From: Methanocella paludicola SANAE | GTDB taxonomy: Archaea > Halobacteriota > Methanocellia > Methanocellales > Methanocellaceae | Assembly: GCF_000011005.1 (NCBI RefSeq) | Contig: NC_013665.1 | Span: 2,457,501-2,521,500, forward strand | Length of the DNA: 64,000 nucleotides | Direction: 5' to 3' | In this document: one piece after another, positions 1-64,000 of the stretch | Layout: every line of letters begins with the position of its first letter | Numbering within the stretch: position 1 is the first letter of the stretch | The notes under the pieces: model-generated | Database searches by the model: none | Told to the model about the DNA's origin: nothing | Seen by the model: the letters and a program-made list of their open reading frames with translations, nothing else | Translations under genes and position numbers: made by a program

Positions 1-176
1 AGAAATATCTGCGATAACCAATCGTTGATCTGAATGCCCCGCCGGCTCATAGTATTAAAATTGACCTGTGATATAAATAAGCTTCTAAGTTAAAAGTGTA
101 AGCAGGATAAGCGCCCTTACATATGCCGCGATTTTCAGCAGATACGCACATCTACATAATTTCCCTTCCACTTATC

Positions 177-434
177 ATGGACTTCGGGGGTTTCGTGGAG
201 AAGTACGGCGAGGCGACGACCAGGGTGGCCTTGAGGCTGGCCGTGGGGCGCATCCGCGGAATAATAAAAGAAAAAGTCGGCCGCGCTGCAGCCACGAACG
301 GCATATGTTTCCTTTCTATAGAAGAGCTGAGATGCGACGTCGCAAGCGTGGCCAGCGTGCTTAGCGAGTTCCCGTTCAGCCCCGAGGAAAAGGACGCGCT
401 GCTGGCCAAGGCGTGGGAGATCGTTACGCCCTAG
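177..434 (+). CDS. hypothetical protein, 85 aa
   Basis: I do not recognise this small protein. It starts with a short acidic segment (MDFGGFVEKYG), then a basic helix-rich stretch (RLAVGRIRGIIKEKVGR), and ends in a region that looks alpha-helical with SPEEKDALL. It has no membrane segment and one isolated Cys pair without a metal-site pattern. An upstream ATG at 123 would add 18 residues; the internal ATG at 177 gives a more natural start, but neither has a clear ribosome site, so the transcript may be leaderless. A TATA-like tract lies near 70-80. The end overlaps the convergent flavodoxin gene by 4 bases. That it is a gene at all rests on codon composition and tight packing. Confidence 0.55.
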   Translation: MDFGGFVEKYGEATTRVALRLAVGRIRGIIKEKVGRAAATNGICFLSIEELRCDVASVASVLSEFPFSPEEKDALLAKAWEIVTP

Positions 435-886
435 GCTCGCAAAGTCTTAGCGAAGTCGCGGGCCTGCTCGATCATCGCCCTGTTCGGGAGGCCTTTGTTG
501 ATGCCGCCGATGTACTTGAACAGGCCGGCAGTGTCCCAGCCTTTGCAGATGAACTCGCCGGCGTTCCGGTAGCCCTTTTTGGAGATTATGAGGTTCAGGT
601 GCCGGTGCTGGTTGATGTCGCCCTTGCCGGCCGTGGAGAAGATGAAAACGCTCTTATCCTGCTCCTCGTCCGGTTCCGGCAGCTTTTCCGCCAGCTCGAG
701 AATGCTTTTATGGTGCTTGCCTTTATAGATGCCGGAGCCCAGGCCGATGAGGTCGTATTCGCCCGCCTTGCCGGCGTCGAACTCCTCCGGGCTCACCACG
801 GGCGCGTCCAGTACCTCCGCCATCGCCTTCGCCACCTTCATGGTATTCCCGTGGGACTCTGAAACGCATACGATGATCGTTTTCAT
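431..886 (-). CDS. flavodoxin family protein
   Basis: A 151-residue single-domain flavodoxin: an FMN-binding electron carrier or redox protein of the cytoplasm. The N-terminal beta strand IIVCVSESHGNTMKVAKAM carries the phosphate-binding loop (SESHGNT, residues 8-14, in place of the classical T/S-x-T-G-x-T). The second flavin loop is seen in LIGLGSGIYKGKHHK (about 46-60), and a third in IFSTAGKGD (about 82-90). The length fits short-chain flavodoxins. It is a monocistronic gene facing the small gene at 177-434. The partner is not visible from context; in methanogens such proteins often serve oxidative-stress or flavin-dependent reductases, which is inference here. Confidence 0.88.
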   Translation of the reverse strand: MKTIIVCVSESHGNTMKVAKAMAEVLDAPVVSPEEFDAGKAGEYDLIGLGSGIYKGKHHKSILELAEKLPEPDEEQDKSVFIFSTAGKGDINQHRHLNLIISKKGYRNAGEFICKGWDTAGLFKYIGGINKGLPNRAMIEQARDFAKTLRA

Positions 887-982
887 GATAAGCTCATTAA
901 TTACGCGCTTATGTATTAATTGTTCGCATCTTTTTTTCAGGCCGACAAAACTATTTAAGATGGCGTTACGTCAGGAGGAATG

Positions 983-1981
983 ATGAAGAAGGTCATCCGG
1001 GATTTCGAGTGCGCCATGTGCGGCGGATGCTGTGCCAGCCAGGACCTGGTGCAGCTTACGACTTACGAGCTGTACAGGCTCTCAAGGTCCCTTCAAATGG
1101 AGCCCGCGGAGTTCTTCGATAAGTACTGCGTCGTGACGGCGACGAGCCTGAACCCGATGCCTCACCTGTACATTAAGACGGTAAATGGCGCATGCCCGTT
1201 CCTTAAGGACAATAAGTGCAGCGTCCACGAGTCAAGGCCTTACGCGTGCCAGGCGTACCCGATGCGCGTCTACTGGGTTTTGACCAGGGACATGAAGGAT
1301 TTTGTGCGCGCTCATTACAAGCTTGAAGACTCCTGCAGCCTGTTCAAGCTGGACGATAACGACGTGCTCCTGGGCGACTTCGAGCTGCTGTCACGGCAGA
1401 CGATCGCCTACTGGGTCGACGACGCCTACTTCAGCATGGCGGGCGGGACGGTCGACCTCTCCGTGCCATACCGGGTCGCCGACCTTTACATCCACGATAA
1501 AGGCATGCGTGACGTGGCAAAGCGCTATGTCGTTAACCCGGAGCACCCTCCTGTCGCCTACGACTCGGAGCTCGCCTACGCGAAAATAACATTAACGCTC
1601 CAGGCCGCCGTGTGGGACACTTCGTTCGCCCTCGTCAGCGCAGAAAGGCAGGAGACCGGCGAGGACGCCCGCATCGGAAAATACCTGCTCATGGCCACGG
1701 ACGATGAGTCCGTGAAGGCCCTGCGTCTGCTCGTGGAGAGCGGCAGGCTCGACCTTGCCAGGACCCTGGCGATGGAATCGAAGGCCCGCAAGGGCACATT
1801 TATTGTCGCCGCGCTGCATGGCTCGTCCACGGACCACGTCGCCCTGGGGTTCGTCCTGGGCGCGGAGAAAGGGGAGCTTGAAGCCTTTACGGAAAACGGC
1901 AATAAGCCCCTGTACGTCTTCTTTAAGGGCAGTGCTGCCGACGGTAAGCTCACCGGATTCCCGCTCAACATTAAAATATAG
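983..1981 (+). CDS. YkgJ-type cysteine cluster protein
   Basis: A 332-residue protein whose first 110 residues form the YkgJ/UPF0153 zinc/iron-chelating domain: CAMCGGCC near residue 10, CPFLKDNKCSVHESRPYACQAYP near 70-92. This arrangement of Cys residues (CxxCxxCC...C.....C.......C) binds a metal or Fe-S cluster; the reaction is unknown. The rest (about 130-332) has no domain I recognise. Two adjacent ATGs (980 and 983) are possible; a perfect AGGAGG at 973-978 is 4 bases from the second and only 1 from the first, so 983 is preferred. The next gene, an AN1 zinc-finger protein, starts 22 bases downstream and is probably co-transcribed. Confidence 0.85.
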   Translation: MKKVIRDFECAMCGGCCASQDLVQLTTYELYRLSRSLQMEPAEFFDKYCVVTATSLNPMPHLYIKTVNGACPFLKDNKCSVHESRPYACQAYPMRVYWVLTRDMKDFVRAHYKLEDSCSLFKLDDNDVLLGDFELLSRQTIAYWVDDAYFSMAGGTVDLSVPYRVADLYIHDKGMRDVAKRYVVNPEHPPVAYDSELAYAKITLTLQAAVWDTSFALVSAERQETGEDARIGKYLLMATDDESVKALRLLVESGRLDLARTLAMESKARKGTFIVAALHGSSTDHVALGFVLGAEKGELEAFTENGNKPLYVFFKGSAADGKLTGFPLNIKI

Positions 1982-2003
1982 CCAGCGTAAAAAGTGATAG
2001 TGT

Positions 2004-2441
2004 ATGCGTAAGGATGAAGAGATCGAGAGGACGCTGAGAGTTTATTCAAGATCGAGCACCTTCGAGTACATCCCCCGCTCCAAAAAGGAGGACGACTACG
2101 TGGTCGCCCGCCCCATGAAGGCGCCGAAGTGCGTCGTCTGCGGGAAGACGGAGCCGGAGCCTTTCGAGTGTGAGTTCTGCCACGAGTACTACTGCGAGGA
2201 GCATCTGCCGCCTGAAAAGCATGAGTGCCCGGGGCTCCGCGAGGAGCCTGTTTCGCCCGAGGAAGAGGCGGCCATGAAGAGGGCGATCGTGGCAAGGATG
2301 GAGAACATCATCGGAAAGCTGCCGGTCGTATACTTGCTTATAGATAGCGCGAAGCCCGGGGAGCTCAAGGAGTTACTGGAGGCTCTCGAGAAGATGGAGG
2401 GCGTGCTGGCGGGCATTGCCGACCGCGAGGGCGAAGAATAG
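2004..2441 (+). CDS. AN1-type zinc finger protein
   Basis: A 145-residue protein with an AN1-type zinc finger at about residues 42-76: CVVCGKTEPEPFECEFCHEYYCEEHL followed by HEC, giving the C-x2-C-x9-C-x2-C-x4-C-x2-H-x5-H-x-C spacing that binds two zinc ions. In eukaryotes AN1 fingers accompany ubiquitin-related and stress functions; archaeal members are uncharacterised. The acidic C-terminal half is helical and charged. It follows the YkgJ-type gene by 22 bases with a weak ribosome site (AAAGTGAT), suggesting a two-gene unit of metal-binding proteins. Confidence 0.85.
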   Translation: MRKDEEIERTLRVYSRSSTFEYIPRSKKEDDYVVARPMKAPKCVVCGKTEPEPFECEFCHEYYCEEHLPPEKHECPGLREEPVSPEEEAAMKRAIVARMENIIGKLPVVYLLIDSAKPGELKELLEALEKMEGVLAGIADREGEE

Positions 2442-2548
2442 GCAAGAGAACAAACATTTAAATATTAATATAATTAATATGAAGGTAGTCCCGTTACCGG
2501 AAAATCTTAAATAGTATCAACGAAGATTTACGACAGCCGTTTTTTGAT

Positions 2549-2632
2549 GTCGCGGTATCCAAGCCTGGTATGGAGCAGGTTTGCTAAACCTGTGCTCTTC
2601 GGAGCTCCGGAGTTCAAATCTCCGCCGCGGCG
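2549..2632 (+). tRNA. tRNA-Ser (GCT)
   Basis: The acceptor arms GTCGCGG (2549-2555) and CCGCGGC (2625-2631) pair over seven positions with one G-U. The anticodon arm GCAGGTTTGCTAAACCTG has loop TTGCTAA, giving anticodon GCT. A long variable arm GCTCTTCGGAGC marks a class II tRNA, as expected for Ser. The T arm CGGAG-TTCAAAT-CTCCG is perfect and the discriminator is G. CCA is not encoded. A TATA-like box (TCTTAAATAG) lies at 2505-2514. Confidence 0.95.
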
Positions 2633-2639
2633 CTTCTAT

Positions 2640-3083
2640 TTATCTAAAAAGGTCTGTTCCGCATTTTATCTTACGCAACAGTTCCTTGTCCTCTTCGGTC
2701 ATTTTCGCGTCAGAGCAGATATGATACAGGCAAACCGGGCTTCTTAGCTCTCTTGGTAATATGCACCCGGCGCCTTCCCGGCAGAACCCGTCCCGGGCAT
2801 CGCAAAACGAGGCCATCTTTCTTGCAGAGTCCTCGTCCAGCGTCCGGCCTTCCCGCTGCCAGTGCCCGCAGGTGTCGACGCAGTCCTGGCAGCAGGCGCC
2901 CTCTCTTACGTGAATGTACCGGCAAAAGCTCTCGCCGTCGCCGCAGTCGAAGTCGATGGCCCCGGTCCGCTTCGCCAGCCCCCGGTATGTGTCCACATCG
3001 TGGCCGCGTATGCGCTTCTCACCCTTCGGGACGACCCCGATCCCGAGGCGGGAGAGCAATTGCTCGAACTCGTCATACCGCAT
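2640..3083 (-). CDS. cysteine-rich hypothetical protein
   Basis: A 147-residue soluble protein with about eleven cysteines, including FDCGDGESFCRYIH, GACCQDCVDTCGHW, SFCDARDGFCREGAGC and LYHICSD. The grouping suggests one or more metal or Fe-S sites, but it matches no family I can name. The first 40 residues are Cys-free and look like a small alpha/beta domain. It begins 11 bases after the stop of the upstream cupin gene on the same strand, so the two are probably one transcript. Its end lies 7 bases from the tRNA-Ser on the other strand. Confidence 0.75.
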   Translation of the reverse strand: MRYDEFEQLLSRLGIGVVPKGEKRIRGHDVDTYRGLAKRTGAIDFDCGDGESFCRYIHVREGACCQDCVDTCGHWQREGRTLDEDSARKMASFCDARDGFCREGAGCILPRELRSPVCLYHICSDAKMTEEDKELLRKIKCGTDLFR

Positions 3084-3094
3084 GATCGCTGTCC

Positions 3095-3424
3095 TCAGGC
3101 CTGAGGTTTGTAGTCTTCCCGGGCGGGAGAAAAGACCTCGACGGCCACCGAGTCCTCAAGGATGGCAGCCCCGTGCTCGACGTTGCCGGGAATTGACCAG
3201 CTATCGCCGGGCTTCATGTCGTACGGCTCTCCGTCGATGGTAAGTATGATGTGGCCCGACACGAGATAGCCCGTCTGCTCCTGCGGGTGCTTATGCGCGG
3301 GCAGCGTCTTGCCCTTCTTGAGCCGGAACTCGGTCATCATCGTGTTCATGCCGTATACCAGCGTTTTGCGCCCGATACCGTCCATTGCCTGGATATAGCC
3401 ATCTCCGGAAGCCTTCTTTACCAT
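3095..3424 (-). CDS. cupin domain protein
   Basis: A 109-residue single-domain cupin. Cupin motif 1 is visible as LPAHKHPQEQTGYLVSG (HxH...E......G) and motif 2 as PGDSWSIPGNVEHGA (P-G-D-x-x-x-I-P-x-x-x-x-H), giving the usual three-His/one-Glu metal site on a small beta barrel. Such stand-alone cupins act as enzymes or ligand-binding proteins; the substrate cannot be told. A GTG at 3436 could add four residues, but the ATG at 3424 is preferred. It heads a probable two-gene unit with the Cys-rich protein. Confidence 0.85.
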   Translation of the reverse strand: MVKKASGDGYIQAMDGIGRKTLVYGMNTMMTEFRLKKGKTLPAHKHPQEQTGYLVSGHIILTIDGEPYDMKPGDSWSIPGNVEHGAAILEDSVAVEVFSPAREDYKPQA

Positions 3425-3552
3425 ATGATCAGCCACAAGATCACGAACCTTATCAATAATTACTTAAGTTCCATATAATACTTTCAGGATACTATAGCCT
3501 CGGGTTAATATTGATTAATGAATAAGTCATTATCATCTGGGAGGATAATTGA

Positions 3553-4017
3553 ATGTTCACGAAATGCGAGATCAAAGATAAACCGGCACAGCCCATCATG
3601 TCCATACGCATGAGGACCGCAGTGCAGGAACTGCCCAACGTGCTGGGCAAGGCGTTCGGTGACGTGGCCATGGCCATCGGCCAGCAGGGACAGCAGCCAG
3701 GAGGGCCGCCATTCGTAGCGTACTACAACATGGACATGCAGGACCTCGATATAGAGGTCGGGTTCCCGGTAGCTAAGAAGCTTCAGGCAAAAGGGGACGT
3801 CAAGCCCGGAGAGATCCCGGCGGGCAAAGTAGCGACCACCGTCTATACCGGGCCATACGGCGACGGGATGAAAGAGGCATACGAGGCGCTCTCGAAGCTC
3901 GTGGAGGAGAAGGGCTTAGCGCCCACGGGCGTCGTCTACGAGATATACTTCAACAGCCCGATGGACACCCCGCCGGAGAAGCTCCAGACGCAGATCGTGT
4001 TCCCGCTGAAGGGCTAA
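3553..4017 (+). CDS. GyrI-like / AraC-type effector-binding domain protein
   Basis: A 154-residue stand-alone effector-binding domain of the GyrI/SOUL-like superfamily. Typical features are the opening beta strand (CEIKDKPAQPIMSIR), the middle AYYNMDMQDLDIEVGFPV, the segment IPAGKVATTVYTGPYGDGMKEAYEAL and the end VVYEIYFNSPMDTPPEKLQTQIVFPL, all spread over its full length. These domains bind hydrophobic or cationic small molecules; without a DNA-binding part it may be a scavenger or an enzyme of the SAV2435-like hydrolase type. A strong ribosome site GGGAGGAT (3538-3545) sets the start. Confidence 0.88.
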   Translation: MFTKCEIKDKPAQPIMSIRMRTAVQELPNVLGKAFGDVAMAIGQQGQQPGGPPFVAYYNMDMQDLDIEVGFPVAKKLQAKGDVKPGEIPAGKVATTVYTGPYGDGMKEAYEALSKLVEEKGLAPTGVVYEIYFNSPMDTPPEKLQTQIVFPLKG

Positions 4018-4057
4018 TGATAAGGCTCATATAAGCAATTAACTCCAGGAAGAACAT

Positions 4058-4150
4058 ATGGCCGGACAGGAATTCGAGGCCGTGCTCATCAAGGACGATA
4101 CAAGGGACAGGCGCGTCTTGAAAACGATAGGGATGCTCAAAGAACAATAA
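4058..4150 (+). CDS. possible small protein, 30 aa
   Basis: A 30-codon reading frame (MAGQEFEAVLIKDD..., ending in IGMLKEQ) preceded by AGGAAG at 4047-4052, 5 bases before the ATG. It follows the GyrI-like gene by 40 bases on the same strand and ends 15 bases before the convergent trkH stop. The peptide is charged, with no Cys and no membrane helix. It may be a real small protein or a translated leader remnant; only the ribosome site and the position argue for it. Confidence 0.35.
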   Translation: MAGQEFEAVLIKDDTRDRRVLKTIGMLKEQ

Positions 4151-4165
4151 AGCATGCGGCCAGGG

Positions 4166-5611
4166 TTAGGGCCTGAGGCCTTTGAGTATAGCCCTCAATA
4201 ATACCAGGACCGGTATGATCTCCAGCCTGCCGACCCACATGTCGAACATGATGATGAGCTTGGCGGCGAGGCTCATGCCGGGGCTGACGATGCCGGCGGT
4301 GAGCCCAACGTTGCCCATGGCGGAGCAGACCTCGAAGATGACCTGGCTGAGGCTGGCCTGCCCGAGCACGATATTGGACAGCAGCATGACGCTGGCCAGG
4401 AGGGTGACAACCCACAGGAACGATATGAGCGCCGCATCGGCGAGCTCCCTGGACATCTCCTGGCCCGTCAACTTACGGTCGCCCATTCTCACGACGATCA
4501 CGGCCTTTTTTGTCAGCAGCGTCTGGGCCAGCCAGAGCCTTGCCTCCGCCACGAGGAAGAGGGCGCGGGCGATCTTGATACCGCCCGAGGTGGACCCGGC
4601 GCAGCCGCCGATGACCATCGCGATGGAGAGGATAAGCATGGAGGTCGGGGACCATTGGGACAGGTCTGCCGACTGTAAGCCCGTGCACGTCACGGCGGAG
4701 GCGAACTGGAACACGGAGTCTGCGACGGATGCCCCGACGGGGAACAGCATATTCTGTATCGCCAGGACGGCACATCCTGCGATCACCAGCCCGATGAAGG
4801 CCCGCACCTGGACGTCGTCCAGCAGCGCCCGCAGATCCGGCTTCAGGGCCCGGTACATGGCGGCGAACGGCAGTGAGCCGGCCACCATGATGGGAATGAG
4901 CGCGAGCTCGACGGAGAGGCTGCCATAGTGGCCGATGCTGTCCGCGTATATCGAAAATCCGCCCGTGCTGATGGCGGTCATCGCCGTGTTCAGCGCGTCC
5001 CAGGCGGGCATGCCGGCGGCCAGCAGGAGCAGGACCGCGAACAAGGTCAAGCCCAGGTACAGCTTCCAGATAATATTCAGCGTCGAGCGAATGCTCGGCT
5101 TGATGCGCTCTTTTCTCGCCTCCGAGGTGTAGAGGGTAAAAGCGCTGGTGCCCGGGCGTATGAGGATGGTCACCATCAGGAGTATGACGCCGGCGCCACC
5201 AACCCACTGGGTCAGGCTGCGCCAGAGCTGTATGGTGTGAGTGGCCGTCTCCGGCGAGGGTATCATGGAAAAGCCGCTCCCCGTCCACCCGGATATGCCC
5301 TCGAAAAAAGCATCGATCGATGGCACCCCGTGGTAAACATAGGGTATAGCGCTTAACGCAGGCACTAGAAGGTATGCCAGGGCCGCGATGACCATCGCAT
5401 GTTTCAGCTCGATAGTCTCATCTGGCGCCACGGCCAGGTGGATCGCCAGCGCAATGGCGCCGCTCACGAGAAGGCCCGCCGTGAATCCGGCCATGCTCAC
5501 GCGGTCGCCGAACGCTATGCTCATCGCTGCCATCACTGCCATCAGGATGGCGACCGTGGTGAATAAGCCCTTTAAGTTCCCGACGACGATATGCAGGTCT
5601 CTCCATGACAA
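4166..5611 (-). CDS. trkH: TrkH-type potassium uptake channel subunit
   Basis: A 481-residue integral membrane protein of the TrkH/KtrB family, the ion-conducting subunit of a K+ (or Na+/K+) uptake system. Its four pore-loop repeats with filter glycines are visible: SGWTGSGFS (about 106-114), AISTGGFS (about 216-223), VTCTGLQS (about 312-319) and SAMGNVGLTAG (about 434-444). A Ser replaces the usual filter Gly flank in repeat 1, and all four keep the key Gly. The gate-region segment GGCAGSTSGGIK is also present. It starts 16 bases after trkA on the same strand, so the gating subunit and the channel form one operon. Confidence 0.95.
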   Translation of the reverse strand: MSWRDLHIVVGNLKGLFTTVAILMAVMAAMSIAFGDRVSMAGFTAGLLVSGAIALAIHLAVAPDETIELKHAMVIAALAYLLVPALSAIPYVYHGVPSIDAFFEGISGWTGSGFSMIPSPETATHTIQLWRSLTQWVGGAGVILLMVTILIRPGTSAFTLYTSEARKERIKPSIRSTLNIIWKLYLGLTLFAVLLLLAAGMPAWDALNTAMTAISTGGFSIYADSIGHYGSLSVELALIPIMVAGSLPFAAMYRALKPDLRALLDDVQVRAFIGLVIAGCAVLAIQNMLFPVGASVADSVFQFASAVTCTGLQSADLSQWSPTSMLILSIAMVIGGCAGSTSGGIKIARALFLVAEARLWLAQTLLTKKAVIVVRMGDRKLTGQEMSRELADAALISFLWVVTLLASVMLLSNIVLGQASLSQVIFEVCSAMGNVGLTAGIVSPGMSLAAKLIIMFDMWVGRLEIIPVLVLLRAILKGLRP

Positions 5612-5627
5612 CGGCCATCACCAGTGC

Positions 5628-6278
5628 TCATTGTAACATGCCGGACACCCTTTCCACCATCTCCCGGCCGACGAGGACGAACACCGAGTCGTTCGGACGT
5701 ATCACGGTGCTCCCTTCGGGTATGATGACCGACTCGCCCCTCTCGATGGCGATGATGAGCGTTTTCGGCGGCAGCCCCAGGTCCTTGATGGCTTTTCCCA
5801 GAGCATGAGACCCCTCGTGGATGATGACCTCGATGATCTCCGCCTTGCCGCCGGCGAGGGTCACGAAGTCGTTAATGGCCGGCCGCTGGATCATGTTGAA
5901 GATATTCTCGGCGACGACGCCGTCCGGGTTCTTAAGGATCGTCGCGCCCGTGCCCTTGAAGATCTCGATGTTCTCGTTCTCGTTGACGACGGTGGTAATG
6001 CTCTTGACCTTTTTTTCCTTTGCCTTGAGCACCACCATGAGGTTGACGTTATCGTCGCCCGTCGTGCAGATCACGCTGTCCGCCTCCGAGATCCCCGCGT
6101 CCTCGAGCGTCGATATCAGCGAGGCGTCGCCCGTTATGCTGACGAGGTCGTATCTCAGCGCGATATCCTGCGTCCTCTCAGGGTCGCTGTCGATGACCAC
6201 GACGTTGTATCGCTCCCCAACGGCTATCCTCGCCAGATTCCGGCCTATTCCCCCGAGGCCGACGATGATGATGTACAC
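5628..6278 (-). CDS. trkA: TrkA-type potassium uptake regulatory subunit
   Basis: A 216-residue single-unit TrkA: an N-terminal RCK/NAD-binding Rossmann domain (IIIVGLGGIGRNLA, then VVVIDSDPE, TGDAS and TTGDDNVNLMVV) and a C-terminal TrkA-C domain from about residue 130 (AEIIEVIIHEGSHALGKAIKDLGLP...PNDSVFVLVG). It is peripheral and gates TrkH according to bound nucleotides. A GTG start at 6278 directly precedes the YIIIVG strand and has GGAGG 7 bases upstream; the ATG at 6299 would add seven non-conserved residues, so GTG is chosen. An AT-rich promoter region lies at 6298-6335. It is the first gene of the trkA-trkH pair. Confidence 0.93.
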   Translation of the reverse strand: MYIIIVGLGGIGRNLARIAVGERYNVVVIDSDPERTQDIALRYDLVSITGDASLISTLEDAGISEADSVICTTGDDNVNLMVVLKAKEKKVKSITTVVNENENIEIFKGTGATILKNPDGVVAENIFNMIQRPAINDFVTLAGGKAEIIEVIIHEGSHALGKAIKDLGLPPKTLIIAIERGESVIIPEGSTVIRPNDSVFVLVGREMVERVSGMLQ

Positions 6279-6528
6279 TACGGAGCCTCCACTCGTCATA
6301 TATTATATAATAATTTACATAAATTATAATATCAGCGGATTTTCAGCGGATGCCGCTAAGAGAGGGCAGACTGCTGGACATATATAACGTGAAAGCCCGT
6401 ATCACTAAAGCGTATGAAGCTAAAAGTATGGGCTTCGACGTCATGTACTATCGGCGTTGTGGAAACGTGGCACCCGCAGTCAGCCGGTGGGTATTTGATA
6501 TGAAAAAAGAGCACTGGCAGAGCCAGAC

Positions 6529-6732
6529 CTAGCCGAGCTTATGTAGCCCGCCCTTGAGCTTCTTGATCTTCTCGTTGACGATGTCGAGCCGCCTCTGCAG
6601 CCCCGCAGTGCCCAGCGCGGCCCCGCACTCGACCTTGACGGTCTTCTTCTCCTTGATGTCTTTGACACGGACCGTGTGGGCCTTGCCGCAGCACGGGCAC
6701 GGCACGACTATCTCCTCGGGCTCGCCTGACAT
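6529..6732 (-). CDS. small zinc-ribbon-like protein
   Basis: A 67-residue protein with a Cys cluster near the start (VPCPCCGKAHTVRV) and one more Cys in KVECGA, spaced like an incomplete zinc ribbon. The second half (QRRLDIVNEKIKKLKGGLHK) is a basic helix, possibly a short coiled coil. Small proteins of this kind are common in methanogens and usually uncharacterised. It stands alone between the trkA promoter and thiD; a short T-rich tract lies just upstream of its ATG. Confidence 0.7.
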   Translation of the reverse strand: MSGEPEEIVVPCPCCGKAHTVRVKDIKEKKTVKVECGAALGTAGLQRRLDIVNEKIKKLKGGLHKLG

Positions 6733-6780
6733 AATAGTAAGAATGTGTGCCTATTATTTAACTGATTTCTTCATTTTCGG

Positions 6781-7551
6781 CTATCGGATGCCGCCAGGGT
6801 TGACGGGCCGTGCCCCGTGGCCGACGTCCATCGCGCTGGCGACGGCATTCCTGACAAAAGCTTTAGCCTTCATTACTGCACCGCCGACCTTTTCTCCCCG
6901 GGCGAGGTATGCGGTGATGGCCGAGGAATGCGTGCAGCCGGTCCCGTGGGTGCCGCCTTTTACCAGCTCGCCCTCGAATACCCGAAAGCGGCCGTCGTAT
7001 AGTATGTCAACGCCGCCCATGTGGCCGCCGGTGACCACGGCGTGCCTCACGCCCAGGCCGTGGATGACCTTGCAGGCCTCCTTCGCGCTATCAAGGTCTT
7101 TCACCTTGATGCCCGAAAGCACGGAAGCCTCGAACACGTTGGGCGTCGCCACTTCGGCCAGCGGCAGGATCAGTTTTTTCAGCGCGTCGACGGCATCGGG
7201 ATCCAGCAGCCTTCCCCCGGATTCGGCGGCCATGACCGGGTCGACGATAAGCCTGAGCCCGTATTGTTTAGCCTTACGGGCCACGACCTCGATCGTCTCC
7301 ACCCGCGAGAGCATACCTGTCTTAGTGTAGACGACCTCGAAATCGGCCATTACCGAGTCGATCTGGCTTTCGATGACACCGGGGGGAACGTCGAACACGC
7401 CCTGGACGCCCAGCGTATTCTGGGACGTGATAGCCGTGATGGCGCAGGTGCCGTGGACGCCGAGCGCCTGGAACGTCTTCAGGTCGGCCTCGATCCCCGC
7501 TCCCCCGCCGGAATCGGACCCCGCGATGGTCAGCGCCGTGTAGTGGCTCAT
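6781..7551 (-). CDS. thiD: hydroxymethylpyrimidine / phosphomethylpyrimidine kinase
   Basis: A 256-residue ribokinase-fold enzyme that phosphorylates HMP and HMP-P to HMP-PP, the pyrimidine branch of thiamine synthesis in the cytoplasm. Diagnostic stretches are [21 protein letters not shown] at the N terminus, [14 protein letters not shown] as [19 protein letters not shown], and the anion-hole motif [19 protein letters not shown] near residue 222, with the catalytic Asp in GTGC-type context replaced as T-H-G-T-G-C, the form common in archaea. An upstream ATG (7596) would add 15 non-conserved residues, so 7551 is preferred. Many archaeal ThiD proteins carry a ThiN domain at the end; this one does not. 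thiC lies 16 kb away. Confidence 0.94.
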
Positions 7552-7595
7552 ACCAGCTAAGACGCTCGGGTTGCTAATAAGTGTTTTTCCCCGCA

Positions 7596-8022
7596 TTAAG
7601 CCCGCGAAGCTGGTTAAGTCCGCGAAGACTGTTCGAGCCCGAAGGCCGCGAAGCTGGCGCGAAGACCGCGAAGGTCATCTTATATTATGGCTGTGTTGGT
7701 TCGAAGCCGCTTAATCTGAGAGAAAGAGCTTCACGGGCATGGCTTACGATAAACCACTTTTACTATTTTTCATTGTTTATCCGTCGCCCGCGTCTCGATA
7801 GTTCTCAGGAATGTTATAAACCGGACTCCGTGGCCTCCGTGCCTCAAATTATAAAAAGTGCTTTGTGAGTCCTCCGTGCCCCCGTGGCCCTGTGTATTGG
7901 ACACTCCATGAAGGCATAGGTAAAAGGAGAATACGGCTCCTATCTTCAAGAGGCTTCGGGCGAACTTCGCGGTCTTCGCGCTCGAATAGTCTTCGCGGAC
8001 TTATGCCTCTTCGCGAGCTTAA
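7596..8022. repeat. palindromic repeat element A (GCGAAG family, partly decayed)
   Basis: Non-coding element of about 430 bases. Its left arm (7596-7673) and right arm (7953-8022) are inverted copies built from repeated GCGAAG units. The inner right arm (7877-7916) carries the CTCCGTG-type units and the segment CCTGTGTATTGGACACTCC shared exactly with element C, but its left partner is missing, so this copy is eroded. The middle holds a remnant of the GATAAAC / GTTTATCGTCG centre (7748-7789). It separates the divergent genes thiD and the small SH3-like protein. Open frames inside are by-products of the repeats. Confidence 0.85.
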
Positions 8023-8080
8023 ACGTGGGCGCATGGGCGCAAAAACATTAAAGAGGGATAACGGCGTCCTTATTAATTAC

Positions 8081-8275
8081 ATGCGAGAAAAGGACAGGGT
8101 CGTGCTGCTCCGGGAGCTCAAGGCGTCCATCAACGGCGTCGTCATTCCCGAGGGCGCGACGGGCGTCATAACGTATAAGATCCGCGGCAGCGGCGTGAAC
8201 ACCTACGAGGTCGACTTCGGCCAGTACGGCGTCGCCGTGTGCAACAAGGAAGACCTGCAAGTCATCGATAAATAA
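8081..8275 (+). CDS. small SH3-like (DUF4926-like) protein, 64 aa
   Basis: A 64-residue protein predicted as a single small beta barrel: VVLLRELKASINGVVIPEGATGVITYKI, then TYEVDFGQYGVAVCNKEDLQVI. The order (charged start, strand, PxGxxGxI turn, YEVDF strand, terminal LxVI strand) resembles the DUF4926 / SH3-like family, whose function is unknown. The ATG at 8081 is chosen; an in-frame ATG at 8033 would add 16 poorly structured residues lying next to repeat element A. An AT-rich tract 30-40 bases upstream could be the promoter of a leaderless message. It converges on the ABC permease gene. Confidence 0.7.
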   Translation: MREKDRVVLLRELKASINGVVIPEGATGVITYKIRGSGVNTYEVDFGQYGVAVCNKEDLQVIDK

Positions 8276-8305
8276 AAACTGCGCATTTTAAAAAAGCGTT
8301 TTTAG

Positions 8306-9073
8306 TCAATCCTTCAGCCGCCGCTTCATCAGCACGGCGGCAATGGCATAGAATATGAGCGTGAAGGCCGCCATCCAGACGACGTCATAGATGAACGAGG
8401 CCGAATATAGGCCCAGCGCGGCCGGACGAATGACGTTGACGGCGTGCGTCAGCGGCAGGAGCCAGGCCAGGCCCTGGACGAAGGACGGAAGCTGGTCGAG
8501 CGGGAAGAAGATGCCGGACAGCAGGAACATGGGCGACAGCAGGAGCGTAAAATAATAGTTGAAGGCGTCCATGCTCGGCACGATGGACGTGAAGAAGATG
8601 CTCAGCGAGGCGAACATGAAGCCCACGAGCACGACCACCGGAATTATAACAAGGGCTGACTCGGGCTTTGCCAGGCCCAGCGCCCAGATCACGGTGAAGA
8701 TGCAGGCGCCGCTGATCAGGCTCTTTGTGGCGCCCCAGGCCACCTCTCCCAGCACGATGTCCTCGATGGACACGGGCGTGCACAGGACCGCCTCGAAGGT
8801 CTTCTGGAAGATCATGCGGACGAACGTGGAGTAGGTGCACTCGTAGGAGGCGGCGAACATCGCGGACGAGGCCAGGATGCCCGGCGCCAGGAACTGGGCG
8901 TAGCTCACGCCGCCGATCTCTCCCACGAACAGGCCCAGGCCATAGCCAAGCGCCAGAATGAAAAGCAGCGGCTCGGCGAAATAGGGAAGGATATTGGTGA
9001 TAGCGGTCTTCTTGAATACCTCCCAGTCCCTGTACCAGATGTGGCGGGCCCTCCACGACGGCAGGTCGGTCAC
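8306..9073 (-). CDS. ABC-2 type transporter permease
   Basis: A 255-residue membrane subunit of an ABC-2 exporter (DrrB/NodJ-like). Six hydrophobic segments are visible, and the ABC-2 signature near the end reads LLSPMFLLSGIFFPLDQLPSFVQGLAWLLPLTHAVNVIRP. The GTG at 9073 overlaps the TGA of the ATPase gene (GTGA), giving translational coupling; a longer frame from 9160 runs through the ATPase gene and is rejected. Together with the upstream ATPase it forms a two-gene exporter for a drug, lipid or polysaccharide; the substrate is unknown. Confidence 0.9.
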   Translation of the reverse strand: MTDLPSWRARHIWYRDWEVFKKTAITNILPYFAEPLLFILALGYGLGLFVGEIGGVSYAQFLAPGILASSAMFAASYECTYSTFVRMIFQKTFEAVLCTPVSIEDIVLGEVAWGATKSLISGACIFTVIWALGLAKPESALVIIPVVVLVGFMFASLSIFFTSIVPSMDAFNYYFTLLLSPMFLLSGIFFPLDQLPSFVQGLAWLLPLTHAVNVIRPAALGLYSASFIYDVVWMAAFTLIFYAIAAVLMKRRLKD

Positions 9074-9975
9074 TTGACCTCCCTCCCGGTAAGCTTCATG
9101 AAGACGTCCTCCAGGGTAGCGGGCCGGACGTGCTGCGACACGCCGGTGGCCGCCTCGCACTGCCGCTGCAGGGCTCCGGCGTCATTGCCATATACGAAAA
9201 GCCGGTTTCCCACCTGCTCGATGCTGCCCGGTATCGTCTTCCGGACATCGTTAAGCGCCTGATCCGAGGGCGCGTAGAGCTCGCAGACGTTCGTGCCGAT
9301 CACCCGGCCGATGATCTCGTCGGGCGAGCCGTACTCCAGTATCTTTCCGCCGAAGACGAGGGCGATGCGGTCGCAGAGCTCCTGGGCCTCCTCCATGTAG
9401 TGGGTCGTTAGTATGACGGTCTTTCCCTCGGAGCCCAGCTTGATGACGGTGTCCCATATCTGGCGCCTCGCCGCAGGGTCGAGGCCCGTGGTCGGCTCGT
9501 CTAAGATGAGTATCCTGGGGTCGTTGATGAGCGCCCTGGCGACGCTGAGCTTGCGCTTCATCCCGCCCGAAAGGTCGTCCACCGTCGTGTCCCGCTTCTT
9601 CCCCAGGTCGAAGAACGAGAGCAGCTCGTCGATCCGTTTTTTCGATTCACGGGCGCGGAGGTCGAAGTACCGGGAGTAGACCCACAGGTTCTCGTAAACG
9701 GTAAGGTCCCGGTCAAGGTCGTCCTCCTGTGTCGCCACGCCGATGGTGCTCTTGATCTTTCTCTGGGACTGCCTCACGCTGAGCCCGTCGACCACGATGT
9801 CGCCGGAGGTGACCGGTATGCGGCAGTAGATCATCTTCATGATGGTGGTCTTGCCCGCGCCGTTGGGGCCTAAAAAGCCGAAGCACTCCGCCTCGTCGAT
9901 GGAAAAATCGACGTTGTCCACGGCCAGCAGGCTGTTGTAGTACTTGGTGACGCCCCGCCCCTCGATGATCGCCAT
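9070..9975 (-). CDS. ABC-2 type transporter ATP-binding protein
   Basis: A 301-residue ABC ATPase of the DrrA/CcmA type. Walker A is GPNGAGKTT (about 36-44), the Q loop lies in GVATQEDD, the ABC signature is LSGGMKRKLSVARAL (about 140-154), Walker B is RILILDEPTTGLDPAAR and the switch His is in ILTTHYMEEAQEL. The C-terminal 70 residues form the extra domain usual in this exporter class. It is the first gene of the pair with the permease and is preceded by an AT-rich promoter region (9976-10000). Confidence 0.93.
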   Translation of the reverse strand: MAIIEGRGVTKYYNSLLAVDNVDFSIDEAECFGFLGPNGAGKTTIMKMIYCRIPVTSGDIVVDGLSVRQSQRKIKSTIGVATQEDDLDRDLTVYENLWVYSRYFDLRARESKKRIDELLSFFDLGKKRDTTVDDLSGGMKRKLSVARALINDPRILILDEPTTGLDPAARRQIWDTVIKLGSEGKTVILTTHYMEEAQELCDRIALVFGGKILEYGSPDEIIGRVIGTNVCELYAPSDQALNDVRKTIPGSIEQVGNRLFVYGNDAGALQRQCEAATGVSQHVRPATLEDVFMKLTGREVK

Positions 9976-10132
9976 TAAATAAAACTCGATTTTTATATTA
10001 TTTCAGCGTTTCGGAAGCCCATGCTACTGTCCTTCAACCAGCAAGGCCATATAGTCGCGATTTTTTTATATACCCGTAGGCGCTAACGAATAATCTACAC
10101 GATTGTGACAACACGTTAAATTGTGATCGACT

Positions 10133-11536
10133 ATGAGGCTCGTCATGAAATTCGGCGGTACGTCGGTGGGCGACGGACCGAGGATCAGGAACGTCGCTAA
10201 GCTCGTGAAGAGGTACTACGACGAAGGGAACGAGGTCATCGCCGTAGCGTCGGCCATGACAGGCATTACCGATAAGCTTTACGAGATGGCGCAGACCGCG
10301 AAGGATACCTGCAACATCGCCGATATCGAGAAGAGCTTCAGCGAGGTGGCCTCGAGGCACGCGGCCGCCATCGACGGCGCCATCGACGACCCGGAAATAA
10401 AGAAGGAAGTCTCGCTCATCATCGAGCAGCGGCTGTCCGAGCTCAAGAACGCCCTCGTGGCAGTGTGCTATTTAGGCGAGCTGACGAACAGGTCGCTGGC
10501 CTACATCTACTCGTTCGGCGAGCGCATGAGCGTTCCCATCCTATCGGCATCGCTGCGCTCCATGGGCGTCGAGTCAGTGGCGCTTGCCGGCGGCGAGGCG
10601 GGCGTCATCACCGATAGCAAGTTCGAGAGCGCGAAGCCGGACCCCATCACCGACGTCAGGGTGAAAGAAAAGCTCATGCCACTATTAAAGAAGGGGACAC
10701 TACCGGTCGTCACGGGCTTCGTGGCCGCGAACCCGAGCGGCACCATCACCGTGCTGGGCCGGGGCGGCTCGGACTACAGCGCCTCCATCATCGGCGCGGC
10801 CATCGACGCAGACGAGATCTGGATCTACACGGACGTCAACGGCATCATGACCACCGACCCCCGGATCGTCCCCGAGGCGAGGACGCTGTCCTGCGTGACC
10901 TATCTGGAGGCCATGGAGATGTCCTACTTCGGCGCCAAGGTGCTCCACCCGAAGACCATCGAGCCCGCAGTGAAAAAAGGAATACCTGTAAGAGTCCTCA
11001 ACACGTTCCAGCCCGACCACCCGGGCACTGTCGTGCTCATGAAGGACGCCTCCGGCAACGGGAACCTCATCAAGGCCGTCACCATGATCAAGAACATCGC
11101 GTTGATAAACATCAGCGGCGCGGCGCTCTCCGGCACTCCGGGAACGGCCGGCCGCATCTTTTCGGCGCTCGGCAAAGAGGACATCAACATCATCATGATC
11201 AGCCAGGCCTCGAGCGAGTTCAACGTGTCGCTTGCCGTCGACGGCGCGCAGGCCGACCGGGCCATTGCGGCCCTCCGGAAAGAGTTCAGCGAGGACCTGG
11301 CCCATAACGTCACCTGCAACAACAACGTGTGCGTCATCGCGGTAGTCGGAGAAAGGATGGCGGGCTCGCCGGGCGTCGCCGGCAGGCTGTTCACGGCGCT
11401 GGGCGGCAGCAACATCAACATCAGGATGATCAGCCAGGGCTCCTCGGAGGCGAACATCTCCTTCGTGGTGAACAAGGACGACGCCCAGAAAGCCGTGAAG
11501 GTCCTTCACGACGTCTTTGACCTGAATAAGCTCTAA
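10133..11536 (+). CDS. lysC: aspartate kinase
   Basis: A 467-residue aspartokinase that phosphorylates aspartate, the first step toward lysine, threonine and methionine. The kinase domain begins KFGGTSVGDGPRI and includes the catalytic segments SFGERMSVPILSA, TVLGRGGSDYSASIIGAAIDADEIWIYTDVNGI and MSYFGAKVLHPKTIEPA. Two ACT domains follow (about 318-385 and 400-467), both with the SGTPGTAGRIFSAL / AGSPGVAGRLFTAL core, which in this family bind the feedback inhibitor lysine or threonine. A TATA-like tract (TTTTTTATATA) lies at 10063-10073. No neighbouring amino-acid gene is present; the only downstream partner is a tiny Cys protein. Confidence 0.96.
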   Translation: MRLVMKFGGTSVGDGPRIRNVAKLVKRYYDEGNEVIAVASAMTGITDKLYEMAQTAKDTCNIADIEKSFSEVASRHAAAIDGAIDDPEIKKEVSLIIEQRLSELKNALVAVCYLGELTNRSLAYIYSFGERMSVPILSASLRSMGVESVALAGGEAGVITDSKFESAKPDPITDVRVKEKLMPLLKKGTLPVVTGFVAANPSGTITVLGRGGSDYSASIIGAAIDADEIWIYTDVNGIMTTDPRIVPEARTLSCVTYLEAMEMSYFGAKVLHPKTIEPAVKKGIPVRVLNTFQPDHPGTVVLMKDASGNGNLIKAVTMIKNIALINISGAALSGTPGTAGRIFSALGKEDINIIMISQASSEFNVSLAVDGAQADRAIAALRKEFSEDLAHNVTCNNNVCVIAVVGERMAGSPGVAGRLFTALGGSNINIRMISQGSSEANISFVVNKDDAQKAVKVLHDVFDLNKL

Positions 11537-11585
11537 AACAAAGGTTTTTATTTTAATCCTTTTTAATTATATTTTGTGAATAGCT

Positions 11586-11726
11586 ATGCCCACCTGCTCA
11601 CAATGTAACTTCTATAAGCCTAAGGACGCGAAGAACGGCGAATGCACCAATACCGGGGTCACCATACCCGCCGACAACGACACGGCGCGGTGCCCCATCC
11701 GCATGTTCGTGCCGAAGTCGAAATGA
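11586..11726 (+). CDS. small four-cysteine protein, 46 aa
   Basis: A 46-residue protein with four cysteines in the order C-x2-C near the start (PTCSQCNFYKPKD), one in NGECTNTG and one in TARCPIRMF. The spacing C-x2-C-x12-C-x15-C and the small size recall the tiny Fe-S or zinc-binding subunits seen next to some redox enzymes, but no firm family can be assigned. It lies 50 bases after lysC on the same strand, behind a T-rich tract that may end the lysC message. It is too short for most gene finders yet has normal codon use and an intact frame. Confidence 0.6.
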   Translation: MPTCSQCNFYKPKDAKNGECTNTGVTIPADNDTARCPIRMFVPKSK

Positions 11727-11773
11727 CCACAGGGGCCGCCGTGGGTTTCATCACAGCGGTCACGGTGGATTAA

Positions 11774-11947
11774 TTTTCACCACAGGGGTTCACGGTGGTC
11801 ACGGTGGTTTTTTATATGCTGAAGGGGACTCGCTCCGCTCGCCCCTCGCAGACCTCGCCAGTTGTCCGGACATCGTGGCCTCTGTGCTTCCTCCGTGGCC
11901 CATCATAAAAATACCACTGTGACCACCGTGTACCCCTGTGGTGAAAA
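11774..11947. repeat. palindromic repeat element B (CACGGTGG type)
   Basis: An inverted repeat with arms of about 41 bases (11774-11814 and 11906-11947) separated by about 90 bases. The arms consist of tandem units of the CCACAGGGG / TCACGGTGG kind; two more such units lie just left of it (11740-11770). The loop contains the CGTGGCCTC and CTCCGTGGCCC units that also occur inside elements A, C and D. It lies between the convergent small Cys protein and the membrane protease. Confidence 0.8.
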
Positions 11948-11972
11948 ACAAACCATCGTGCCCACTGTGGTA

Positions 11973-12854
11973 TTACCGCTTCTGTTCCCTCCCGGGCGGC
12001 GCCACAGGTATGTACTCGACGCCCGGCTTCCTCGCCCCGGACTCCGCCTTGTAAAAGTCCATGAGGTCGTAGACGCTCTCGGGTATACCGACCTTGACAC
12101 AGTCGCCCAGCAGCTCCCGGGCCTTCTCGGGGAAAATGGGATAGTCGTGCGTGTACTTGCCACTCACCAGCTCCTCGATGACGAGCCCCGTCTTATCATC
12201 GCCGCACTTGCCTTTCAAGATCTCCCTGATCAGGCCTCTCATCTGCTCCAGCGCCTTACGGGCGTCGTCCGCCATGATCAGGGTACGGTCGCTTATCCTT
12301 TCGATGGGCTTCTCTTTTACCACCTTTATGATCGATGAGGCGGCGTAGGCGCCCTGGCCGTCAGTAAGCTGAGGGTCCACAGGGCCGAGGACGGCATGGG
12401 GGTCCATGAGTATCTCGTCCGCCGCAAGGGCGATGAGCGTGCCCCCGCTCATGGCGTAGTGGGGCACGATGACCCTTTTCGGGGCCGGGTGCGCCTTCAG
12501 CGCCAGCGCTATCTGCGTCGCCGCAAGGGCGATGCCGCCAGGCGTGTGCATGATGAGGTCGATAGGCGTGTCCGCCGGGGTCATACGGATGGCCCGGAGC
12601 ACTTCCTCGCTGTCGTCGATGTCGATGTAGCGGGAGAGGGGAATGCCCAGGAACGCGATGGTCTCCTGCCTGTGTATGATGGTGATGACCTGCGATTTCC
12701 GCTCCCTCGAGATACGGGTAAGGATCCGCTTCCTGGCCCGGTTAATAAAATAGCGCTGGAGGACCGGGATGATGATTATGATGACGAATAAGAGGAACCA
12801 GAAGTTCGTCAGGACGTTCCATATGGCAGTAAGCGCATCTATGGTCTGCATCAC
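11973..12854 (-). CDS. membrane-anchored ClpP-class serine protease (SDH family)
   Basis: A 293-residue protein with one N-terminal transmembrane helix (about 17-33, FWFLLFVIIIIIPVL) and a ClpP/crotonase-fold domain of the serine dehydrogenase-like proteinase family. The oxyanion segment MHTPGGIALAATQIALAL, the catalytic Ser region VPHYAMSGGTLIALAADEI and VDPQLTDG are visible. A Lys in the SIIKVVKEK stretch may be the general base, as in SppA-type Ser/Lys proteases. It is presumably a cytoplasm-facing quality-control protease. It is a single gene, convergent with repeat element B. Confidence 0.85.
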   Translation of the reverse strand: MMQTIDALTAIWNVLTNFWFLLFVIIIIIPVLQRYFINRARKRILTRISRERKSQVITIIHRQETIAFLGIPLSRYIDIDDSEEVLRAIRMTPADTPIDLIMHTPGGIALAATQIALALKAHPAPKRVIVPHYAMSGGTLIALAADEILMDPHAVLGPVDPQLTDGQGAYAASSIIKVVKEKPIERISDRTLIMADDARKALEQMRGLIREILKGKCGDDKTGLVIEELVSGKYTHDYPIFPEKARELLGDCVKVGIPESVYDLMDFYKAESGARKPGVEYIPVAPPGREQKR

Positions 12855-12921
12855 AACGGTAATTTATTTCATAGACTAATAAAAGTTGGCAAATCGTGCC
12901 GCATGTTTCCGGGCTGTCGAT

Positions 12922-13551
12922 CTAGGGATTAGGTAGCTGGCAGGCGGCCATAGGCTCCGGAGAACCTGAAGAAGACTTGGGATACGGGCGGACATCGACC
13001 TCCATCCGGCTGATTTTCTCGTAAACCTTCCTCTGTTTGTAGATCGGCCAGAGCTGGAAGAGAAAAACCGTGACCGGCTCCCACATGGCCACCCAGCCGG
13101 TGACATTCAGGGCGTTGGCGATAAGGTGGGCGACAGGATAACTGCTCGAATAATTATCGATGGCCAGGCTGGAAACCGTCGCGACCGCCAGGAACGAAAG
13201 CCCCACGATGAGCGCGAACTGGCCGTATAAATAGCGCTCCCGGAACCTGCGTTTTTGCATCAGCGTTTTATATTCGAAGTGGCTCCTGATGGCCGTTGGA
13301 ATATCCCCTGCTTCTTTCGTATCGACGGCCGTATCCGGAAGATATATGACGATCTTGAACGCGGTCTTAGCGGGGAAATCCTTGACCGTATCGACGATAT
13401 ACGTCTCCGCCTCATTGTCCAGCTCTTTTTCTCGGAATGGCGCGGGATCGAACGAGTTGAAAAACTGCCCTACCGAGGACAGTTTCATCTCGATGAGGAC
13501 CTGTCCGTTCTCTTCCCTGTAGAGTGAATCTAAACTGGCCGTCTGGTCCAT
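12922..13551 (-). CDS. hypothetical membrane protein
   Basis: A 209-residue protein I do not recognise. The N-terminal 100 residues are soluble and acidic (FDPAPFREKELDNEAETYIVDTVKDFP, with the pattern of an alpha/beta domain). Two hydrophobic helices follow at about 112-132 (FALIVGLSFLAVATVSSLAI) and 142-166 (AHLIANALNVTGWVAMWEPVTVFLF). A basic tail RRFRERY / YKQRKVYEK flanks the helices. It stands alone between the protease gene and the tRNA-Val. Confidence 0.7.
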   Translation of the reverse strand: MDQTASLDSLYREENGQVLIEMKLSSVGQFFNSFDPAPFREKELDNEAETYIVDTVKDFPAKTAFKIVIYLPDTAVDTKEAGDIPTAIRSHFEYKTLMQKRRFRERYLYGQFALIVGLSFLAVATVSSLAIDNYSSSYPVAHLIANALNVTGWVAMWEPVTVFLFQLWPIYKQRKVYEKISRMEVDVRPYPKSSSGSPEPMAACQLPNP

Positions 13552-13699
13552 GGTGTTCTTACACTATTCATTTGATACGGGAAAAAGCTATCCTGGTAAG
13601 AGGTGGGTCGTATAATAGTGATGGATTGTTGAGAGAAAAAAACTTTATTTTCATACCGCCTCCGAAGGAGGCGGATGTGTTGTTTATAAAAACACGAAG

Positions 13700-13773
13700 T
13701 GGGCCCGAAGGGATTCGAACCCCTGATCCCCGCCGTGTAAAGGCGATGTCATAGCCGACTAGACCACAGGCCC
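13700..13773 (-). tRNA. tRNA-Val (TAC)
   Basis: On the minus strand the acceptor GGGCCTG pairs with CGGGCCC, the D arm reads GTC...GAC, the anticodon loop TTTACAC gives TAC, and the T arm AGGGG-TTCGAAT-CCCTT is intact. The discriminator is A and CCA is not encoded. A good TATA box lies about 30 bases upstream. Confidence 0.96.
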
Positions 13774-13798
13774 GCTCTTCATAGATGGCCCTGCTCAC

Positions 13799-13808
13799 AT
13801 TTAAATTT
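13799..13808 (-). promoter_or_regulatory. TATA box of tRNA-Val
   Basis: The AT-only decamer ATTTAAATTT is centred about 30 bases upstream of the tRNA-Val 5' end, the usual distance for an archaeal TBP site. Confidence 0.6.
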
Positions 13809-14156
13809 TGTGGGCATAAGAGAGCACAAAAAAGCTAAAATGAATGGGAAGGATGCGAGGGGCATGGGAGGTTAAAAAAATAGATATAACCTCGCATCTC
13901 CCGTTGGGCATGGGGGTTGAGTTAAGCATAAGGGATATGCCGACCGGGCCGGAGCCTTTTTTACGTTTTTAGGGGGGTTAGGCGCCCCGGCCCTGCCGCA
14001 TATGGTGATATCTTTTGCTTATAGCACAACTGCGCCCATGGAAGCTGTTTTTCCACAGGCAATCAAGAATACCAATGGTTTGTTTATATACTTTTTCATC
14101 CATAGTCAATAAAATAGCAAAAGATGGGGAAAAATTTAAAAAAAATTGTTTTTTTA
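13809..14156. other. intergenic region with a 9-bp hairpin
   Basis: No convincing gene. A perfect 9-bp inverted repeat (GATGCGAGG at 13852-13860, CCTCGCATC at 13890-13898) encloses an A-rich loop, and the motif GGGCATGGG occurs twice (13860-13868 and 13905-13913). A T-run on the minus strand at 14130-14156 is probably the terminator of the small zinc-ribbon gene. The hairpin could belong to a small RNA; no promoter decides this. Confidence 0.4.
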
Positions 14157-14339
14157 CTAGTCGGAGCGCTCGCGGTGATGAAGCCACTTGCCATAGCGCT
14201 CCTGAAGATCCCGGCCGATGGACTGGACGTTGCCGCAATCGTCGCACACGGCGAATTTTTTACCCTCGGTCTCGAATAATACGACCTTCACCTTATGGCT
14301 CGCGCATTTCTGGCATATCATCTGTTTCAGCCCTACCAC
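14157..14339 (-). CDS. small zinc-ribbon protein
   Basis: A 60-residue protein with a four-Cys zinc ribbon: MICQKCASHKVKVVLFETEGKKFAVCDDCGNVQSIG (C-x2-C-x16-C-x2-C). The basic tail ERYGKWLHHRERSD follows. The real start may be the second Met (14321), giving 54 residues. It lies 17 bases downstream of the KaiC-like ATPase gene on the same strand and is likely the third gene of the roadblock/KaiC unit. Such ribbons often act as nucleic-acid or protein adaptors; the partner is inferred only from position. Confidence 0.72.
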   Translation of the reverse strand: MVGLKQMICQKCASHKVKVVLFETEGKKFAVCDDCGNVQSIGRDLQERYGKWLHHRERSD

Positions 14340-14356
14340 TCCCTGCGGACAGAAGC

Positions 14357-15256
14357 CTAGCTGGCCACCTTAGGCTCGTCGAGGACCTTCTCGTCGCCCT
14401 TGTAGTCCTCAATGAGCATGTGGACGATCTGCTCGGGCTCCATGTCCCCCAGGTCCGCCCTCTCCAGGTACTTTACGATGCCCTTGATCTGCTCCGCTTC
14501 CCGCTTCGGCAGGCTGGCGGCGGCGTTGTTGATGGCGAGCTTGAGATCGGGCGTGAGCTTCTTCATGCGCTTCCCGTCCATCTCGCTGGTGTCGAGCACG
14601 ATGCCGATGCCCAGCACGAAACGGTACGGGTACGTGAGCTCGCTGTGCCAGGACTGGCGGGACTTTAACACGGTCAGCATACGGTTACCGGCCGTGCCCG
14701 GGCCCAGCGTGTAGATGCGGACGATGGTGTCCGCCAGGTACATGGGAATGACGGTCTCCTCCCCGCCCTGGCCGCTGTACTCCTCGATAGTGCTCAGGAC
14801 GGTGCCGACCTTCTTCGTTTCCTTGAATAACTGCGAGACGAGCATGCGCTGCTCGTACTTGTCGTCGAAAGCCCATATGACGGGCGTTAGCGGGTCGATG
14901 ACGATGCGGGCGTGCGAGCCCTTCCAGTCGTCCACGAACTGAGGGAGCTCCTCCTTGATGAAGTCCGCCAGGTCCTTGCCGGCGGCCTCGAGGAAGACCA
15001 GCGAGCCGTTCTCGACGTGGGCGCCGATGTCCTCCCAGCCCATGCTCTTCGCCTCGGCCATGATCTGGTCCCTCGATTCCTCGAGCGTGATGTAGATGGC
15101 TTCGTTCCCCGCTTCCAGGCCTTTTCTTAAGAATTGCAGGGCCATGGTAGTCTTTCCGGTGCCGGCGGAGCCCACGAGTATGCTCGCCGAATGTTCATTG
15201 AACCCTCCGTCAAGGAGGCCGTCCAATCCCAGTATGCCAGTCTTTATCTTCTTCAT
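14357..15256 (-). CDS. KaiC-like RecA-superfamily ATPase
   Basis: A 299-residue protein with a single KaiC/RadA-like ATPase domain. It opens with the family hallmark TGILGLDGLLDGGFNEHSASILVGSAGTGKTT: Walker A is GSAGTGKTT (about 28-36). The conserved EE after strand 2 (YITLEES) and Walker B (ARIVIDPLTPV) are present. The last 75 residues are a separate helical tail (KLTPDLKLAINNAAASL...IKGIVKYLERADL). Archaeal single-domain KaiC-like proteins work in signal transduction; targets are mostly unknown. A strong ribosome site AAGGTGAAAT precedes the ATG, 5 bases after the stop of the roadblock-like gene, so the two proteins are likely produced together. Confidence 0.9.
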   Translation of the reverse strand: MKKIKTGILGLDGLLDGGFNEHSASILVGSAGTGKTTMALQFLRKGLEAGNEAIYITLEESRDQIMAEAKSMGWEDIGAHVENGSLVFLEAAGKDLADFIKEELPQFVDDWKGSHARIVIDPLTPVIWAFDDKYEQRMLVSQLFKETKKVGTVLSTIEEYSGQGGEETVIPMYLADTIVRIYTLGPGTAGNRMLTVLKSRQSWHSELTYPYRFVLGIGIVLDTSEMDGKRMKKLTPDLKLAINNAAASLPKREAEQIKGIVKYLERADLGDMEPEQIVHMLIEDYKGDEKVLDEPKVAS

Positions 15257-15260
15257 TATT

Positions 15261-15827
15261 TCACCTTGCGGCCCATCGGGGCTGGTTTTTCTCTAGCGTG
15301 AACCTGATGAACTCGTTCGCGATGTCATCGCCGTAATGGTCGGTGATGTTCCCCACGAGGTCGAAGGCGAGAACCTTCAGCTCCCCGGGATCTTTAGTGA
15401 CGATCTTCTCGAACTCCTCTTTCGAGAGCTCTCCGGCGTTCAGGTGGCTCCCGATCAGGTCCCCTACGGTCCTGATCTCCAGCATGATGGAAAGCAGGTC
15501 GTAGTCCTTTTCCAGAAAACACCCGACGATGGCGTTCTCCGCGTTATAGAGCACGACGGCGCCCTCGTCCGACTCGAAGACGACGCGGCGTATGGTGGAG
15601 CCCCTCATGGTGTTGATGGACTGGACCGCCTTTTTCATGAGCTGCATCAGGGCGTTCTCCTTCTGCCGGGGGATGCTCTTGTAGAACAGCTGCGTGACGA
15701 CGTCGCCGCTCCTGGAAGTTATGATGGCGCCGAGCGCTCCCTTCTTATCCAGTAAAAGCTGAAGGTCGGCTTCGACGTTGTTCTTCCAGTTACTGCCGTG
15801 CCGCTTTAGAGTTGGGACCTTTTCCAT
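15261..15827 (-). CDS. roadblock/LC7-like protein
   Basis: A 188-residue soluble protein. Residues about 20-120 have the order of a roadblock/LC7 domain: a helix (ADLQLLLDKKGALGAIITSRSGDVVTQLF), a central helix (ALMQLMKKAVQSINTM) and the paired strands RRVVFESDEGAVVLYNAENAIVGCFLE, then DYDLLSIMLEIRTVGDLI. The C-terminal 65 residues are an acidic helical region. The ATG at 15827 has GGAGG 7 bases upstream; a longer frame reaching 16016 lacks support. Roadblock proteins bind small GTPases or ATPases; here the likely partner is the KaiC-like ATPase encoded next. The family match is by pattern only. Confidence 0.7.
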   Translation of the reverse strand: MEKVPTLKRHGSNWKNNVEADLQLLLDKKGALGAIITSRSGDVVTQLFYKSIPRQKENALMQLMKKAVQSINTMRGSTIRRVVFESDEGAVVLYNAENAIVGCFLEKDYDLLSIMLEIRTVGDLIGSHLNAGELSKEEFEKIVTKDPGELKVLAFDLVGNITDHYGDDIANEFIRFTLEKNQPRWAAR

Positions 15828-16050
15828 TACTTGCCTCCGGCTTATGAACCTTACTATTTTTATATAATTATTTTTATAACAATTAAAGCTTTCCATAGCC
15901 CTGGTAACGTTCACGCCGCATATATTACGTAATATATTAAGTTTAACATATAAAATATTTTGGTTCAAGTGCCATATATTCGCTATAAATATAATCTTCA
16001 AAGAGTATTTGTGCAATGAACTTGCATCTATCTGGACAGGAGATGTTCAA

Positions 16051-17106
16051 TTGACTAAGCTATCAGAGGCCGCAATGGTGGCCATGAGGGACGTCGTCGG
16101 CCTGAGAGAGGGCGAAGAAGTTCTCATCGTTACGAACTTCGAGGGCGACGTGTTCCCGGTGGCCCGGGCCATCTTCGATGTCACAAAAGAGTTAAAAGGC
16201 AGGCCCACGATGGCCGTGCAGGAAATGAAGACGACCTACACGTACGCGGAGCGTCTCGTCCTGGAGACGATAAAGGCAGAGCCGGACGTCATCGTCTCGC
16301 TGTCGGCCAACAAGATGGGCAAGGACCCGCAGGGCCTGATGGTCGGCTACGTCGGCAAGGACGGCAGGAAGTACGACCACATCTTCGATAAGCTCATCGA
16401 CGGCGATAAGAGGATCCGGGGATTCTGGTCCCCCACGACGTCGGTGGAGATGTTCGAGCGCTGCGTGGCGCTGGACTACAAAGAGATGCAGGCCACGGCC
16501 CAGCGGCTCAAGAAGGCCTTCGAAGGGGCGAAGGAAGTCCACGTAAAGGCCCCCGGCGGCACGGATGCCTACATATCCATCAAAGGCCGCAGGCCTATGC
16601 TTGATGACGGCAACTTCAGGCTGCCCGGTATGGGCGGCAACCTCCCCGCGGGCGAGGTGTTCATATCCCCGGCCATCGCCGGCGTGAGCGGCACCATCGT
16701 GTTCGACGGCACCGTGGACCTGGTGCCTGACGCGGTCATCCCGAAGAAGCCGGTGAAGGTCGTCCTGAAGGACGGCTACGTTGACAAGGTGACCGGCGGC
16801 GTCGAGGCCAAAGGCCTCTTAAAGGTCATTGAGAAAGGCGAAGCGATGGCCCGCGAGAAGGGACTCAAGGACGAGGAGCGCAACGCCCGCCACATCGGCG
16901 AGCTGGGCATCGGCATAAACTACAAGGCGAAGATGACCGGTAACCTGCTCGAGGACGAGAAGGTCGGCCGGACGGTGCACTTCGCCATCGGCGCCAACTA
17001 CGATAACGACGCCAACGCCATGATCCACCAGGACTGCCTCGTCATGCGCCCTAACATGTGGGTCGATAATAAGCTCGTTATGAAGGATGGTAAGCTGCTA
17101 GTTTAA
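16051..17106 (+). CDS. aminopeptidase, M29-like (thermophilic metalloprotease family)
   Basis: A 351-residue protein resembling the archaeal leucyl aminopeptidase branch of family M29. The conserved catalytic core falls in the C-terminal half: RLPGMGGNLPAGEVFISPAIAGVSGTIVFDGTV (with the Glu of PAGE), ERNARHIGELGIGINYKAKMTGNLLEDEKVGRTVHFAIGANY, and a closing MIHQDCLVMRPNMWVDN (metal-binding His/Asp). The N-terminal half has a Rossmann-like strand EEVLIVTNFEGD. TTG at 16051 is chosen because AGGAGA lies 7 bases upstream; ATG at 16009 overlaps other signals. It is a single gene diverging from the roadblock gene. Confidence 0.85.
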   Translation: MTKLSEAAMVAMRDVVGLREGEEVLIVTNFEGDVFPVARAIFDVTKELKGRPTMAVQEMKTTYTYAERLVLETIKAEPDVIVSLSANKMGKDPQGLMVGYVGKDGRKYDHIFDKLIDGDKRIRGFWSPTTSVEMFERCVALDYKEMQATAQRLKKAFEGAKEVHVKAPGGTDAYISIKGRRPMLDDGNFRLPGMGGNLPAGEVFISPAIAGVSGTIVFDGTVDLVPDAVIPKKPVKVVLKDGYVDKVTGGVEAKGLLKVIEKGEAMAREKGLKDEERNARHIGELGIGINYKAKMTGNLLEDEKVGRTVHFAIGANYDNDANAMIHQDCLVMRPNMWVDNKLVMKDGKLLV

Positions 17107-17157
17107 GCGGCCATCCTCTTTTTTATTTTAAGTTACTGTCATCTTGTCCATGCTACA

Positions 17158-17785
17158 AAGCTCGCGAAGCTGTTTAAGTCCGCGAAGACGTTTCGAGCCC
17201 TAAGACCGCGAAGCTTACGCGAAGACCGCGAAGACTTCTTAAAGAATTAATAATGGATATTTTGCCTTGTTCAATTTGTACATTAAATTATCTTTGGTGT
17301 TTCTCCAATTTTTGGATGAGCATCCTTTTGCTTTTCCTTATGCCGTCGTGGAGTGTCCAATACACAGGGTCACGAAGTCACGGAGTACGCACAGAGCGAG
17401 AGACAGAGATCATTGAGATACGGTTGACGAATAAACAACTTTTAGGTGAATGATGGTTTATCGTCGCCCGAGCCGTTCTAAACTCTGTCTCTCAGTTAAG
17501 TATAAACCCGTCTCCGTCCACTCGGTGTCTCGCATATTAAAGAGTCTTCGTGCGTTCTCCGTGGCCCCGTGGCCCTGTGTATTGGACACTCCACGACTGC
17601 ACAGCGGGAAAAGGATAGAAAACATTTTAACCAAACCACGATAGAGGCACAAAAACCAACAAAACCTCATCCAACAATCGGAGAAGAACCTTATCTTTTA
17701 AAGTATCTTCGCGGTCTTCGCGTAAGCTTCGCGGTCTTTGGGCTCGAATCAGTCTTCGCGGACTTATCAAGCTTAGCGGGCTTAA
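17158..17785. repeat. palindromic repeat element C (GCGAAG / CTCTGTG family)
   Basis: A non-coding element of about 630 bases with nested inverted arms. Outer arms at 17158-17235 and 17706-17785 are made of GCGAAG units. Inner arms at 17344-17385 and 17557-17598 are inverted copies, the last 25 bases perfectly complementary. Further in, GACGAATAAAC (about 17426) faces GTTTATCGTC (about 17457). It lies between the convergent aminopeptidase and XRE-type regulator genes. No reading frame in it has a plausible protein. Confidence 0.9.
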
Positions 17786-17831
17786 ACCGGTGGTGTTACG
17801 ATAAATAAGGTTAATTTAGCTAGCGATTCTT

Positions 17832-18365
17832 TTAATGTCCGAAACTTCGCACCTTTTTAGAGGCGTTCTCTATGGCGGCGACCACGCTGTTGCCCGGCAT
17901 TATGGTGGCGACGGGGATACGCAGGACCTTCTCGAGAGTATAGCTCACGATGGGGGCGCACACTAAAGCCTGAGCGCCGTCACGTTCGGCCTTAATGGCC
18001 GCGACGATGGCGTCCTCCATGGTCATGGCCGAGTACTCGCGCACGACGATACGCTTACCGTCCACGAACATCTCGCGCTCGCTGATGCGGTCCAGCACCT
18101 GCCTCGCGGCGATCACGGCGATGAACTTCTCGCGGCTCAGGCCCTCGATGTTCCGGATGGCCTCAACGACCTCACGTAGCGTGCCCAGGTTCGGGTCACG
18201 GTCGCCGTTCAAGATCTTATAGAGCGTGCTCGGGGAGATGCCGGAGCGGTCGCCGAACTCCGTTATGCTCAGGCCCAGGTCCTTCTTTATTACCCTCTCA
18301 AGCGTTTTCCTGAACTCCTCGTCCGACTGGAACGCGGCCGCGATCACGTCATCCGCTATTGTCAT
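17832..18365 (-). CDS. XRE-family transcriptional regulator with C-terminal sensor-like domain
   Basis: A 177-residue DNA-binding protein. Residues about 20-75 form a Cro/CI-type helix-turn-helix (LGLSITEFGDRSGISPSTLYKILNGDRDPNLGTLREVVEAI). The rest (about 100-177, MEDAIVAAIKAERDGAQALVCAPIVSYTLEKVLRIPVATIMPG) looks like a small alpha/beta ligand-sensing domain, the layout of archaeal COG1709-type regulators. ATG at 18365 is preferred over 18374 because a TATA-like tract at about 18383-18395 fits a leaderless start there. It is divergent from the ABC importer operon and is its probable regulator. Confidence 0.85.
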   Translation of the reverse strand: MTIADDVIAAAFQSDEEFRKTLERVIKKDLGLSITEFGDRSGISPSTLYKILNGDRDPNLGTLREVVEAIRNIEGLSREKFIAVIAARQVLDRISEREMFVDGKRIVVREYSAMTMEDAIVAAIKAERDGAQALVCAPIVSYTLEKVLRIPVATIMPGNSVVAAIENASKKVRSFGH

Positions 18366-18486
18366 AAATGTCAATCCTTAGTGTATAATTAACCAGATAA
18401 TATTTGTACCTTTGTATTAATAAAAAGTTGTGTTGGGGAAAAGATATAAATCCAATTCGCCCAATAAAGCAAACGGAAGGTATGTT

Positions 18487-19551
18487 ATGTCTATTAATGA
18501 TCTCTTTGATAAGCTTAACGAAGAAAAGCTTTCTCGCAGGACGGTCCTTAAAGTCGGCGCAGCTGTCGGCGTCGGCATGGCCGGCCTGGGGGTAGCGGGG
18601 TGTACCAGCCCGTCTCCCACCGTGACGCCCACTTCCACGCCGCTCAAGGTTAAGGATACGGTTAACATAGGCTATCTCATCACGGACCACGACTCGCCGT
18701 TCTACATCGCCGCGACGAAGATCGACGGGGCCCAGAGCTACCTGGAGAAGTACGGCATGAACATCAACATCACCAACTTCAGCTCGGGCCCGGAGATACT
18801 GACCCAGATCGCGGGAGGCAAGATCGACATAGGCATCGCAGGCGTGCCGCCGGTCATACTCGCGTACGATAAGGACCCGACGGTCAGGATCGTGACCTCC
18901 GTCCACAAGAACGGCTCCGGGCTGTTCGTCAAGAAGGGCTCGGGCCTGGCGAAGTTCACCGACCTCAAGGGGAAGAAGGTCGGCACCCCTGGCCCCGGCT
19001 CCATACAGGACATCCTGGTCCGGGAGCTCTGCAAGTCCAATAATCTCGTTTACGGCACGGACGTCGACGCGGTGAAGCTGCCCCAGGGCCAGTGGATCGG
19101 CGCCGTCGACGCCGGAACGGTCGACGCGGTCATGGGCTGGGAGCCGTTCGTGACCATGGCGGAGATGCAGGGCATCGGCGAAACGATACTCAGGTCCGAG
19201 GACATCCTGCCCGGCCACCCGTGCGACTCGATCGTCACGACGAAGGGCATGATCGAGCAGTACCCGGATTCCATCAAGGCGTTCCTCAGGGCCCACCGCG
19301 ACGCGGTCGAGCTCATCAAGAACGACCCGCAGAAGGCCGCCCAGATCGTCTCCTCGAAGGAGTGGATGAACAACGAGCCGGCCGTCGAGCGCGCGTCCAT
19401 GGAGCACATCACGTTCCTGTACAAGCCGGACGAGGAGTACCTGGCCGGGTTCGACCGGTTCTCGAAGGTCCTGAAAGAGGAGCTGAGCCTGACCAAGAAA
19501 GTCTATACCAGGGACGAGATCTTCGACCTGTCCCTCGTGAACGGGATCTAA
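18487..19551 (+). CDS. ABC transporter substrate-binding lipoprotein (SsuA/NitT-type)
   Basis: A 354-residue periplasmic-type binding protein of the NMT1/SsuA family, anchored outside the membrane. It has a twin-arginine signal (KLSRRTVLKVGAA) ending in a lipobox-like GLGVAGC, then a Thr/Pro linker. The domain begins VNIGYLITDHDSPFYIAATKI and keeps the family features ILTQIAGGKIDIGIAGVPPVIL, DLKGKKVGTPGPGS and VDAVMGWEPFV. Likely ligands are sulfonates (taurine, alkanesulfonate, perhaps coenzyme M precursors), nitrate-like anions or pyrimidines; the sequence does not decide. ATG at 18487 has GGAAGG upstream. It is the first gene of an ABC operon. Confidence 0.9.
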   Translation: MSINDLFDKLNEEKLSRRTVLKVGAAVGVGMAGLGVAGCTSPSPTVTPTSTPLKVKDTVNIGYLITDHDSPFYIAATKIDGAQSYLEKYGMNINITNFSSGPEILTQIAGGKIDIGIAGVPPVILAYDKDPTVRIVTSVHKNGSGLFVKKGSGLAKFTDLKGKKVGTPGPGSIQDILVRELCKSNNLVYGTDVDAVKLPQGQWIGAVDAGTVDAVMGWEPFVTMAEMQGIGETILRSEDILPGHPCDSIVTTKGMIEQYPDSIKAFLRAHRDAVELIKNDPQKAAQIVSSKEWMNNEPAVERASMEHITFLYKPDEEYLAGFDRFSKVLKEELSLTKKVYTRDEIFDLSLVNGI

Positions 19552-19591
19552 TGTGGGCGGGCTCCGCCCAACAAATTTATTTTACATAAGA

Positions 19592-20383
19592 ATGGATTAT
19601 ATCTCCATGGCCCGTCTGAGTAGATATTTTCTTCAGGTCTCAGGCATCCTGCTTATCATACTATTGTGGGAGCTTTCCACCGGCGTGTTCCACCTGTTCA
19701 AGTGGATAGTCCTGCCGCCGCCGACGGACGTTTTCATGACCATGCTGTCCATGGCCCTGGACGGCAGCCTGTTCGTCAACGCGGGATGGAGCCTGCTCCG
19801 TGTGCTCCTGGGCTTCCTGGTGGCGGCCGTCGTCGCCATACCGATGGGAGTGGCCATGGGCTGGCTTCCGTCGATCTCGCTCGTCTTCGACCCGGTCATC
19901 GAGGTCATAAGGCCTATCCCCCCGATCGCGTGGATCGGGCTGGCGCTGCTCTGGTTCGGCATCGGCCTGAACTCGGCGATATTCCTGGTGTTCATCGGGG
20001 CATTCTTCCCCATCCTGCTCAATACCATTGACGGCGTGCGCAACGTGGACAAGAGGCTGATCGAGGTCGCCTACACCTTCGGGGCCGGCGACTGGAACGT
20101 GCTCCGGAAGGTCGTACTGCCCGCCGCTTCGCCGATCATATATACCGGCATGCGGGTGGGCATGGGCATCGGGTGGATGTGCGTCGTGGCCGCGGAGATG
20201 ATCGCCGTCAAGTTCGGGCTGGGCAACATGATCCTCGAGGGCTCGAACCTGCTCCAGACCGACGTGGTCATGGTGGGCATGCTCACCATCGGGCTGATGG
20301 GCCTGGCGATCAACTATATCTTCCAGATCGCCGGGAATTACATATTCAAGTGGCAGCAGGGCATCAGCAGGAAGGTGGCCTGA
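19592..20383 (+). CDS. ABC transporter permease (SsuC/NitT-type)
   Basis: A 263-residue inner subunit of the importer with about six transmembrane helices (first at LQVSGILLIILLWELS). The permease EAA loop is visible as EVAYTFGAGDWNVLRKVVLPAASPIIYTGMRVGMG, which docks to the ATPase. IEVIRPIPPIAWIGLALLWFGIG is typical for the sulfonate/nitrate/taurine branch. The start could be GTG 19553, ATG 19592 or ATG 19607; 19592 is chosen as the first ATG. It lies between the binding protein and the ATPase, whose ATG follows its stop directly. Confidence 0.92.
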   Translation: MDYISMARLSRYFLQVSGILLIILLWELSTGVFHLFKWIVLPPPTDVFMTMLSMALDGSLFVNAGWSLLRVLLGFLVAAVVAIPMGVAMGWLPSISLVFDPVIEVIRPIPPIAWIGLALLWFGIGLNSAIFLVFIGAFFPILLNTIDGVRNVDKRLIEVAYTFGAGDWNVLRKVVLPAASPIIYTGMRVGMGIGWMCVVAAEMIAVKFGLGNMILEGSNLLQTDVVMVGMLTIGLMGLAINYIFQIAGNYIFKWQQGISRKVA

Positions 20384-21154
20384 ATGTCGCACGACATACG
20401 GGTCGAGCACGTCAGCAAGGAATACGAGTCCAACGGTAAAAAGCTGAAGGCCGTGGACGACGTCTCGCTGGAGATCAAAGACGCCGAGTTCATCTGCATC
20501 GTCGGCCCGTCGGGATGCGGCAAGTCGACGCTGCTCCGCATGATCGCCGGCCTGGAGCCGGTCTCGGGCGGCAGCATCTGGATGGGCGATAAGAAGATCA
20601 CCTCCACGTCCCCCGAGATCGGGTTCGTGTTCCAGGAGTACACGCTGTTCCCCTGGAGGACCGTGGGTAAAAATGTGGAGTTCGGGCTTGAGTTGAAGAA
20701 GCTTCCCCCCGAGGAAAGAAATAAGATCGCTTCCAGGTATATCGACATGGTGGGGCTAGAGAAATTCAGGGATTCTTACCCGCACCAGCTATCCGGGGGC
20801 ATGAGGCAGAGAACGGCCATAGCCCGCACGCTCGCCGTCAACCCGGAGATATTGCTAATGGACGAGCCCTTCGGCGCCCTTGACGCCCAGACCCGCAACA
20901 TCCTCCAGGAACAGCTTCTGGATATCTGGCAGAAGGAAAGGAAAAAGGTCCTCTTCGTCACGCACAACGTGGACGAGGCCGTCTTCCTGGCGGACAGGGT
21001 CATCGTCATGACCGCCCGGCCGGGCCGTATCAAGGAGATCATCAGCATCGACATCCCCCGTCCCAGGGTGCGCACCGAGACCGAAGTGAACAAGGTCCGT
21101 AACGTCATTTTAAAATCCCTATTCGAAGAGGTCCAGAAGCTTTCGGACCACTGA
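20384..21154 (+). CDS. ABC transporter ATP-binding protein (SsuB/TauB-type)
   Basis: A 256-residue ATPase of the nitrate/sulfonate/taurine import family. Walker A is GPSGCGKST (about 43-51), the Q loop is in [14 protein letters not shown], the signature is [15 protein letters not shown], Walker B is [15 protein letters not shown], and the switch His is in [25 protein letters not shown], a stretch typical of SsuB/TauB. Its ATG touches the TGA of the permease gene, so the three proteins are translated as a set. Confidence 0.95.
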
Positions 21155-21229
21155 CTTGTTTTGTTAAGAGGGACGAACGTTTATATCCCCATTATTATAT
21201 ATTCTAGATATAATTATAATGGGGCGGCC

Positions 21230-21994
21230 ATGACCACGACCAGGCTAAAGACGGGCATACCGGGCCTCGACAAGATGACCGGAGGCGGCTTTTTAAAAGG
21301 GGATACCACGCTCGTGACCGGGCCGCCGGGCACCGGCAAGACCACTTTCGGGCTGCAATTCCTCATGCATGGGGTATTAGAAAGCCAGAGCGGCGTGTTC
21401 GTGACCGTCGAGGAGACCCCGGAGAAGATCGCGAACGACGCCCTGAACTTCGGCTGGGACCTGCGGAAGCTCGAGGCCGAAGGCCGCTTGAGGCTCTACC
21501 AGCTTCGCTCCGAGATGCTTCAGTCGGGCGGCGCCCCCATCATGCAGTGCCTGGATGTCATTAATTCCGTAAAGGCCGAACGCGTCGTGATCGACCCCAT
21601 CTCCCTTTACTCCATGAACGTCCACGATCCCAACGATCTGCGGAGGGAGCTATATGCCTTCGTGAACTACATGAAGGAGAACGGGCTGACGCTTCTGCTT
21701 ACGCACGAGGTGCCCGACATCATGTCCCGGACGTCGAAAATATCCGATTACGGGCTGGAGTTCATCGTGGACAGCATCATCATGCTCCAGTACGTGGAGA
21801 TCGAGTCGGCCATATCCCGGTCCATCAACGTGCTCAAGATGCGGGGCTCGAGCCATGACATGGCCATACGGAGATACCGCATATCGGGGAAGGGCATCGA
21901 GATCGAGGCGCCATTCGAGGGCTATGAGGGGATCATGAGCGGTACCGCGCGTAAATCCGGCGCCGAGGCCTTCATGGAGGCCTTCAGGCGGTAG
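21230..21994 (+). CDS. KaiC-like RecA-superfamily ATPase
   Basis: A 254-residue single-domain KaiC-like ATPase. It starts LKTGIPGLDKMTGGGFLKGDTTLVTGPPGTGKTT, Walker A being GPPGTGKTT (about 30-38). The catalytic Glu pair is in VTVEETPEKI, Walker B in ERVVIDPISLYSM, and the conserved end region is in RSINVLKMRGSSHDMAIRRYRISGKGIEIEAPFEGYEG. The last 15 residues are unconserved. A TATA-rich tract lies at 21208-21220, so the message may have a short leader; the frame from 21161 is not needed. It is followed 10 bases later by two overlapping small membrane protein genes, which it probably controls or energises. Confidence 0.9.
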   Translation: MTTTRLKTGIPGLDKMTGGGFLKGDTTLVTGPPGTGKTTFGLQFLMHGVLESQSGVFVTVEETPEKIANDALNFGWDLRKLEAEGRLRLYQLRSEMLQSGGAPIMQCLDVINSVKAERVVIDPISLYSMNVHDPNDLRRELYAFVNYMKENGLTLLLTHEVPDIMSRTSKISDYGLEFIVDSIIMLQYVEIESAISRSINVLKMRGSSHDMAIRRYRISGKGIEIEAPFEGYEGIMSGTARKSGAEAFMEAFRR

Positions 21995-22004
21995 GTGCTG
22001 CCGT

Positions 22005-22289
22005 ATGGGCCCGTATCAGCTCGTCCTTGCCGCGACCGTATTATGCGAGATACTGCTGTTATTTTTTATATTTTGTATCGCCAGATTTTACGAGCTGAAG
22101 TTCAGGGAGCACACATATCACGTCTCGTTCCTGATACCGGCGTTCGTCCTGGCCGGCATGCTGCTCGTCAGCCTCTTCGGCGGCCTGGAGCTGGAGGCAG
22201 ATCTATTAATAACGAGCTTCAGCACGCTTTTGGTGCTGTTGACAACCGGCCTGTTCCTGTATAGAAAAATGATGGGGGTATCGGGGTGA
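22005..22289 (+). CDS. small membrane protein, three helices
   Basis: A 94-residue hydrophobic protein with three predicted transmembrane segments (about 6-25, 42-61, 66-86) joined by a charged loop ARFYELKFREHTYHVS. I do not recognise its family. Its end overlaps the next gene by 4 bases (GTGA), and it starts 10 bases after the KaiC-like gene, so all three are likely one unit. The three-helix layout with a short polar loop resembles small archaeal membrane partners of signalling ATPases only in a general way. Confidence 0.7.
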   Translation: MGPYQLVLAATVLCEILLLFFIFCIARFYELKFREHTYHVSFLIPAFVLAGMLLVSLFGGLELEADLLITSFSTLLVLLTTGLFLYRKMMGVSG

Positions 22290-22594
22290 ACGCTTTTTTA
22301 GACATGCTGAACTGGATCCTGCTATTCATCACGCTCTCTGGCATGGCGCTCATGCTGCGGGAACTCAGCCGGAGGCTGGGAGACGCCCTTCGCACAAAGA
22401 AGTTCTACTTCCTCTACGACGCCGGAGTGGCTGTTTTAGCCGTTGCGGTCGCCATAATGCTGCTATCGTACCCGGAAGGCTCATTGTCATTACTCGCTAG
22501 GCTGATCTTTTTTGGCGGGGCCGCCCTTATCGCGGGCACGACGGCACGATACTGGGGATGGATAATCCCGGAAATATTTATGAGAGGCAAATAA
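22286..22594 (+). CDS. small membrane protein
   Basis: A 102-residue protein starting at a GTG that overlaps the stop of the preceding gene. Three hydrophobic segments are visible (about 7-25, 45-62, 68-88), separated by a basic loop (RELSRRLGDALRTKKFYFLYDAG). No known family. It is the third member of the KaiC-like ATPase unit; the ATPase, this protein and the preceding one are spaced so tightly that joint expression is very likely. Confidence 0.68.
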   Translation: MNAFLDMLNWILLFITLSGMALMLRELSRRLGDALRTKKFYFLYDAGVAVLAVAVAIMLLSYPEGSLSLLARLIFFGGAALIAGTTARYWGWIIPEIFMRGK

Positions 22595-22663
22595 TTATTA
22601 TACAGGAGAGCAAAGCATTAATATCAGAGAATTTAAAAGGGGATTGGTAAGGGGATATAAAAA

Positions 22664-23512
22664 ATGGCACTTGGATCGAGGGATATCCTATATTTCTTCA
22701 TGGGGATCATCGCCGTCGGCATGGTCGTATTCTTCAGCGCCTACCAGCTGACGACCTACGAGTCGGTGAGGGATTCGCTGGGCAGCATCGCAGGGCAGCC
22801 TTCCCAGGTCGTCGACCTGCATTCGCAGTATAATAAGATGGTCGACCAGTTCCAGAATAATGGCTATGACGGCATTTTCACATATCATTATGGCATGCAG
22901 TCCATCGACATAACGGGCTCGCAGGCGAGAGGCAAGACGGAAAGCGAGGTCATGGGCCTGGTGTTCGATGAGTACGCCGCGAACTTTTACGACGGCAACG
23001 TGCCCGGCTCGCTGTCGATGGTCTCGGGCTTCGTCGGCGCCAGCGCCAACGGCTTCTACTTCCTGATGGCCGTGCTCATGCTGGCCGCTTTCGTCATCAT
23101 CCTCGCGCTCTCATACATCCAGCAGTGGTACGAGACCCCGAAGGACATGCTCAAGAGCGCGGGCAAGATCATCCTCGTCATGGGCGTCATCGCCTTTATC
23201 ATATTCTTATTCCTGCCGTCGGTCGTCAAGTCGGTCATGTGGGCGTCGATCAGCAGCGACCTGGGACGGGACGTCACCTACGTCATCGAGCCTCGCATCA
23301 CCGGCACGATACTGGTGAACACCCTGATCATCGTCCTGTTCGGCGCGCTTCTCTATGGCGCCGGCTTCCTCATCCACATCAACACGGGCGAGGGAGAGCC
23401 GGATGCGATGGGCTATATCCGTGAGGCCCCGAGAATGAAGGAATCGAAGGCCTTACCAAGGCTGAGCAGCCCGAAGGCTCCGCCCGAGAAGCCGAAGCGC
23501 CGGCAGCTCTGA
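22664..23512 (+). CDS. hypothetical membrane protein with extracellular domain
   Basis: A 282-residue protein with one N-terminal helix (about 8-27), a soluble region of about 95 residues rich in aromatic and polar residues (VVDLHSQYNKMVDQFQNNGYDGIFTYHYGMQ), and three more helices (about 126-148, 165-185, 215-240). The C-terminal 45 residues are Pro/Lys-rich and probably cytoplasmic. I cannot assign a family. The gap of 69 bases before it contains GGGGAT repeats and an AT-rich tract, so it may have its own promoter, yet it is co-directional with the KaiC-like unit. Confidence 0.65.
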   Translation: MALGSRDILYFFMGIIAVGMVVFFSAYQLTTYESVRDSLGSIAGQPSQVVDLHSQYNKMVDQFQNNGYDGIFTYHYGMQSIDITGSQARGKTESEVMGLVFDEYAANFYDGNVPGSLSMVSGFVGASANGFYFLMAVLMLAAFVIILALSYIQQWYETPKDMLKSAGKIILVMGVIAFIIFLFLPSVVKSVMWASISSDLGRDVTYVIEPRITGTILVNTLIIVLFGALLYGAGFLIHINTGEGEPDAMGYIREAPRMKESKALPRLSSPKAPPEKPKRRQL

Positions 23513-23514
23513 GC

Positions 23515-23871
23515 CTATTTATTCGCTTCCCCGATCCTCTCTCTTATTATTTTAGCGATCTGCTCTGACCGCCCCAGCGGCTCAAGTAAAAATATCTCTT
23601 TGCCGCGGGAGTGGCCATGTGTGGATTCGATGCCCAGGGCCCGCGGGATCGTCACCCTCGTGTGGTAGCCGTGCGCCATGAGCAGGGGCATGACGAAGAC
23701 CCGATGTGCTTTAATGAGACTCAGGGCGTCCTCGATATGGGGCTCCTGCTCCAGGTAGCAGGCCCGCACTTCCTCAAAATCAGCCTGAAAGAGCTCCACA
23801 TAATAGGGGAGCACGTCATCAGCAAGCTCACTCCTGCTCCCGTGCCCGACAATTAGCAAAGCGTCGCTCAT
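23515..23871 (-). CDS. cfbA: sirohydrochlorin chelatase, short CbiX/CfbA type
   Basis: A 118-residue small CbiX protein. It inserts a metal into sirohydrochlorin; in methanogens this family member (CfbA) inserts nickel for coenzyme F430, and can also serve cobalamin or siroheme. The two metal-binding His motifs are visible: [16 protein letters not shown] near the N terminus and [20 protein letters not shown] in the middle. CEQEP-type segment [14 protein letters not shown] is typical. Its ATG overlaps the stop of thiC (ATGA), so it is translationally coupled to a thiamine gene, an unusual pairing. Gene symbol is by family; specificity was not tested. Confidence 0.85.
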
Positions 23872-25142
23872 ATCTTACCCGACTTCAGGGCATCCTTTAC
23901 CAGCTTGATGGCACACAGGTCGCTGCACATGGAGCACGTATCGCCCTCGGTCATGCGCGTGCCGCGGATGTGCTCCGCTCTCTCGGGGTCGACGGCCAGG
24001 CTCATCTGGGCTTTCCAGTCCAGGTCACATCGGGCCTGCGACATCCGCCGGTCCATCTCTCTCGACCGCTCCCGCTGGCCTTCCTTTACAGTATCGGCCA
24101 CATGGGCGGCGATCTTCCCGACCACGACTCCATCCCGGATATCGTCGGCCGTGGGCAGCGCCAGGTGCTCGGACGGGGTCACGATGCAGAGGAAGTCCGC
24201 GCCGGCCATGCCCGCGAGCGAGCCGCCGATGGCGCCTACGACATGGTCGTAGCCCGGGGCGATATCCGTCACAAGCGGCCCGAGCAAATACAGGGGAGCG
24301 TCACCGGTCAGCTTCTTCATCGCCTTCACGGTCATCTCCACCTCGTCTAAAGGCACGTGGCCGGGGCCCTCGACGATGGACTGGACGTCGGCCTCCCGGC
24401 AGCGCCGGACAAGCTCGCCCAGGGTGATGATCTCCATGAACTCCGGCCTGTCGGAGGCATCGGCCATGCACCCGGGCCTCATGCCGTCCCCCAGGCTCAG
24501 CGTCAGGTCGTACTCCCGGGCGATCTCCAGCAGATATTCGAACTCCTCGTAAAAGGGATTGTCTTTCTCGTTGTGGAGCATCCAGGCCATGGTGAGCGCT
24601 CCGCCCCGGCTCACGATGTTCAGGAGCCTGGGGTCGTTCTTGAGCCGCCCGAGGGCATTTCGGTTGACGCCGCAGTGCACCGTTACGAAATCTACTCCGT
24701 CTTTAGCGTGCTCCCGGACGGAGTTGAAGAGGTCGTCGGAGGTCATGTCCACGGCGTTCCGCCTCTTCCTGGCGGCGTGGTAGATGGGCACTGTGCCCAG
24801 CGGGACTTCGAGTTCCCTGGCAAGCCTCTTCCGGACGGTATCCCTGTCCTTGCCCGTCGAGAGGTCCATGACGGCGTCGGCGCCGTATTGCACGGCGATT
24901 TGAGCTTTCTTTACCTCGTCGTCGCAGTCGTCGTAATCCTTCGAGGTGCCCACGTTGGCGTTCACCTTCGTGGACACGAGCTTTCCGACCGCGCGGCCTT
25001 CGAAGCTCCGGCCTGAATTCCTGGGAGCGGCCACCAGTCCCTTCGCTATCAGCGCGCTGAGCGCGCCTGCGTCCGCGCCTTCCGCTTTTGCCAGCCGGCG
25101 GATCTCTTCGGTGGGGCCCTTTTTTGCGTCTTTCATCAACAT
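23868..25142 (-). CDS. thiC: phosphomethylpyrimidine synthase
   Basis: A 424-residue radical SAM enzyme that rearranges aminoimidazole ribotide to HMP-P for thiamine. The short form lacks the N-terminal extension of plant and bacterial enzymes. Diagnostic stretches are [12 protein letters not shown] near 58, [37 protein letters not shown] and the C-terminal cluster motif [11 protein letters not shown] (C-x2-C-x4-C) that binds the 4Fe-4S. No THI-box-like riboswitch is seen in the short leader. The start is ATG 25142 or ATG 25136. It overlaps the chelatase gene by 4 bases at its end. Confidence 0.97.
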
Positions 25143-25171
25143 GGATGTCGCCCTTGGTTTTCGAACATAGC

Positions 25172-25179
25172 ATTTATAC
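25172..25179. promoter_or_regulatory. TATA-like box between thiC and the MBL-fold gene
   Basis: ATTTATAC lies 24-31 bases upstream of the ATG of the plus-strand MBL-fold gene and 30-37 bases upstream of the minus-strand thiC ATG. The 60-base gap holds no other obvious AT box, so it may serve both directions, or only one while the other uses a weak site. Confidence 0.45.
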
Positions 25180-25202
25180 TCATTGAGCTCAAACGAAACG
25201 TG

Positions 25203-25820
25203 ATGCGTATTAAGAACGTGAATGGGATTTCCTATGATTCCAATGCTTATCTAATTGACGCAAAGCGTAAAACCCTTGTGGACGCCGGGATGAGCGCGGG
25301 CCGCGTGCTCCAGGGCCTCGGTGGAGGCCTCGACCTTATTATCTTAACACACTGCCACTTCGACCATGTTGGCGCCGTGCCCGATATCGTTAAGGCGACC
25401 GGGGCCGCCGTGGCTATGCACGAGGAGGACGCCGCCATACTCCACAGGGACATGGCGGCCGCCATGTTCAACGCCAGGCGCCCCGAATTCGGCGTGGACG
25501 TCTTACTGAGGGATGGCGAGGTCATCGACCTCGGGGACATTAAGCTGCGGGTGATCCACACGCCGGGCCACACTCCGGGAAGCATATGCCTGTACGAGCC
25601 AGAAACAAAAGTGCTCTTCACCGGCGACACCGTATTCGAGGGGGGAAGCTTCGGGAGGACCGACATAGGTGGCGACCCTGAGGCCATGCTCCGGTCCCTG
25701 GAGGCGCTCACGAAGCTCGACGTCTCGGCACTCTATCCGGGACACGGCGGGGCCGTGACGCGAAGGGCGAAGGAGTCGCTGCTCGCCTCTTATGAGAACG
25801 CTAAATATATGCTTTTATAA
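25203..25820 (+). CDS. MBL-fold metallo-hydrolase
   Basis: A 205-residue metallo-beta-lactamase-fold hydrolase, glyoxalase II-like. The metal-binding motif THCHFDHVG (HxHxDH, about 59-67), the later His in [17 protein letters not shown], the Asp in [19 protein letters not shown] and the final His in YPGHGG are all present, so the enzyme should bind two zinc or iron ions. The substrate cannot be told from sequence. A GTG one codon earlier is possible. It ends just before a strong bidirectional terminator. Confidence 0.92.
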
Positions 25821-25830
25821 AAAAAGAATG

Positions 25831-25858
25831 AGCTTATGCCCCCATAGGAGCATAAGCT
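25831..25858. terminator. bidirectional hairpin terminator
   Basis: A perfect 9-bp stem (AGCTTATGC / GCATAAGCT) with a 10-base loop lies between the convergent MBL-fold gene and the PGF-CTERM protein gene. An A-run on its left and a T-rich tract (AAATTTATTATTTCTTCTT) on its right give U-tracts in both directions. Confidence 0.75.
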
Positions 25859-25867
25859 GTAAATTTA

Positions 25868-26872
25868 TTATTTCTTCTTCCGCGTGATCAGGGCCAGGGC
25901 AGCGAGCATACCCATGGTCGCCAGGACTATTTCGAATCCGGGAGACTGGGCCTTGGTCGGAGCGGGCGTGGAGGGAACTGCCGTAGCGTTAGACGGAGCG
26001 GGAGTCGCTGTAGCGGTGGCGGTCACGTTCGGCTTAACGGTGGGCTGCAATGTAGGCGATACTACCGGGGTTGTCTGCGTGCCAGTGATGACCTGCTTGA
26101 TGGTACCGTCGGGGTTGTAGACCACGGACTGGTTCGACATGTGCTCGACCGGCTGTTTTGCATAGAAGTCACGGATGGCCTGTAGGTCATAGTTGACTTT
26201 CGTCGGGGTCTGAGTGGGCGTCGGGGTTGCGGTGGCCGACGGGCTTACGGTGGGCGTCGGGCTGGCCGCGGCCTGTGATTGGAAGTTCACTGAGTAGATC
26301 GTCGGGCCGTTCGTGGCATTTAAGTTCTCGATGTAGAGCACGACGTAGGCGGGCTTAAAGCCGCTCTGGTATGTGTATGAGCCCATCATGGTGCTGCCCT
26401 GATATAAGCTGCAGGTGAAGCTATTGCCATCGGTGGAGGTGATCTTTCCGGTATATGTGGCACCCGTGTCCGGTACTCCTCCGAAGTAGTGATCGATGAC
26501 ACTGTTATCCTTCACCGCGGTGAAAAATCCACCGTGTATATACCCGACGGTGATGTCACCGCTGTTCATGCCCGATGATACGCCTACGTGTACATCGCAG
26601 TCTTCATTGTTTAACTTGAACGTGGACTCGAAGCTGAAGGCTCCGGATGCATCTGTCGTTACGGGATGCACGGCTTTGCATGCATAGGCGGTATCATTGG
26701 AAATTATACCATCGCCCGCACTGTTCACTTTAAAACTACCCTGGGTTGTCGTCCAGCCGCCGCTCGTAACGTCCGTTAGCGGGTTGGCGGTAAAATTAGC
26801 GGCCATGGCAATGGCCGAGCCGAGGATCACCGCCACCATCATTAGAAGTGATATTATTGCTTTTGTCTTCAT
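25868..26872 (-). CDS. secreted protein with PGF-CTERM anchor
   Basis: A 334-residue exported surface protein. An N-terminal signal peptide (about 1-24, ending AIAMA) is followed by a beta-rich domain of about 180 residues that looks like a concanavalin-type or carbohydrate-binding sandwich (GGWTTTQGSFKVNSAGDG, SFESTFKLNNEDCDVHVGVSSG). Thr/Pro-rich linkers flank a 50-residue segment (YDLQAIRDFYAKQPVEHMSNQSVVYNPDG). The end SPGFEIVLATMGMLAALALITRKKK carries the PGF motif, a membrane helix and a basic tail: the signal for archaeosortase processing and lipid anchoring. It marks the left edge of the surface-polysaccharide island. Confidence 0.85.
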   Translation of the reverse strand: MKTKAIISLLMMVAVILGSAIAMAANFTANPLTDVTSGGWTTTQGSFKVNSAGDGIISNDTAYACKAVHPVTTDASGAFSFESTFKLNNEDCDVHVGVSSGMNSGDITVGYIHGGFFTAVKDNSVIDHYFGGVPDTGATYTGKITSTDGNSFTCSLYQGSTMMGSYTYQSGFKPAYVVLYIENLNATNGPTIYSVNFQSQAAASPTPTVSPSATATPTPTQTPTKVNYDLQAIRDFYAKQPVEHMSNQSVVYNPDGTIKQVITGTQTTPVVSPTLQPTVKPNVTATATATPAPSNATAVPSTPAPTKAQSPGFEIVLATMGMLAALALITRKKK

Positions 26873-27418
26873 TGAGTTCCTCCTGTTATTGCTTGTTATA
26901 CAATGGGTTATCCCCTAGGAACTCCTATAATAGGTAAATGTATCAGGTTTACTTGTGAATATAGCGTATTGTATGTAATAACCCGTATAATTAGCGGTTT
27001 TATATAAAGTATTGGATATTAGTAGGCTTATGAAACGATGTTGCTTACTTTTTCGTATAATATTAAAAAGTATGTACATATTATGATAACTGTTATATAC
27101 TAATTATATGAGGAGAGTCCGCCAGGATAGAGTTAATATAGCCCGATCACATCATCCTATATAAATTTTATTGGTTCCGCGTGGGAAAATCGCGGCAGAT
27201 ATACCGCATTCTTTTTTAAACAACGGCTATACACGTGTATTTAAAGCCGCTTTTCGCCGGACGAAAGCGGCAAGCGGTCCGTGAAAAATTATTAAAAAAT
27301 ACCCCGGCCAAATAACATATTTTCCATAATATTGCCGATTTTTATTTTATTTTATCATGCAACTTTCGCTTTTTACATGACGAACTCTTTCAACTCAAGA
27401 CTTGCTATACAAACATAG
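26873..27418. other. AT-rich intergenic region
   Basis: About 545 bases without a gene. It is strongly AT-rich, with several TATA-like tracts (for example around 27000-27010 and 27075-27110) that can serve the divergent PGF-CTERM and Lrp genes. I see no repeats or RNA-like structure that I can support. Confidence 0.5.
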
Positions 27419-27910
27419 ATGACTATGGCGTATAAATCTATCAAGGACCTCGATGCTATAGATATAAAGATCATCGAGAAGCTGTGCCAGGATTCTAGCG
27501 CCTCATTGAACGATATCGCGCAGGAGCTAGGCATCTCGGCTTCGACGGTGCATAAGCGCATAAACGTCCTGAAAGAGAACAACATCATCGAGCGCTTCAC
27601 GATCCTCTTCGATCCGATGATTCTTAACCTCAAGACCGTCGCCTTCGTAGGCATCGAGCTGGATAGGGATGCCCTTATGGGACGGAAGAAGGAGGAAGTC
27701 CTCCGGAGCCTGGCGGGCATTCCCTATATCATGGAGATCCACGAGACTCTGGCGCCCTTCGACCTCATATTAAAGCTCCGGACGAGGAACGTGGAAAAGC
27801 TAAGGAACGTCATCACCAGCATCGCCGCCATCGACGGCATCATGGCCACGAATACCATCCTGACGACGAACCGGATTATGGAACGGTTCATAGAAGTACC
27901 GGGTAATTAG
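27419..27910 (+). CDS. Lrp/AsnC family transcriptional regulator
   Basis: A 163-residue regulator. The N-terminal winged helix (LDAIDIKIIEKLCQDSSASLNDIAQELGISASTVHKRINVLKENNIIERF, about 10-60) binds DNA, and the C-terminal alpha/beta domain (about 70-150) is RAM-like (VAFVGIELDRDAL...ILKLRTRNVEKLRNVITSIAAIDG). It is a close paralogue of the regulator at 53099-53605: IERFTILFDP and LKTVAFVGIEL are identical in both. Its ATG could be 27419 or 27425. It sits just outside the left edge of the island, followed by a decayed tRNA. Confidence 0.92.
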   Translation: MTMAYKSIKDLDAIDIKIIEKLCQDSSASLNDIAQELGISASTVHKRINVLKENNIIERFTILFDPMILNLKTVAFVGIELDRDALMGRKKEEVLRSLAGIPYIMEIHETLAPFDLILKLRTRNVEKLRNVITSIAAIDGIMATNTILTTNRIMERFIEVPGN

Positions 27911-28189
27911 AGATGCGGCAGATGATTAATGATAAAGCGCATATATTGTACATTATCCCCTTTATAATAGGTACCTTTTATCGCGTGCCCGTTCATCCTG
28001 GCATTAAAATGATACTAACCCGAAGTGGCTGGAATCCTGTTTCGTAAGTATTTGCGATGGACAAAAACCGGGACACCTTATAAGAGATAATTTAGGTATC
28101 GATAACGAGACAACCCATTAAAGCGTAAACTGTTAATGTTTAAAATTATATAATTTTAATTATTAACATAATACTTTTATGTAATAAAT

Positions 28190-28264
28190 GCCGGTGTAGC
28201 ACAGTATGGTTTATGCGCCTGGCCTGTAAACAGGAGACCGTCGGTTCAAATAAGCCCACCGGCC
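28190..28264 (+). pseudogene. decayed tRNA-Thr(TGT)-like gene
   Basis: The acceptor arms GCCGGTG (28190-28196) and CACCGGC (28257-28263) pair perfectly, and the T loop TTCAAAT is present. The anticodon loop reads CCTGTAA, giving TGT but with C instead of the universal U33. The T stem is broken (GTCGG against AAGCC, three of five pairs lost, including the invariant G53-C61), the D stem has one mismatch and the anticodon stem one. It looks like a former tRNA-Thr gene or a partial copy at the island boundary. Confidence 0.6.
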
Positions 28265-28288
28265 CTAATTTTTAATTTATATGCCTTC

Positions 28289-28314
28289 GGGGTGAAATCG
28301 TATTATTTCGCCCC
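28289..28314 (-). terminator. hairpin terminator overlapping a stop codon
   Basis: A 10-bp stem (GGGGTGAAAT / ATTTCGCCCC, one G-U pair) overlaps the stop codon of the minus-strand glycosidase-like gene at 28303. Beyond it on that strand lies a U-rich tract (AAATTAAAAATTA complement). Confidence 0.55.
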
Positions 28315-30117
28315 ACCCCACGCTTCGTTAGCGAACTCTTCCAGGTCCGTGTAATTATAGTCCCACGTCGTATACATTGCTCCGGCGACATTCACGCCCG
28401 AGTTGCTCGCGTCATTTAGCCACTGTCCGATCGGGAGTCCAAGCCCATCATAGTAACCTGCAAGAATCATCGGATTCCCGCGCCCACTCCAGAACTTGAG
28501 GCTGTTCATGTACGTCTTATCGTTGTAGTTCCAATTGACGATCACCATATCCCTGGCAAGGCCCTCGTAAGAACCGTCCACACTACCGTTGCACAGGTAG
28601 TAGTTATCGACCGCGTTAACGTACGGGTCGAACATGTCGTTCCATACGAAGATCGTGGTACCAGGACTTACGGACCGTATAAGGTTATAGTTACTCCGAA
28701 TGCTATTAGCCAGCAACTGGCCCTGGGTTCTGGGCTTATCGCTGGCCTCCCAGTTCCCGACGCGAATCTCGTCATAGTTTATGAAATAGCCGGATGGATG
28801 CAGGGCATCTTTTACGTCGATGATCTGATTCCTGAAAATTGCTTGTGCCTCGGGACTGGTCAGGCTGACAGAAACCATGCCATGATCTGTCGAAATGGCA
28901 CTATAGAAAGATACGCGAAGCCTTTCGCCTTCCCGGATCCGGCTGTTGCTCGTTAATATGATCGGGGGGGATGGATGATATATACTATAGAAGCCGGGGT
29001 CAGGTACTTCTCCAAGGAGTGGATCGGTAACGGATTTATAGTCCACCCCTTCGGTATACACGATACCATCTTCACTTTCGACGACCAACGGACAATCGGC
29101 GCGCCGGATGACGTTCGTCAGGCCGATCTCTGCGAGGCTCGCGTCATCGAACCATACCTTTCCCTGCACATCATTCCATGTCCCGAGCGAGATCGTCACA
29201 CGGCTGTTATTCAGGCTGTTAAAGACGATATCATACTCCGTCCAGTCCTGGGTGGACGCGACCGCGGGAGTTTGAAACGCCAGCATCATGCCATTCTCGC
29301 CCTTGACCGTGGGTACGACCGCGTCCGGGTTCGTGATGTCCTGCGTCTTCATCCAGAAGGATAGATGGTACTGCCTGTAGGGGGCGACGTCGACCGTCTT
29401 GAATATTCGATTGACGCCACCCTTAGCGTCTATTCTCATGGACTGGGAACCCGCGTGCTTGATGCTGGAATCGGCGAACGTATAATAGCCGGGCTTTTCC
29501 TGGGAATCCCATCCGACGAACCTGTTGCTCACGGCAGACTCGAAGTTACCGCCGGGCAGGGATATGTCCGGATCTGAGACCAGGTTGGCCTGCCCATGGC
29601 TGACCACGAAAAGGGCATCCTTCACCGGCAAGCCTTCGATCTGGTTCGGGTCATGGGATAGTATGGCGTTCGCGTATCCGACCGTGAGCACGCAGGGATA
29701 GAGCGCCAGTCCCAGCTCGTCTGCCTTGTTTTTCACCGCATCCAGATTTTTTTTATAATTGTCCGACGCGCTATCGAGTGCTTCTAAATTATGGTTCGAA
29801 AACACTACGCCATTGTACCCGGCATTCTTGGCCCGGACCATCACGCTCTCGACTTTCTCGAGATTTTTCGCTGTGGCGATGTTGTCGCGAATATATACCA
29901 GGCGATATTTCATAGGGCCATATTGGGAATCGTTCGTCACCGGTACGAGCGATGGGTTGATGATATCGGCCGTAGGGTCGATTGAGCCATTATCCGAGGA
30001 ATTGTCCGTGAAGTTGATTAGATAATTAGTATAGACACATCCGGTGATTATCAATAGTAGGAAGATTACCATAGCGCTTGTTATATGCAATCGGTTCCTT
30101 CCCAATTTCATAAGCAA
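28303..30117 (-). CDS. secreted TIM-barrel glycosidase-like protein with inserted CBM
   Basis: A 604-residue exported protein. A hydrophobic N-terminal segment (MVIFLLLIITGC, about 17-28) looks like a signal anchor or lipoprotein signal. The body is homologous over its full length to the N-terminal 600 residues of the next gene. A TIM-barrel-like start (YNGVVFSNHNLEAL, LALYPCVLTVGYANAIL) is interrupted at about 190-345 by a jelly-roll CBM4/9-like domain (PGGNFESAVSNRFVGWDS...KVWFDDASLAEIG). The barrel then resumes with FINYDEIRVGNW, whose Asp-Glu pair resembles the catalytic dyad of GH20-like enzymes, FVWNDMFDP, MILAGYYDG and GAMYTTWDY. Hydrolase activity is inference; it may trim the polysaccharide made by the neighbouring cluster. 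Confidence 0.75.
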   Translation of the reverse strand: MLMKLGRNRLHITSAMVIFLLLIITGCVYTNYLINFTDNSSDNGSIDPTADIINPSLVPVTNDSQYGPMKYRLVYIRDNIATAKNLEKVESVMVRAKNAGYNGVVFSNHNLEALDSASDNYKKNLDAVKNKADELGLALYPCVLTVGYANAILSHDPNQIEGLPVKDALFVVSHGQANLVSDPDISLPGGNFESAVSNRFVGWDSQEKPGYYTFADSSIKHAGSQSMRIDAKGGVNRIFKTVDVAPYRQYHLSFWMKTQDITNPDAVVPTVKGENGMMLAFQTPAVASTQDWTEYDIVFNSLNNSRVTISLGTWNDVQGKVWFDDASLAEIGLTNVIRRADCPLVVESEDGIVYTEGVDYKSVTDPLLGEVPDPGFYSIYHPSPPIILTSNSRIREGERLRVSFYSAISTDHGMVSVSLTSPEAQAIFRNQIIDVKDALHPSGYFINYDEIRVGNWEASDKPRTQGQLLANSIRSNYNLIRSVSPGTTIFVWNDMFDPYVNAVDNYYLCNGSVDGSYEGLARDMVIVNWNYNDKTYMNSLKFWSGRGNPMILAGYYDGLGLPIGQWLNDASNSGVNVAGAMYTTWDYNYTDLEEFANEAWGGAK

Positions 30118-30271
30118 CCATTATTATTTATTACTATAAATTACTTGCTAAGTATCAATATATATCTATAATAATTGATCGGTTCGCCCACCATGCTAAA
30201 TACATCCTTTCAATACCCGAGTCCAGGCTTATGTGAATGATACGCCCGTGTCTGAATTCCCGCAGGTAGAT

Positions 30272-30309
30272 AAAAAAAATTAGGGAAAGAGCTTTTATGC
30301 TCCTTCCCT
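30272..30309 (-). terminator. hairpin terminator with U-tract
   Basis: An 11-bp stem with one mismatch (AGGGAAAGAGC / GCTCCTTCCCT, 30282-30309), followed on the minus strand by eight T residues (30272-30279 as A on the plus strand). It lies 50 bases after the stop of the 1019-residue gene. Confidence 0.65.
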
Positions 30310-30359
30310 TTGCTCATTGGCCGGCACATCGATTTTGGGAATTCCCGATGTCCTCATCA

Positions 30360-33300
30360 TTAATGGCTCACGGTACTTAATATCAAGTCCCAGCCTTGCT
30401 TGAGCGCACTTATCAGAGGATTATCTGTTGTCGAGGTCTGCGTTAACGTATGTGACACGATCGGTGTCGTTGCTGCCTTGTTGTTGGTCAGCACGGCGTT
30501 GTCCACGTACATGTTCGAGTTGACCGGGTTTGAACTCAATATAATGTACACCATACCATTACCGCTCGTGGTGCTCGGAGCGGTCACCGTTATCTTCCTG
30601 GACTTGTAAACGCCAGGAGTGAGCTGCGAGACATTATCCACGTACAGGTTAAGTGTGTTCGAGTTCCAATCCCCGATCTTCGTCACCACCGTGCACGCGT
30701 TAGTGACATCCAGATCATAGGTGAACGTCAACGTATCACCCGCACTCCAGCTCAAATCGCCCTGGTACAACATCTCCCAGTTATCACTACTATCCGAACC
30801 GGAAGACACCCGGGCACTATGCGTACCGTTAGAAGCCCAAACCGTGCTCTGAGTCAACGTGCCCGTAGTCCCTTCACCCAGGAACTTCCAAGGGGAAATA
30901 CCCGACTCAAAACTCGGATTCGCCAACAAATTAACACCCGACGGCGCCGGGGACGGCGCAGTAGGAGTCGGAGTCAACGTAGGCTTAGCCGTAACCGTAA
31001 CCGTAGGCGTGGGCGTGAGCGTGGGCGTTGGAGTCACCGTTGCCGTAGGCGTTGGAGTCGTTGCTGCCTTGTTGTTGGTCAGCACGGCGTTGTCCACGTA
31101 CATGTTCGAGTTGACCGGGTTTGAACTCAATATAATGTACACCATACCATTACCGCTCGTGGTGCTCGGAGCGGTCACCGTTATCTTCCTGGACTTGTAA
31201 ACGCCAGGAGTGAGCTGCGAGACATTATCCACGTACAGGTTAAGTGTGTTCGAGTTCCAATCCCCGATCTTCGTCACCACCGTGCACGCGTTAGTGACAT
31301 CCAGATCATAGGTGAACGTCAACGTATCACCCGCACTCCAGCTCAAATCGCCCTGGTACAACATCTCCCAGTTATCACTACTATCCGAACCGGAAGACAC
31401 CCGGGCACTATGCGTACCGTTAGAAGCCCAAACCGTGCTCTGAGTCAACGTGCCCGTAGTCCCTTCACCCAGGAACTTCCAAGGGGAAATACCCGACTCA
31501 AAACTCGGATTCGCCAACAAATTAACACCCGACGGCGCCGGGGACGGCGCAGTAGGAGTCGGAGTCAACGTAGGCTTAGCCGTAACCGTAACCGTAGGCG
31601 TGGGCGTGAGCGTGGGCGTCACAGTAGGCTTTACAGTAGGCGTTGGCGTCACCGTGGGCGTACCTCCCCAGGCGGCATCGGCAAAGCTACTGAGCTGTGA
31701 GTAGTCATTCTCCCATGTCGTGTACATGGCTCCGACCACGTTCGCATTATTCGCTCGCGCGTTCGCGAGCCATGGCCCGATCGAGACGCTGCCGTCGTAA
31801 TAGCCCGCGAGGATCTGTGGGGTACCGAGGCTGGTGAAGAAATTCAGGCTACTATTCTGGCCCCAGCCATTCCAGTTCACGACGGTCACGTCGGAGGTGA
31901 GCCCGTTCCACGAGCCAGCGACCGTGCCGTTGCAATAGTAATAGTTGTCCACGGCGTTCATATTGGGGTCGAACATATCGTTCCACACGAAAACTTCGGC
32001 GTTCGGGTTGATCTGGTTGATCATCTGCTTATCGCGTTTGAACGACGTGGCGATCAGTTGCCCTTCGGTCATAGTCGTGTCATTATTCCAGTTGCCCGCA
32101 CGCATTTCATCGTAGTCCACGAAGTATCCGTCGGGCTGTATCAGGTTGTTGAGGGCCTGGACCTGATTGCGGAACATGCCGATCGCGGTCGGGTCCGACA
32201 GGCTGATGGCGGCGCCGCCGTAGGAGGTGATCGCATCGTAGAACGATACGCGCAGCTCCTGTCCCTCTTTGATCCGGCTGTTGCTCGTCAGGACAATGGA
32301 GGGCGACGGGTGGTATACATCATATTCGCCGGCGGATGGTGATTTGCCCAGGAGCGGGTCGGAAATGTAGTTATAGTCCACGCCTTCCGTGTATAAGGTG
32401 CCGTCAGTACCCTTTACTGTGACGGGACATTCGGGGCGGCGGATGACGTTGGTCATGCCGATCTCCGTGAGGCTCGCGTCATCGATCCAGAACGTGCCGC
32501 TCGTGCCCCAATCCCCGAGCTTGATGGTGATCTTATTGTTATTCAGGCTGTTGAAAACGACATCGATGCGGGTCCAATCCTGGGTCGACCCCGTTTTAAA
32601 TCCGGTGTTGTAGAGTACTCTGCCGTCAGCGCCGGTGATGATGGGCCTCAAGCTGCTAACGCTGGATATGCTGGAGGTTTTCAGGTAATAGGAGAGGTAA
32701 TACTCACGATACGGGGAAACAGTCACCGTCTTGGTTATGTAGACGACGCTGCCTCCGGGAACGACTTTCAAGGATTGCGATCCGGAATGCTTGGTCGTGG
32801 TATCTGCATACGTCTTTGTGCCGATGAAATCCTGGGAATCCCAGCCCGAGAACTTGTTACTCGTTGCGCTCTCGAAGTTACCGCCGGGAAGATTGACCGC
32901 AGGTTCAGGCACAAGGGCCGCCTGGCCATTCTGGACAAGGTATTTCGCGTTCCGGATGGGGAGGCCTTCCACGAGGTTGGGGTTCTGGGAAAGCATGGTG
33001 TTCGCATAGCCTATTGCCAAGACCTGGCAATAGAAATCCATACCGATGCTATCCGCGTAACTCCTCAAGTCCTTAAGGTTGGTCTTGTATGTCGACGATT
33101 GGGTATCAAGTATCATCAGGCCGGCCTGGGCATACACAAAGCCGTTATAGCCCTTCTGCTTGGCACTATCCATTAAGTTTTTTGCGGTCTGGAGTTCGGA
33201 TGCCGAGCTAATGCCCTCGCGGTAAAATACCCAGCGATGTAGCAAATTGACGCTCTGGGTGCCTACAGTATTCTGTACCGAGCCCGTATCGTTCATTACG

Positions 33301-33419
33301 GTTGTTCTCGTGCCGCTTGTAGATGCCTGATCCACGGCAGGAGTCCCCGCGCTCGCGATGGAAATGCTCGATAGTAATATGATTCCTATACAAACTAATG
33401 AAAGAATACCTTTTTTCAT
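30360..33419 (-). CDS. large secreted TIM-barrel glycosidase-like protein with two identical C-terminal CBMs
   Basis: A 1019-residue exported protein with a signal peptide (about 1-24, ending ASAG). Residues about 50-595 repeat the architecture of the preceding protein: TIM-barrel half, an inserted CBM4/9-like domain (about 172-330), then the second half with YFVDYDEMRAGNW (Asp-Glu pair), VFVWNDMFDPNMNAVDNYYYCNG, QILAGYYDG and GAMYTTWEND. A Thr/Pro linker leads to two jelly-roll CBM4/9-like modules (about 635-785 and 832-982), which are identical in amino acid and nucleotide sequence. The tail is a short amphipathic helix; no PGF-CTERM is seen. It probably binds and cleaves a surface or environmental glycan; substrate unknown. 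Confidence 0.8.
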   Translation of the reverse strand: MKKGILSLVCIGIILLSSISIASAGTPAVDQASTSGTRTTVMNDTGSVQNTVGTQSVNLLHRWVFYREGISSASELQTAKNLMDSAKQKGYNGFVYAQAGLMILDTQSSTYKTNLKDLRSYADSIGMDFYCQVLAIGYANTMLSQNPNLVEGLPIRNAKYLVQNGQAALVPEPAVNLPGGNFESATSNKFSGWDSQDFIGTKTYADTTTKHSGSQSLKVVPGGSVVYITKTVTVSPYREYYLSYYLKTSSISSVSSLRPIITGADGRVLYNTGFKTGSTQDWTRIDVVFNSLNNNKITIKLGDWGTSGTFWIDDASLTEIGMTNVIRRPECPVTVKGTDGTLYTEGVDYNYISDPLLGKSPSAGEYDVYHPSPSIVLTSNSRIKEGQELRVSFYDAITSYGGAAISLSDPTAIGMFRNQVQALNNLIQPDGYFVDYDEMRAGNWNNDTTMTEGQLIATSFKRDKQMINQINPNAEVFVWNDMFDPNMNAVDNYYYCNGTVAGSWNGLTSDVTVVNWNGWGQNSSLNFFTSLGTPQILAGYYDGSVSIGPWLANARANNANVVGAMYTTWENDYSQLSSFADAAWGGTPTVTPTPTVKPTVTPTLTPTPTVTVTAKPTLTPTPTAPSPAPSGVNLLANPSFESGISPWKFLGEGTTGTLTQSTVWASNGTHSARVSSGSDSSDNWEMLYQGDLSWSAGDTLTFTYDLDVTNACTVVTKIGDWNSNTLNLYVDNVSQLTPGVYKSRKITVTAPSTTSGNGMVYIILSSNPVNSNMYVDNAVLTNNKAATTPTPTATVTPTPTLTPTPTVTVTAKPTLTPTPTAPSPAPSGVNLLANPSFESGISPWKFLGEGTTGTLTQSTVWASNGTHSARVSSGSDSSDNWEMLYQGDLSWSAGDTLTFTYDLDVTNACTVVTKIGDWNSNTLNLYVDNVSQLTPGVYKSRKITVTAPSTTSGNGMVYIILSSNPVNSNMYVDNAVLTNNKAATTPIVSHTLTQTSTTDNPLISALKQGWDLILSTVSH
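30467..31028. repeat. direct repeat copy 1 (562 bp, inside the CBM gene)
   Basis: Encodes residues about 797-984 of the large secreted protein. It appears identical base for base to 31058-31619 when the two stretches are read side by side, at a fixed offset of 591 bases. It codes for one CBM and most of one linker. Confidence 0.9.
31058..31619. repeat. direct repeat copy 2 (562 bp, inside the CBM gene)
   Basis: Encodes residues about 600-787 of the large secreted protein. It is the partner of the copy at 30467-31028; the 29-base spacer between them continues the Thr/Pro linker. The lack of silent differences points to recent duplication or gene conversion. Confidence 0.9.
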
Positions 33420-33695
33420 GCAAACTCCTCATAAGAAAGCATTTGATACTGCTCCGCTTAAGTAAGCATTTGGAACTAATTACACTATATATTAAATACT
33501 TTCTTCTATTATAGAAAAATTTATCATTTTTTGATACAAATTTGATAAATACGTGATTATTTTCTGTAAAATACGATAGAATATGTAATCTTCATCGATC
33601 AAAATAAAATTATGGAATAATAGCATAAAAACAATTATATAACCTATTGTGCATATTATTTTTATAATATAATTGTTTGGAGCATAAGCGGTACT

Positions 33696-35198
33696 ATGAA
33701 AGTGGCCATCATAAAAGACGATACCCTTGATTATTGCAGGGAAGCGCCGTTCCATCCTTCACGGCGATATCCCGAGTACCCCTTTACGGATATATGTGAG
33801 GATAATCGCATTTATGACCGAATCAGGGATATTTTTCATCAGATGGGGATGGACAGTAGAAATTACGGCAGGTTGGACTGGAATCCCCTGGGCGGTATCA
33901 TCAGGCCCGGAAATATGATAACGATTAAGCCGAACTTCGTGGGCCACGCCAACCCAGTCGATAACGTCGAAGCCATGATCACCCAGGGGTGTATAATCCG
34001 GGCCGTATTGGACTACGTCTATATGGCGCTGGAGGGTCGTGGCACCATCACCATTGCCGATGCCCCGTCCATAGATACGGACTTTGACCAGGTGCGAAAG
34101 GTCACGGGCATCGACCGTATCGCGGAATATTATGAGGCGAACGCGGAGGTTAAGATCAACATCGTCGATATGCGAAAAGAAGTAGGCCACATGAGGATGG
34201 GCAAGCTGGTCCATGAAGAGCTGAAAGGCGATCCGCTTGGCTATACCATCGTGGACCTGAAGGGCGATTCCGCGCATGCCGGGATCATAGGCCAGTATAA
34301 AAAGTTCAGATCATTTAACTACAGCAAAGAGGTCATGATGCAGCACCATAATAGTGACAAGAACGAGTATTGCATCGGCAATAGCGTGCTGGCCGCCGAC
34401 GTGATCATTAACCTTCCGAAGTTAAAGACACATAACAAGACAGGCATGACGTGTGCGTTAAAAAACCTGGTCGGCATCAACGGGTATAAGGACTGGCTAC
34501 CCCATCACCGGGCCGGTCCGAGCGAAGCGGGCGGCGACGAATACGCGCAAAAGGACTTACGAAAGGACCTGTCGGTGATGCTGAGGGATGAGATCCAGGT
34601 CACCGATAACATGCTCCTGGTCATACCGCTGAAAGCCTTGAGCGATGCCCTCTACTATTCAAAATTGGCCCTGCCGTTCCACGACCAGTACTATAACGGG
34701 TGCTGGCATGGCAACGACACGCTACCTCGGACCATTTATGACCTGAACCGTATCATCTTTTACGCGGACAGGGATGGCACCATGAGGGATACGGCCCAGC
34801 GAAGGATGTTTATTCTCGTGGATGGGGTCATCGGAGGGGAGAAGGAGGGCCCGCAGACGCCGAGTGCGAAGAAGTGCGGAGTGCTCGTCGCCGGGCACGA
34901 CCCGGTGGAGGTGGACCTGACCTGTAGTCGCATTATGGGTTTTGATTACCTAAAGATGCCGATGTTCAAGTATCCTATGGAGGGCGGTAAATATGGACTC
35001 TTTAAAGACGGGCTGGATGGAATACGGATAATATCCGATAAATGCCGGGAGCTCGATGGAGTATACGACGCGTATAACTGTAACTTCATCCCCTCTAAAG
35101 GCTGGTTGGGGCATATCGAGTTAATGAGAAGCACGACAATTGAACGTTCAACCATGTCGGGGGCCGAGATCGCCCGGACGCATGGCCGGACTATGTAA
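33696..35198 (+). CDS. DUF362 family protein
   Basis: A 500-residue protein of the DUF362 family, whose biochemical role is unknown. Typical parts are the N-terminal VAIIKDDTLDYC strand, IRPGNMITIKPNFVG (about 69-83), GRGTITIADAPSID, then VLAADVIINLPKLKTHNKTGMTCALKNLVG (about 232-261), the core motif of the family, and LVAGHDPVEVDLTCSRIMGFD near the end. It has no ferredoxin-type Cys cluster, unlike many relatives. It heads the co-directional polysaccharide cluster: the next gene begins 3 bases after its stop. The family turns up in several surface-glycan loci, so a role in glycan modification is possible. Confidence 0.85.
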   Translation: MKVAIIKDDTLDYCREAPFHPSRRYPEYPFTDICEDNRIYDRIRDIFHQMGMDSRNYGRLDWNPLGGIIRPGNMITIKPNFVGHANPVDNVEAMITQGCIIRAVLDYVYMALEGRGTITIADAPSIDTDFDQVRKVTGIDRIAEYYEANAEVKINIVDMRKEVGHMRMGKLVHEELKGDPLGYTIVDLKGDSAHAGIIGQYKKFRSFNYSKEVMMQHHNSDKNEYCIGNSVLAADVIINLPKLKTHNKTGMTCALKNLVGINGYKDWLPHHRAGPSEAGGDEYAQKDLRKDLSVMLRDEIQVTDNMLLVIPLKALSDALYYSKLALPFHDQYYNGCWHGNDTLPRTIYDLNRIIFYADRDGTMRDTAQRRMFILVDGVIGGEKEGPQTPSAKKCGVLVAGHDPVEVDLTCSRIMGFDYLKMPMFKYPMEGGKYGLFKDGLDGIRIISDKCRELDGVYDAYNCNFIPSKGWLGHIELMRSTTIERSTMSGAEIARTHGRTM

Positions 35199-35201
35199 CC
35201 T

Positions 35202-36506
35202 GTGAAACTATTATCTATGGAGCCGGTGCACTTGGGTAACAATAAGATCCTCCTGGTCACTCAATTATACCCGCCTGAAAGCGGTGGTAACGCTTCAAGA
35301 ATATCGGACATGGCGGATGGCCTGAAAAATTTGGGCGCAGACATTTCTATACTCAGCCCTGTGCCCACATTTCCCTTCGGGTCTTTCAAGAGGACGTGGA
35401 GGCCATGGGTCCGAAAGAGCGAGCGAGAGATTGATGTGACCAACCTGTGGACGTGGCAGCCATCTTCGGTGGACCCGGGCTTCGCCAGCCGTATCACCTA
35501 TTATCTGGTATACGCCGTCCATGCGGCCATATGGGCGCTCGTGCACAAGGGTAACTATGATATCATAGTTACGTCAGTTCCACCGCTCTTCGTCAACCTG
35601 GCGGGACTATTGCCGGGCCTTGTTTTCGGGAAGAAGTGGGTCATTGATGTCCGAGACCTCTGGATTGACGCTTCCATTAGCCTGGGCTTCATTAAAAAGG
35701 ACAGTATCATGGAAAAGTTGAGCAGGCTGTTTGAGCAGCTTTGCTACACCCGTACGGACCTCATCTGCGTAACGACCGAGGAGACTAAAAAGAAGATACT
35801 AGCCCGATATGATCATTTACAACCTGAAAAGATAGTCGTCGTGCCCAACGGCGTGGATATCTCGCGCTTCTACCCACAGGGAGAAAAAAAACCCGCGCAG
35901 CTCATCTATACGGGAAATGTCGGCTATGCGCAGGACCTGGAGACGGCCGTGCTTGCCATGGGAACCGTGGGCCGGACTCACCGCGCCCTTTTGTTGATCG
36001 TGGGCGAGGGCGATATGAAGGAGCGATTGAAAAGCCTGGTCCAGGAAAAGGGCCTGGGCAATTATGTTATCTTCAAGGACCTTGTGCCCAGGGAAGAAAT
36101 CCCCCGGCTGATTTCGGAGTCCTATCTGGGGCTGGCGCCTCTAAAGGACATTGAGAGCTTAGAATACGCAATACCGTCCAAAGTATACGAGTATATGGCG
36201 TGTGGCATCCCATTTGTCGGTTGCGGCAAAGGCGAGATCGTAAACATCGCGGTCAGGTCTAAGGCCGGTATCATTACCGATAATGTCCCCGAATCCATTG
36301 CCGACGCCATCGGCAAGCTGCTGGACGATCCGGGAAAAGTCGCCGGGATGGGCCGTGGAGGGAGAGAATACGTGACGCAATATTGTGAACGGAAAGCGAT
36401 CGCCCGTAAATTCTACGAGTATATCGTCGAGGCGGGAGCAAGGCATTCAATGGAAGCCAGGACAGATGGATCCGGTTGTACCCTAAATAATTACACGAGC
36501 AGGTAG
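35202..36506 (+). CDS. glycosyltransferase family 4 (WbuB-like)
   Basis: A 434-residue GT-B fold glycosyltransferase of the cytoplasmic membrane face. The N-terminal domain starts ILLVTQLYPPESGGNASRISDMADGL, including the Gly-rich acceptor-side loop. The donor-binding domain shows VPNGVDISRFYP, LIYTGNVGYAQDLETAVLAM and EYAIPSKVYEYMACGIPFVGCGKGEI, where the E-x7-E-like motif of GT4 enzymes lies. It is likely to transfer a sugar to the lipid-linked chain. The start is GTG 35202 or ATG 35217. It follows the DUF362 gene by 3 bases. Confidence 0.88.
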   Translation: MKLLSMEPVHLGNNKILLVTQLYPPESGGNASRISDMADGLKNLGADISILSPVPTFPFGSFKRTWRPWVRKSEREIDVTNLWTWQPSSVDPGFASRITYYLVYAVHAAIWALVHKGNYDIIVTSVPPLFVNLAGLLPGLVFGKKWVIDVRDLWIDASISLGFIKKDSIMEKLSRLFEQLCYTRTDLICVTTEETKKKILARYDHLQPEKIVVVPNGVDISRFYPQGEKKPAQLIYTGNVGYAQDLETAVLAMGTVGRTHRALLLIVGEGDMKERLKSLVQEKGLGNYVIFKDLVPREEIPRLISESYLGLAPLKDIESLEYAIPSKVYEYMACGIPFVGCGKGEIVNIAVRSKAGIITDNVPESIADAIGKLLDDPGKVAGMGRGGREYVTQYCERKAIARKFYEYIVEAGARHSMEARTDGSGCTLNNYTSR

Positions 36507-36508
36507 AT

Positions 36509-37723
36509 ATGCAGGAGATATCTTACGATCAGCACGCAGTATGGCCATGCCTGGCAGAACTTTATGGCTCGCTCCTTGAGAGTACGCTGGAGTACCTTAT
36601 CGTCGAAGGTGATTACGCCTACGTACATGACCCATATTTTAACCTGAATCGATGCCGTGTCACAGCGGAGGTCTGTAAGTCCATGATCCGCTCGGGCGGA
36701 AACCACTTATTGGCGGAAAAAATGGTGGACTGGCTCGTCTCCCGTCAGAATGATAATGGCTCATGGAATGAACTGCACCCCCGGTTTTCTAAGCCATCTG
36801 CATTGGTCACGTCGTTCGTCGCCGAAACGCTACTTTTGAAAAAACGAGCGGGCTCGCTCAGCGGCCGGCAGGAGCAGAGCCTTCGGCGAGCTGCAGAGTA
36901 TGTCTTATGCTCCGAGGTCGGCCCCGGCTATTTCCGAAAGAATGCTTCCTATATGGCCGATTACCTGAACGTGGATGCTTCGTGCGGGGCCTTTCTTGCG
37001 CACTATGGTCAGGCGTATCACAACCCGACATATATGGAAGCAGCCCTACGGGCTGCCGATAATTGTATTGGCCACCAGGCGTCGGACGGGACATACCCCT
37101 ACACAACGTCCGAGGGAGGGACGCCAGAGCGCTATCCGCTGGACGTGCCCTGCGCGCACTACCAGGGCGTCACGATCTATTACCTGGCCAAGCTGCAGAA
37201 ATGCATACGAGATCGCCGGCTTGAGTCATCCATACGCCATGCCGGGGGCTGGCTGGCGAGTATCCAGGGAGCGGACGGCAGCTTTGACTGGTCTCGGAGC
37301 GGCCTCATGTTCGCATATTACCTCTCGGGCGCGTACGCTTTCGCCGCCGCAGCGTTCGACTATTGCGATCTCACCCGTAACAGGGGCTTATCCATTACAA
37401 AGATGATAGAGAATAAACGGAGTATCATGAATCGCTGGGAAGGCGACTCCTTCCTGACGCTTCCGCGGGATGCCTATACGACCTACCGATCGTCGATGGT
37501 CGGAAGTTTCCCTGCCAGGCATAGGCTATTCCGGTTCTGCTATGGGCTCTACCGCCAGTGTGCCCGGCGCAGGCAAAGCGACCGGATTGAGGATGGCCCC
37601 TTCAACGTATTATCGAAGATATTCAATATAAAGACGTCCACGATAGACCCGTTCGCGAACTACCCGGACCTCTTTATGACCAGCGAGGCACTGGATTGTC
37701 TCGGTTATATGCTATATGGATAA
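36509..37723 (+). CDS. alpha/alpha-toroid protein (epimerase/terpene-cyclase-fold-like)
   Basis: A 404-residue soluble protein predicted to be almost all helical. Repeated motifs such as WLVSRQNDNGSWNE (about 72-85), HQASDGTYPYTTSEGG (about 188-203) and WLASIQGADGSFDW (about 248-261) are QxxDGSW-like repeats of an alpha/alpha toroid, as in prenyltransferase/squalene-cyclase folds and glucuronyl C5-epimerase-like proteins. A conserved-looking HYQGVTIYYLAKL follows. In a polysaccharide locus a sugar epimerase or lyase role is more likely than terpene chemistry; this is inference. It lies 2 bases after one GT4 gene and overlaps the region of the next start. Confidence 0.65.
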   Translation: MQEISYDQHAVWPCLAELYGSLLESTLEYLIVEGDYAYVHDPYFNLNRCRVTAEVCKSMIRSGGNHLLAEKMVDWLVSRQNDNGSWNELHPRFSKPSALVTSFVAETLLLKKRAGSLSGRQEQSLRRAAEYVLCSEVGPGYFRKNASYMADYLNVDASCGAFLAHYGQAYHNPTYMEAALRAADNCIGHQASDGTYPYTTSEGGTPERYPLDVPCAHYQGVTIYYLAKLQKCIRDRRLESSIRHAGGWLASIQGADGSFDWSRSGLMFAYYLSGAYAFAAAAFDYCDLTRNRGLSITKMIENKRSIMNRWEGDSFLTLPRDAYTTYRSSMVGSFPARHRLFRFCYGLYRQCARRRQSDRIEDGPFNVLSKIFNIKTSTIDPFANYPDLFMTSEALDCLGYMLYG

Positions 37724-37733
37724 GGTGAAATAT

Positions 37734-38921
37734 ATGTACGACGTTCTGCTGGTCTCGATAAACTACCCGGACATATACCACGCCTGGGCCCAGTGGAACC
37801 GGAACGCGAACCTGGCCATCTCGAAACTCCCTGACGTTAGGGTTGAGATCGTCGTGCCCCGGCCCCTATCGCTGCCCATCAAATACCTTCCGTATAACGA
37901 GATGTGCCGGATCCCGGCGATGCGGCAGAGCGAAGAGGGATTGGTCCATTATCCCCGTTTTCCATATCTGGTCCCGAAAAAGCTCTTATACGGTGTGACG
38001 GGAGACCTATACGGCTATTGTGTATCGCGATACGTCTATGGCCACATATCGAAAAAAGACCTCGTTCACTGTCACCATATATACCCGGACGCGTACGGGA
38101 TGCTTGGGCTTTGCGAAAAGTGGAGGGTTCCCCTCGTGGGGGACATCCATGGCGACTCTTTCTTCACGGATTATGCGGGCGATACCGGCCTCGGCCGCCG
38201 CATCCGTAGGACGGTGCACGCCTGCAGCAAGATCGTCTGCGTTAGCCACCATATCCGGGAATTGGCACTCAGGGCGGGGGTGGATGACGCGAAGCTCGCC
38301 TTTGTCCCACTTGGGATCGATACTGGCCGGTTCAGGCCGCGGGACAGGGAACAGATCAGGCGTGAGATGGGCATCAAGGAGCACCATATTGTCTTATACG
38401 TGGGACAGCTCCTGAGGAAAAAAGGCCTCTATGACCTGCTGGAAGCCATATCGCTGCTCACCGACCGTAATGACTGTAAGTTCGTGATCATCGGCAGCGG
38501 CCCCGAAGAGGAGGGGCTTAGGCGGCGTGCCCGGCGCCTGGGCATCGAAGGGCAGGTGCAGTTCGAGGGCCAGAGGCTGGGTGAAGCGTTGAGTAAATGG
38601 TATTCGCTCGCGAACGTGTTCGTGCTCCCCTCCTGGACGGAGGGCAGGCCCACGGTAATCTACGAGGCCATGGCGAGCGGATGCGCCGTGGTGGCCACGG
38701 ACGTGAGCGGCATACCGGAGCAGGTTAAAGATGGTTACACTGGGCTGCTAGTGCGGCCGAAGGACCCGGTCATGCTGGCGGAAAAGCTCGCCTTACTCCT
38801 GGACAGCGGCGAAAAAATGACCGAGATGGGGCAGAACGGCAGAAAGCGGATACTCGAAGAAGATTGGACCTGGGAAGGATATGCAAGAAAAATCGATAGG
38901 GTCTACACATCGGTCCTCTGA
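37734..38921 (+). CDS. glycosyltransferase family 4
   Basis: A 395-residue GT4 enzyme. The N-terminal part has a short signal-like strand VLLVSINYPDIYHAW and VHCHHIYPDAYGML. The donor site is clear: FVPLGIDTGRF, HIVLYVGQLLRKKGLYDLLEAISLL, FVIIGSGPEEEGLR and VLPSWTEGRPTVIYEAMASGCAVVATDVSGIPEQV (E-x7-E near residue 310). ATG at 37734 is preferred over 37716 because AAGGTGA at 37722-37728 sits 5 bases upstream. It overlaps the next glycosyltransferase gene by 41 bases. Confidence 0.92.
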   Translation: MYDVLLVSINYPDIYHAWAQWNRNANLAISKLPDVRVEIVVPRPLSLPIKYLPYNEMCRIPAMRQSEEGLVHYPRFPYLVPKKLLYGVTGDLYGYCVSRYVYGHISKKDLVHCHHIYPDAYGMLGLCEKWRVPLVGDIHGDSFFTDYAGDTGLGRRIRRTVHACSKIVCVSHHIRELALRAGVDDAKLAFVPLGIDTGRFRPRDREQIRREMGIKEHHIVLYVGQLLRKKGLYDLLEAISLLTDRNDCKFVIIGSGPEEEGLRRRARRLGIEGQVQFEGQRLGEALSKWYSLANVFVLPSWTEGRPTVIYEAMASGCAVVATDVSGIPEQVKDGYTGLLVRPKDPVMLAEKLALLLDSGEKMTEMGQNGRKRILEEDWTWEGYARKIDRVYTSVL

Positions 38922-40035
38922 TCGGGCGGAAAAAGTCCTGCTGATCACCGGGCCATCCTCGCAGATATCGGAGATTTTCACCCGAAATCTACTATGTATC
39001 CTCAAGCGTCTGGCCCGCGTCTCGTTCATCGGCCACCTGGGCGATCCCGAAGCTCTTGTCGGGCTTGAGGCACATTATGATGTGTCGCGCCCATTCGCCA
39101 ATAGCAATATCGTCTTTCGCGCCCTGAACTACCTGTTCATCCAGGTGCGTATCGCGCTCGACGCCATTGGAGAAAATGACTCCAGGGCTGCCATATTTTT
39201 CCTGTCCGACAACCTGGTCCTGTCCATGGTCCTGATGAAACTGATTCGGCCCAGGATGAAGATCATCTCATTCCCCGGTGGCCGCACCTGCGAAGCCTAT
39301 ATGCGAAAGAAAAGTTTACTCTACTACCCTTTTGTGCTCCTCGAAAAGGCGTCGTATATGCTCTCGGACCGCATTATCCTTTACTCTCCGAACTTAATTA
39401 GCGAGTGGCAACTAAAGAGCTATGGGGGGAAGGTATTAGTCGCGCACGAACATTTCCTGGACCTCGGCCTGTTCAGTATACGGGAAGCCTATGCATCCAG
39501 ACCACCGGTCATCGGGTACGTCGGAAGGCTGAGCGAAGAGAAGGGCGTACTGGAGTTCGTTCATGCGATCCCCGATGTGCTGAAAGCACGGAATGACGTG
39601 AGGTTTCTGATCATTGGCCAGGGCCCACTATCGGAAAAGATTAAAGGCTATCTGGACGAGCAAGGGCTAAGCAGCCAAGTTACCATGATCCCATGGGTGC
39701 CGCATGACCTTCTACCCGTATACCTAAATGGTTTAAGGCTCCTCGTCCTGCCTTCGTACACTGAGGGGCTGCCTAACATTATGATAGAATCCCTAGCCTG
39801 TGGTACGCCTTTCCTGGCTACGGCTGTCGGAGCGATCCAGGACTTCATCCAGGATGGCGTGACCGGCTTCATCATGCCGGATAATGCGCCCAATCACATT
39901 TCGGGCGACATCATCAGGGCATTAAATAGTAATGCGTCCGGAGAGATTGTCGTGAACGGTAGGCGCCTGGTCGAGCGTGAGTTCAGCTATGGCGCTACAG
40001 TGGAAAAATATGCCCGGATATTAAAGCAAATATGA
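38881..40035 (+). CDS. glycosyltransferase family 4
   Basis: A 384-residue GT4 enzyme that starts inside the end of the preceding gene in another frame (41-base overlap), with GGAAGG shortly upstream. The donor domain shows VIGYVGRLSEEKGVLEFVHAIPDVL, FLIIGQGPLSEKI, WVPHDLLPVYLNGLRLLVLPSYTEGLPNIMIESLACGTPFLATAVGAIQDFI. The N-terminal third is less conserved (ISFPGGRTCEAYMRKK). It is probably the third chain-extending transferase of the locus. A promoter-like gap of 160 bases follows before the next gene. Confidence 0.9.
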   Translation: MQEKSIGSTHRSSDRAEKVLLITGPSSQISEIFTRNLLCILKRLARVSFIGHLGDPEALVGLEAHYDVSRPFANSNIVFRALNYLFIQVRIALDAIGENDSRAAIFFLSDNLVLSMVLMKLIRPRMKIISFPGGRTCEAYMRKKSLLYYPFVLLEKASYMLSDRIILYSPNLISEWQLKSYGGKVLVAHEHFLDLGLFSIREAYASRPPVIGYVGRLSEEKGVLEFVHAIPDVLKARNDVRFLIIGQGPLSEKIKGYLDEQGLSSQVTMIPWVPHDLLPVYLNGLRLLVLPSYTEGLPNIMIESLACGTPFLATAVGAIQDFIQDGVTGFIMPDNAPNHISGDIIRALNSNASGEIVVNGRRLVEREFSYGATVEKYARILKQI

Positions 40036-40198
40036 ATTTTATCGTGATATATTAGCATGGAATTAGTATAAACGATGATTCAGGTAGTCTCTACCTTATT
40101 GGCATCTACTGGATCAGGTAACTATGTAAATACTTATATAGTAAGATAATAATATTTAATCAATATATTATATGAAAACCGATAGGTAAGATGCCGCT

Positions 40199-41170
40199 AT
40201 GGATGTAACCATCGTATGCCACACGGAATTCGGACATGTCATAAATCGGGAGATTTCATACACGAAGAATGCCATCGACGGCGTTAGCGTCGGTGTTCCC
40301 AACCTGATCAAGCTCGCCGATAAATATGGCGCAAAGGTGACCTTTGCCGTGATGCCCGAAGTAGTAGAGCATTTTCCGAAGCCCATGAAGCATGAGATCG
40401 GGCTGCACGTACATCCCGGCTGGACCGAGTACGATAAGCTTGGCGAGCACTGGTGCATAGGCGACGCCTATCTGAGAGACCATTGTAAACAATCGATCAA
40501 CTCGCCGGGACTGAGAAACTACGCCTATGAGGAGCAACTTGGCATGATCAAAGCAGGCAAAGATCGCATTGAGGACTTTTTTGGCGTGGAACCCCGCTCC
40601 TTTGTATCCGGCCTATGGTCCGCTAACAATGACACGATTAAAGCGCTGATCAAGGCGGGATTCGCATACGATTGTTCAACACTTCTGCGATTCAGGCCGT
40701 CCGTGTACGACTGGTCCGAACTGAAACGTATATGCCTGCCATATCATCCCCATCAGGATAATTACCAGAAACGTGGTGATCTGCCGCTGCTGATCGTTCC
40801 GACATCCCAGACACTGCTCCGGGAGAACGTGAATCCCGAGGTGGTGCCCATCCTGGGACTGGGGTGGCTAAAAGCCTGTTTTAAAGAATACTACCGCCAA
40901 GGAGCCCCATTATTCAATATATGCCTTCACTCTCCCTGCATGAACGACTCATATTTTTTAAATAACATGGACTCCCTGCTATGGTTCATATCGAAGCACA
41001 AGGTTAATTTCAAGTTCATTTCAGAGGTCGGCGATTATCCCGAGCACACCGTGAAGACGAGCCTGACCCCGTATGTCCTGGGCATCAACAGAGATTTGAT
41101 ACACACGTTCGTGGAGAAAAAGGTCCTGCCAAGGAGAATCACATCGTGGAATACAAATACATCACACTAG
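40199..41170 (+). CDS. polysaccharide deacetylase-like protein (NodB-fold)
   Basis: A 323-residue protein with a NodB-like barrel: VTIVCHTEFGH (in place of the usual TFDDG), KYGAKVTFAVMPEVVEHFPKPMKHEIGLHVHPGWTEYD (motif 2, the metal His pair H-x-H), FVSGLWSANNDTIKALIKAGFAYDCSTLL and ICLHSPCMNDSYF (last His). This is the pattern of sugar N-deacetylases or related hydrolases in surface-polysaccharide loci. The first catalytic Asp-Asp motif is not in its standard form, so activity is uncertain. A new promoter may lie in the AT-rich gap 40036-40198. The end overlaps the flippase start by 25 bases. Confidence 0.78.
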   Translation: MDVTIVCHTEFGHVINREISYTKNAIDGVSVGVPNLIKLADKYGAKVTFAVMPEVVEHFPKPMKHEIGLHVHPGWTEYDKLGEHWCIGDAYLRDHCKQSINSPGLRNYAYEEQLGMIKAGKDRIEDFFGVEPRSFVSGLWSANNDTIKALIKAGFAYDCSTLLRFRPSVYDWSELKRICLPYHPHQDNYQKRGDLPLLIVPTSQTLLRENVNPEVVPILGLGWLKACFKEYYRQGAPLFNICLHSPCMNDSYFLNNMDSLLWFISKHKVNFKFISEVGDYPEHTVKTSLTPYVLGINRDLIHTFVEKKVLPRRITSWNTNTSH

Positions 41171-42462
41171 CCGCGATCAGCCGCACCTATCGGTTTGTTT
41201 TTCATAAGGACTTGAACAAAGACTTCCTATTATTTTTAAAAAACCTGACGTACGTTGTTTCGGGTGCGCTGCCTAGCATCGTCCTGTTAGCCATATTCAA
41301 TATCCTGGCGGCGAGGTTACTCGGTCCTGCCGAATATGGTAAGTATACGCTGATCCAGTCCATAGCCGCCTTCATCGGACTACCGATGATCATGGGGTAT
41401 CACACGACCATCGCTAAGTTTCTTCCGGAGAGCAAGGATTATGCGACGATCTCGAAGACCGTCTCCTCGGCGTATATCATGACGCTCCTCTTCACGCTTG
41501 CCACGATCGCCGTATGCCTGACCTTCATGCAGGACCTATCGAAGGCCTTCAATATCCTCCCCGAGTTTCTGATGCTGGCCATCATGTTCGCGGTATTATA
41601 CACGTTCTATTTGCTCAACATGAATACCATCAGGGGCTTGATGGAGATGAAGCTGTACTCCATATTTCAAGTGGCGTATGCGGCGTTGGTACTCGCAATC
41701 TTTCTCATCTCCGTCCTCGGTGGGCCGATCACGTTCCAGTCCATTTTGTATCCCATCTTCATCTCATATGGCGTCACGGGCGCAGCCATTTTCCTATTGA
41801 TTCGAAAATATCTGGTCTTAAAGATCGACAGGTCCTGGTTATTCCGGCTAACTAAATATAGCATAATCTGTGTGGTCGGTGCCGTGTCATACACGGTCTA
41901 TTCCAACATTTCCCAGGTTTTGATACACATCTACATGACGCCACATGACCTCGGCATATACAGTGCATACAGCCTGGCCGCCATCAGCGTGACTTCCCTG
42001 ATGATAAGCACTTTTATCACGGTCTTTTTCCCCACGGCTTCACAATACAATGATAAGGGCCCGATCTTCACCATGTTCTTCAAGCTTTTACCCTTCATTG
42101 TTATCCTCGGTATTCCCATGCTCATTTTCTCGGAGATCGTGGTACTGTTTCTTTACGGGAACCAATATACGACGTACCTTGACCTGGTGTTGCTCTTCTC
42201 CGTAGCTGGCGTGAGCCAGTCTATACAGAACCTCTACGGCTGGATATTGAACACCGATAGCGATCGGGGCGTGAAGATCAGCAGCGCAGGCGGGATAATC
42301 CTGGCCGTGGCGGCCCTGGTATTGAACCTAGTCCTCATACCGGTATGGGGCATCCGAGGAGCTGTCATCGCCCTGATATTATCCTATCTGGCCACATTCC
42401 TGATCATGACGTGGTTGACCAATCGTTATTATAGGACCGGTGATCTCGTTGCTGGAAACTGA
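41146..42462 (+). CDS. polysaccharide flippase (Wzx/MOP superfamily)
   Basis: A 438-residue membrane protein with 12-14 hydrophobic helices and an N-terminal MOP/RfbX signature (LTYVVSGALPSIVLLAIFNILAARLLGPAEYGKYTLIQS). It should flip the lipid-linked saccharide across the cytoplasmic membrane. GTG at 41146 has AAGGAGA 9 bases upstream and overlaps the deacetylase-like gene. The late helix region with SQSIQNLYGWILNTDSDRG and SAGGIILAVAALVLNLVLIPVWGIRGAVIA is typical of the family. Confidence 0.92.
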   Translation: MEYKYITLAAISRTYRFVFHKDLNKDFLLFLKNLTYVVSGALPSIVLLAIFNILAARLLGPAEYGKYTLIQSIAAFIGLPMIMGYHTTIAKFLPESKDYATISKTVSSAYIMTLLFTLATIAVCLTFMQDLSKAFNILPEFLMLAIMFAVLYTFYLLNMNTIRGLMEMKLYSIFQVAYAALVLAIFLISVLGGPITFQSILYPIFISYGVTGAAIFLLIRKYLVLKIDRSWLFRLTKYSIICVVGAVSYTVYSNISQVLIHIYMTPHDLGIYSAYSLAAISVTSLMISTFITVFFPTASQYNDKGPIFTMFFKLLPFIVILGIPMLIFSEIVVLFLYGNQYTTYLDLVLLFSVAGVSQSIQNLYGWILNTDSDRGVKISSAGGIILAVAALVLNLVLIPVWGIRGAVIALILSYLATFLIMTWLTNRYYRTGDLVAGN

Positions 42463-43198
42463 ATTGAAAATAATGCCGATACTGTTAAAATACAAGGAGA
42501 TCTGGTTCAGCGATCACCTATACGACGTGAGGGGTTACGATTGCGTAATTTTCAGGAACTGCGATAAGATGATGGAGTGGCCCGGCTTTCGCCGGTCCGA
42601 GTCCACTACGATTATCATGGACCTCTCAAAGAGCGAGCAAGAGCTCTGGAAAGATATGAGTGAAACCAATTGCAGAAAGCCTATTAATCGTGCAAAAAAA
42701 ATGAAAGTTACAATAAAAGTAAACCAACACTATGAGGAGTTCTCCGAGATTAACCGCGCGTTCCGGAAGGAAAAAGGCCTGGCCCGATGGGACCCGAGCA
42801 TAGATTTCATGAAAAAGTACGGGACGCTATTCGTCACCGAGTATAATGGCGAGATCCTCAGCGGCCTCTTCTGCCTTAGCGATGAGAGGACCATGATGCA
42901 GTTGATCACGAGCTCGAAGCGCCTGGAGTCCTCGAATGAGAAAAAGAAAGAGATCGCCAATGCTAATAAGTTGATGATATGGGAGTCGATTATCTACGCG
43001 AAGAGGACTGGCATGAAAATTTATGACTGGGGTGGATACTACACGGGCGAAGTACGCGATATCCAGAAAGAACGGATCAATGTTTTTAAAAGAAGCTTTG
43101 GGGGAGAGATCGTGACGAGATATAACTATCACAAAGATTACTCGCTGCCGATGAAACTAGTGAAAGCTATGGAATCGATAATCAAAATCAAGGTTTAA
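42440..43198 (+). CDS. FemAB-like (GNAT-fold) acyl- or aminoacyltransferase
   Basis: A 252-residue protein resembling the FemAB / peptidoglycan-bridge transferase superfamily. The middle has the typical start of the second GNAT unit (YGTLFVTEYNGEILSGLFCLSDERTMMQLITSS) and the family-like end MKIYDWGGYYTGEVRDIQKERINVFKRSFGGEIVTRYNY, close to the F-K-x-x-F-G-G signature. In a glycan locus it may add an amino acid or acyl group to a sugar. The start is GTG 42440 or ATG 42473. It closes the co-directional cluster, ahead of a strong hairpin. Confidence 0.82.
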   Translation: MISLLETELKIMPILLKYKEIWFSDHLYDVRGYDCVIFRNCDKMMEWPGFRRSESTTIIMDLSKSEQELWKDMSETNCRKPINRAKKMKVTIKVNQHYEEFSEINRAFRKEKGLARWDPSIDFMKKYGTLFVTEYNGEILSGLFCLSDERTMMQLITSSKRLESSNEKKKEIANANKLMIWESIIYAKRTGMKIYDWGGYYTGEVRDIQKERINVFKRSFGGEIVTRYNYHKDYSLPMKLVKAMESIIKIKV

Positions 43199-43214
43199 TT
43201 TTTTGCGGTCATTT

Positions 43215-43248
43215 GCAGGCGATAGCCCTATTAATGCCCATCGCCTGC
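43215..43248. terminator. bidirectional hairpin terminator
   Basis: A perfect 9-bp stem (GCAGGCGAT / ATCGCCTGC) with a 16-base loop lies between the convergent FemAB-like and multi-membrane protein genes. Confidence 0.7.
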
Positions 43249-43261
43249 GAAAAGTTAATCT

Positions 43262-45172
43262 TCAGCCATTATTACCCAGGTAAGGCGTCGACTTATGATT
43301 GGTCAGCCACACATCGTCCTCGCCGCTCGAATATAGCTTAAACAAGCCGGCATCGTTTTCCAGGTTGCTGAAATCCTGGAGCGTATACCTATACTGTGCC
43401 ATATCCGGCAAAACGTCGATGTATATGCTCTTATCCTTATTCGTCAGCAGGACATATGTGTCGAAATTGAAGGCGCTTGCCAATGATGTGCCATTAAGGT
43501 AGCCGAAGTGGTAGGGCAGGCTCAGGTTCACATTGTTTTCTTTATAGGTAGATGGGTATACTCTGGGGAGCAACTGCGATGTATCATCGACCGAGATAAG
43601 CATGTCAGCATACCGGTATGGCGGGGTTTGTATGCTTGTGATGCTGACATTCAAGGGCCGATCACTCAGGAGCCATCCCATTGTCTGTACATCCTGCCTC
43701 GTCGTACCCATGTTGGGCTGCATCGTATAAGGCGAGGGATATAGTGTTAGTATGCCATTTCCGTATAAACCCACCATGAAGGCCAATAACAGCCCCAGGC
43801 AAAGGAGCGGTATAACGCGCCCTTTTAAAGTGCCGATGGCGCTTATGACCTTATACAAGAGGAACCCGACGAAGACCGTGCAAATTATAAAGATGAAGAA
43901 TATGAGCCGCGTCGGCGAGAATCCCAGGTTTAGCGAGTAGAACACGAGTATCAACGCGCAGAATGCGGTGAAGGGGGCATACAACAGGAGCAGGTAACCG
44001 ATCTTTTTTTCCTTAAGCATATGCCGGATTATAAGTGGCAGCGCGATGAGGGCGATGGCCACATACGCGATTATGCTCAGCTCAATTTTTGAGATGTATA
44101 CTGCTAGGTCCTGAACCGGCGCCTTACTCGCCGCGGTTAGCACGCCCGTCATCTGCGTAGGCCCGCCGAACTCCAGTAGTTTCATCACGTTGGCGAGCGT
44201 ATGATCCCATACCTGGAAGCTGCTGATCCAGAGAAGGAACCAGAGGTTAAGGCTGAGCACGATTTGCGGCTGCATGTGCACCTTCTTCAGCATGTCGATA
44301 TTCTTTATGCCGAGCGGTTTGAAACGGTTAAGGCCGATCAGCACTTTCTCAAATGACCAGACCAATGCCAAGGTCGCTATAAGTCCGATGACCAGGACCG
44401 GGTGAAACGGTACACTTACTAAAAGTAACAGTAATGATAATATGCCCCAACTCAGGTCCCTCTTCCAGAGGAAGAACACGAATATGGCCAGGGGGAAGAA
44501 ATAGTTAGCCAGTATATAGGGTATGAACCCCAGGTAGAACGGATTATAATAATCCGCTATGATCAGGAAACTTGACATCAGCGCGAGTATGCTCATGCCC
44601 TTATTATTCAGGAAACCGTGGATGAAGAGGTACATGAATCCAATAAAAAGCAGTGCCAGGTACAGCGGGATAAGATTTTGTAGCGGCATGATGCCCTGGC
44701 CGGTCATCAGCGATAGTTCGGCCGTATAAAAGTGGATGACCGGATATATCAGGTCACTCTGGAATAAGCCGTTCGGCGCATGCCCATCGCGGAGTATTTG
44801 GTTGATGTACCCGATGTGCGTGGAAGTATCCCCATTCCCATCCAGCATGTAGTAACCCCGGATAATAAACACCGACAAGCATAGAATGAAACACAGGAGC
44901 ATCAATAAAAACCCTATTGCCCAGCGATTATTGCGCTTATATCCCCGGTTAAAGATCTGGCTGAATATGATCGCCACACCCGAAGCGATGCTTATGATGA
45001 TCGATATCCAAAATATCTGGGGTGTCGAGCTATATATCGAAGGCTCATATCCCTTCGAAGGGGTATTCCATGCGGCGATCGCCGATACCGCTAAGAGAAT
45101 AAGGCATATGCTCGCCAGTATCTTGATCGTAAGACCGCTGCTGTTGTTGCGTAGTATATTATCGGGGATCAT
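43262..45172 (-). CDS. multi-spanning membrane protein (GT-C-like)
   Basis: A 636-residue integral membrane protein with about 12-14 helices. An extracytoplasmic loop after helix 3 (YMLDGNGDTSTHIGYINQILRDGHAPNGLFQSDLIYPVIHF) has a D-x-x-x-H and D-x-H-like pattern resembling the acidic loop of GT-C fold glycosyltransferases and DUF6541-type proteins. The last 120 residues are soluble (PSPYTMQPNMGTTRQDVQTMGWLL). It may move or attach sugars from lipid carriers outside the cell. TTG at 45181 is possible; ATG 45172 is preferred. Family assignment is tentative. Confidence 0.7.
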   Translation of the reverse strand: MIPDNILRNNSSGLTIKILASICLILLAVSAIAAWNTPSKGYEPSIYSSTPQIFWISIIISIASGVAIIFSQIFNRGYKRNNRWAIGFLLMLLCFILCLSVFIIRGYYMLDGNGDTSTHIGYINQILRDGHAPNGLFQSDLIYPVIHFYTAELSLMTGQGIMPLQNLIPLYLALLFIGFMYLFIHGFLNNKGMSILALMSSFLIIADYYNPFYLGFIPYILANYFFPLAIFVFFLWKRDLSWGILSLLLLLVSVPFHPVLVIGLIATLALVWSFEKVLIGLNRFKPLGIKNIDMLKKVHMQPQIVLSLNLWFLLWISSFQVWDHTLANVMKLLEFGGPTQMTGVLTAASKAPVQDLAVYISKIELSIIAYVAIALIALPLIIRHMLKEKKIGYLLLLYAPFTAFCALILVFYSLNLGFSPTRLIFFIFIICTVFVGFLLYKVISAIGTLKGRVIPLLCLGLLLAFMVGLYGNGILTLYPSPYTMQPNMGTTRQDVQTMGWLLSDRPLNVSITSIQTPPYRYADMLISVDDTSQLLPRVYPSTYKENNVNLSLPYHFGYLNGTSLASAFNFDTYVLLTNKDKSIYIDVLPDMAQYRYTLQDFSNLENDAGLFKLYSSGEDDVWLTNHKSTPYLGNNG

Positions 45173-45490
45173 GGCAACCAACCCATTGCTACATTATGCA
45201 ATATAGAATAATCGGTTATATAATATATAATATTATCCATTAATGATATTTATTAATAATATTTATTCTAAGTAATACATTTGACATGCAGAATGGCAAC
45301 AGTCCGGCTCCTATGGCTGCCCCGGCATTCAGTTCGTATTGCGGCACAGTTGTATAAAAATATTTAATCCTTAATATCGGAAAGTTCTGCCCGGTGTGAA
45401 TTATTAAATTGCCGGAGCCCGGAGTTTGCACGGCCGGAGGATCTCATTACAATAACCTCGTATTCCCATGAGAAGACGGGGCTCCATGCC
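45173..45490. other. AT-rich intergenic region
   Basis: About 320 bases between two minus-strand genes, with TATA-like runs at 45215-45240 that can serve the multi-membrane protein gene. Short G+C patches (45412-45440) look like a decayed terminator for the dehydrogenase gene. No gene seen. Confidence 0.5.
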
Positions 45491-46774
45491 CTATGATACT
45501 TTTGCCATCGATACCGGCTTTTTCGGGGGCACGTATACCGGATGTGCATTTTCGGAACAGCCGAGCTTGACTAGGTTGAACGTGCCATCACTTTTTACAA
45601 CGTTTCGGGTATCGAGGACGTTCCTGTGCCGGGAATTATCCAGCAGGTGGCCAAAGTCCAGTTCCTTGAACAGATCGTGGTCGGAGATGATCACGATACA
45701 GTCAGTGCCGCGGACCGCATCTTCCATGCTTGACAGCGGCATCTCGAAGCGGCTGACCAGTGGGTCATATGTGCTCACGAAAAAGCCTTCGCTCTCCGCC
45801 AGCTTGATAAATTTGAGCGCCGGGGTTTCGCGGGCATCGTCCACATTGCCTTTATATGCGACACCGAATACCGTGATCTTCGGCCGCCGGATATTTTCCG
45901 TCATGACCTTGACCTTAGAGAGCACGTAGGCCGGCATTGAGTCGTTGATTTCCCTCGCCGTGTTGATGATCCTGCAACGGTTTGTAGCCTCGGTGAGGAA
46001 CCAGGGATCCACAGCGATGCAATGACCGCCCACCCCGGGCCCTGGCTTCAAAATATTTACGCGCGGGTGGTGATTTGCCAGGGAGATGGCTTCCCATATG
46101 TTTATCTTCGCCTCCTCAGCCAGAATGGCGAGCTCATTGGCCAGCGCGATGTTCACATCCCTGTATGTGTTCTCCATGAGTTTAACGAACTCCGCCGTGG
46201 TTATATCCGTCGTATAGATATTACCCTTCACGAACGTGGCATAAATTTTCCTGGCGAGCTGTGTGGAAGCATCGTCAATGCCGCCGATGATCCGATCGTT
46301 ATAAGCCATCTCGTGAAGCGTGTTACCCGGTATCGCCCTTTCGGGGCAGTGGGCAAGATAATAGTCTTCGCCAGCTTTTAGCCCTGACTTTTCGAGGATC
46401 GGCTCCAGCACATTAATGCAGGCGCCGGGGGAGACCGTCGACTCCAGTATGACGATGTTGCCCTTCCGGAGGTGGGGCACGATCGACTCCACGGCGGACC
46501 GGACGAACTTCAGGTCCGCCATCCGGACTTCCTTGTCGAATGGCGTCGGAACGCAGATTATGAACGCATCGGCCGGCCGTGGTGTGGTGCTCGCCGTTAT
46601 GCCCGATTGCTCGAGCAGGCGGTCCAGCCCGGGTTCCTTAAATGGCATGATCTTATCATTGATCTTATCGACCACGTCCTTTTTAACGTCTACGCCGACC
46701 ACCTCGTTCTTCTCAGATAGCAGAATCGCCGTGGGCAATCCTATGTATCCTAAACCTATAACGCATATTTTCAT
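45491..46774 (-). CDS. UDP-sugar 6-dehydrogenase (UDP-GlcNAc/ManNAc type)
   Basis: A 427-residue NAD-dependent nucleotide-sugar dehydrogenase that oxidises C6 to a carboxylate, making UDP-uronic acids for the polysaccharide. The NAD fold opens MKICVIGLGYIGLPTA. The catalytic regions are visible: ESTVSPGAC, CPERAIPGN, EFVKLMENTYRDVNIALANELA, GPGVGGHCIAVDPWFL (catalytic Cys in GGHC) and FGVAYKGNVDDARETPAL. The residues after GGHC (IAVDPWFL) match the WecC/UDP-ManNAc dehydrogenase branch. ATG at 46774 directly precedes the first strand; upstream ATGs are not needed. Confidence 0.93.
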   Translation of the reverse strand: MKICVIGLGYIGLPTAILLSEKNEVVGVDVKKDVVDKINDKIMPFKEPGLDRLLEQSGITASTTPRPADAFIICVPTPFDKEVRMADLKFVRSAVESIVPHLRKGNIVILESTVSPGACINVLEPILEKSGLKAGEDYYLAHCPERAIPGNTLHEMAYNDRIIGGIDDASTQLARKIYATFVKGNIYTTDITTAEFVKLMENTYRDVNIALANELAILAEEAKINIWEAISLANHHPRVNILKPGPGVGGHCIAVDPWFLTEATNRCRIINTAREINDSMPAYVLSKVKVMTENIRRPKITVFGVAYKGNVDDARETPALKFIKLAESEGFFVSTYDPLVSRFEMPLSSMEDAVRGTDCIVIISDHDLFKELDFGHLLDNSRHRNVLDTRNVVKSDGTFNLVKLGCSENAHPVYVPPKKPVSMAKVS

Positions 46775-47054
46775 GTGTGACATCACGCTGGCCAATAAAT
46801 ATTTTATTTTATTATATTTTTTATTAGATTATTTTTAATATAATATTAAACTTGTGGTGTAGGCTTTACCTTAGCATATTTTTATAGACTAACCCCATTG
46901 TCACTTACCAAAATAAAGAATAATACGGATTTATTAATTAGTCAGACCCGTGGATACTAAGGCAAATGCGCTGTGCCTCCATCTCTAGAGATGTCAGGCC
47001 CAAAATGACCGTGGATCCTTGATTTTATTTAGCATACAAATACCACATAATCTG

Positions 47055-48731
47055 CTAAACCGGTTTGTTCGTGAGGATGGCGTTATCCACATACATGCTC
47101 GAGTTGACAGGGTTCGAGGTCAATATAATATACACAATACCATTACCCAGAGTAGAACTCGGGGCAGTCACCGTAACCGTCCTAGCCTTATAAACTCCTG
47201 GCGTGAGCCGCGAGACATTATCCACATACAAATTAAGAGAGTTCGAGTTCCAATCCCCGACCTTCGTCACCACCGTGCACGCGTTACTGACATCCAGATC
47301 GTAGGTGAACGTCAACGTATCACCCGCACTCCAGCTCAACCCATACTGATACAACATCTCCCACTGATCACTAATATCCGAACCAGAAAACACCCGGGCA
47401 CAATACGTACCGTTAGAAGCCCAAACCGTACTCTGCGTCAACGTGCCCGTAGTCCCCTGCCTCAAGAACTTCAACGGGGTAACACCCGACTCGAAACTCG
47501 GATTACTCAACAAATTAACCCCAGACGGCAAAGGAGAAGGACTAGGCGAAGGACTAGGCGAAGGAGACGGAGACGGATTTCCCGATCCTTGTAGCTTACC
47601 GTAAATTAATGAGGACCCGTAGTCTAAATAAATTATATCATTTTTTTGTTCTATAACATTTGCGTAAACTTGTCCGTAAGTGAATATTGCATTACCAGAT
47701 ACCGAATATCCGCTTGGTACTGGTGTGATTATCACATTATTTGATTTAGGAATTAGTTCCAGGCCGTAGACAACATTATTTGGATCCTGGACCACGTTTT
47801 TAACGCCTACGCAATAAACCCCGTTACGGTCAGGGCCACGTATCGTGTTAAATCCTCCAGTGGCGGATACTTGTACGTTAATGGGCCAGGTTACCTCTGT
47901 ATTCCATGTTTTGCCTCCGTCTATGCTCGTTAAAATGTAGGCGTTGTTATCCTGGTTGCCCGCCTCGACATAATTAATCGCGATAAGCGTTCCGGATGGA
48001 GAGCCTGCTATACCCCACATGGCGTGCGGGGACGTATATACCATGGTATATTTGGACATATCCGATAATGAGGCATAATATACGCCTGCAGTTGGCGGGT
48101 TGCTATCGCTGCCCCACCATACATGTCCATCAGGGGTGAATATGAGATTAAGGCAACGATAAACCTGGCTTCCACTGGCATTAAGCATCTTGGCCCAGGT
48201 GGCACCGTTATCGCTGCTTGTCCACCACTGTACTTGAGAATTCTCATCCCCGCTCGTGGCATACCATTTACTATTATATGGATCGTATTGCACGCAATGC
48301 CAATGCCTGATATCCTTCGTGGAGGTCAGTGTTAATACAACATTCCACGTGGCCCCACCATCCGTACTTCTAATTAGCCTGCACATCCCAGCATTGAGAA
48401 TGTACTCGCCAAAAATAATGGTCTTGCCATTGCCACCGACCCCTCCATATAAGGGTGAAGAAAAACTACCAAGGTTGGACGTATCGCTCTGGGTGAAATC
48501 GATTCCATTACTACTATAAAATATCCTGCCGTCGTCGCGAAATGCGACCATGTCACCCGTATCAGTAATCAAGCCGCTCGATATAAAACTCGGCCGTGCA
48601 CTAAATAAAGATTGGTAAATATATGAATTGTCTTGCATATAAGATACGGCATATGCACTATGGATCGATAAGATCAAGAAGGATGAAAAAAACAGGATGA
48701 GTACCGTTAACAATTTTTTATTACGATACAT
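47055..48731 (-). CDS. secreted beta-propeller (sialidase-like) protein with C-terminal CBM
   Basis: A 558-residue exported protein. The signal peptide is MYRNKKLLTVLILFFSSFLILSIHSAYA. The body (about 45-390) has BNR/Asp-box-like repeats of a sialidase-type propeller: RSTDGGATWNVV, SSDNGATWAKM and SIDGGKTWNTE. A Ser/Pro linker (SPSPSPSP) leads to one jelly-roll CBM (about 405-556) that is very similar to the CBMs of the 1019-residue protein (NPSFESGVTPLKFLRQGTTGTL). It likely binds a glycan outside the cell; enzymatic activity is not certain because Asp-box propellers also occur in non-enzymes. ATG at 48731 is chosen from the signal peptide. Confidence 0.8.
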   Translation of the reverse strand: MYRNKKLLTVLILFFSSFLILSIHSAYAVSYMQDNSYIYQSLFSARPSFISSGLITDTGDMVAFRDDGRIFYSSNGIDFTQSDTSNLGSFSSPLYGGVGGNGKTIIFGEYILNAGMCRLIRSTDGGATWNVVLTLTSTKDIRHWHCVQYDPYNSKWYATSGDENSQVQWWTSSDNGATWAKMLNASGSQVYRCLNLIFTPDGHVWWGSDSNPPTAGVYYASLSDMSKYTMVYTSPHAMWGIAGSPSGTLIAINYVEAGNQDNNAYILTSIDGGKTWNTEVTWPINVQVSATGGFNTIRGPDRNGVYCVGVKNVVQDPNNVVYGLELIPKSNNVIITPVPSGYSVSGNAIFTYGQVYANVIEQKNDIIYLDYGSSLIYGKLQGSGNPSPSPSPSPSPSPSPLPSGVNLLSNPSFESGVTPLKFLRQGTTGTLTQSTVWASNGTYCARVFSGSDISDQWEMLYQYGLSWSAGDTLTFTYDLDVSNACTVVTKVGDWNSNSLNLYVDNVSRLTPGVYKARTVTVTAPSSTLGNGIVYIILTSNPVNSSMYVDNAILTNKPV

Positions 48732-49465
48732 TGAATTCTTTAAAATAATATCCGGTGCTGGCATTTCATACCTCAGATTACCCTCAATATTTATCATTGG
48801 TCGACGGATAGTGGGATTTGTTTGTTTATGGTCGCCATTCCATTGTAGCCTTAGTTTGTAAGCGAATACTCAGTAAGATATTGTATTTATAACTGAAATT
48901 TTATTTTAATATACAAAATTATAATATGTTGCAGCATTTTAATCGGTTTTAGGCCAAACGTTTGTAATAATATGATATAAGTCGCAAATCAGAGCATTTT
49001 ATAACGTTTTTATACTCCATACAAGTAACAGAGAAAATACAACGATTTAAACACGGCCATTGTGCCCCCGGAGAAATATAAATTTAATATGATGCGAGCC
49101 AGAGAAGAGCAAAGACAATATAAACGATCAATTAATAGCTTTGCGACCGTAAAGAAGTGCATGAATGGTCCATATAACCGACGTGCTGCGGCCGTTTTGT
49201 TTACAAGGACAATAGTTATAACATTGACCTGATCCTGGACCATGGCACAAATGGTCGTAATGGGCTATTAGGGGCAGGCACAGTTGCCGTTTTTACGATG
49301 AAATAATATTGATAAATTTTTATATAAAAATACTCAATCAAATTGTTGCTGATTAATCGGCGATAGTGGGCTAAACTCCGATTTTTTCAACGCAAATAGT
49401 TAAAACCGCCGCAATATAACTCATATCGTATCCCGGCAAGCGCCCGTGGTAAATGCTATAGCTAT
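48732..49465. other. AT-rich intergenic region
   Basis: About 730 bases between divergent genes. It is very AT-rich with many TATA-like tracts. A 77-codon frame on the minus strand (49010-49243) has neither a start signal nor a family resemblance. I see no supported gene, repeat or RNA. Confidence 0.5.
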
Positions 49466-50434
49466 ATGAGTGATAATATGCCAAAACTACCATCAAGTAG
49501 CAATACAGACCATCGATTAACAAACGCATCAAAAATCGTCCATTTCATACTGGATATGGACATTGATCTAAAGCTTACCATTGTGCTTGCGTTCCTGGCT
49601 CTCACATCGATATATATACCGCAAATCAAGGGGACGGCCCTCATGACTATCCTGGGACTTTTTGTCGTCGTGGTTGCGCCCGGGTATGCGCTAGTCGCAG
49701 CATTATTCCCCGGCAAGGCGGCTATTAACGGCAACATACGTATTGTGATCTCGCTGGGTATGAGCGTCATTATCACAGCTCTCATCGGGCTCGTGCTCAA
49801 CTTCACGGCCTGGGGCATACGCCTTGAGCCCGTGGCAATAAGCCTGTCTTACTTCTCGATCATCGTTGCGCTGATCGCGAATATGCGCAGGTTAGGGCTG
49901 AACGAAGAGGACCGGCAATCACCGCATATAAGGGAGACTATCTCATTAATATTTGGAGAGGCATTCCCCAAAGAGGTAAGGTTTTCGGATAAGGTGGTAA
50001 CTTTTGTGTTCCTCGTGTCCATGGTGCTATCAATTACCGCCATCGGGTACGTCATCGTATTCCCTCAGAACGGGGAAAAGTACACCGAATTCTATATACT
50101 GGGGCCGGACGGTATCGCGGAAAACTATACGACTAATTTCAGATTAGGCGATAACGGGACATTCATCGTCGGCGTGGTGAACCACGAGCAGAAGAGTCTC
50201 GCATACAATGTGCGCGTGGTGATGAACAACGGTTTCGACCAATCGACGCTTTACACTGACCAGTTTACCCTCGCCAACGACCAGACCCTGGAGAAGGCGG
50301 CCCGGATATCTCCGGATATCACGGGGACGAATATGAAGCTCCAGTTTTTCCTGTATGCCGATGGTAACATGAGTTCACCCTATCGTGAATGCCACGTATG
50401 GGTGAACGTGACCCAGCCAGCAGCCATATCGTGA
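49466..50434 (+). CDS. DUF1616 family membrane protein
   Basis: A 322-residue membrane protein of the archaeal DUF1616 family. Four hydrophobic helices at about 38-52, 60-84, 90-116 and 124-140 are followed by a fifth (about 180-200), and then an extracellular beta domain (EKYTEFYILGPDGIAENYTTNFRLGDNGTFIVGVVNHEQKSLAYNVRVVM) that matches the C-terminal DUF1616 part. The family often sits beside glycosyltransferases and surface-glycan genes. It stands alone between the propeller protein and the GT2 gene. Confidence 0.85.
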   Translation: MSDNMPKLPSSSNTDHRLTNASKIVHFILDMDIDLKLTIVLAFLALTSIYIPQIKGTALMTILGLFVVVVAPGYALVAALFPGKAAINGNIRIVISLGMSVIITALIGLVLNFTAWGIRLEPVAISLSYFSIIVALIANMRRLGLNEEDRQSPHIRETISLIFGEAFPKEVRFSDKVVTFVFLVSMVLSITAIGYVIVFPQNGEKYTEFYILGPDGIAENYTTNFRLGDNGTFIVGVVNHEQKSLAYNVRVVMNNGFDQSTLYTDQFTLANDQTLEKAARISPDITGTNMKLQFFLYADGNMSSPYRECHVWVNVTQPAAIS

Positions 50435-50791
50435 TGCTTAAAACCTCCTTCGCTCCATCTTACCCATCAATAACACCTCTAAGATGCGCCTTAACTACCG
50501 GTCCACTAAAACGGGAGCAGTCCACTTTGTGTATTTCGAGCCTTACGTGGGATATAAAAGAATTCGTGTTTTCGTGATACCGACCGATGAGCCATACGTG
50601 CGTCGCATAGAATAGAAACGGCAGAAAAATCAAGCACGGAACTACGGGGTATTTTAAACCAATCGTTTTCCCGGCTTTTAATCCGGCCTGCACAATTTCT
50701 ATGATTAACGATAGTGCCGGCCGTTGCCATCCTGGAGTCCTGTAATCTTTCTGGCGTACCTTCAAAAGTCGAAAAAATTATATTTGTAGAG
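50435..50791. other. intergenic region, no supported gene
   Basis: About 357 bases between the convergent DUF1616 and GT2 genes. A 101-codon minus-strand frame (50460-50765) starts at TTG, overlaps the T-rich terminator-like tract after the GT2 stop, and has one hydrophobic segment but no family resemblance. It may be a gene remnant. Confidence 0.4.
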
Positions 50792-51778
50792 TCAATTTAG
50801 CTTTGATGCTCGGGGAGCGATGCCTAGAAATGTCCGGATCACCAGAGCCGTGAAGACGCCGAGAGTTCCGCCGACCATACATACCATGATGACTATGAAC
50901 CGTATTAGGTTATCACTCGTTATGCTGGAAAAAGCCAAGTATGAGCCGAGCACTAATAGTATAAGACCTAGCAGCCCATAGAAGAGCTGGAGCTTAGACC
51001 GGGACGAGAATCTAGCTATCGAAGCCAGCACCTCGATGCCGTGTGCGACAGGATTCTTACTAGACGTGTCCTTAATATCATAACGTGCACGGATTGGCAC
51101 TTCAGAGATATGGAGCTTTAACTTCGCTGCCTTAATTAGTATTTCAGAGCCGATGCCCATCCCGGCATCTTCCAGGTCGATCTCGGATAATGCCTTTTTC
51201 GAATAAGCCCTGAAACCGCTCTGCGTGTCCGTGACTTTTACACCTGAGCTGATTATGGTAGCCATATCGAGCATCTTCATGCCCACTTTCCGGTACGCGG
51301 GAATATGCTGGTTCTTCTCGTTACCATTGATAAACCTTGAGCCTATGATGACATCGGCTCCCGTCCTATTCATCTCGGCAATGAGTAGCGGTATGTTATC
51401 CGGGTCATGCTGTCCATCCCCGTCGATCGTGATCATGGCGCTGACTCCCCTGGCCCGGGCGGCCTCAAAGCAGGACCTGATGGCTGCCCCATATCCGCCA
51501 TTTTTTTCATGGGATATGACCTCTGCACCGACGATCCGGGCCACTTCAATCGTATGATCTCTGGAGCCATCGTCGATCACGACTATATCGTTCGAATATT
51601 TCTTACACTTTGCCACAACGCTACCGATGGCGATCTCCTCATTATAGGCCGGGATCGCCACCATTATTCCCACGTTATTTCCTGGACTTATCGGCTGTTT
51701 AATGACTTCGGGCCGTGTTTCTACGCACTTAGGTGGAATTAGTTCTTTGAATGACCGCATAGTTTCGTTTCGTATCAT
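50792..51778 (-). CDS. glycosyltransferase family 2 (dolichyl-phosphate mannose synthase-like)
   Basis: A 328-residue GT2 enzyme. The GT-A core begins GIMVAIPAYNEEIAIGSVVAKCKK, with IVVIDDGSRDHT, GYGAAIRSCFEAARARG and the metal-binding MITIDGDGQHDPDNIP (D-x-D). Then VIIGSRFING and VTDTQSGFRAYSKKAL are typical of polyprenyl-phosphate sugar transferases. Two C-terminal transmembrane helices (about 263-284 and 292-315) resemble the DPM-type membrane anchor. It likely charges a polyprenyl phosphate with a sugar for surface glycosylation. Confidence 0.93.
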   Translation of the reverse strand: MIRNETMRSFKELIPPKCVETRPEVIKQPISPGNNVGIMVAIPAYNEEIAIGSVVAKCKKYSNDIVVIDDGSRDHTIEVARIVGAEVISHEKNGGYGAAIRSCFEAARARGVSAMITIDGDGQHDPDNIPLLIAEMNRTGADVIIGSRFINGNEKNQHIPAYRKVGMKMLDMATIISSGVKVTDTQSGFRAYSKKALSEIDLEDAGMGIGSEILIKAAKLKLHISEVPIRARYDIKDTSSKNPVAHGIEVLASIARFSSRSKLQLFYGLLGLILLVLGSYLAFSSITSDNLIRFIVIMVCMVGGTLGVFTALVIRTFLGIAPRASKLN

Positions 51779-51907
51779 CTAAGTACCCTTTATTATTATA
51801 ATCATTATTATAATGTATTCAATTATATAGATTATGGTTATTGAATAATTGATTATTTAGTGAACAGTTGGGTATTTATTTATTATATATGGTTTTTTTA
51901 AATTTTT

Positions 51908-52680
51908 GTGCTGTGTTGAATTAGGGTGGTTGGTTTTGTGTTTAGGGTTTGTTGGGTAATGTTAAGTATTTTAACATTTGTATAATTATTTTCTGGGATG
52001 TCTGGCAGATGGGGTAAGAAGTACGTGGATAAGCGCGATTGGCGGTCGAGCGACCAGAATCTTGTTGATCGTGGTGCTTTTTTTCTTGACCACTCGGTTT
52101 TGGAGAAGTGGAAAGAGGGCGTTGACATGTTGAATGAGGGTAAATACGTTAGGCAGTACGAGTTTCCTGACGGGTTGATCTATTGGGCTGCCATGCAGCA
52201 CGCTGTCCTGGGCATGCCTTACCGGCAGATAGAGGGGTATCTTAAAAAGTATTTTGAGGGAACGGGCCTCAGAGTGCCTGATTATACCACGTTGTTTAGG
52301 CGTATCAGGGCCCTCAAGTTCGACCTTGAAATATGCCTTGAAAAAAAAGAACTGGTTGTAGCTGTTGACAGTACCGGCATCAAGGTCAGCCATCGTGGCG
52401 AGTAGAGACGGAAGCATCAGGGGCGGAAGAGGCACGGGTGGGTCGAACTCCACGTAAGCGTCGACCAACCATCCAAACAGGTACTTAGTTTCAGGGTTAC
52501 CGGGAGCATGCACATGATAGCGGTAGAAGGCTTCTTCTCCACGTTCAAACAATTCTACGGGGAACACCTAAAAGCCACCAGCCCCATTGGAATGCTAAAG
52601 ATATCATCATGAAACTCCACTTCTACAACAAGCTCATAACCTACAAAGGAGTAAGCACTAACCGATAATCAACATAGCAG
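51908..52680 (+). mobile_element. IS5-like insertion sequence, degenerate
   Basis: A truncated insertion sequence of about 770 bases. Imperfect terminal inverted repeats are visible (about 51908-51926 on the left against 52662-52680 on the right, 13 of 19 positions matching, best in the core TGTTGA / TCAACA). Inside lies one broken transposase gene. The A/T-rich stretch ATTTTTG occurs just outside both ends and may be a target-site copy. It lies at the right edge of the accessory island. Confidence 0.65.
51998..52668 (+). pseudogene. IS5-like transposase, inactivated
   Basis: Remnant of a DDE transposase. The N-terminal part reads well (GLIYWAAMQHAVLGMPYRQIEGYLKKYF, then LVVAVDSTGIKVSHRGE with the first catalytic Asp). 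An in-frame TAG at 52403-52405 stands where a Trp is expected; the same frame then continues (RRKHQGRKRHGWVELHVSVD). An internal deletion removes the second Asp region, so FRVTGS runs straight into EGFFSTFKQFYGEHL, the final Glu region. A frameshift near 52590 separates the last segment (KLHFYNKLITYKG), which ends at TAA 52666-52668 within the right terminal repeat. At least three lesions make activity impossible. Confidence 0.85.
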
Positions 52681-52790
52681 ATTTTTGAGGTAATGATTAA
52701 GTGGGGCTTTTAACCATCCTTTTCGATTTCGTCATCCGGCTATTTATCAAGATTCGTTTTGAAAACAAGGACATTTGGTTAAAAAACAAA

Positions 52791-52865
52791 AGCCCCTGGC
52801 AAGATTTGAACTTGCGACTTACTGATTACATGTCAGCCGCTCTGACCAGACTGAGCCACAGGGGC
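52791..52865 (-). tRNA. tRNA-Thr (TGT) with A33
   Basis: On the minus strand the acceptor GCCCCTG / CAGGGGC, the D arm GCTC / GAGC and the T arm GCAAG-TTCAAAT-CTTGC all pair perfectly. The anticodon stem GCTGA / TCAGT has one G-U. The loop is CATGTAA, giving anticodon TGT, but with A at position 33 where U is nearly universal. The discriminator is U, as in archaeal tRNA-Thr. A TATA box follows at the right distance, so the gene looks expressed. Confidence 0.85.
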
Positions 52866-52879
52866 ACTCTGCATAGGAT

Positions 52880-52889
52880 AAATATATAA
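52880..52889 (-). promoter_or_regulatory. TATA box of tRNA-Thr
   Basis: AAATATATAA (minus-strand reading TTATATATTT) is centred about 20 bases upstream of the tRNA 5' end, a good archaeal TBP site. Confidence 0.55.
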
Positions 52890-53098
52890 GCGAATGTTTA
52901 ACCATTGCTCGCAAAAACCACGGAAAAACAGTATTTTCATCCATGATGAAATAAATTGCTGATATTTCGCCAAATAAACGAGTCGTTGATAAAAATTTAT
53001 AATATTATGGCTAAATATGATAATAAATTTACTAGATTAGGAAAGGTATATATAAGTATAGTAAGCTATTGTTTATGTTATTACCGGAGCGCTCGTTA

Positions 53099-53605
53099 AT
53101 GAGCACGAAATTTAAGGGAAACCTGGACGAAACGGATATCTACATCATCCGAAAGCTTTGCGAGAACAGCAACACGCCCCTCGCCTGCATCGGGGACGAG
53201 CTGAACGTTTCGCCATCCACGATACACAAGCGGATCAACCGCCTCGTAGACGGCGGCGTGATCGAGCGCTTCACAATACTTTTCGACCCCGTGATACTCG
53301 ATTTAAAAACAGTCGCCTTCGTGGGCATCGAGCTGGAGCGCAGCGCCCTCACGGGCAAAAAGAAGGACGAGGTCATCGTCCAGCTCACGGGCATGCCCGA
53401 GGTGCTCGAGATATACGAGACGCTCGAGCCCTTCGACCTGATGCTCAAGCTCCGCACGAACAACGTGGACGTGCTCCGCGAAATAATCGGAAATATTTCC
53501 AGCATCGCGGGCGTGCTGAACACCAACACCATACTCACGACAAAAAAGATCCTGGAAACGCCGCTCAAGTACGATGCGGTCGACCAAAAAGCGGATAAAA
53601 ATTAG
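53099..53605 (+). CDS. Lrp/AsnC family transcriptional regulator
   Basis: A 168-residue winged-helix regulator with C-terminal RAM-like domain, a close paralogue of the one at 27419-27910 (shared IERFTILFDP, LKTVAFVGIEL, NTNTILTTKKI / TNTILTTNRI). The DNA-binding part is ETDIYIIRKLCENSNTPLACIGDELNVSPSTIHKRINRLVDGGVIERF. ATG 53099 is preferred to the upstream 53069 frame. It stands just outside the right edge of the island, next to the A33 tRNA-Thr, and faces another Lrp/AsnC gene. Confidence 0.93.
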   Translation: MSTKFKGNLDETDIYIIRKLCENSNTPLACIGDELNVSPSTIHKRINRLVDGGVIERFTILFDPVILDLKTVAFVGIELERSALTGKKKDEVIVQLTGMPEVLEIYETLEPFDLMLKLRTNNVDVLREIIGNISSIAGVLNTNTILTTKKILETPLKYDAVDQKADKN

Positions 53606-53622
53606 TTCTAGACGCCCACGCT

Positions 53623-54072
53623 TTAGTGGATGTCCACGTACGACATCTCGCGGATCGACTCCATGATGATGATGGTCTCATAATCATTGATACCCATGGG
53701 AGCTACTTTTTCCTTGAGGACGCGCTTCAGCTCGTCATAGTCCCATGTGGCGATGAGGAACGTGAGATTGTATGCGCCGCTGGTGTGGTACACCTGGAGG
53801 ATGTTGTCGACACGCTTGAGCTTCCGGGTCACCTCGTCGAGCCTGCCGGAGTCTACCTTGCACTTGATGATCGCATAACAGTCGAGGCCCGCCTTCTTCT
53901 TGTTGATGACGACCGTGTAGCCCTTGATCACGCCTTCTTCCTCCATGATGCCTATCCTGTCCCGGACCGTGGACTGAGCGCGGTCGATCTTCTTGGCTAC
54001 GTCCTTGTAGGTCATCCTTCCCGACTGCTGCAGGATGTTGAGTATCTTTTTGTTCATTTTGTCGATCTTCAT
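53623..54072 (-). CDS. Lrp/AsnC family transcriptional regulator
   Basis: A 149-residue Lrp/AsnC protein, more distant from the two paralogues. Winged helix: MNKKILNILQQSGRMTYKDVAKKIDRAQSTVRDRIGIMEEEGVIKGYTVVIN. RAM domain: AIIKCKVDSGRLDEVTRKLKRVDNILQVYHTSGAYNLTFLIATWDYDELKRVL. It is typical of archaeal Lrp proteins that sense amino acids. It converges with the preceding regulator and diverges from the KaiC-like ATPase gene at 54238. Confidence 0.93.
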   Translation of the reverse strand: MKIDKMNKKILNILQQSGRMTYKDVAKKIDRAQSTVRDRIGIMEEEGVIKGYTVVINKKKAGLDCYAIIKCKVDSGRLDEVTRKLKRVDNILQVYHTSGAYNLTFLIATWDYDELKRVLKEKVAPMGINDYETIIIMESIREMSYVDIH

Positions 54073-54237
54073 CTCATCGTCCCCGGTTTTTATGTGCTAA
54101 ATTATATTTATTAGATACATAAGTATATAAATATTCGTTTTTGAGGCTGGCGCCCGACGATGGGGCGCTCCCTTACTTAAAATACTTATATTAACATCGT
54201 CCAATCAATATAATACGATTCAGAAGGATGCCAGAGC

Positions 54238-55632
54238 ATGGGATTGGCCACAGTGAATACCGATATTGCCGGGTTCGACGCGCTCCTCGGAGGGGGCATA
54301 CCGAAAGGCTCGACCGTGCTCGTTTCCGGCCCGCCCGGCTCGGGCAAGACCGTGATGGCGCTCCAGTACACGTTCAACCAGGCCCGGAAGGGCGGCCGCG
54401 TGCTTTTTGTAAGTACTTGCGAGCTTTTATATTCAATTAACAAGTTCGCTTCCACGATGTCCTTTTTCGACCTGGGCCTGGTGAGGACCGGCGTAAACCT
54501 CGACTTCTACGGCCCCCGCGAGGAGGGCGGCTTCGTCGAGTTCTGGGACTACTCGCTCGGGACGATCATGGAGGGCGAGTGTACGGGCGATATCTTCGAC
54601 GTCATCCAGGAGCGGGTCAGCTCCCACCGTATCGATCACCTGGTCGTCGATTCCATTACGGCCGTGCATTTGTTCCTCGGCAGCGACGTGGAGCGGCACC
54701 AGAAGCTTTTATTGTTCTTAGGATGGGCATCCCGCTCGGGATGCACGACGATATTTACCGCGGAGCGGGATGGCGTGGAGCGCATGCTCGTCGACGCCAT
54801 CGTAGACCTGAGAAGGCATGGTGCGGGAGCCCCGGGAGGGCTCGAAGTGTCGCTCAGGACGATCGAGGTCGTAAAGCTCAGGGGGCAGGAGCACTGCTTC
54901 GGGCGGTACTTATACAACATTTCAAAGGACGGCGTAACTGTGCTTGACCCGGGCACGGGCAGCCCGCCCGCGGGGGAGACTGCGAAAACCGGCATCTCTG
55001 ACCTCGACGATATAATATCGGGGATGCCATACGGCTCTTCGTGGCATTTCGAAGTGCGTGAGGAAGCGCTCTACAGGCCCATAATGGATGCGATGATAAG
55101 GGAGACGCTCGCCTCCGGCGACGGCCTTGTATACATGGCATCGGCGGGCGATGACCTTTCGCTCGAATCGTTCAGGAAGCGTTTCGGGCCCGAAACGGAG
55201 CTGAAAGGCCGTCTGGCCATCATGGACCCCTTCAACATTCCCGTGCCGGATAAGCTCAAGGAGTTCGTGGTCACGGCAGATATGGGAGAATCGGGCCATG
55301 CATCGTCGAGGCAGCGCCTGATGAAAGGCAAGCGGTGCCGCATCATCGCCAACGCTGGCAGCATGGAGAAAGCTCTCGGCGTTCAAGAGGCATTGAAGAC
55401 GCTCGATTATGCGCTGGGCCGTGCCCGGGGCAAGAGCGACATCCTGGCCGTATTTAGCGGCCCGGCGTGTACGCTTTCGGCCGATATTTCGGCATCGTCT
55501 GACGGTGTGGTCGACGTCTGGGACTACGGCGGCTATGCGCTGCTGCGGGTGAGAAAGGCGCCCTACGCAAAAAGTTTTGAGCCCTATGTCGCCCGGCTCG
55601 AAGATGGGCAGTTGCGGCTGAAGCGGCTCTAA
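54238..55632 (+). CDS. KaiC-like ATPase with degenerate second RecA domain
   Basis: A 464-residue protein. The first half is a KaiC-like ATPase: TDIAGFDALLGGGIPKGSTVLVSGPPGSGKTV (Walker A GPPGSGKT, about 31-38) and IDHLVVDSITAVHLF (Walker B). The second half (about 245-464) starts with the same family opening, AKTGISDLDDIISGMPYGSSWHFEVREE, but lacks any Walker A, so it is a pseudo-ATPase. This layout is that of a double-KaiC protein whose C-terminal unit has lost nucleotide binding. It is divergent from an Lrp-type gene and may be regulated by it. Function unknown. Confidence 0.88.
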   Translation: MGLATVNTDIAGFDALLGGGIPKGSTVLVSGPPGSGKTVMALQYTFNQARKGGRVLFVSTCELLYSINKFASTMSFFDLGLVRTGVNLDFYGPREEGGFVEFWDYSLGTIMEGECTGDIFDVIQERVSSHRIDHLVVDSITAVHLFLGSDVERHQKLLLFLGWASRSGCTTIFTAERDGVERMLVDAIVDLRRHGAGAPGGLEVSLRTIEVVKLRGQEHCFGRYLYNISKDGVTVLDPGTGSPPAGETAKTGISDLDDIISGMPYGSSWHFEVREEALYRPIMDAMIRETLASGDGLVYMASAGDDLSLESFRKRFGPETELKGRLAIMDPFNIPVPDKLKEFVVTADMGESGHASSRQRLMKGKRCRIIANAGSMEKALGVQEALKTLDYALGRARGKSDILAVFSGPACTLSADISASSDGVVDVWDYGGYALLRVRKAPYAKSFEPYVARLEDGQLRLKRL

Positions 55633-55667
55633 GTAGAGATATTTTTAAACTTACTGGAAGGATGAGC

Positions 55668-56966
55668 TTATAGCCGGATCGACGCGAGCCACGAGCTGAT
55701 AGCATGATACCCGTTGCTGACGCCGGCCTGCAGAAGCTGCACCGGGTCGGTGATGTGGAAGTAGTACACCAGGATGGCGGCGCCGATGACCGTGCCCAGC
55801 ATGCTGCCCACGTTCGCCATGGCCGCAATGGCGATGGCCTTGAACAATTTATTCTTGAACATCTTCTTCAGCGTTTCGATGACTCCGGCCTCATCGTCGG
55901 TGCCGAGGAGCGTGTTCAGGTCCTCCATGGTCGGGGGATACTGGGTGGCCTCCACGACGCCCGCCAGCCAGCCGATGGCCAGGACGGGGTTGATGAAGGC
56001 GTACCAGGCCAGGCCGAACGCGGTCGCGATCGACTTCCAGTGGCCGCCTACGGCGGCGACGAACAGCGCCGACAGGGTGCCCTGCACCAGGAACAGCACG
56101 CCAAGCGCCAGGAGAAGCTGCTCCAGAGGTATGCCCGAAAGTATGAGCAACAAAAATACGAACACGACCGAAAGGACTACCAGCCCGCTGAAGATCTTCA
56201 GCCAGGGGATGTGCCGCTTTTTAGGGACGTCCGAGATGGACGCGATGGGCGGGATGGTCTCCGGGTGCTCCAGGTATTTCCGGATGCCTTCACGGTGCCC
56301 GGCACCGACGACTCCGACCACGCGCTTTGTCTTTCCGATCTCTAATAGATTATGTGCCAGGTACGCGTCGCGCTCGTCCACGAGGACTTCGGCGACCGAC
56401 GGCGTGAATTCCCTGAGCTCCTCGATCAGGCTCGAGACCACGTCCTCTTGCGTTATCTGTTCGATGTCGACGTCCTTGGTGCCGATGCCCAGCGACGCCA
56501 GGACGAGCGAGTAGAACATCCTGAACTTTTCGCGGAACGACATCTTCGCCCAGAACCGGGCCAGCGTGATGCCCAGGTCCCTGTCGATGTACACCACTCC
56601 CAGGCCCCTGGCGTTCGCGGCTTCAATAGCGGCCAGCATCTCGGAGCCGGGCTTTACGCCCATTTCGGCGCCGACCTTACGCTGGACGAATGCTAACAGT
56701 GTCTGCATTAAAAATAGAGCCAGGTTGTTGCCCTTAAGCAATTCTTTTATGGGTATTTCCTTTTGGCCCTGATCGCCTTCTTTGAGAACCCGGGCACGGC
56801 GTATGTCGAGCTCGACGGCGACCACGTCGGGCTTGTAGGCCTCGATGGCCTCCTCAACTTCCTTTACGCTCTTCTCCGACACGTGGGCGGTGCCCACGAG
56901 CATGATGTTATCCATGGGGTTCGGAGAAATGCGTGTTTCAGCGTGTGTGTCCGCCTGTCCTTCCAT
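55668..56966 (-). CDS. TraB/PrgY-family membrane protein
   Basis: A 432-residue protein of the TraB family. The N-terminal soluble domain (about 20-240) has the family features IMLVGTAHVSEKSVKEVEEAIEAYKPDVVAVELDIRRA, MLAAIEAANARGLGVVYIDRDLGITLARFW and VVGVVGAGHREGI, with the GTAH and GxGH motifs thought to form a metal-dependent catalytic site related to TIKI proteases. The C-terminal half has about six membrane helices. In eukaryotes and enterococci relatives modify or inhibit signal peptides; archaeal targets are unknown. ATG 56966 follows a TATA-like tract at about 57000-57012. Confidence 0.88.
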   Translation of the reverse strand: MEGQADTHAETRISPNPMDNIMLVGTAHVSEKSVKEVEEAIEAYKPDVVAVELDIRRARVLKEGDQGQKEIPIKELLKGNNLALFLMQTLLAFVQRKVGAEMGVKPGSEMLAAIEAANARGLGVVYIDRDLGITLARFWAKMSFREKFRMFYSLVLASLGIGTKDVDIEQITQEDVVSSLIEELREFTPSVAEVLVDERDAYLAHNLLEIGKTKRVVGVVGAGHREGIRKYLEHPETIPPIASISDVPKKRHIPWLKIFSGLVVLSVVFVFLLLILSGIPLEQLLLALGVLFLVQGTLSALFVAAVGGHWKSIATAFGLAWYAFINPVLAIGWLAGVVEATQYPPTMEDLNTLLGTDDEAGVIETLKKMFKNKLFKAIAIAAMANVGSMLGTVIGAAILVYYFHITDPVQLLQAGVSNGYHAISSWLASIRL

Positions 56967-57036
56967 CAACGTTTCACGACCGGTACCTGCAAATAAGCAT
57001 TATAATTATATTATTTTTATTCATTTGTGGTTATAT

Positions 57037-58158
57037 TTAAGCGTTGGGACTGGTTACTCCGGCCCTGGCCACCTCGTAAAGCTCCAGCGCCTTGAGCATG
57101 TCCGTCCTCGAGACGATGCCCGCCATCTGCCCGCCGTCCATCACCACGAGGCGCCCGATCTTGTTCGTCGACAGCTTCTGAAGCGCCGTGAACGCATCAT
57201 CATCGGGCTTCAGCGTAATAACGTTTCTGGTCATGATATCCCGGACGGGAGTCGTGGCCCGCGCTTCCACCGGCACCCGGGACACGTCGTTCAGCGTCAC
57301 GATGCCCACCATCTTGCCTGCCTCGACAACCGGGTAGCCCAGGTGCTTGAGCCTGAACATCGTATCGATGGCCTGCGCCACCGTCGTGCCGACATCGAGC
57401 GTGTGCACGTCAGTGGTCATGATGTCTTTTACTTTTATGCCCTCCAGGGTCATGGACGTCGTAGTCGAGCGCTCCTCCTCGCCTGCCGCCATGTAAATGA
57501 AGAGCGCGATGACGATGAACCAGAGGCCGGTCGGCCATGTCAGGATGCCGAGGAGCGCCAGGATGTAGGCGAACAGCTTGCCCACGCTGACCGCTATTCG
57601 GGTGGCCTTGATGTACGGCATCCGCTTCGCCAGAAAGCCTCGAAGGACCCGGCCGCCGTCCATGGGGAAGGCCGGGAGGATGTTGAATATGGCGAGGGCG
57701 ATGTTCATGTACGCCAGGAGCGCGACCATTGTGCCAGTATACGGGTCGCTTTTCATGCCCGGCACGAGGAAGTATATGGCCGCAAATATGACCCCTAGCA
57801 CCATGCTGGTCGCCGGCCCCACGAAGGCCATGAACATCTCCACCGCGGGGTTCCTCGGTATATCCTCCATCTCCGAGACGCCGCCGAACAGGAAGAGCGT
57901 GATCCCGCCGATCTTTATGCCGTTATGCACGGCGATGTAGGAGTGCGCCAGCTCGTGGATGAGGACGCAGGCGAAGAGCAGGATCGCCCCGATGAGGCTG
58001 AGGCCTATGCGGATCCAAATATCGGGAACGTTGCTGAACCCGAGGGGCGGGGGAGAGGTCGCGAAGGCGAAGGCGATAAATGGCAGGATGAGTAAAAAAG
58101 TTACGTGCAGCTTGATGGGAATGCCCATTACGCTGCCGATTTTAAGCGACGAGACCAT
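57037..58158 (-). CDS. site-2 protease family M50 with C-terminal CBS pair
   Basis: A 373-residue intramembrane zinc protease. HELAHSYIAVH (about 65-75) holds the HExxH zinc site and ILPAFPMDGGRVLRGFL (about 165-181) the third ligand Asp. About six transmembrane helices cover residues 1-215. Two CBS motifs follow (VKDIMTTDVHTLDVGTTVAQAID and VRDIMTRNVITLKPDDDAFTALQKL, about 235-360), which bind adenine nucleotides and should control the protease. It probably releases membrane-bound regulators. It is divergent from the PRC-barrel gene. Confidence 0.95.
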   Translation of the reverse strand: MVSSLKIGSVMGIPIKLHVTFLLILPFIAFAFATSPPPLGFSNVPDIWIRIGLSLIGAILLFACVLIHELAHSYIAVHNGIKIGGITLFLFGGVSEMEDIPRNPAVEMFMAFVGPATSMVLGVIFAAIYFLVPGMKSDPYTGTMVALLAYMNIALAIFNILPAFPMDGGRVLRGFLAKRMPYIKATRIAVSVGKLFAYILALLGILTWPTGLWFIVIALFIYMAAGEEERSTTTSMTLEGIKVKDIMTTDVHTLDVGTTVAQAIDTMFRLKHLGYPVVEAGKMVGIVTLNDVSRVPVEARATTPVRDIMTRNVITLKPDDDAFTALQKLSTNKIGRLVVMDGGQMAGIVSRTDMLKALELYEVARAGVTSPNA

Positions 58159-58225
58159 AACGTTTTAATATTATCTAACAAAGTATATATCATTATAGGG
58201 CTATAAGTTGGGGAGAGGATACTTA

Positions 58226-58495
58226 ATGATTGCTGATATCACCTCTTTATTCGACCTGAACGTCTATACGGACAAGGGAAAATACGTGGGGAAGGTGCAG
58301 GATGTCCAGCTTGAGGCGAACGAGAGGAAGATCTCAGGCCTCGCGCTGGGGAACATTAATAAGGACATGTTCGACGTTGAGACAAGGGGCGTCATTATCC
58401 CCTACAGGTGGGTGCTCGCGGCCGGCGATATCGTCATTATCAGGCAGCCGAACGTGAACCTGGGCGAGAAGAGCGAAGAAGCTGAGGAGATGTAA
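58226..58495 (+). CDS. PRC-barrel domain protein
   Basis: An 89-residue protein consisting of a single PRC-barrel: the strands SLFDLNVYTDKGKYVGKVQDVQLEANERKISGLALG and GVIIPYRWVLAAGDIVIIR are typical. Archaeal stand-alone PRC-barrels bind RNA-processing, cell-division (CdpB-like) or other partner proteins; which applies is not certain. ATG 58226 is chosen because the purine-rich GGGGAGAGGA sits at 58210-58219, about 6 bases upstream. The acidic tail SEEAEEM is short. Confidence 0.88.
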   Translation: MIADITSLFDLNVYTDKGKYVGKVQDVQLEANERKISGLALGNINKDMFDVETRGVIIPYRWVLAAGDIVIIRQPNVNLGEKSEEAEEM

Positions 58496-58568
58496 TCTCC
58501 TCGAGCTCATCCTTTTTTTGATATTTTGTAGTGTTGAATAGATCTTATACTTCATGCGCTTCCCTAGC

Positions 58569-59243
58569 TTAAGCCCGCGAAGCTTGTTAAGTCCGCGAAG
58601 ACTGTTTCGAGCCCGAAGACCGCGAAGCTGGCGCGAAGACCGCGAAGACATATTAAAAATTTGATTCTTGCGCGTTTTTGGGATGGCCTATATCCTATGC
58701 CGTCCCGGAGTGTCATAGCACACAGGGGCACCGAGCTCGCCGAGGTTAACGGAGATTTTTTAATGATTTGAGGCACGGAGCACACGGAGCACGGTTTATT
58801 AGTTTTCCCGGGGCACAGAGTTAATAGAGGCAGGGTTGACCAATAAACAATTAATAAGGTAGCTTTGAATAAACGGCGAGGAATGGTTTATCGTCGACTA
58901 TGCCTCTTTCAACTCTGTGCCCCGGGTAAGTTATAAACCCGTCCCTGTGGCCTCTGTGACCTCTCTTTTTAATAAAAATCTCCCTGAAACTCCCTGCTCT
59001 CCGTGCCCCTGTGTGCTATGACACTCCGGGACGGCATAGGGGTAAGGCGGGAGTTCGCATAAGTAAAACCATACGCCATGAAGACACAATAAGTAAATAA
59101 AGAAAAACGCTTACCCCAAAATCGCGGAAGAATCCATTTTAACATAAAATTATCTTTTAATCTATCTTCGCGGTCTTCGCGTAAGCTTCGCGGTCTTCGG
59201 GCTCGAAACAGTCTTCGCGTACTTAACAAGCTTCGCGGGCTTT
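58569..59243. repeat. palindromic repeat element D (GCGAAG / CTCTGTG family, best preserved)
   Basis: A non-coding element of about 675 bases that folds back on itself in nested arms. Outer arms: 58569-58649 and 59165-59243, GCGAAG units, about 80 bases each. Second arms: 58696-58736 and 58996-59038, with 36 bases perfectly complementary. Third arms: 58807-58822 and 58911-58926, 16 bases perfectly complementary (CCCGGGGCACAGAGTT). Centre: GTTGACCAATAAAC at 58834-58847 faces GTTTATCGTCGAC at 58886-58898. It lies between the convergent PRC-barrel and MFS genes. Frames inside are artefacts. Confidence 0.93.
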
Positions 59244-59270
59244 AGCTGCACAAGCGAGCGGATTGAATAA

Positions 59271-60494
59271 TTATTTTAGCACATACGAGCCGTTCTTATT
59301 ATGCGGGACTAGCTTTCTTAAATAAATAAAGCTGAGGGCACAGCCTAAGCCCGCCGTCCCGACGATGAGCCAAACGTACATACCCGGCAGGTGGTCAAGG
59401 AGAACTCCGCCCAGCAGCGGCCCGACGGCAAAGCCCAGGGTGCTCGTAAGCCCGCTGAAGCCCTGGTAGCGCCCCCGGTTCTCCTCGGTGGACAGGTTGG
59501 CCGTCAGCGTGGTCTGCGGGGGCATGTACGTTAATTCGCCCAGCGTAACGATAAAGATGCACAGGGCCAGCATGAGGAAGTTGTGCGAGAACGCGACCAA
59601 CCCGAAGCCCAGCGCGTAGAGCGTCACGCCCAGGGCCATCGAGAGCGTGAGCCTGTAGCGGTCCGTGAGCCTGGTGACGAAGTACTGCGCCACCACGACC
59701 ATGATACCGTTAATGGCGAAAAGCATGCCTATCTCGACCTCGGGGATCCCCACGAATCCCTTGGAGTAAACGGACAGGGGCGAGTACATCTGGGAGTAGA
59801 CGACCGAGACGAGGAACACCAGGATCGAGAAGACCATAAAGGGCCGGTCGTCCGGGATCCTGCGCAGGTCCTTTAATGTGAACCGCCTGGCGGGGATGCA
59901 CGTCCTCGTGTCGCTGATGAAAAAGATGACCAGGAGCAGGTAAATAGTGCTGGTGACGGCCGTGAAGTAGAACATGGACGAGTAGGAGAGCATGGCCATG
60001 ACCCCGCCTACCATGGGGCCGAGGGCGAATCCTGCGTTCTGCCCGATACGTAATAAACTGAAGGCTTCTAGCCGCTTTTGGGGAGGCACAAGATCGGTGG
60101 CGATAATGTTCGGTATGGGGCGGAAGAGCCCGGTGGCCACGCGGGTCATGCATAATATGAGCAGGTAAAGCCCATAATGAGCCTTAGCGCCAACGGCCCA
60201 CCCCAGCAGCAGGAAGCTCGTTATCAGGATGGACAGGCCCAGGATGAACGTGAACCGCCTCCCCATACGGTCGCACATCTCGCCCCCAACGAACTGGAAG
60301 ATGGCCCCGACGAACGAGGAGGCGAACATGGCGAACCCCACGAGGCCGGCCGATACGCCCTGGTAATAGTACAGGTATATCGAGATGAAAGGCATCACGA
60401 TGGACATGCCGAACTGGTTGAGGGCCATGCCGAAGAACAGTATCCATAGCCTGCGGTCATATGCCGGAAGCTTGAGGTTCTGTATCATGGACAT
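59271..60494 (-). CDS. MFS transporter
   Basis: A 407-residue membrane protein with 12 hydrophobic helices. The MFS motif A is seen after helix 2 (GGEMCDRMGRRFTFILG, about 70-86) and again in a weaker form after helix 8 (TRLTDRYRLTLSMALG). The conserved end of motif 5-like helices PMVGGVMAML and GFAVGPLLGGVLL suggests a drug/H+ antiporter type. The substrate is unknown. GTG 60503 could extend it by three residues. It lies next to repeat element D. Confidence 0.92.
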   Translation of the reverse strand: MSMIQNLKLPAYDRRLWILFFGMALNQFGMSIVMPFISIYLYYYQGVSAGLVGFAMFASSFVGAIFQFVGGEMCDRMGRRFTFILGLSILITSFLLLGWAVGAKAHYGLYLLILCMTRVATGLFRPIPNIIATDLVPPQKRLEAFSLLRIGQNAGFALGPMVGGVMAMLSYSSMFYFTAVTSTIYLLLVIFFISDTRTCIPARRFTLKDLRRIPDDRPFMVFSILVFLVSVVYSQMYSPLSVYSKGFVGIPEVEIGMLFAINGIMVVVAQYFVTRLTDRYRLTLSMALGVTLYALGFGLVAFSHNFLMLALCIFIVTLGELTYMPPQTTLTANLSTEENRGRYQGFSGLTSTLGFAVGPLLGGVLLDHLPGMYVWLIVGTAGLGCALSFIYLRKLVPHNKNGSYVLK

Positions 60495-60565
60495 GGCTAT
60501 CACGACGGATGAAAAATGGTAATATACGATACCGGTAGATAAATGTAATGTAGCTGTGGTGACGT

Positions 60566-61309
60566 ATGGCCGACGAGCGATTCAAGGTAAAGGAGATATA
60601 CAAGGACATCAAGGCGCTGCCGCCCGTCATCGTGCGGGCGGACGGGAGGAACTTCAAGGAGTCCCTGGCCCGGCTAAAATTTAAAAAGCCATACGACCTG
60701 AAGTTCGAAAAGGCCATGGTTTCCGCGGGTCATGCGCTCATGGAGTCCAGCGGCCTGGGGCCGCTCTGGGTGTACACGTTCTCCGACGAGCTCAATGTCT
60801 TCTTCAGCGAGCTTCCGTTCGACGGAAGGGTGGAGAAGCTGGACTCGGTGGTGCCCTCGTTTTTATCCAGCGCCCTGACGCTGGCTTTAGGCGTGAAGAC
60901 GCCCCTGGCGTTCGACGCCCGCGTCGTGCCCCTGCATTACGAGGACGTATCGGGGTACCTGCAGTGGAGGCAGGCGGAGGCGTGGCGTAACCACATGCAG
61001 TCCTATGGCTTTTACACGCTCGTTAAGGATGGCCTGGCCGAGAAGTACGCCTCGAAAACGCTGCGGGGCATGAAGTTCGAGGACATCCACGAGATGATGT
61101 GGCAGCGCGGCATCAACCTGAACGAGACGCCCGCCTGGCAGCGTAAGGGCGTGTTCATCTATAGAAAGATGGTAATGAAGGAAGGGTACGACCCCGTCAA
61201 GAAGAAAAAGGTCCGGGCCCGGCGGGCCGAGGTGGAGGAGTCCTGGGACCCCCCGCTCTTCGGCTCGAAAGAGGGCGAGGCGTTCCTTAAAAGCTTAAAG
61301 TCTCTTTAA
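60566..61309 (+). CDS. thg1: tRNA(His) guanylyltransferase / Thg1-like protein
   Basis: A 247-residue reverse polymerase (3'-5') of the Thg1 family that adds G at position -1 of tRNA(His) or repairs tRNA 5' ends. The first metal-binding motif is PPVIVRADGRNFKESL (D-G), the second is VYTFSDELNVFF (S-D-E), and the typical WRQAEAWRNHMQSYGFYTLV follows. Archaeal homologues (TLPs) often do 5' repair of truncated tRNAs. ATG is preceded by GGTGAC. The end overlaps the convergent acetyltransferase gene by 15 bases. Confidence 0.95.
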   Translation: MADERFKVKEIYKDIKALPPVIVRADGRNFKESLARLKFKKPYDLKFEKAMVSAGHALMESSGLGPLWVYTFSDELNVFFSELPFDGRVEKLDSVVPSFLSSALTLALGVKTPLAFDARVVPLHYEDVSGYLQWRQAEAWRNHMQSYGFYTLVKDGLAEKYASKTLRGMKFEDIHEMMWQRGINLNETPAWQRKGVFIYRKMVMKEGYDPVKKKKVRARRAEVEESWDPPLFGSKEGEAFLKSLKSL

Positions 61310-61849
61310 TATTTTGCACGGGTTGCCGGCCGCCACGACGTTCGAGGGGACGTCCCTGACGACGACGCTGCCCGCGCCGATGGTCGTGTTGTCGCCTATG
61401 TGAACTCCCGGGCCTATGATCGCCCCGCCTCCGATCCACACGTTATTGCCGATATGCACGGGCGCCCCAAGCTCTAGCCTTGTTCTTCTTATCCCGGGTT
61501 CCGTGGGATGGTACGCGCCATATATCTGCACGTATGGCCCGCAAAGTACTCCGTCGCCTATCCGCACCTCTCCGCAGTCGAGCACCACGCACCCGAAGTT
61601 CATGTAGAGCCGCTCGCCGGCATGGATGTTCGGGCCGTAGTCGCAATAGAACGGGGGCTCGATCTCAATCGGCTTCTTCAGCTTCCCGAAAAGGTCCTGG
61701 AGTATGGCCGTCCGCTTGTCGGGCTCGTCGGGCGTGGTGTTATTGTAAACGTACAACAGCCGCCGTGCCCTCAGGCGCAGGGCTACGAGCTCGCTGTCCG
61801 AAGCGTCGTAGAGCTCGCCGGCCAGCATCTTTTCTCTCTCGGTCTTCAT
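61295..61849 (-). CDS. sugar O-acetyltransferase (maltose acetyltransferase-like)
   Basis: A 184-residue left-handed beta-helix acetyltransferase. The N-terminal Mac domain is seen in MLAGELYDASDSELVALRLRARRLLYVYNNT, and hexapeptide repeats cover about 75-175 (GVLCGPYVQIYGAYHPTEPGIR with the catalytic His, then HIGNNVWIGGGAIIGPGVHIGDNTTIGAGSVVVRDVPSNVVAAGNPCKI). It transfers acetyl from acetyl-CoA to a sugar hydroxyl; the natural substrate in archaea is not known. It converges with thg1. Confidence 0.95.
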   Translation of the reverse strand: MKTEREKMLAGELYDASDSELVALRLRARRLLYVYNNTTPDEPDKRTAILQDLFGKLKKPIEIEPPFYCDYGPNIHAGERLYMNFGCVVLDCGEVRIGDGVLCGPYVQIYGAYHPTEPGIRRTRLELGAPVHIGNNVWIGGGAIIGPGVHIGDNTTIGAGSVVVRDVPSNVVAAGNPCKILKRL

Positions 61850-61908
61850 CCAATAAACAATAAAAGTCCCACGGCCATAATCGTGACCGCGGGAAAAGCC
61901 AGAAAAAG

Positions 61909-62625
61909 TTACTTGAATATCTCGGGGACGATGAGCTTCGCGGCCTCGTCGTAAGCGGCCATAAGGTCGCCCTTGTCGAACCTGAACACGTCCTTGTCCA
62001 GGCTCTGGCGGGTGTCCTTCTTCCAGAGGCGCATGGTGTCCGGCGATATCTCGTCCGCCACGACGATCTTCTTGTCCACCTTGCCGAACTCGAGCTTGAA
62101 GTCCGGGAGGAGCAGGCCCCTCTCGTCGAAGAACTGCTGCAGGATCTCGTTCACCCTGAGGGAGATCTTCCTGATCTTGCGGATCTCCTTGTCGCTGGCG
62201 ATGCCCAGGGCGATGGCGATGTCGTCGTTGAGCATGGGATCGTGGGCCGCGTCGTTCTTGTAGTCCATGACGATCAGGGTCGGGTCGAACTTCTGGCCCT
62301 CCTTGAAGCCGTACTTCCTGACGATGGAGCCGGCGGCGTAGTTCCTGGGGATGACCTCGATCTTGACCATGTCGCAGGCGTGCACGAGCATCTCGTCCTC
62401 GGAGACCATCTTGATATAGTGAGTGCTGATGCCGTTATCGGCAAGCAGCTTGAACAGCTTCGCCGATATCTGGGCGTTGTAGTACCCCTTGCCCTTCATG
62501 TTGGCCTTTTTTGCCCCGTCGCCCGCGGTCACGTCGTCCCTGAACTTGACGATGTAGCGCTTCGGGTCCGTCGTCGCATAGACCGTTTTGGCCTTCCCGC
62601 TGTATAATGCGTCCCCTTTAATCAT
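61909..62625 (-). CDS. purC: phosphoribosylaminoimidazole-succinocarboxamide synthase
   Basis: A 238-residue SAICAR synthetase, the step of purine synthesis joining CAIR and aspartate. Diagnostic stretches are LYSGKAKTVYATTDPKRYIVKFRDDVTAGDG, the ATP-binding N-terminal region, VIPRNYAAGSIVRKYGF, LKFDEIS-like IVVADEISPDTMRLW and DLMAAYDEAAKLIVPE. ATG at 62625 has AGGTGATG just upstream and replaces the track-like longer start at 62634. It is a single gene divergent from hypB. Confidence 0.96.
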   Translation of the reverse strand: MIKGDALYSGKAKTVYATTDPKRYIVKFRDDVTAGDGAKKANMKGKGYYNAQISAKLFKLLADNGISTHYIKMVSEDEMLVHACDMVKIEVIPRNYAAGSIVRKYGFKEGQKFDPTLIVMDYKNDAAHDPMLNDDIAIALGIASDKEIRKIRKISLRVNEILQQFFDERGLLLPDFKLEFGKVDKKIVVADEISPDTMRLWKKDTRQSLDKDVFRFDKGDLMAAYDEAAKLIVPEIFK

Positions 62626-62792
62626 GGTCATCACCTATGATATAATTCGAATTAATGAATGAAACCTTTCGGTATTTTGTCTATACAAGGCGATTTTTGC
62701 TTATAAAGCTTCACATAATCCCCTGTGTTGGCGACAAATATTTATTGCACCATCATGAACTATGGTTAATTCTTATCATTTAGGTGAGACCT

Positions 62793-63443
62793 TTGCACAA
62801 AGTCGAAGTCAATGTAGGCGCCAACGTCACCGAGGCCAACCGCAGGGAGGCCGAGGAGAACCGCGAGCACCTGGACGAGCACGGCGTTAAGGCCGTGGAC
62901 ATTCTCGGGGCGGTGGGCTCGGGTAAGACCATGCTCATCGAGAAGCTGACCCCCATATTACAAAAGCGGGGCATGAAGGTAGGCGCCATTGTCGGGGACT
63001 GCTATGGCGACGACGACTACCAGCGCATCCACTCGTTAAAAATACCCACGCAGAACCTGAACACGGGCACAGAGTGCCACCTGGACGCCCACATGGTCCA
63101 CCATGCGCTCCACAAGCTCCCGCTGGACGACATAAACTTCTTATTCATCGAGAACGTCGGCAACATGGTCTGCCCCACGGACTTCCCCGTCGGCAGCCAC
63201 AAGCGCGTCGTCATCGTGAGCGTCACGGAAGGCGACGACGTGGTCAACAAGCACCCCGCCATGTTCAGGGAGTGCGAGATCGGCATCATCAACAAGGTCG
63301 ACCTGGCCGAGGCGGTGGGCGCGAGCGTCGAGAGGATGGAGAGGGACATGAAGCGCCACAACTCGAACATTAAGATCCTCAAGACCAACCTGAAGAAGGG
63401 AGTCGGCGTAGAAGAGCTGGCCGACATGCTCCTGAAGAACTAA
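62793..63443 (+). CDS. hypB: hydrogenase nickel incorporation protein HypB
   Basis: A 216-residue SIMIBI-class GTPase that, with HypA, inserts nickel into [NiFe]-hydrogenases. Walker A is LGAVGSGKTMLIEKL (about 36-50), switch-like GDCYGDDDYQRI, the metal-binding TGTECHLDAHM (Cys and His), and the guanine-binding INKVDLAE. The N-terminal Cys-rich extension of bacterial HypB is absent, as usual in archaea. TTG at 62793 is preferred: AGGTGA at 62782-62787 is 5 bases away and the family starts MHKVEV. The following 29-residue gene may belong to the same message. Confidence 0.95.
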   Translation: MHKVEVNVGANVTEANRREAEENREHLDEHGVKAVDILGAVGSGKTMLIEKLTPILQKRGMKVGAIVGDCYGDDDYQRIHSLKIPTQNLNTGTECHLDAHMVHHALHKLPLDDINFLFIENVGNMVCPTDFPVGSHKRVVIVSVTEGDDVVNKHPAMFRECEIGIINKVDLAEAVGASVERMERDMKRHNSNIKILKTNLKKGVGVEELADMLLKN

Positions 63444-63501
63444 GTATTTGTATGATGACTGCTCAATAAAAAAATAACGACCTATAAAGAGGTGAGCATA
63501 A

Positions 63502-63591
63502 ATGGCAGGATGTGGATGTGGATGTGGCAGCAGCACGAAGCCCAAGACCGCCGCGAAGGCGACTAAGAAGGCTGCGCCCAAGAAGAAATAA
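63502..63591 (+). CDS. tiny Cys/Lys-rich protein, 29 aa
   Basis: A 29-residue peptide with three alternating cysteines (MAGCGCGCGSS) and a basic tail (TKPKTAAKATKKAAPKKK). A good ribosome site GAGGTGA lies 5-6 bases before the ATG, and a hairpin terminator follows, so it looks like a real gene. The CGCGCG run could bind Ni, Zn or an Fe-S cluster; the Lys tail could bind nucleic acid. It is 58 bases after hypB, so a metal-handling role is suggested by position only. Confidence 0.6.
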   Translation: MAGCGCGCGSSTKPKTAAKATKKAAPKKK

Positions 63592-63609
63592 TTCTGATTT
63601 TATCATTAT

Positions 63610-63633
63610 GGGGCTGCAGGCCCCGGCTTTTTT
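63610..63633 (+). terminator. hairpin terminator after the tiny Cys/Lys gene
   Basis: A 5-bp stem GGGGC / GCCCC with loop TGCAG, followed by GGC and a T-run (63628-63633). Confidence 0.65.
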
Positions 63634-63685
63634 ATAACATTTGCCCTTCGAAAAGATTATTTGCCAGCCATGCCTCGTTTAATCT

Positions 63686-64000
63686 ATGAGCCTGCTCACT
63701 GACCTTGAAGACCTGGCGAGGGACGAGGGCGCCGACTTTTTCGGCGTGGCCGACCTGGCGCCCGCTCGCGATGCCATATTAGATCAGGGAGGCGAGATCG
63801 TCGCCGGTTATCCCCGGGCCATATCCCTCGGCTTCAGGCTATTCGACCCGCTCGTGGACCAGCTACCCGGGAGGCGAGAGAGGGCTGTAGCCGTAAGCTA
63901 CCGGCTACATTGCTACGATGTCATCAACCAGAGGCTGGACCTGCTGGCCTCAAGGCTCTCGAGCGTCATCCAGCGCTCGGGATATAAGGCATTCCCGGTG
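63686..64000 (+). CDS. QueG-like (epoxyqueuosine reductase family) protein, partial
   Basis: The first 105 residues of a protein cut by the window end. It opens [27 protein letters not shown], then [20 protein letters not shown] and [34 protein letters not shown], the pattern of the N-terminal domain of epoxyqueuosine-reductase-like Fe-S/corrinoid proteins. In archaea such proteins may not make queuosine; many are stand-alone corrinoid or Fe-S reductases. The C-terminal ferredoxin part, which would confirm this, lies outside. Confidence 0.7.

Follow-up and report, generated by a model that had tools for sequence, protein, structure and literature searches.

A nested palindrome of Methanocella paludicola is very probably a pair of small mobile elements related to GxxExxY nuclease elements

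REP/REPIN-RAYT systems (REPtrons; PMC3116915, PMC3733652, PMC8266576) consist of palindromic intergenic repeats at gene ends, with many gene-less copies and with a nuclease-type gene located between inverted copies of the same repeats. The palindrome of Methanocella paludicola SANAE described here and its relatives share these traits but differ in several respects. Their protein is a PD-(D/E)XK protein of the GxxExxY type (PF13366/TIGR04256) and not a Y1/HUH TnpA_REP, the arms measure 80–100 bp and the elements 300–790 bp as opposed to 20–40 bp for REPs, and the arms are built of tandem units of 7–10 bases whose motif recurs in many phyla. ISL3-family MITEs, i.e. non-autonomous ISL3 derivatives, resemble the inner part of the palindrome in their 24-bp ends, 8-bp AT-rich duplications, length of about 420 bp, many copies and lack of a gene. 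Here, however, the cargo is a long short-unit fold-back which is common to GxxExxY elements, and the host genome is devoid of an ISL3 transposase. The transposed non-coding satellites of Methanocella conradii (PMC6749651) are likewise dispersed repeats and come from the same genus, but they are tandem with a 37-base repeat, whereas the M. paludicola elements are fold-backs with inserted elements. Finally, the open reading frame present in the loop of some relatives is a clear member of the GxxExxY protein family (NCBIfam TIGR04256, Pfam PF13366 PDDEXK_3). One of the three open-access papers found to name GxxExxY or PF13366 mentions it in passing, and judged by title and abstract none of them deals with mobility or repeats; no relevant open-access paper with the unit sequences was found. 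A description of the link between GxxExxY and hairpins was not found in the open-access literature, subscription papers and preprints lying outside this search.

The palindrome occupies positions 58557-59256 of the window, the 64,000-base stretch 2457501-2521500 of the 2,957,635-base genome. Two flanking genes converge on it, a PRC-barrel gene (58208-58495, plus strand) and an MFS transporter gene (59271-60503, minus strand). As single-stranded DNA it folds with -243.8 kcal/mol, compared with a mean of -94.0 (sd 3.6) for shuffled sequences (z = -41.7), and smaller inverted repeats were also detected mechanically within it. The sequence-only reading had described an intergenic nested palindrome with arms made of the units GCGAAG, CTCCGTGcCC and CACAGAG. 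Nesting, location and units were all borne out, while the arm lengths had been given too short; at either end the palindrome extends some 12 bases beyond the limit stated there (Table 1). We consider it highly probable that the palindrome consists of two small mobile elements, one nested in the other, and that its two fold-backs are gene-less relatives of GxxExxY elements. This reading draws on the anatomy, the copy number, the target duplications, the nesting with empty sites, the gene seen in the loop of related elements of this genome and the recurrence of that arrangement in other phyla. In the proposed course of events the outer layer would be a GCGAAG fold-back element, into whose AT-rich loop an ISL3-type MITE would have jumped. 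The type of the transposase is suggested by the MITE ends and by the duplications at sister copies; the enzyme, no longer encoded in the genome, would have worked in trans. The cargo of the MITE would be a second fold-back, the CACAGAG core, and both fold-backs may be regarded as relatives, without the gene, of elements whose loop encodes a GxxExxY PD-(D/E)XK nuclease.

Table 1. Positions of the palindrome's parts, of further composites in the window and of two features located elsewhere (window coordinates unless stated otherwise)
Feature	Position	Strand	Basis or remark
Outer GCGAAG hairpin element, left arm	58557..58658	+	102 nt inverted repeat, 90% complementary to 59155-59256
Outer GCGAAG hairpin element, right arm	59155..59256	-	pairs with 58557-58658
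Predicted inner ISL3-type MITE, left terminal inverted repeat (GATTCTTGCGCGTTTTTGGGATGG)	58663..58686	+	TIR pattern scan
Predicted inner ISL3-type MITE, right terminal inverted repeat (GATTCTTCCGCGATTTTGGGGTAA on minus strand)	59111..59134	-	TIR pattern scan
CACAGAG hairpin core, left arm (TATGCCGTC..., then CACAGGGGCACCGAG units)	58694..58760	+	67 nt inverted repeat, 87%
CACAGAG hairpin core, right arm	58974..59040	-	pairs with 58694-58760
Inner arm adjoining the loop (GGGGCACAGAG unit)	58791..58849	+	59 nt inverted repeat, 75%
Inner arm adjoining the loop, right partner	58884..58942	-	pairs with 58791-58849
Loop of the core; position of the GxxExxY gene in gene-bearing relatives	58850..58883	.	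comparison with 538917, 858981, 1469537
AT-rich remainder of the outer loop on the right side of the MITE (ATTTTAACATAAAATTATCTTTTAATCTATC)	59135..59170	.	near-identical in empty element 2019530
Second composite: GCGAAG hairpin with predicted ISL3-type MITE (17296-17690) inserted at TTATCTTT	17157..17785	.	exact 8-bp duplication
Third composite: GCGAAG hairpin with truncated core inside	7589..8023	.	sequence match
Apparent DDE_Tnp_1 in MITE core	L044 4377-5540 (genome ~1215.4-1217.2 kb); L043 2770-3918 (genome ~1168.2-1170.0 kb)
Dense repeat of Sorangium	G049 610.4-614.5 kb, 8415.6-8416.6 kb, 9167.5-9170.7 kb

Aligned intact copies of the inner element extend to 24-base ends, GA(C/T)TCTTCCGCGGTTTTGGGATGA and GGTTCTTGTGCGTTTTTGGGATGA. 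The pattern of these terminal inverted repeats (TIRs) matched 60 times in the genome (0 times in the reversed control), mostly in inward-facing pairs about 422 bp apart, and the element of about 420 bp thus delimited contains no gene. Exact 8-bp target duplications with 95% A+T flank 22 of 32 inward pairs, a number that rises to 29 if up to two mismatches are allowed; with swapped flanks the frequency of exact 8-bp matches was 0.5%, and other duplication lengths gave 0–4. Five ISL3 (PF01610) elements of M. arvoryzae possess GG(C/T)TCTTCTCC... ends, which lie within three mismatches of the generalised TIR pattern, together with 8-bp AT-rich duplications. Because of the matching ends and duplications, the inner part of the palindrome (58663-59134) is classified as a predicted ISL3-type MITE. 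A search for the ISL3 transposase (PF01610) was positive in M. arvoryzae and negative in the M. paludicola genome. This rules out a transposase encoded in the element's own genome and leaves the relative as the guide to the donor; an ISL3 enzyme would have moved the MITE. The window copy itself (genome 2516163-2516634) has no recognisable target duplication, as six of eight positions mismatch, presumably because the composite is old and the duplication has been lost. A different ISL3-type MITE family of about 340 bp with duplications AAAAAGGA, ATATTTAA and ATAAATAA is found in a relative (genome G003; L084, L087, L090, L092, L111); it carries a fold-back of CGCGACG units and thus has the same design with another unit. 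Two copies of the M. paludicola MITE core appear in turn to contain an insertion sequence of the DDE_Tnp_1 type (PF01609), about 1.5 kb long.

Copies were counted in the genome stretches around them, so that the numbers are lower bounds: we found some 50 relatives of the core, the inner part of about 350 bases, and about 25 elements with outer GCGAAG arms. Such an arm in the stand-alone element 2148162 matches the left outer arm of the window copy by 89% over 90 bases. Thirteen of the 25 GCGAAG elements hold the core in their loop, at differing sites and in both orientations (most orientations, nestings and empty sites were judged by eye from the sequence). Element 644413 carries an insertion at TGAATAAT, a site unoccupied in 1671043, which in turn is occupied at TAATTAAT, a site free of insertion in 644413. 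Likewise, the TTATCTTT site contains an insertion in 2474657 but none in 1008170 or 2019530. These reciprocal empty sites point to independent insertions into one kind of loop and led us to reject the idea that the window element was born whole as a composite. The window copy is thus best described as a putative transposon inside a transposon, and nesting of two repeat families accounts for the layered palindrome. One whole composite is present twice (1662454-1663143 and 1706145-1706823; 692 bp, 94.7% identity) and has moved or been copied as a whole. Recognisable ends plus an 8-bp duplication were seen in only 3 of 23 copies of the GCGAAG family (null, 5 of 300). Another GCGAAG element (genome 1092912-1093929) encloses in its loop about 850 bases of a third fold-back, built of CACGAAG/ACACGAA-like units, and a young MITE sits in the loop of each of two strongly diverged GCGAAG-like elements with GCTCGAAGACTG units (genome 2817370-2818010 and 2885370-2886010).

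The genome contains six GxxExxY genes, and every one resides in a hairpin loop, two in GCGAAG elements, three in CACAGAG cores and one in a diverged relative. The loop frame scores 137.8 bits against TIGR04256 (GxxExxY; cut-off 35) and matches PF13366 (PDDEXK_3) with E = 1.4e-38. The two GCGAAG elements (491123-491765 and 1947971-1948614) are 98.6% alike, have unrelated flanks and carry an identical 129-codon gene. The three gene-bearing core copies (538917, 858981, 1469537) have in common about 790 bases that end sharply at GTTATGCC and GGCATAAC. Inspection by eye places 858981 in what appears to be a decayed ISL3-type frame, which 538917 and 1469537 lack. A sharp-ended unit shared by three copies, with such a frame in one of them, suggests that hairpin and gene together form a unit of their own. 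The gene-bearing copies are thus sharp-ended common segments in unrelated flanks; no clear target duplication was recognised at them. Between the GxxExxY paralogs of the three core copies dN/dS amounts to 0.14-0.24. In an alignment of 27 GxxExxY proteins residues G32, G34, E37, Y40, D77, E87 and K89 are invariant, as would be expected of an active PD-(D/E)XK enzyme. No solved structure of a GxxExxY relative was found, and an AlphaFold model built from two sequences was useless (pLDDT 37). The window core matches the arms around GxxExxY genes by 82% over 136 bases (E = 2e-31), which identifies it as a likely gene-less relative. By sequence, both fold-backs of the palindrome thus appear to be gene-less relatives of GxxExxY nuclease elements. 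The wide association of GxxExxY with such arms leads us to infer that loss of the gene, rather than its acquisition, produced the gene-less forms.

That association extends far beyond Methanocella. Significant flanking inverted repeats, mostly of the short-unit type, were detected at 26 of 30 GxxExxY genes from 12 bacterial phyla, a sample of best-scoring loci several of which come from related genomes, and at 18 of 29 GxxExxY genes of Halobacteriota, which were not selected for repeats, compared with 13 of 400 control frames. At E <= 1e-5 the numbers were 16 of 30, 9 of 29 and 0 of 400, respectively; no significant arms were present at 4 of the 30 and 11 of the 29 genes. Among the positive loci are members of Abditibacteriota, Cyanobacteria, Nitrospirota, Spirochaetota, Pseudomonadota, Verrucomicrobiota, Hydrogenedentes, Bacteroidota, Chloroflexota, Planctomycetota, Myxococcota and Acidobacteriota. 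A generalised form of the arm motif, AACCACAGAGRCACAGAG, occurs in at least 117 stretches from many phyla, with about 15 estimated by chance for the whole collection. An inverted partner lies within 400 bases at 108 of 146 occurrences and a direct copy at 7. The motif starts at most 80 bases from the stop codon of a long open frame in 73 of 140 cases, compared with 120 of 1392 random places. GxxExxY is present in 31 of 40 genomes with the arm motif, a figure biased by the choice of genomes for the CACAGAG motif; the flank test is less so. The statement in the sequence-only reading that loosely similar repeats exist in other genomes was correct, CACAGAG being found in many and GCGAAG-type arms at two loci (L307, L308). 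In Sorangium, arms like those around the GxxExxY gene are also found as gene-less hairpins; comparison between species revealed syntenic flanks with other DNA in the element's place and no clean empty site. Short-peptide scans of 2.9 million viral contigs yielded one confirmed GxxExxY contig.

Given this association, the sharp ends and the selection on the gene, we infer that the nuclease may move hairpins and help the gene-bearing unit to spread. It is conceivable, though we hold it as a tentative proposal at somewhat less than even odds, that GxxExxY genes form the autonomous part of a class of fold-backs that move without a transposase and occur in at least a dozen bacterial phyla and in archaea. 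The nuclease, encoded between arms of tandem short units (CACAGAG, CGCAAAG, CGCGAAG, CGCAGAT and others), would disperse the hairpin, and the hairpins behind stop codons would be its gene-less offspring, as REPINs are of RAYTs. Alternatively, GxxExxY may be a passenger: hairpins and gene would be moved by DDE transposases (ISL3 and the owner of the TGCTGTGTTGAATTAG ends), and the cargo would have another job, for example in defence. We regard this as a real possibility, if a rather doubtful one. Most copies in this genome do have DDE-style ends and 8-bp duplications, and 858981 with its apparent ISL3-type frame fits such a role, but 538917 and 1469537 share the hairpin unit only. Moreover, in other phyla the arms begin at AACC beside stop codons with no further terminal repeat noticed, and GxxExxY is tied to the arms across many phyla. 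In any case a multi-copy orphan nuclease family gains a genomic setting, as its genes are flanked by hairpin arms in distant phyla. Should the nuclease indeed spread the hairpins, a class of short-unit repeats in many genomes would be explained, and mobility without a classical transposase would become testable.

Insertion occurs at AT-rich spots directly behind gene ends. With tens of relatives the element is not rare, and none of 47 MITE-core copies lies within a predicted gene. Convergent gene pairs flank 27 of them, tandem pairs 19 and a divergent pair one (background in the same stretches, 105/302/89), and the median distance to the nearest gene 3' end is 24 bp. For the GCGAAG family, 4 of 22 copies were scored as inside a gene, but this figure is unreliable, as the element ends were set only approximately. 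The strong preference for 3' ends and convergent pairs, together with the arms close behind stop codons in other phyla, would be in line with elements that are maintained at convergent gene ends because they terminate transcription in both directions or stabilise RNA 3' ends, selection on the RNA fold explaining their form. We nevertheless consider such a role unlikely: the target duplications document arrival by insertion, gene ends themselves frequently offer AT-rich 8-bp targets, and a simple scan revealed no terminator-like site in the element, although the consensus used is perhaps unsuitable for archaea. In addition, no Rfam covariance model matches near any gathering score, and single copies lose pairs without compensation.

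The latter point bears on the fold in general. Over 143 consensus pairs, 20 young copies display 99 one-sided changes as opposed to 1 compensatory change; of the double changes in three older copies 16 are complementary and 9 non-complementary, alongside 81 one-sided changes. Co-ordinated differences in complementarity are seen only from one subfamily to another, which is what maintenance along the lineage of active copies would produce. Subfamilies that keep complementarity while single copies decay form the pattern of a mobile lineage, and the fold belongs to the mobile unit and is not a locally maintained RNA or cruciform. The sequence-only reading had taken the conserved order of drifting layers as a sign of selection on the fold. 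The pair counts in young copies speak against selection in place, and the order stems from the nesting of two repeat families. A caution follows, as layered palindromes with drifting sequence can arise by nested insertion without fold selection. Of the three guesses that the sequence-only reading made at the nature of the element, the non-autonomous mobile element proved right, in view of copies, target duplications and nesting with empty sites. A structured RNA is rejected, since Rfam offers no match and the pair counts indicate decay rather than compensation. A DNA cruciform with a part in replication or in organising the chromosome is most improbable: self-complementarity is very strong, and by plain count copies look fewer near the end of the chromosome with the reported origin (PMC3146512), but the position is not conserved, young copies lack compensatory change, and the core was not found in three other sampled family members at the sensitivity of blastn. 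With the nested-insertion reading, an odd archaeal palindrome becomes readable as a pile of mobile elements.

Some further observations concern the GxxExxY gene itself. Many short matches to only its first approximately 35 residues occur in G224, G244, G313 and other Halobacteriota genomes, and they look as if derivatives with internal deletions had multiplied. At two loci (L293, L296) GxxExxY is part of a single frame of about 398 codons which, by eye, includes an upstream methyltransferase-like sequence (start MRINKLYGIGVGPGDPELLTVKAYKVLKEVD); this is possibly a fusion caused by insertion near a gene end. In Sorangium a GxxExxY locus (L277 ~3106-3167) is situated near a repeat that forms dense regular copies elsewhere in the genus (Table 1), probably a CRISPR array. 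At three loci (L195 2566-3075, L277 1492-1917, L266 1495-1908) the arm reads as the N-terminus of GxxExxY (MNHGDTEAQR, MMNHRGTEGTEED and MVFHHKDTKGTK, respectively), so that the repeat doubles as coding sequence.
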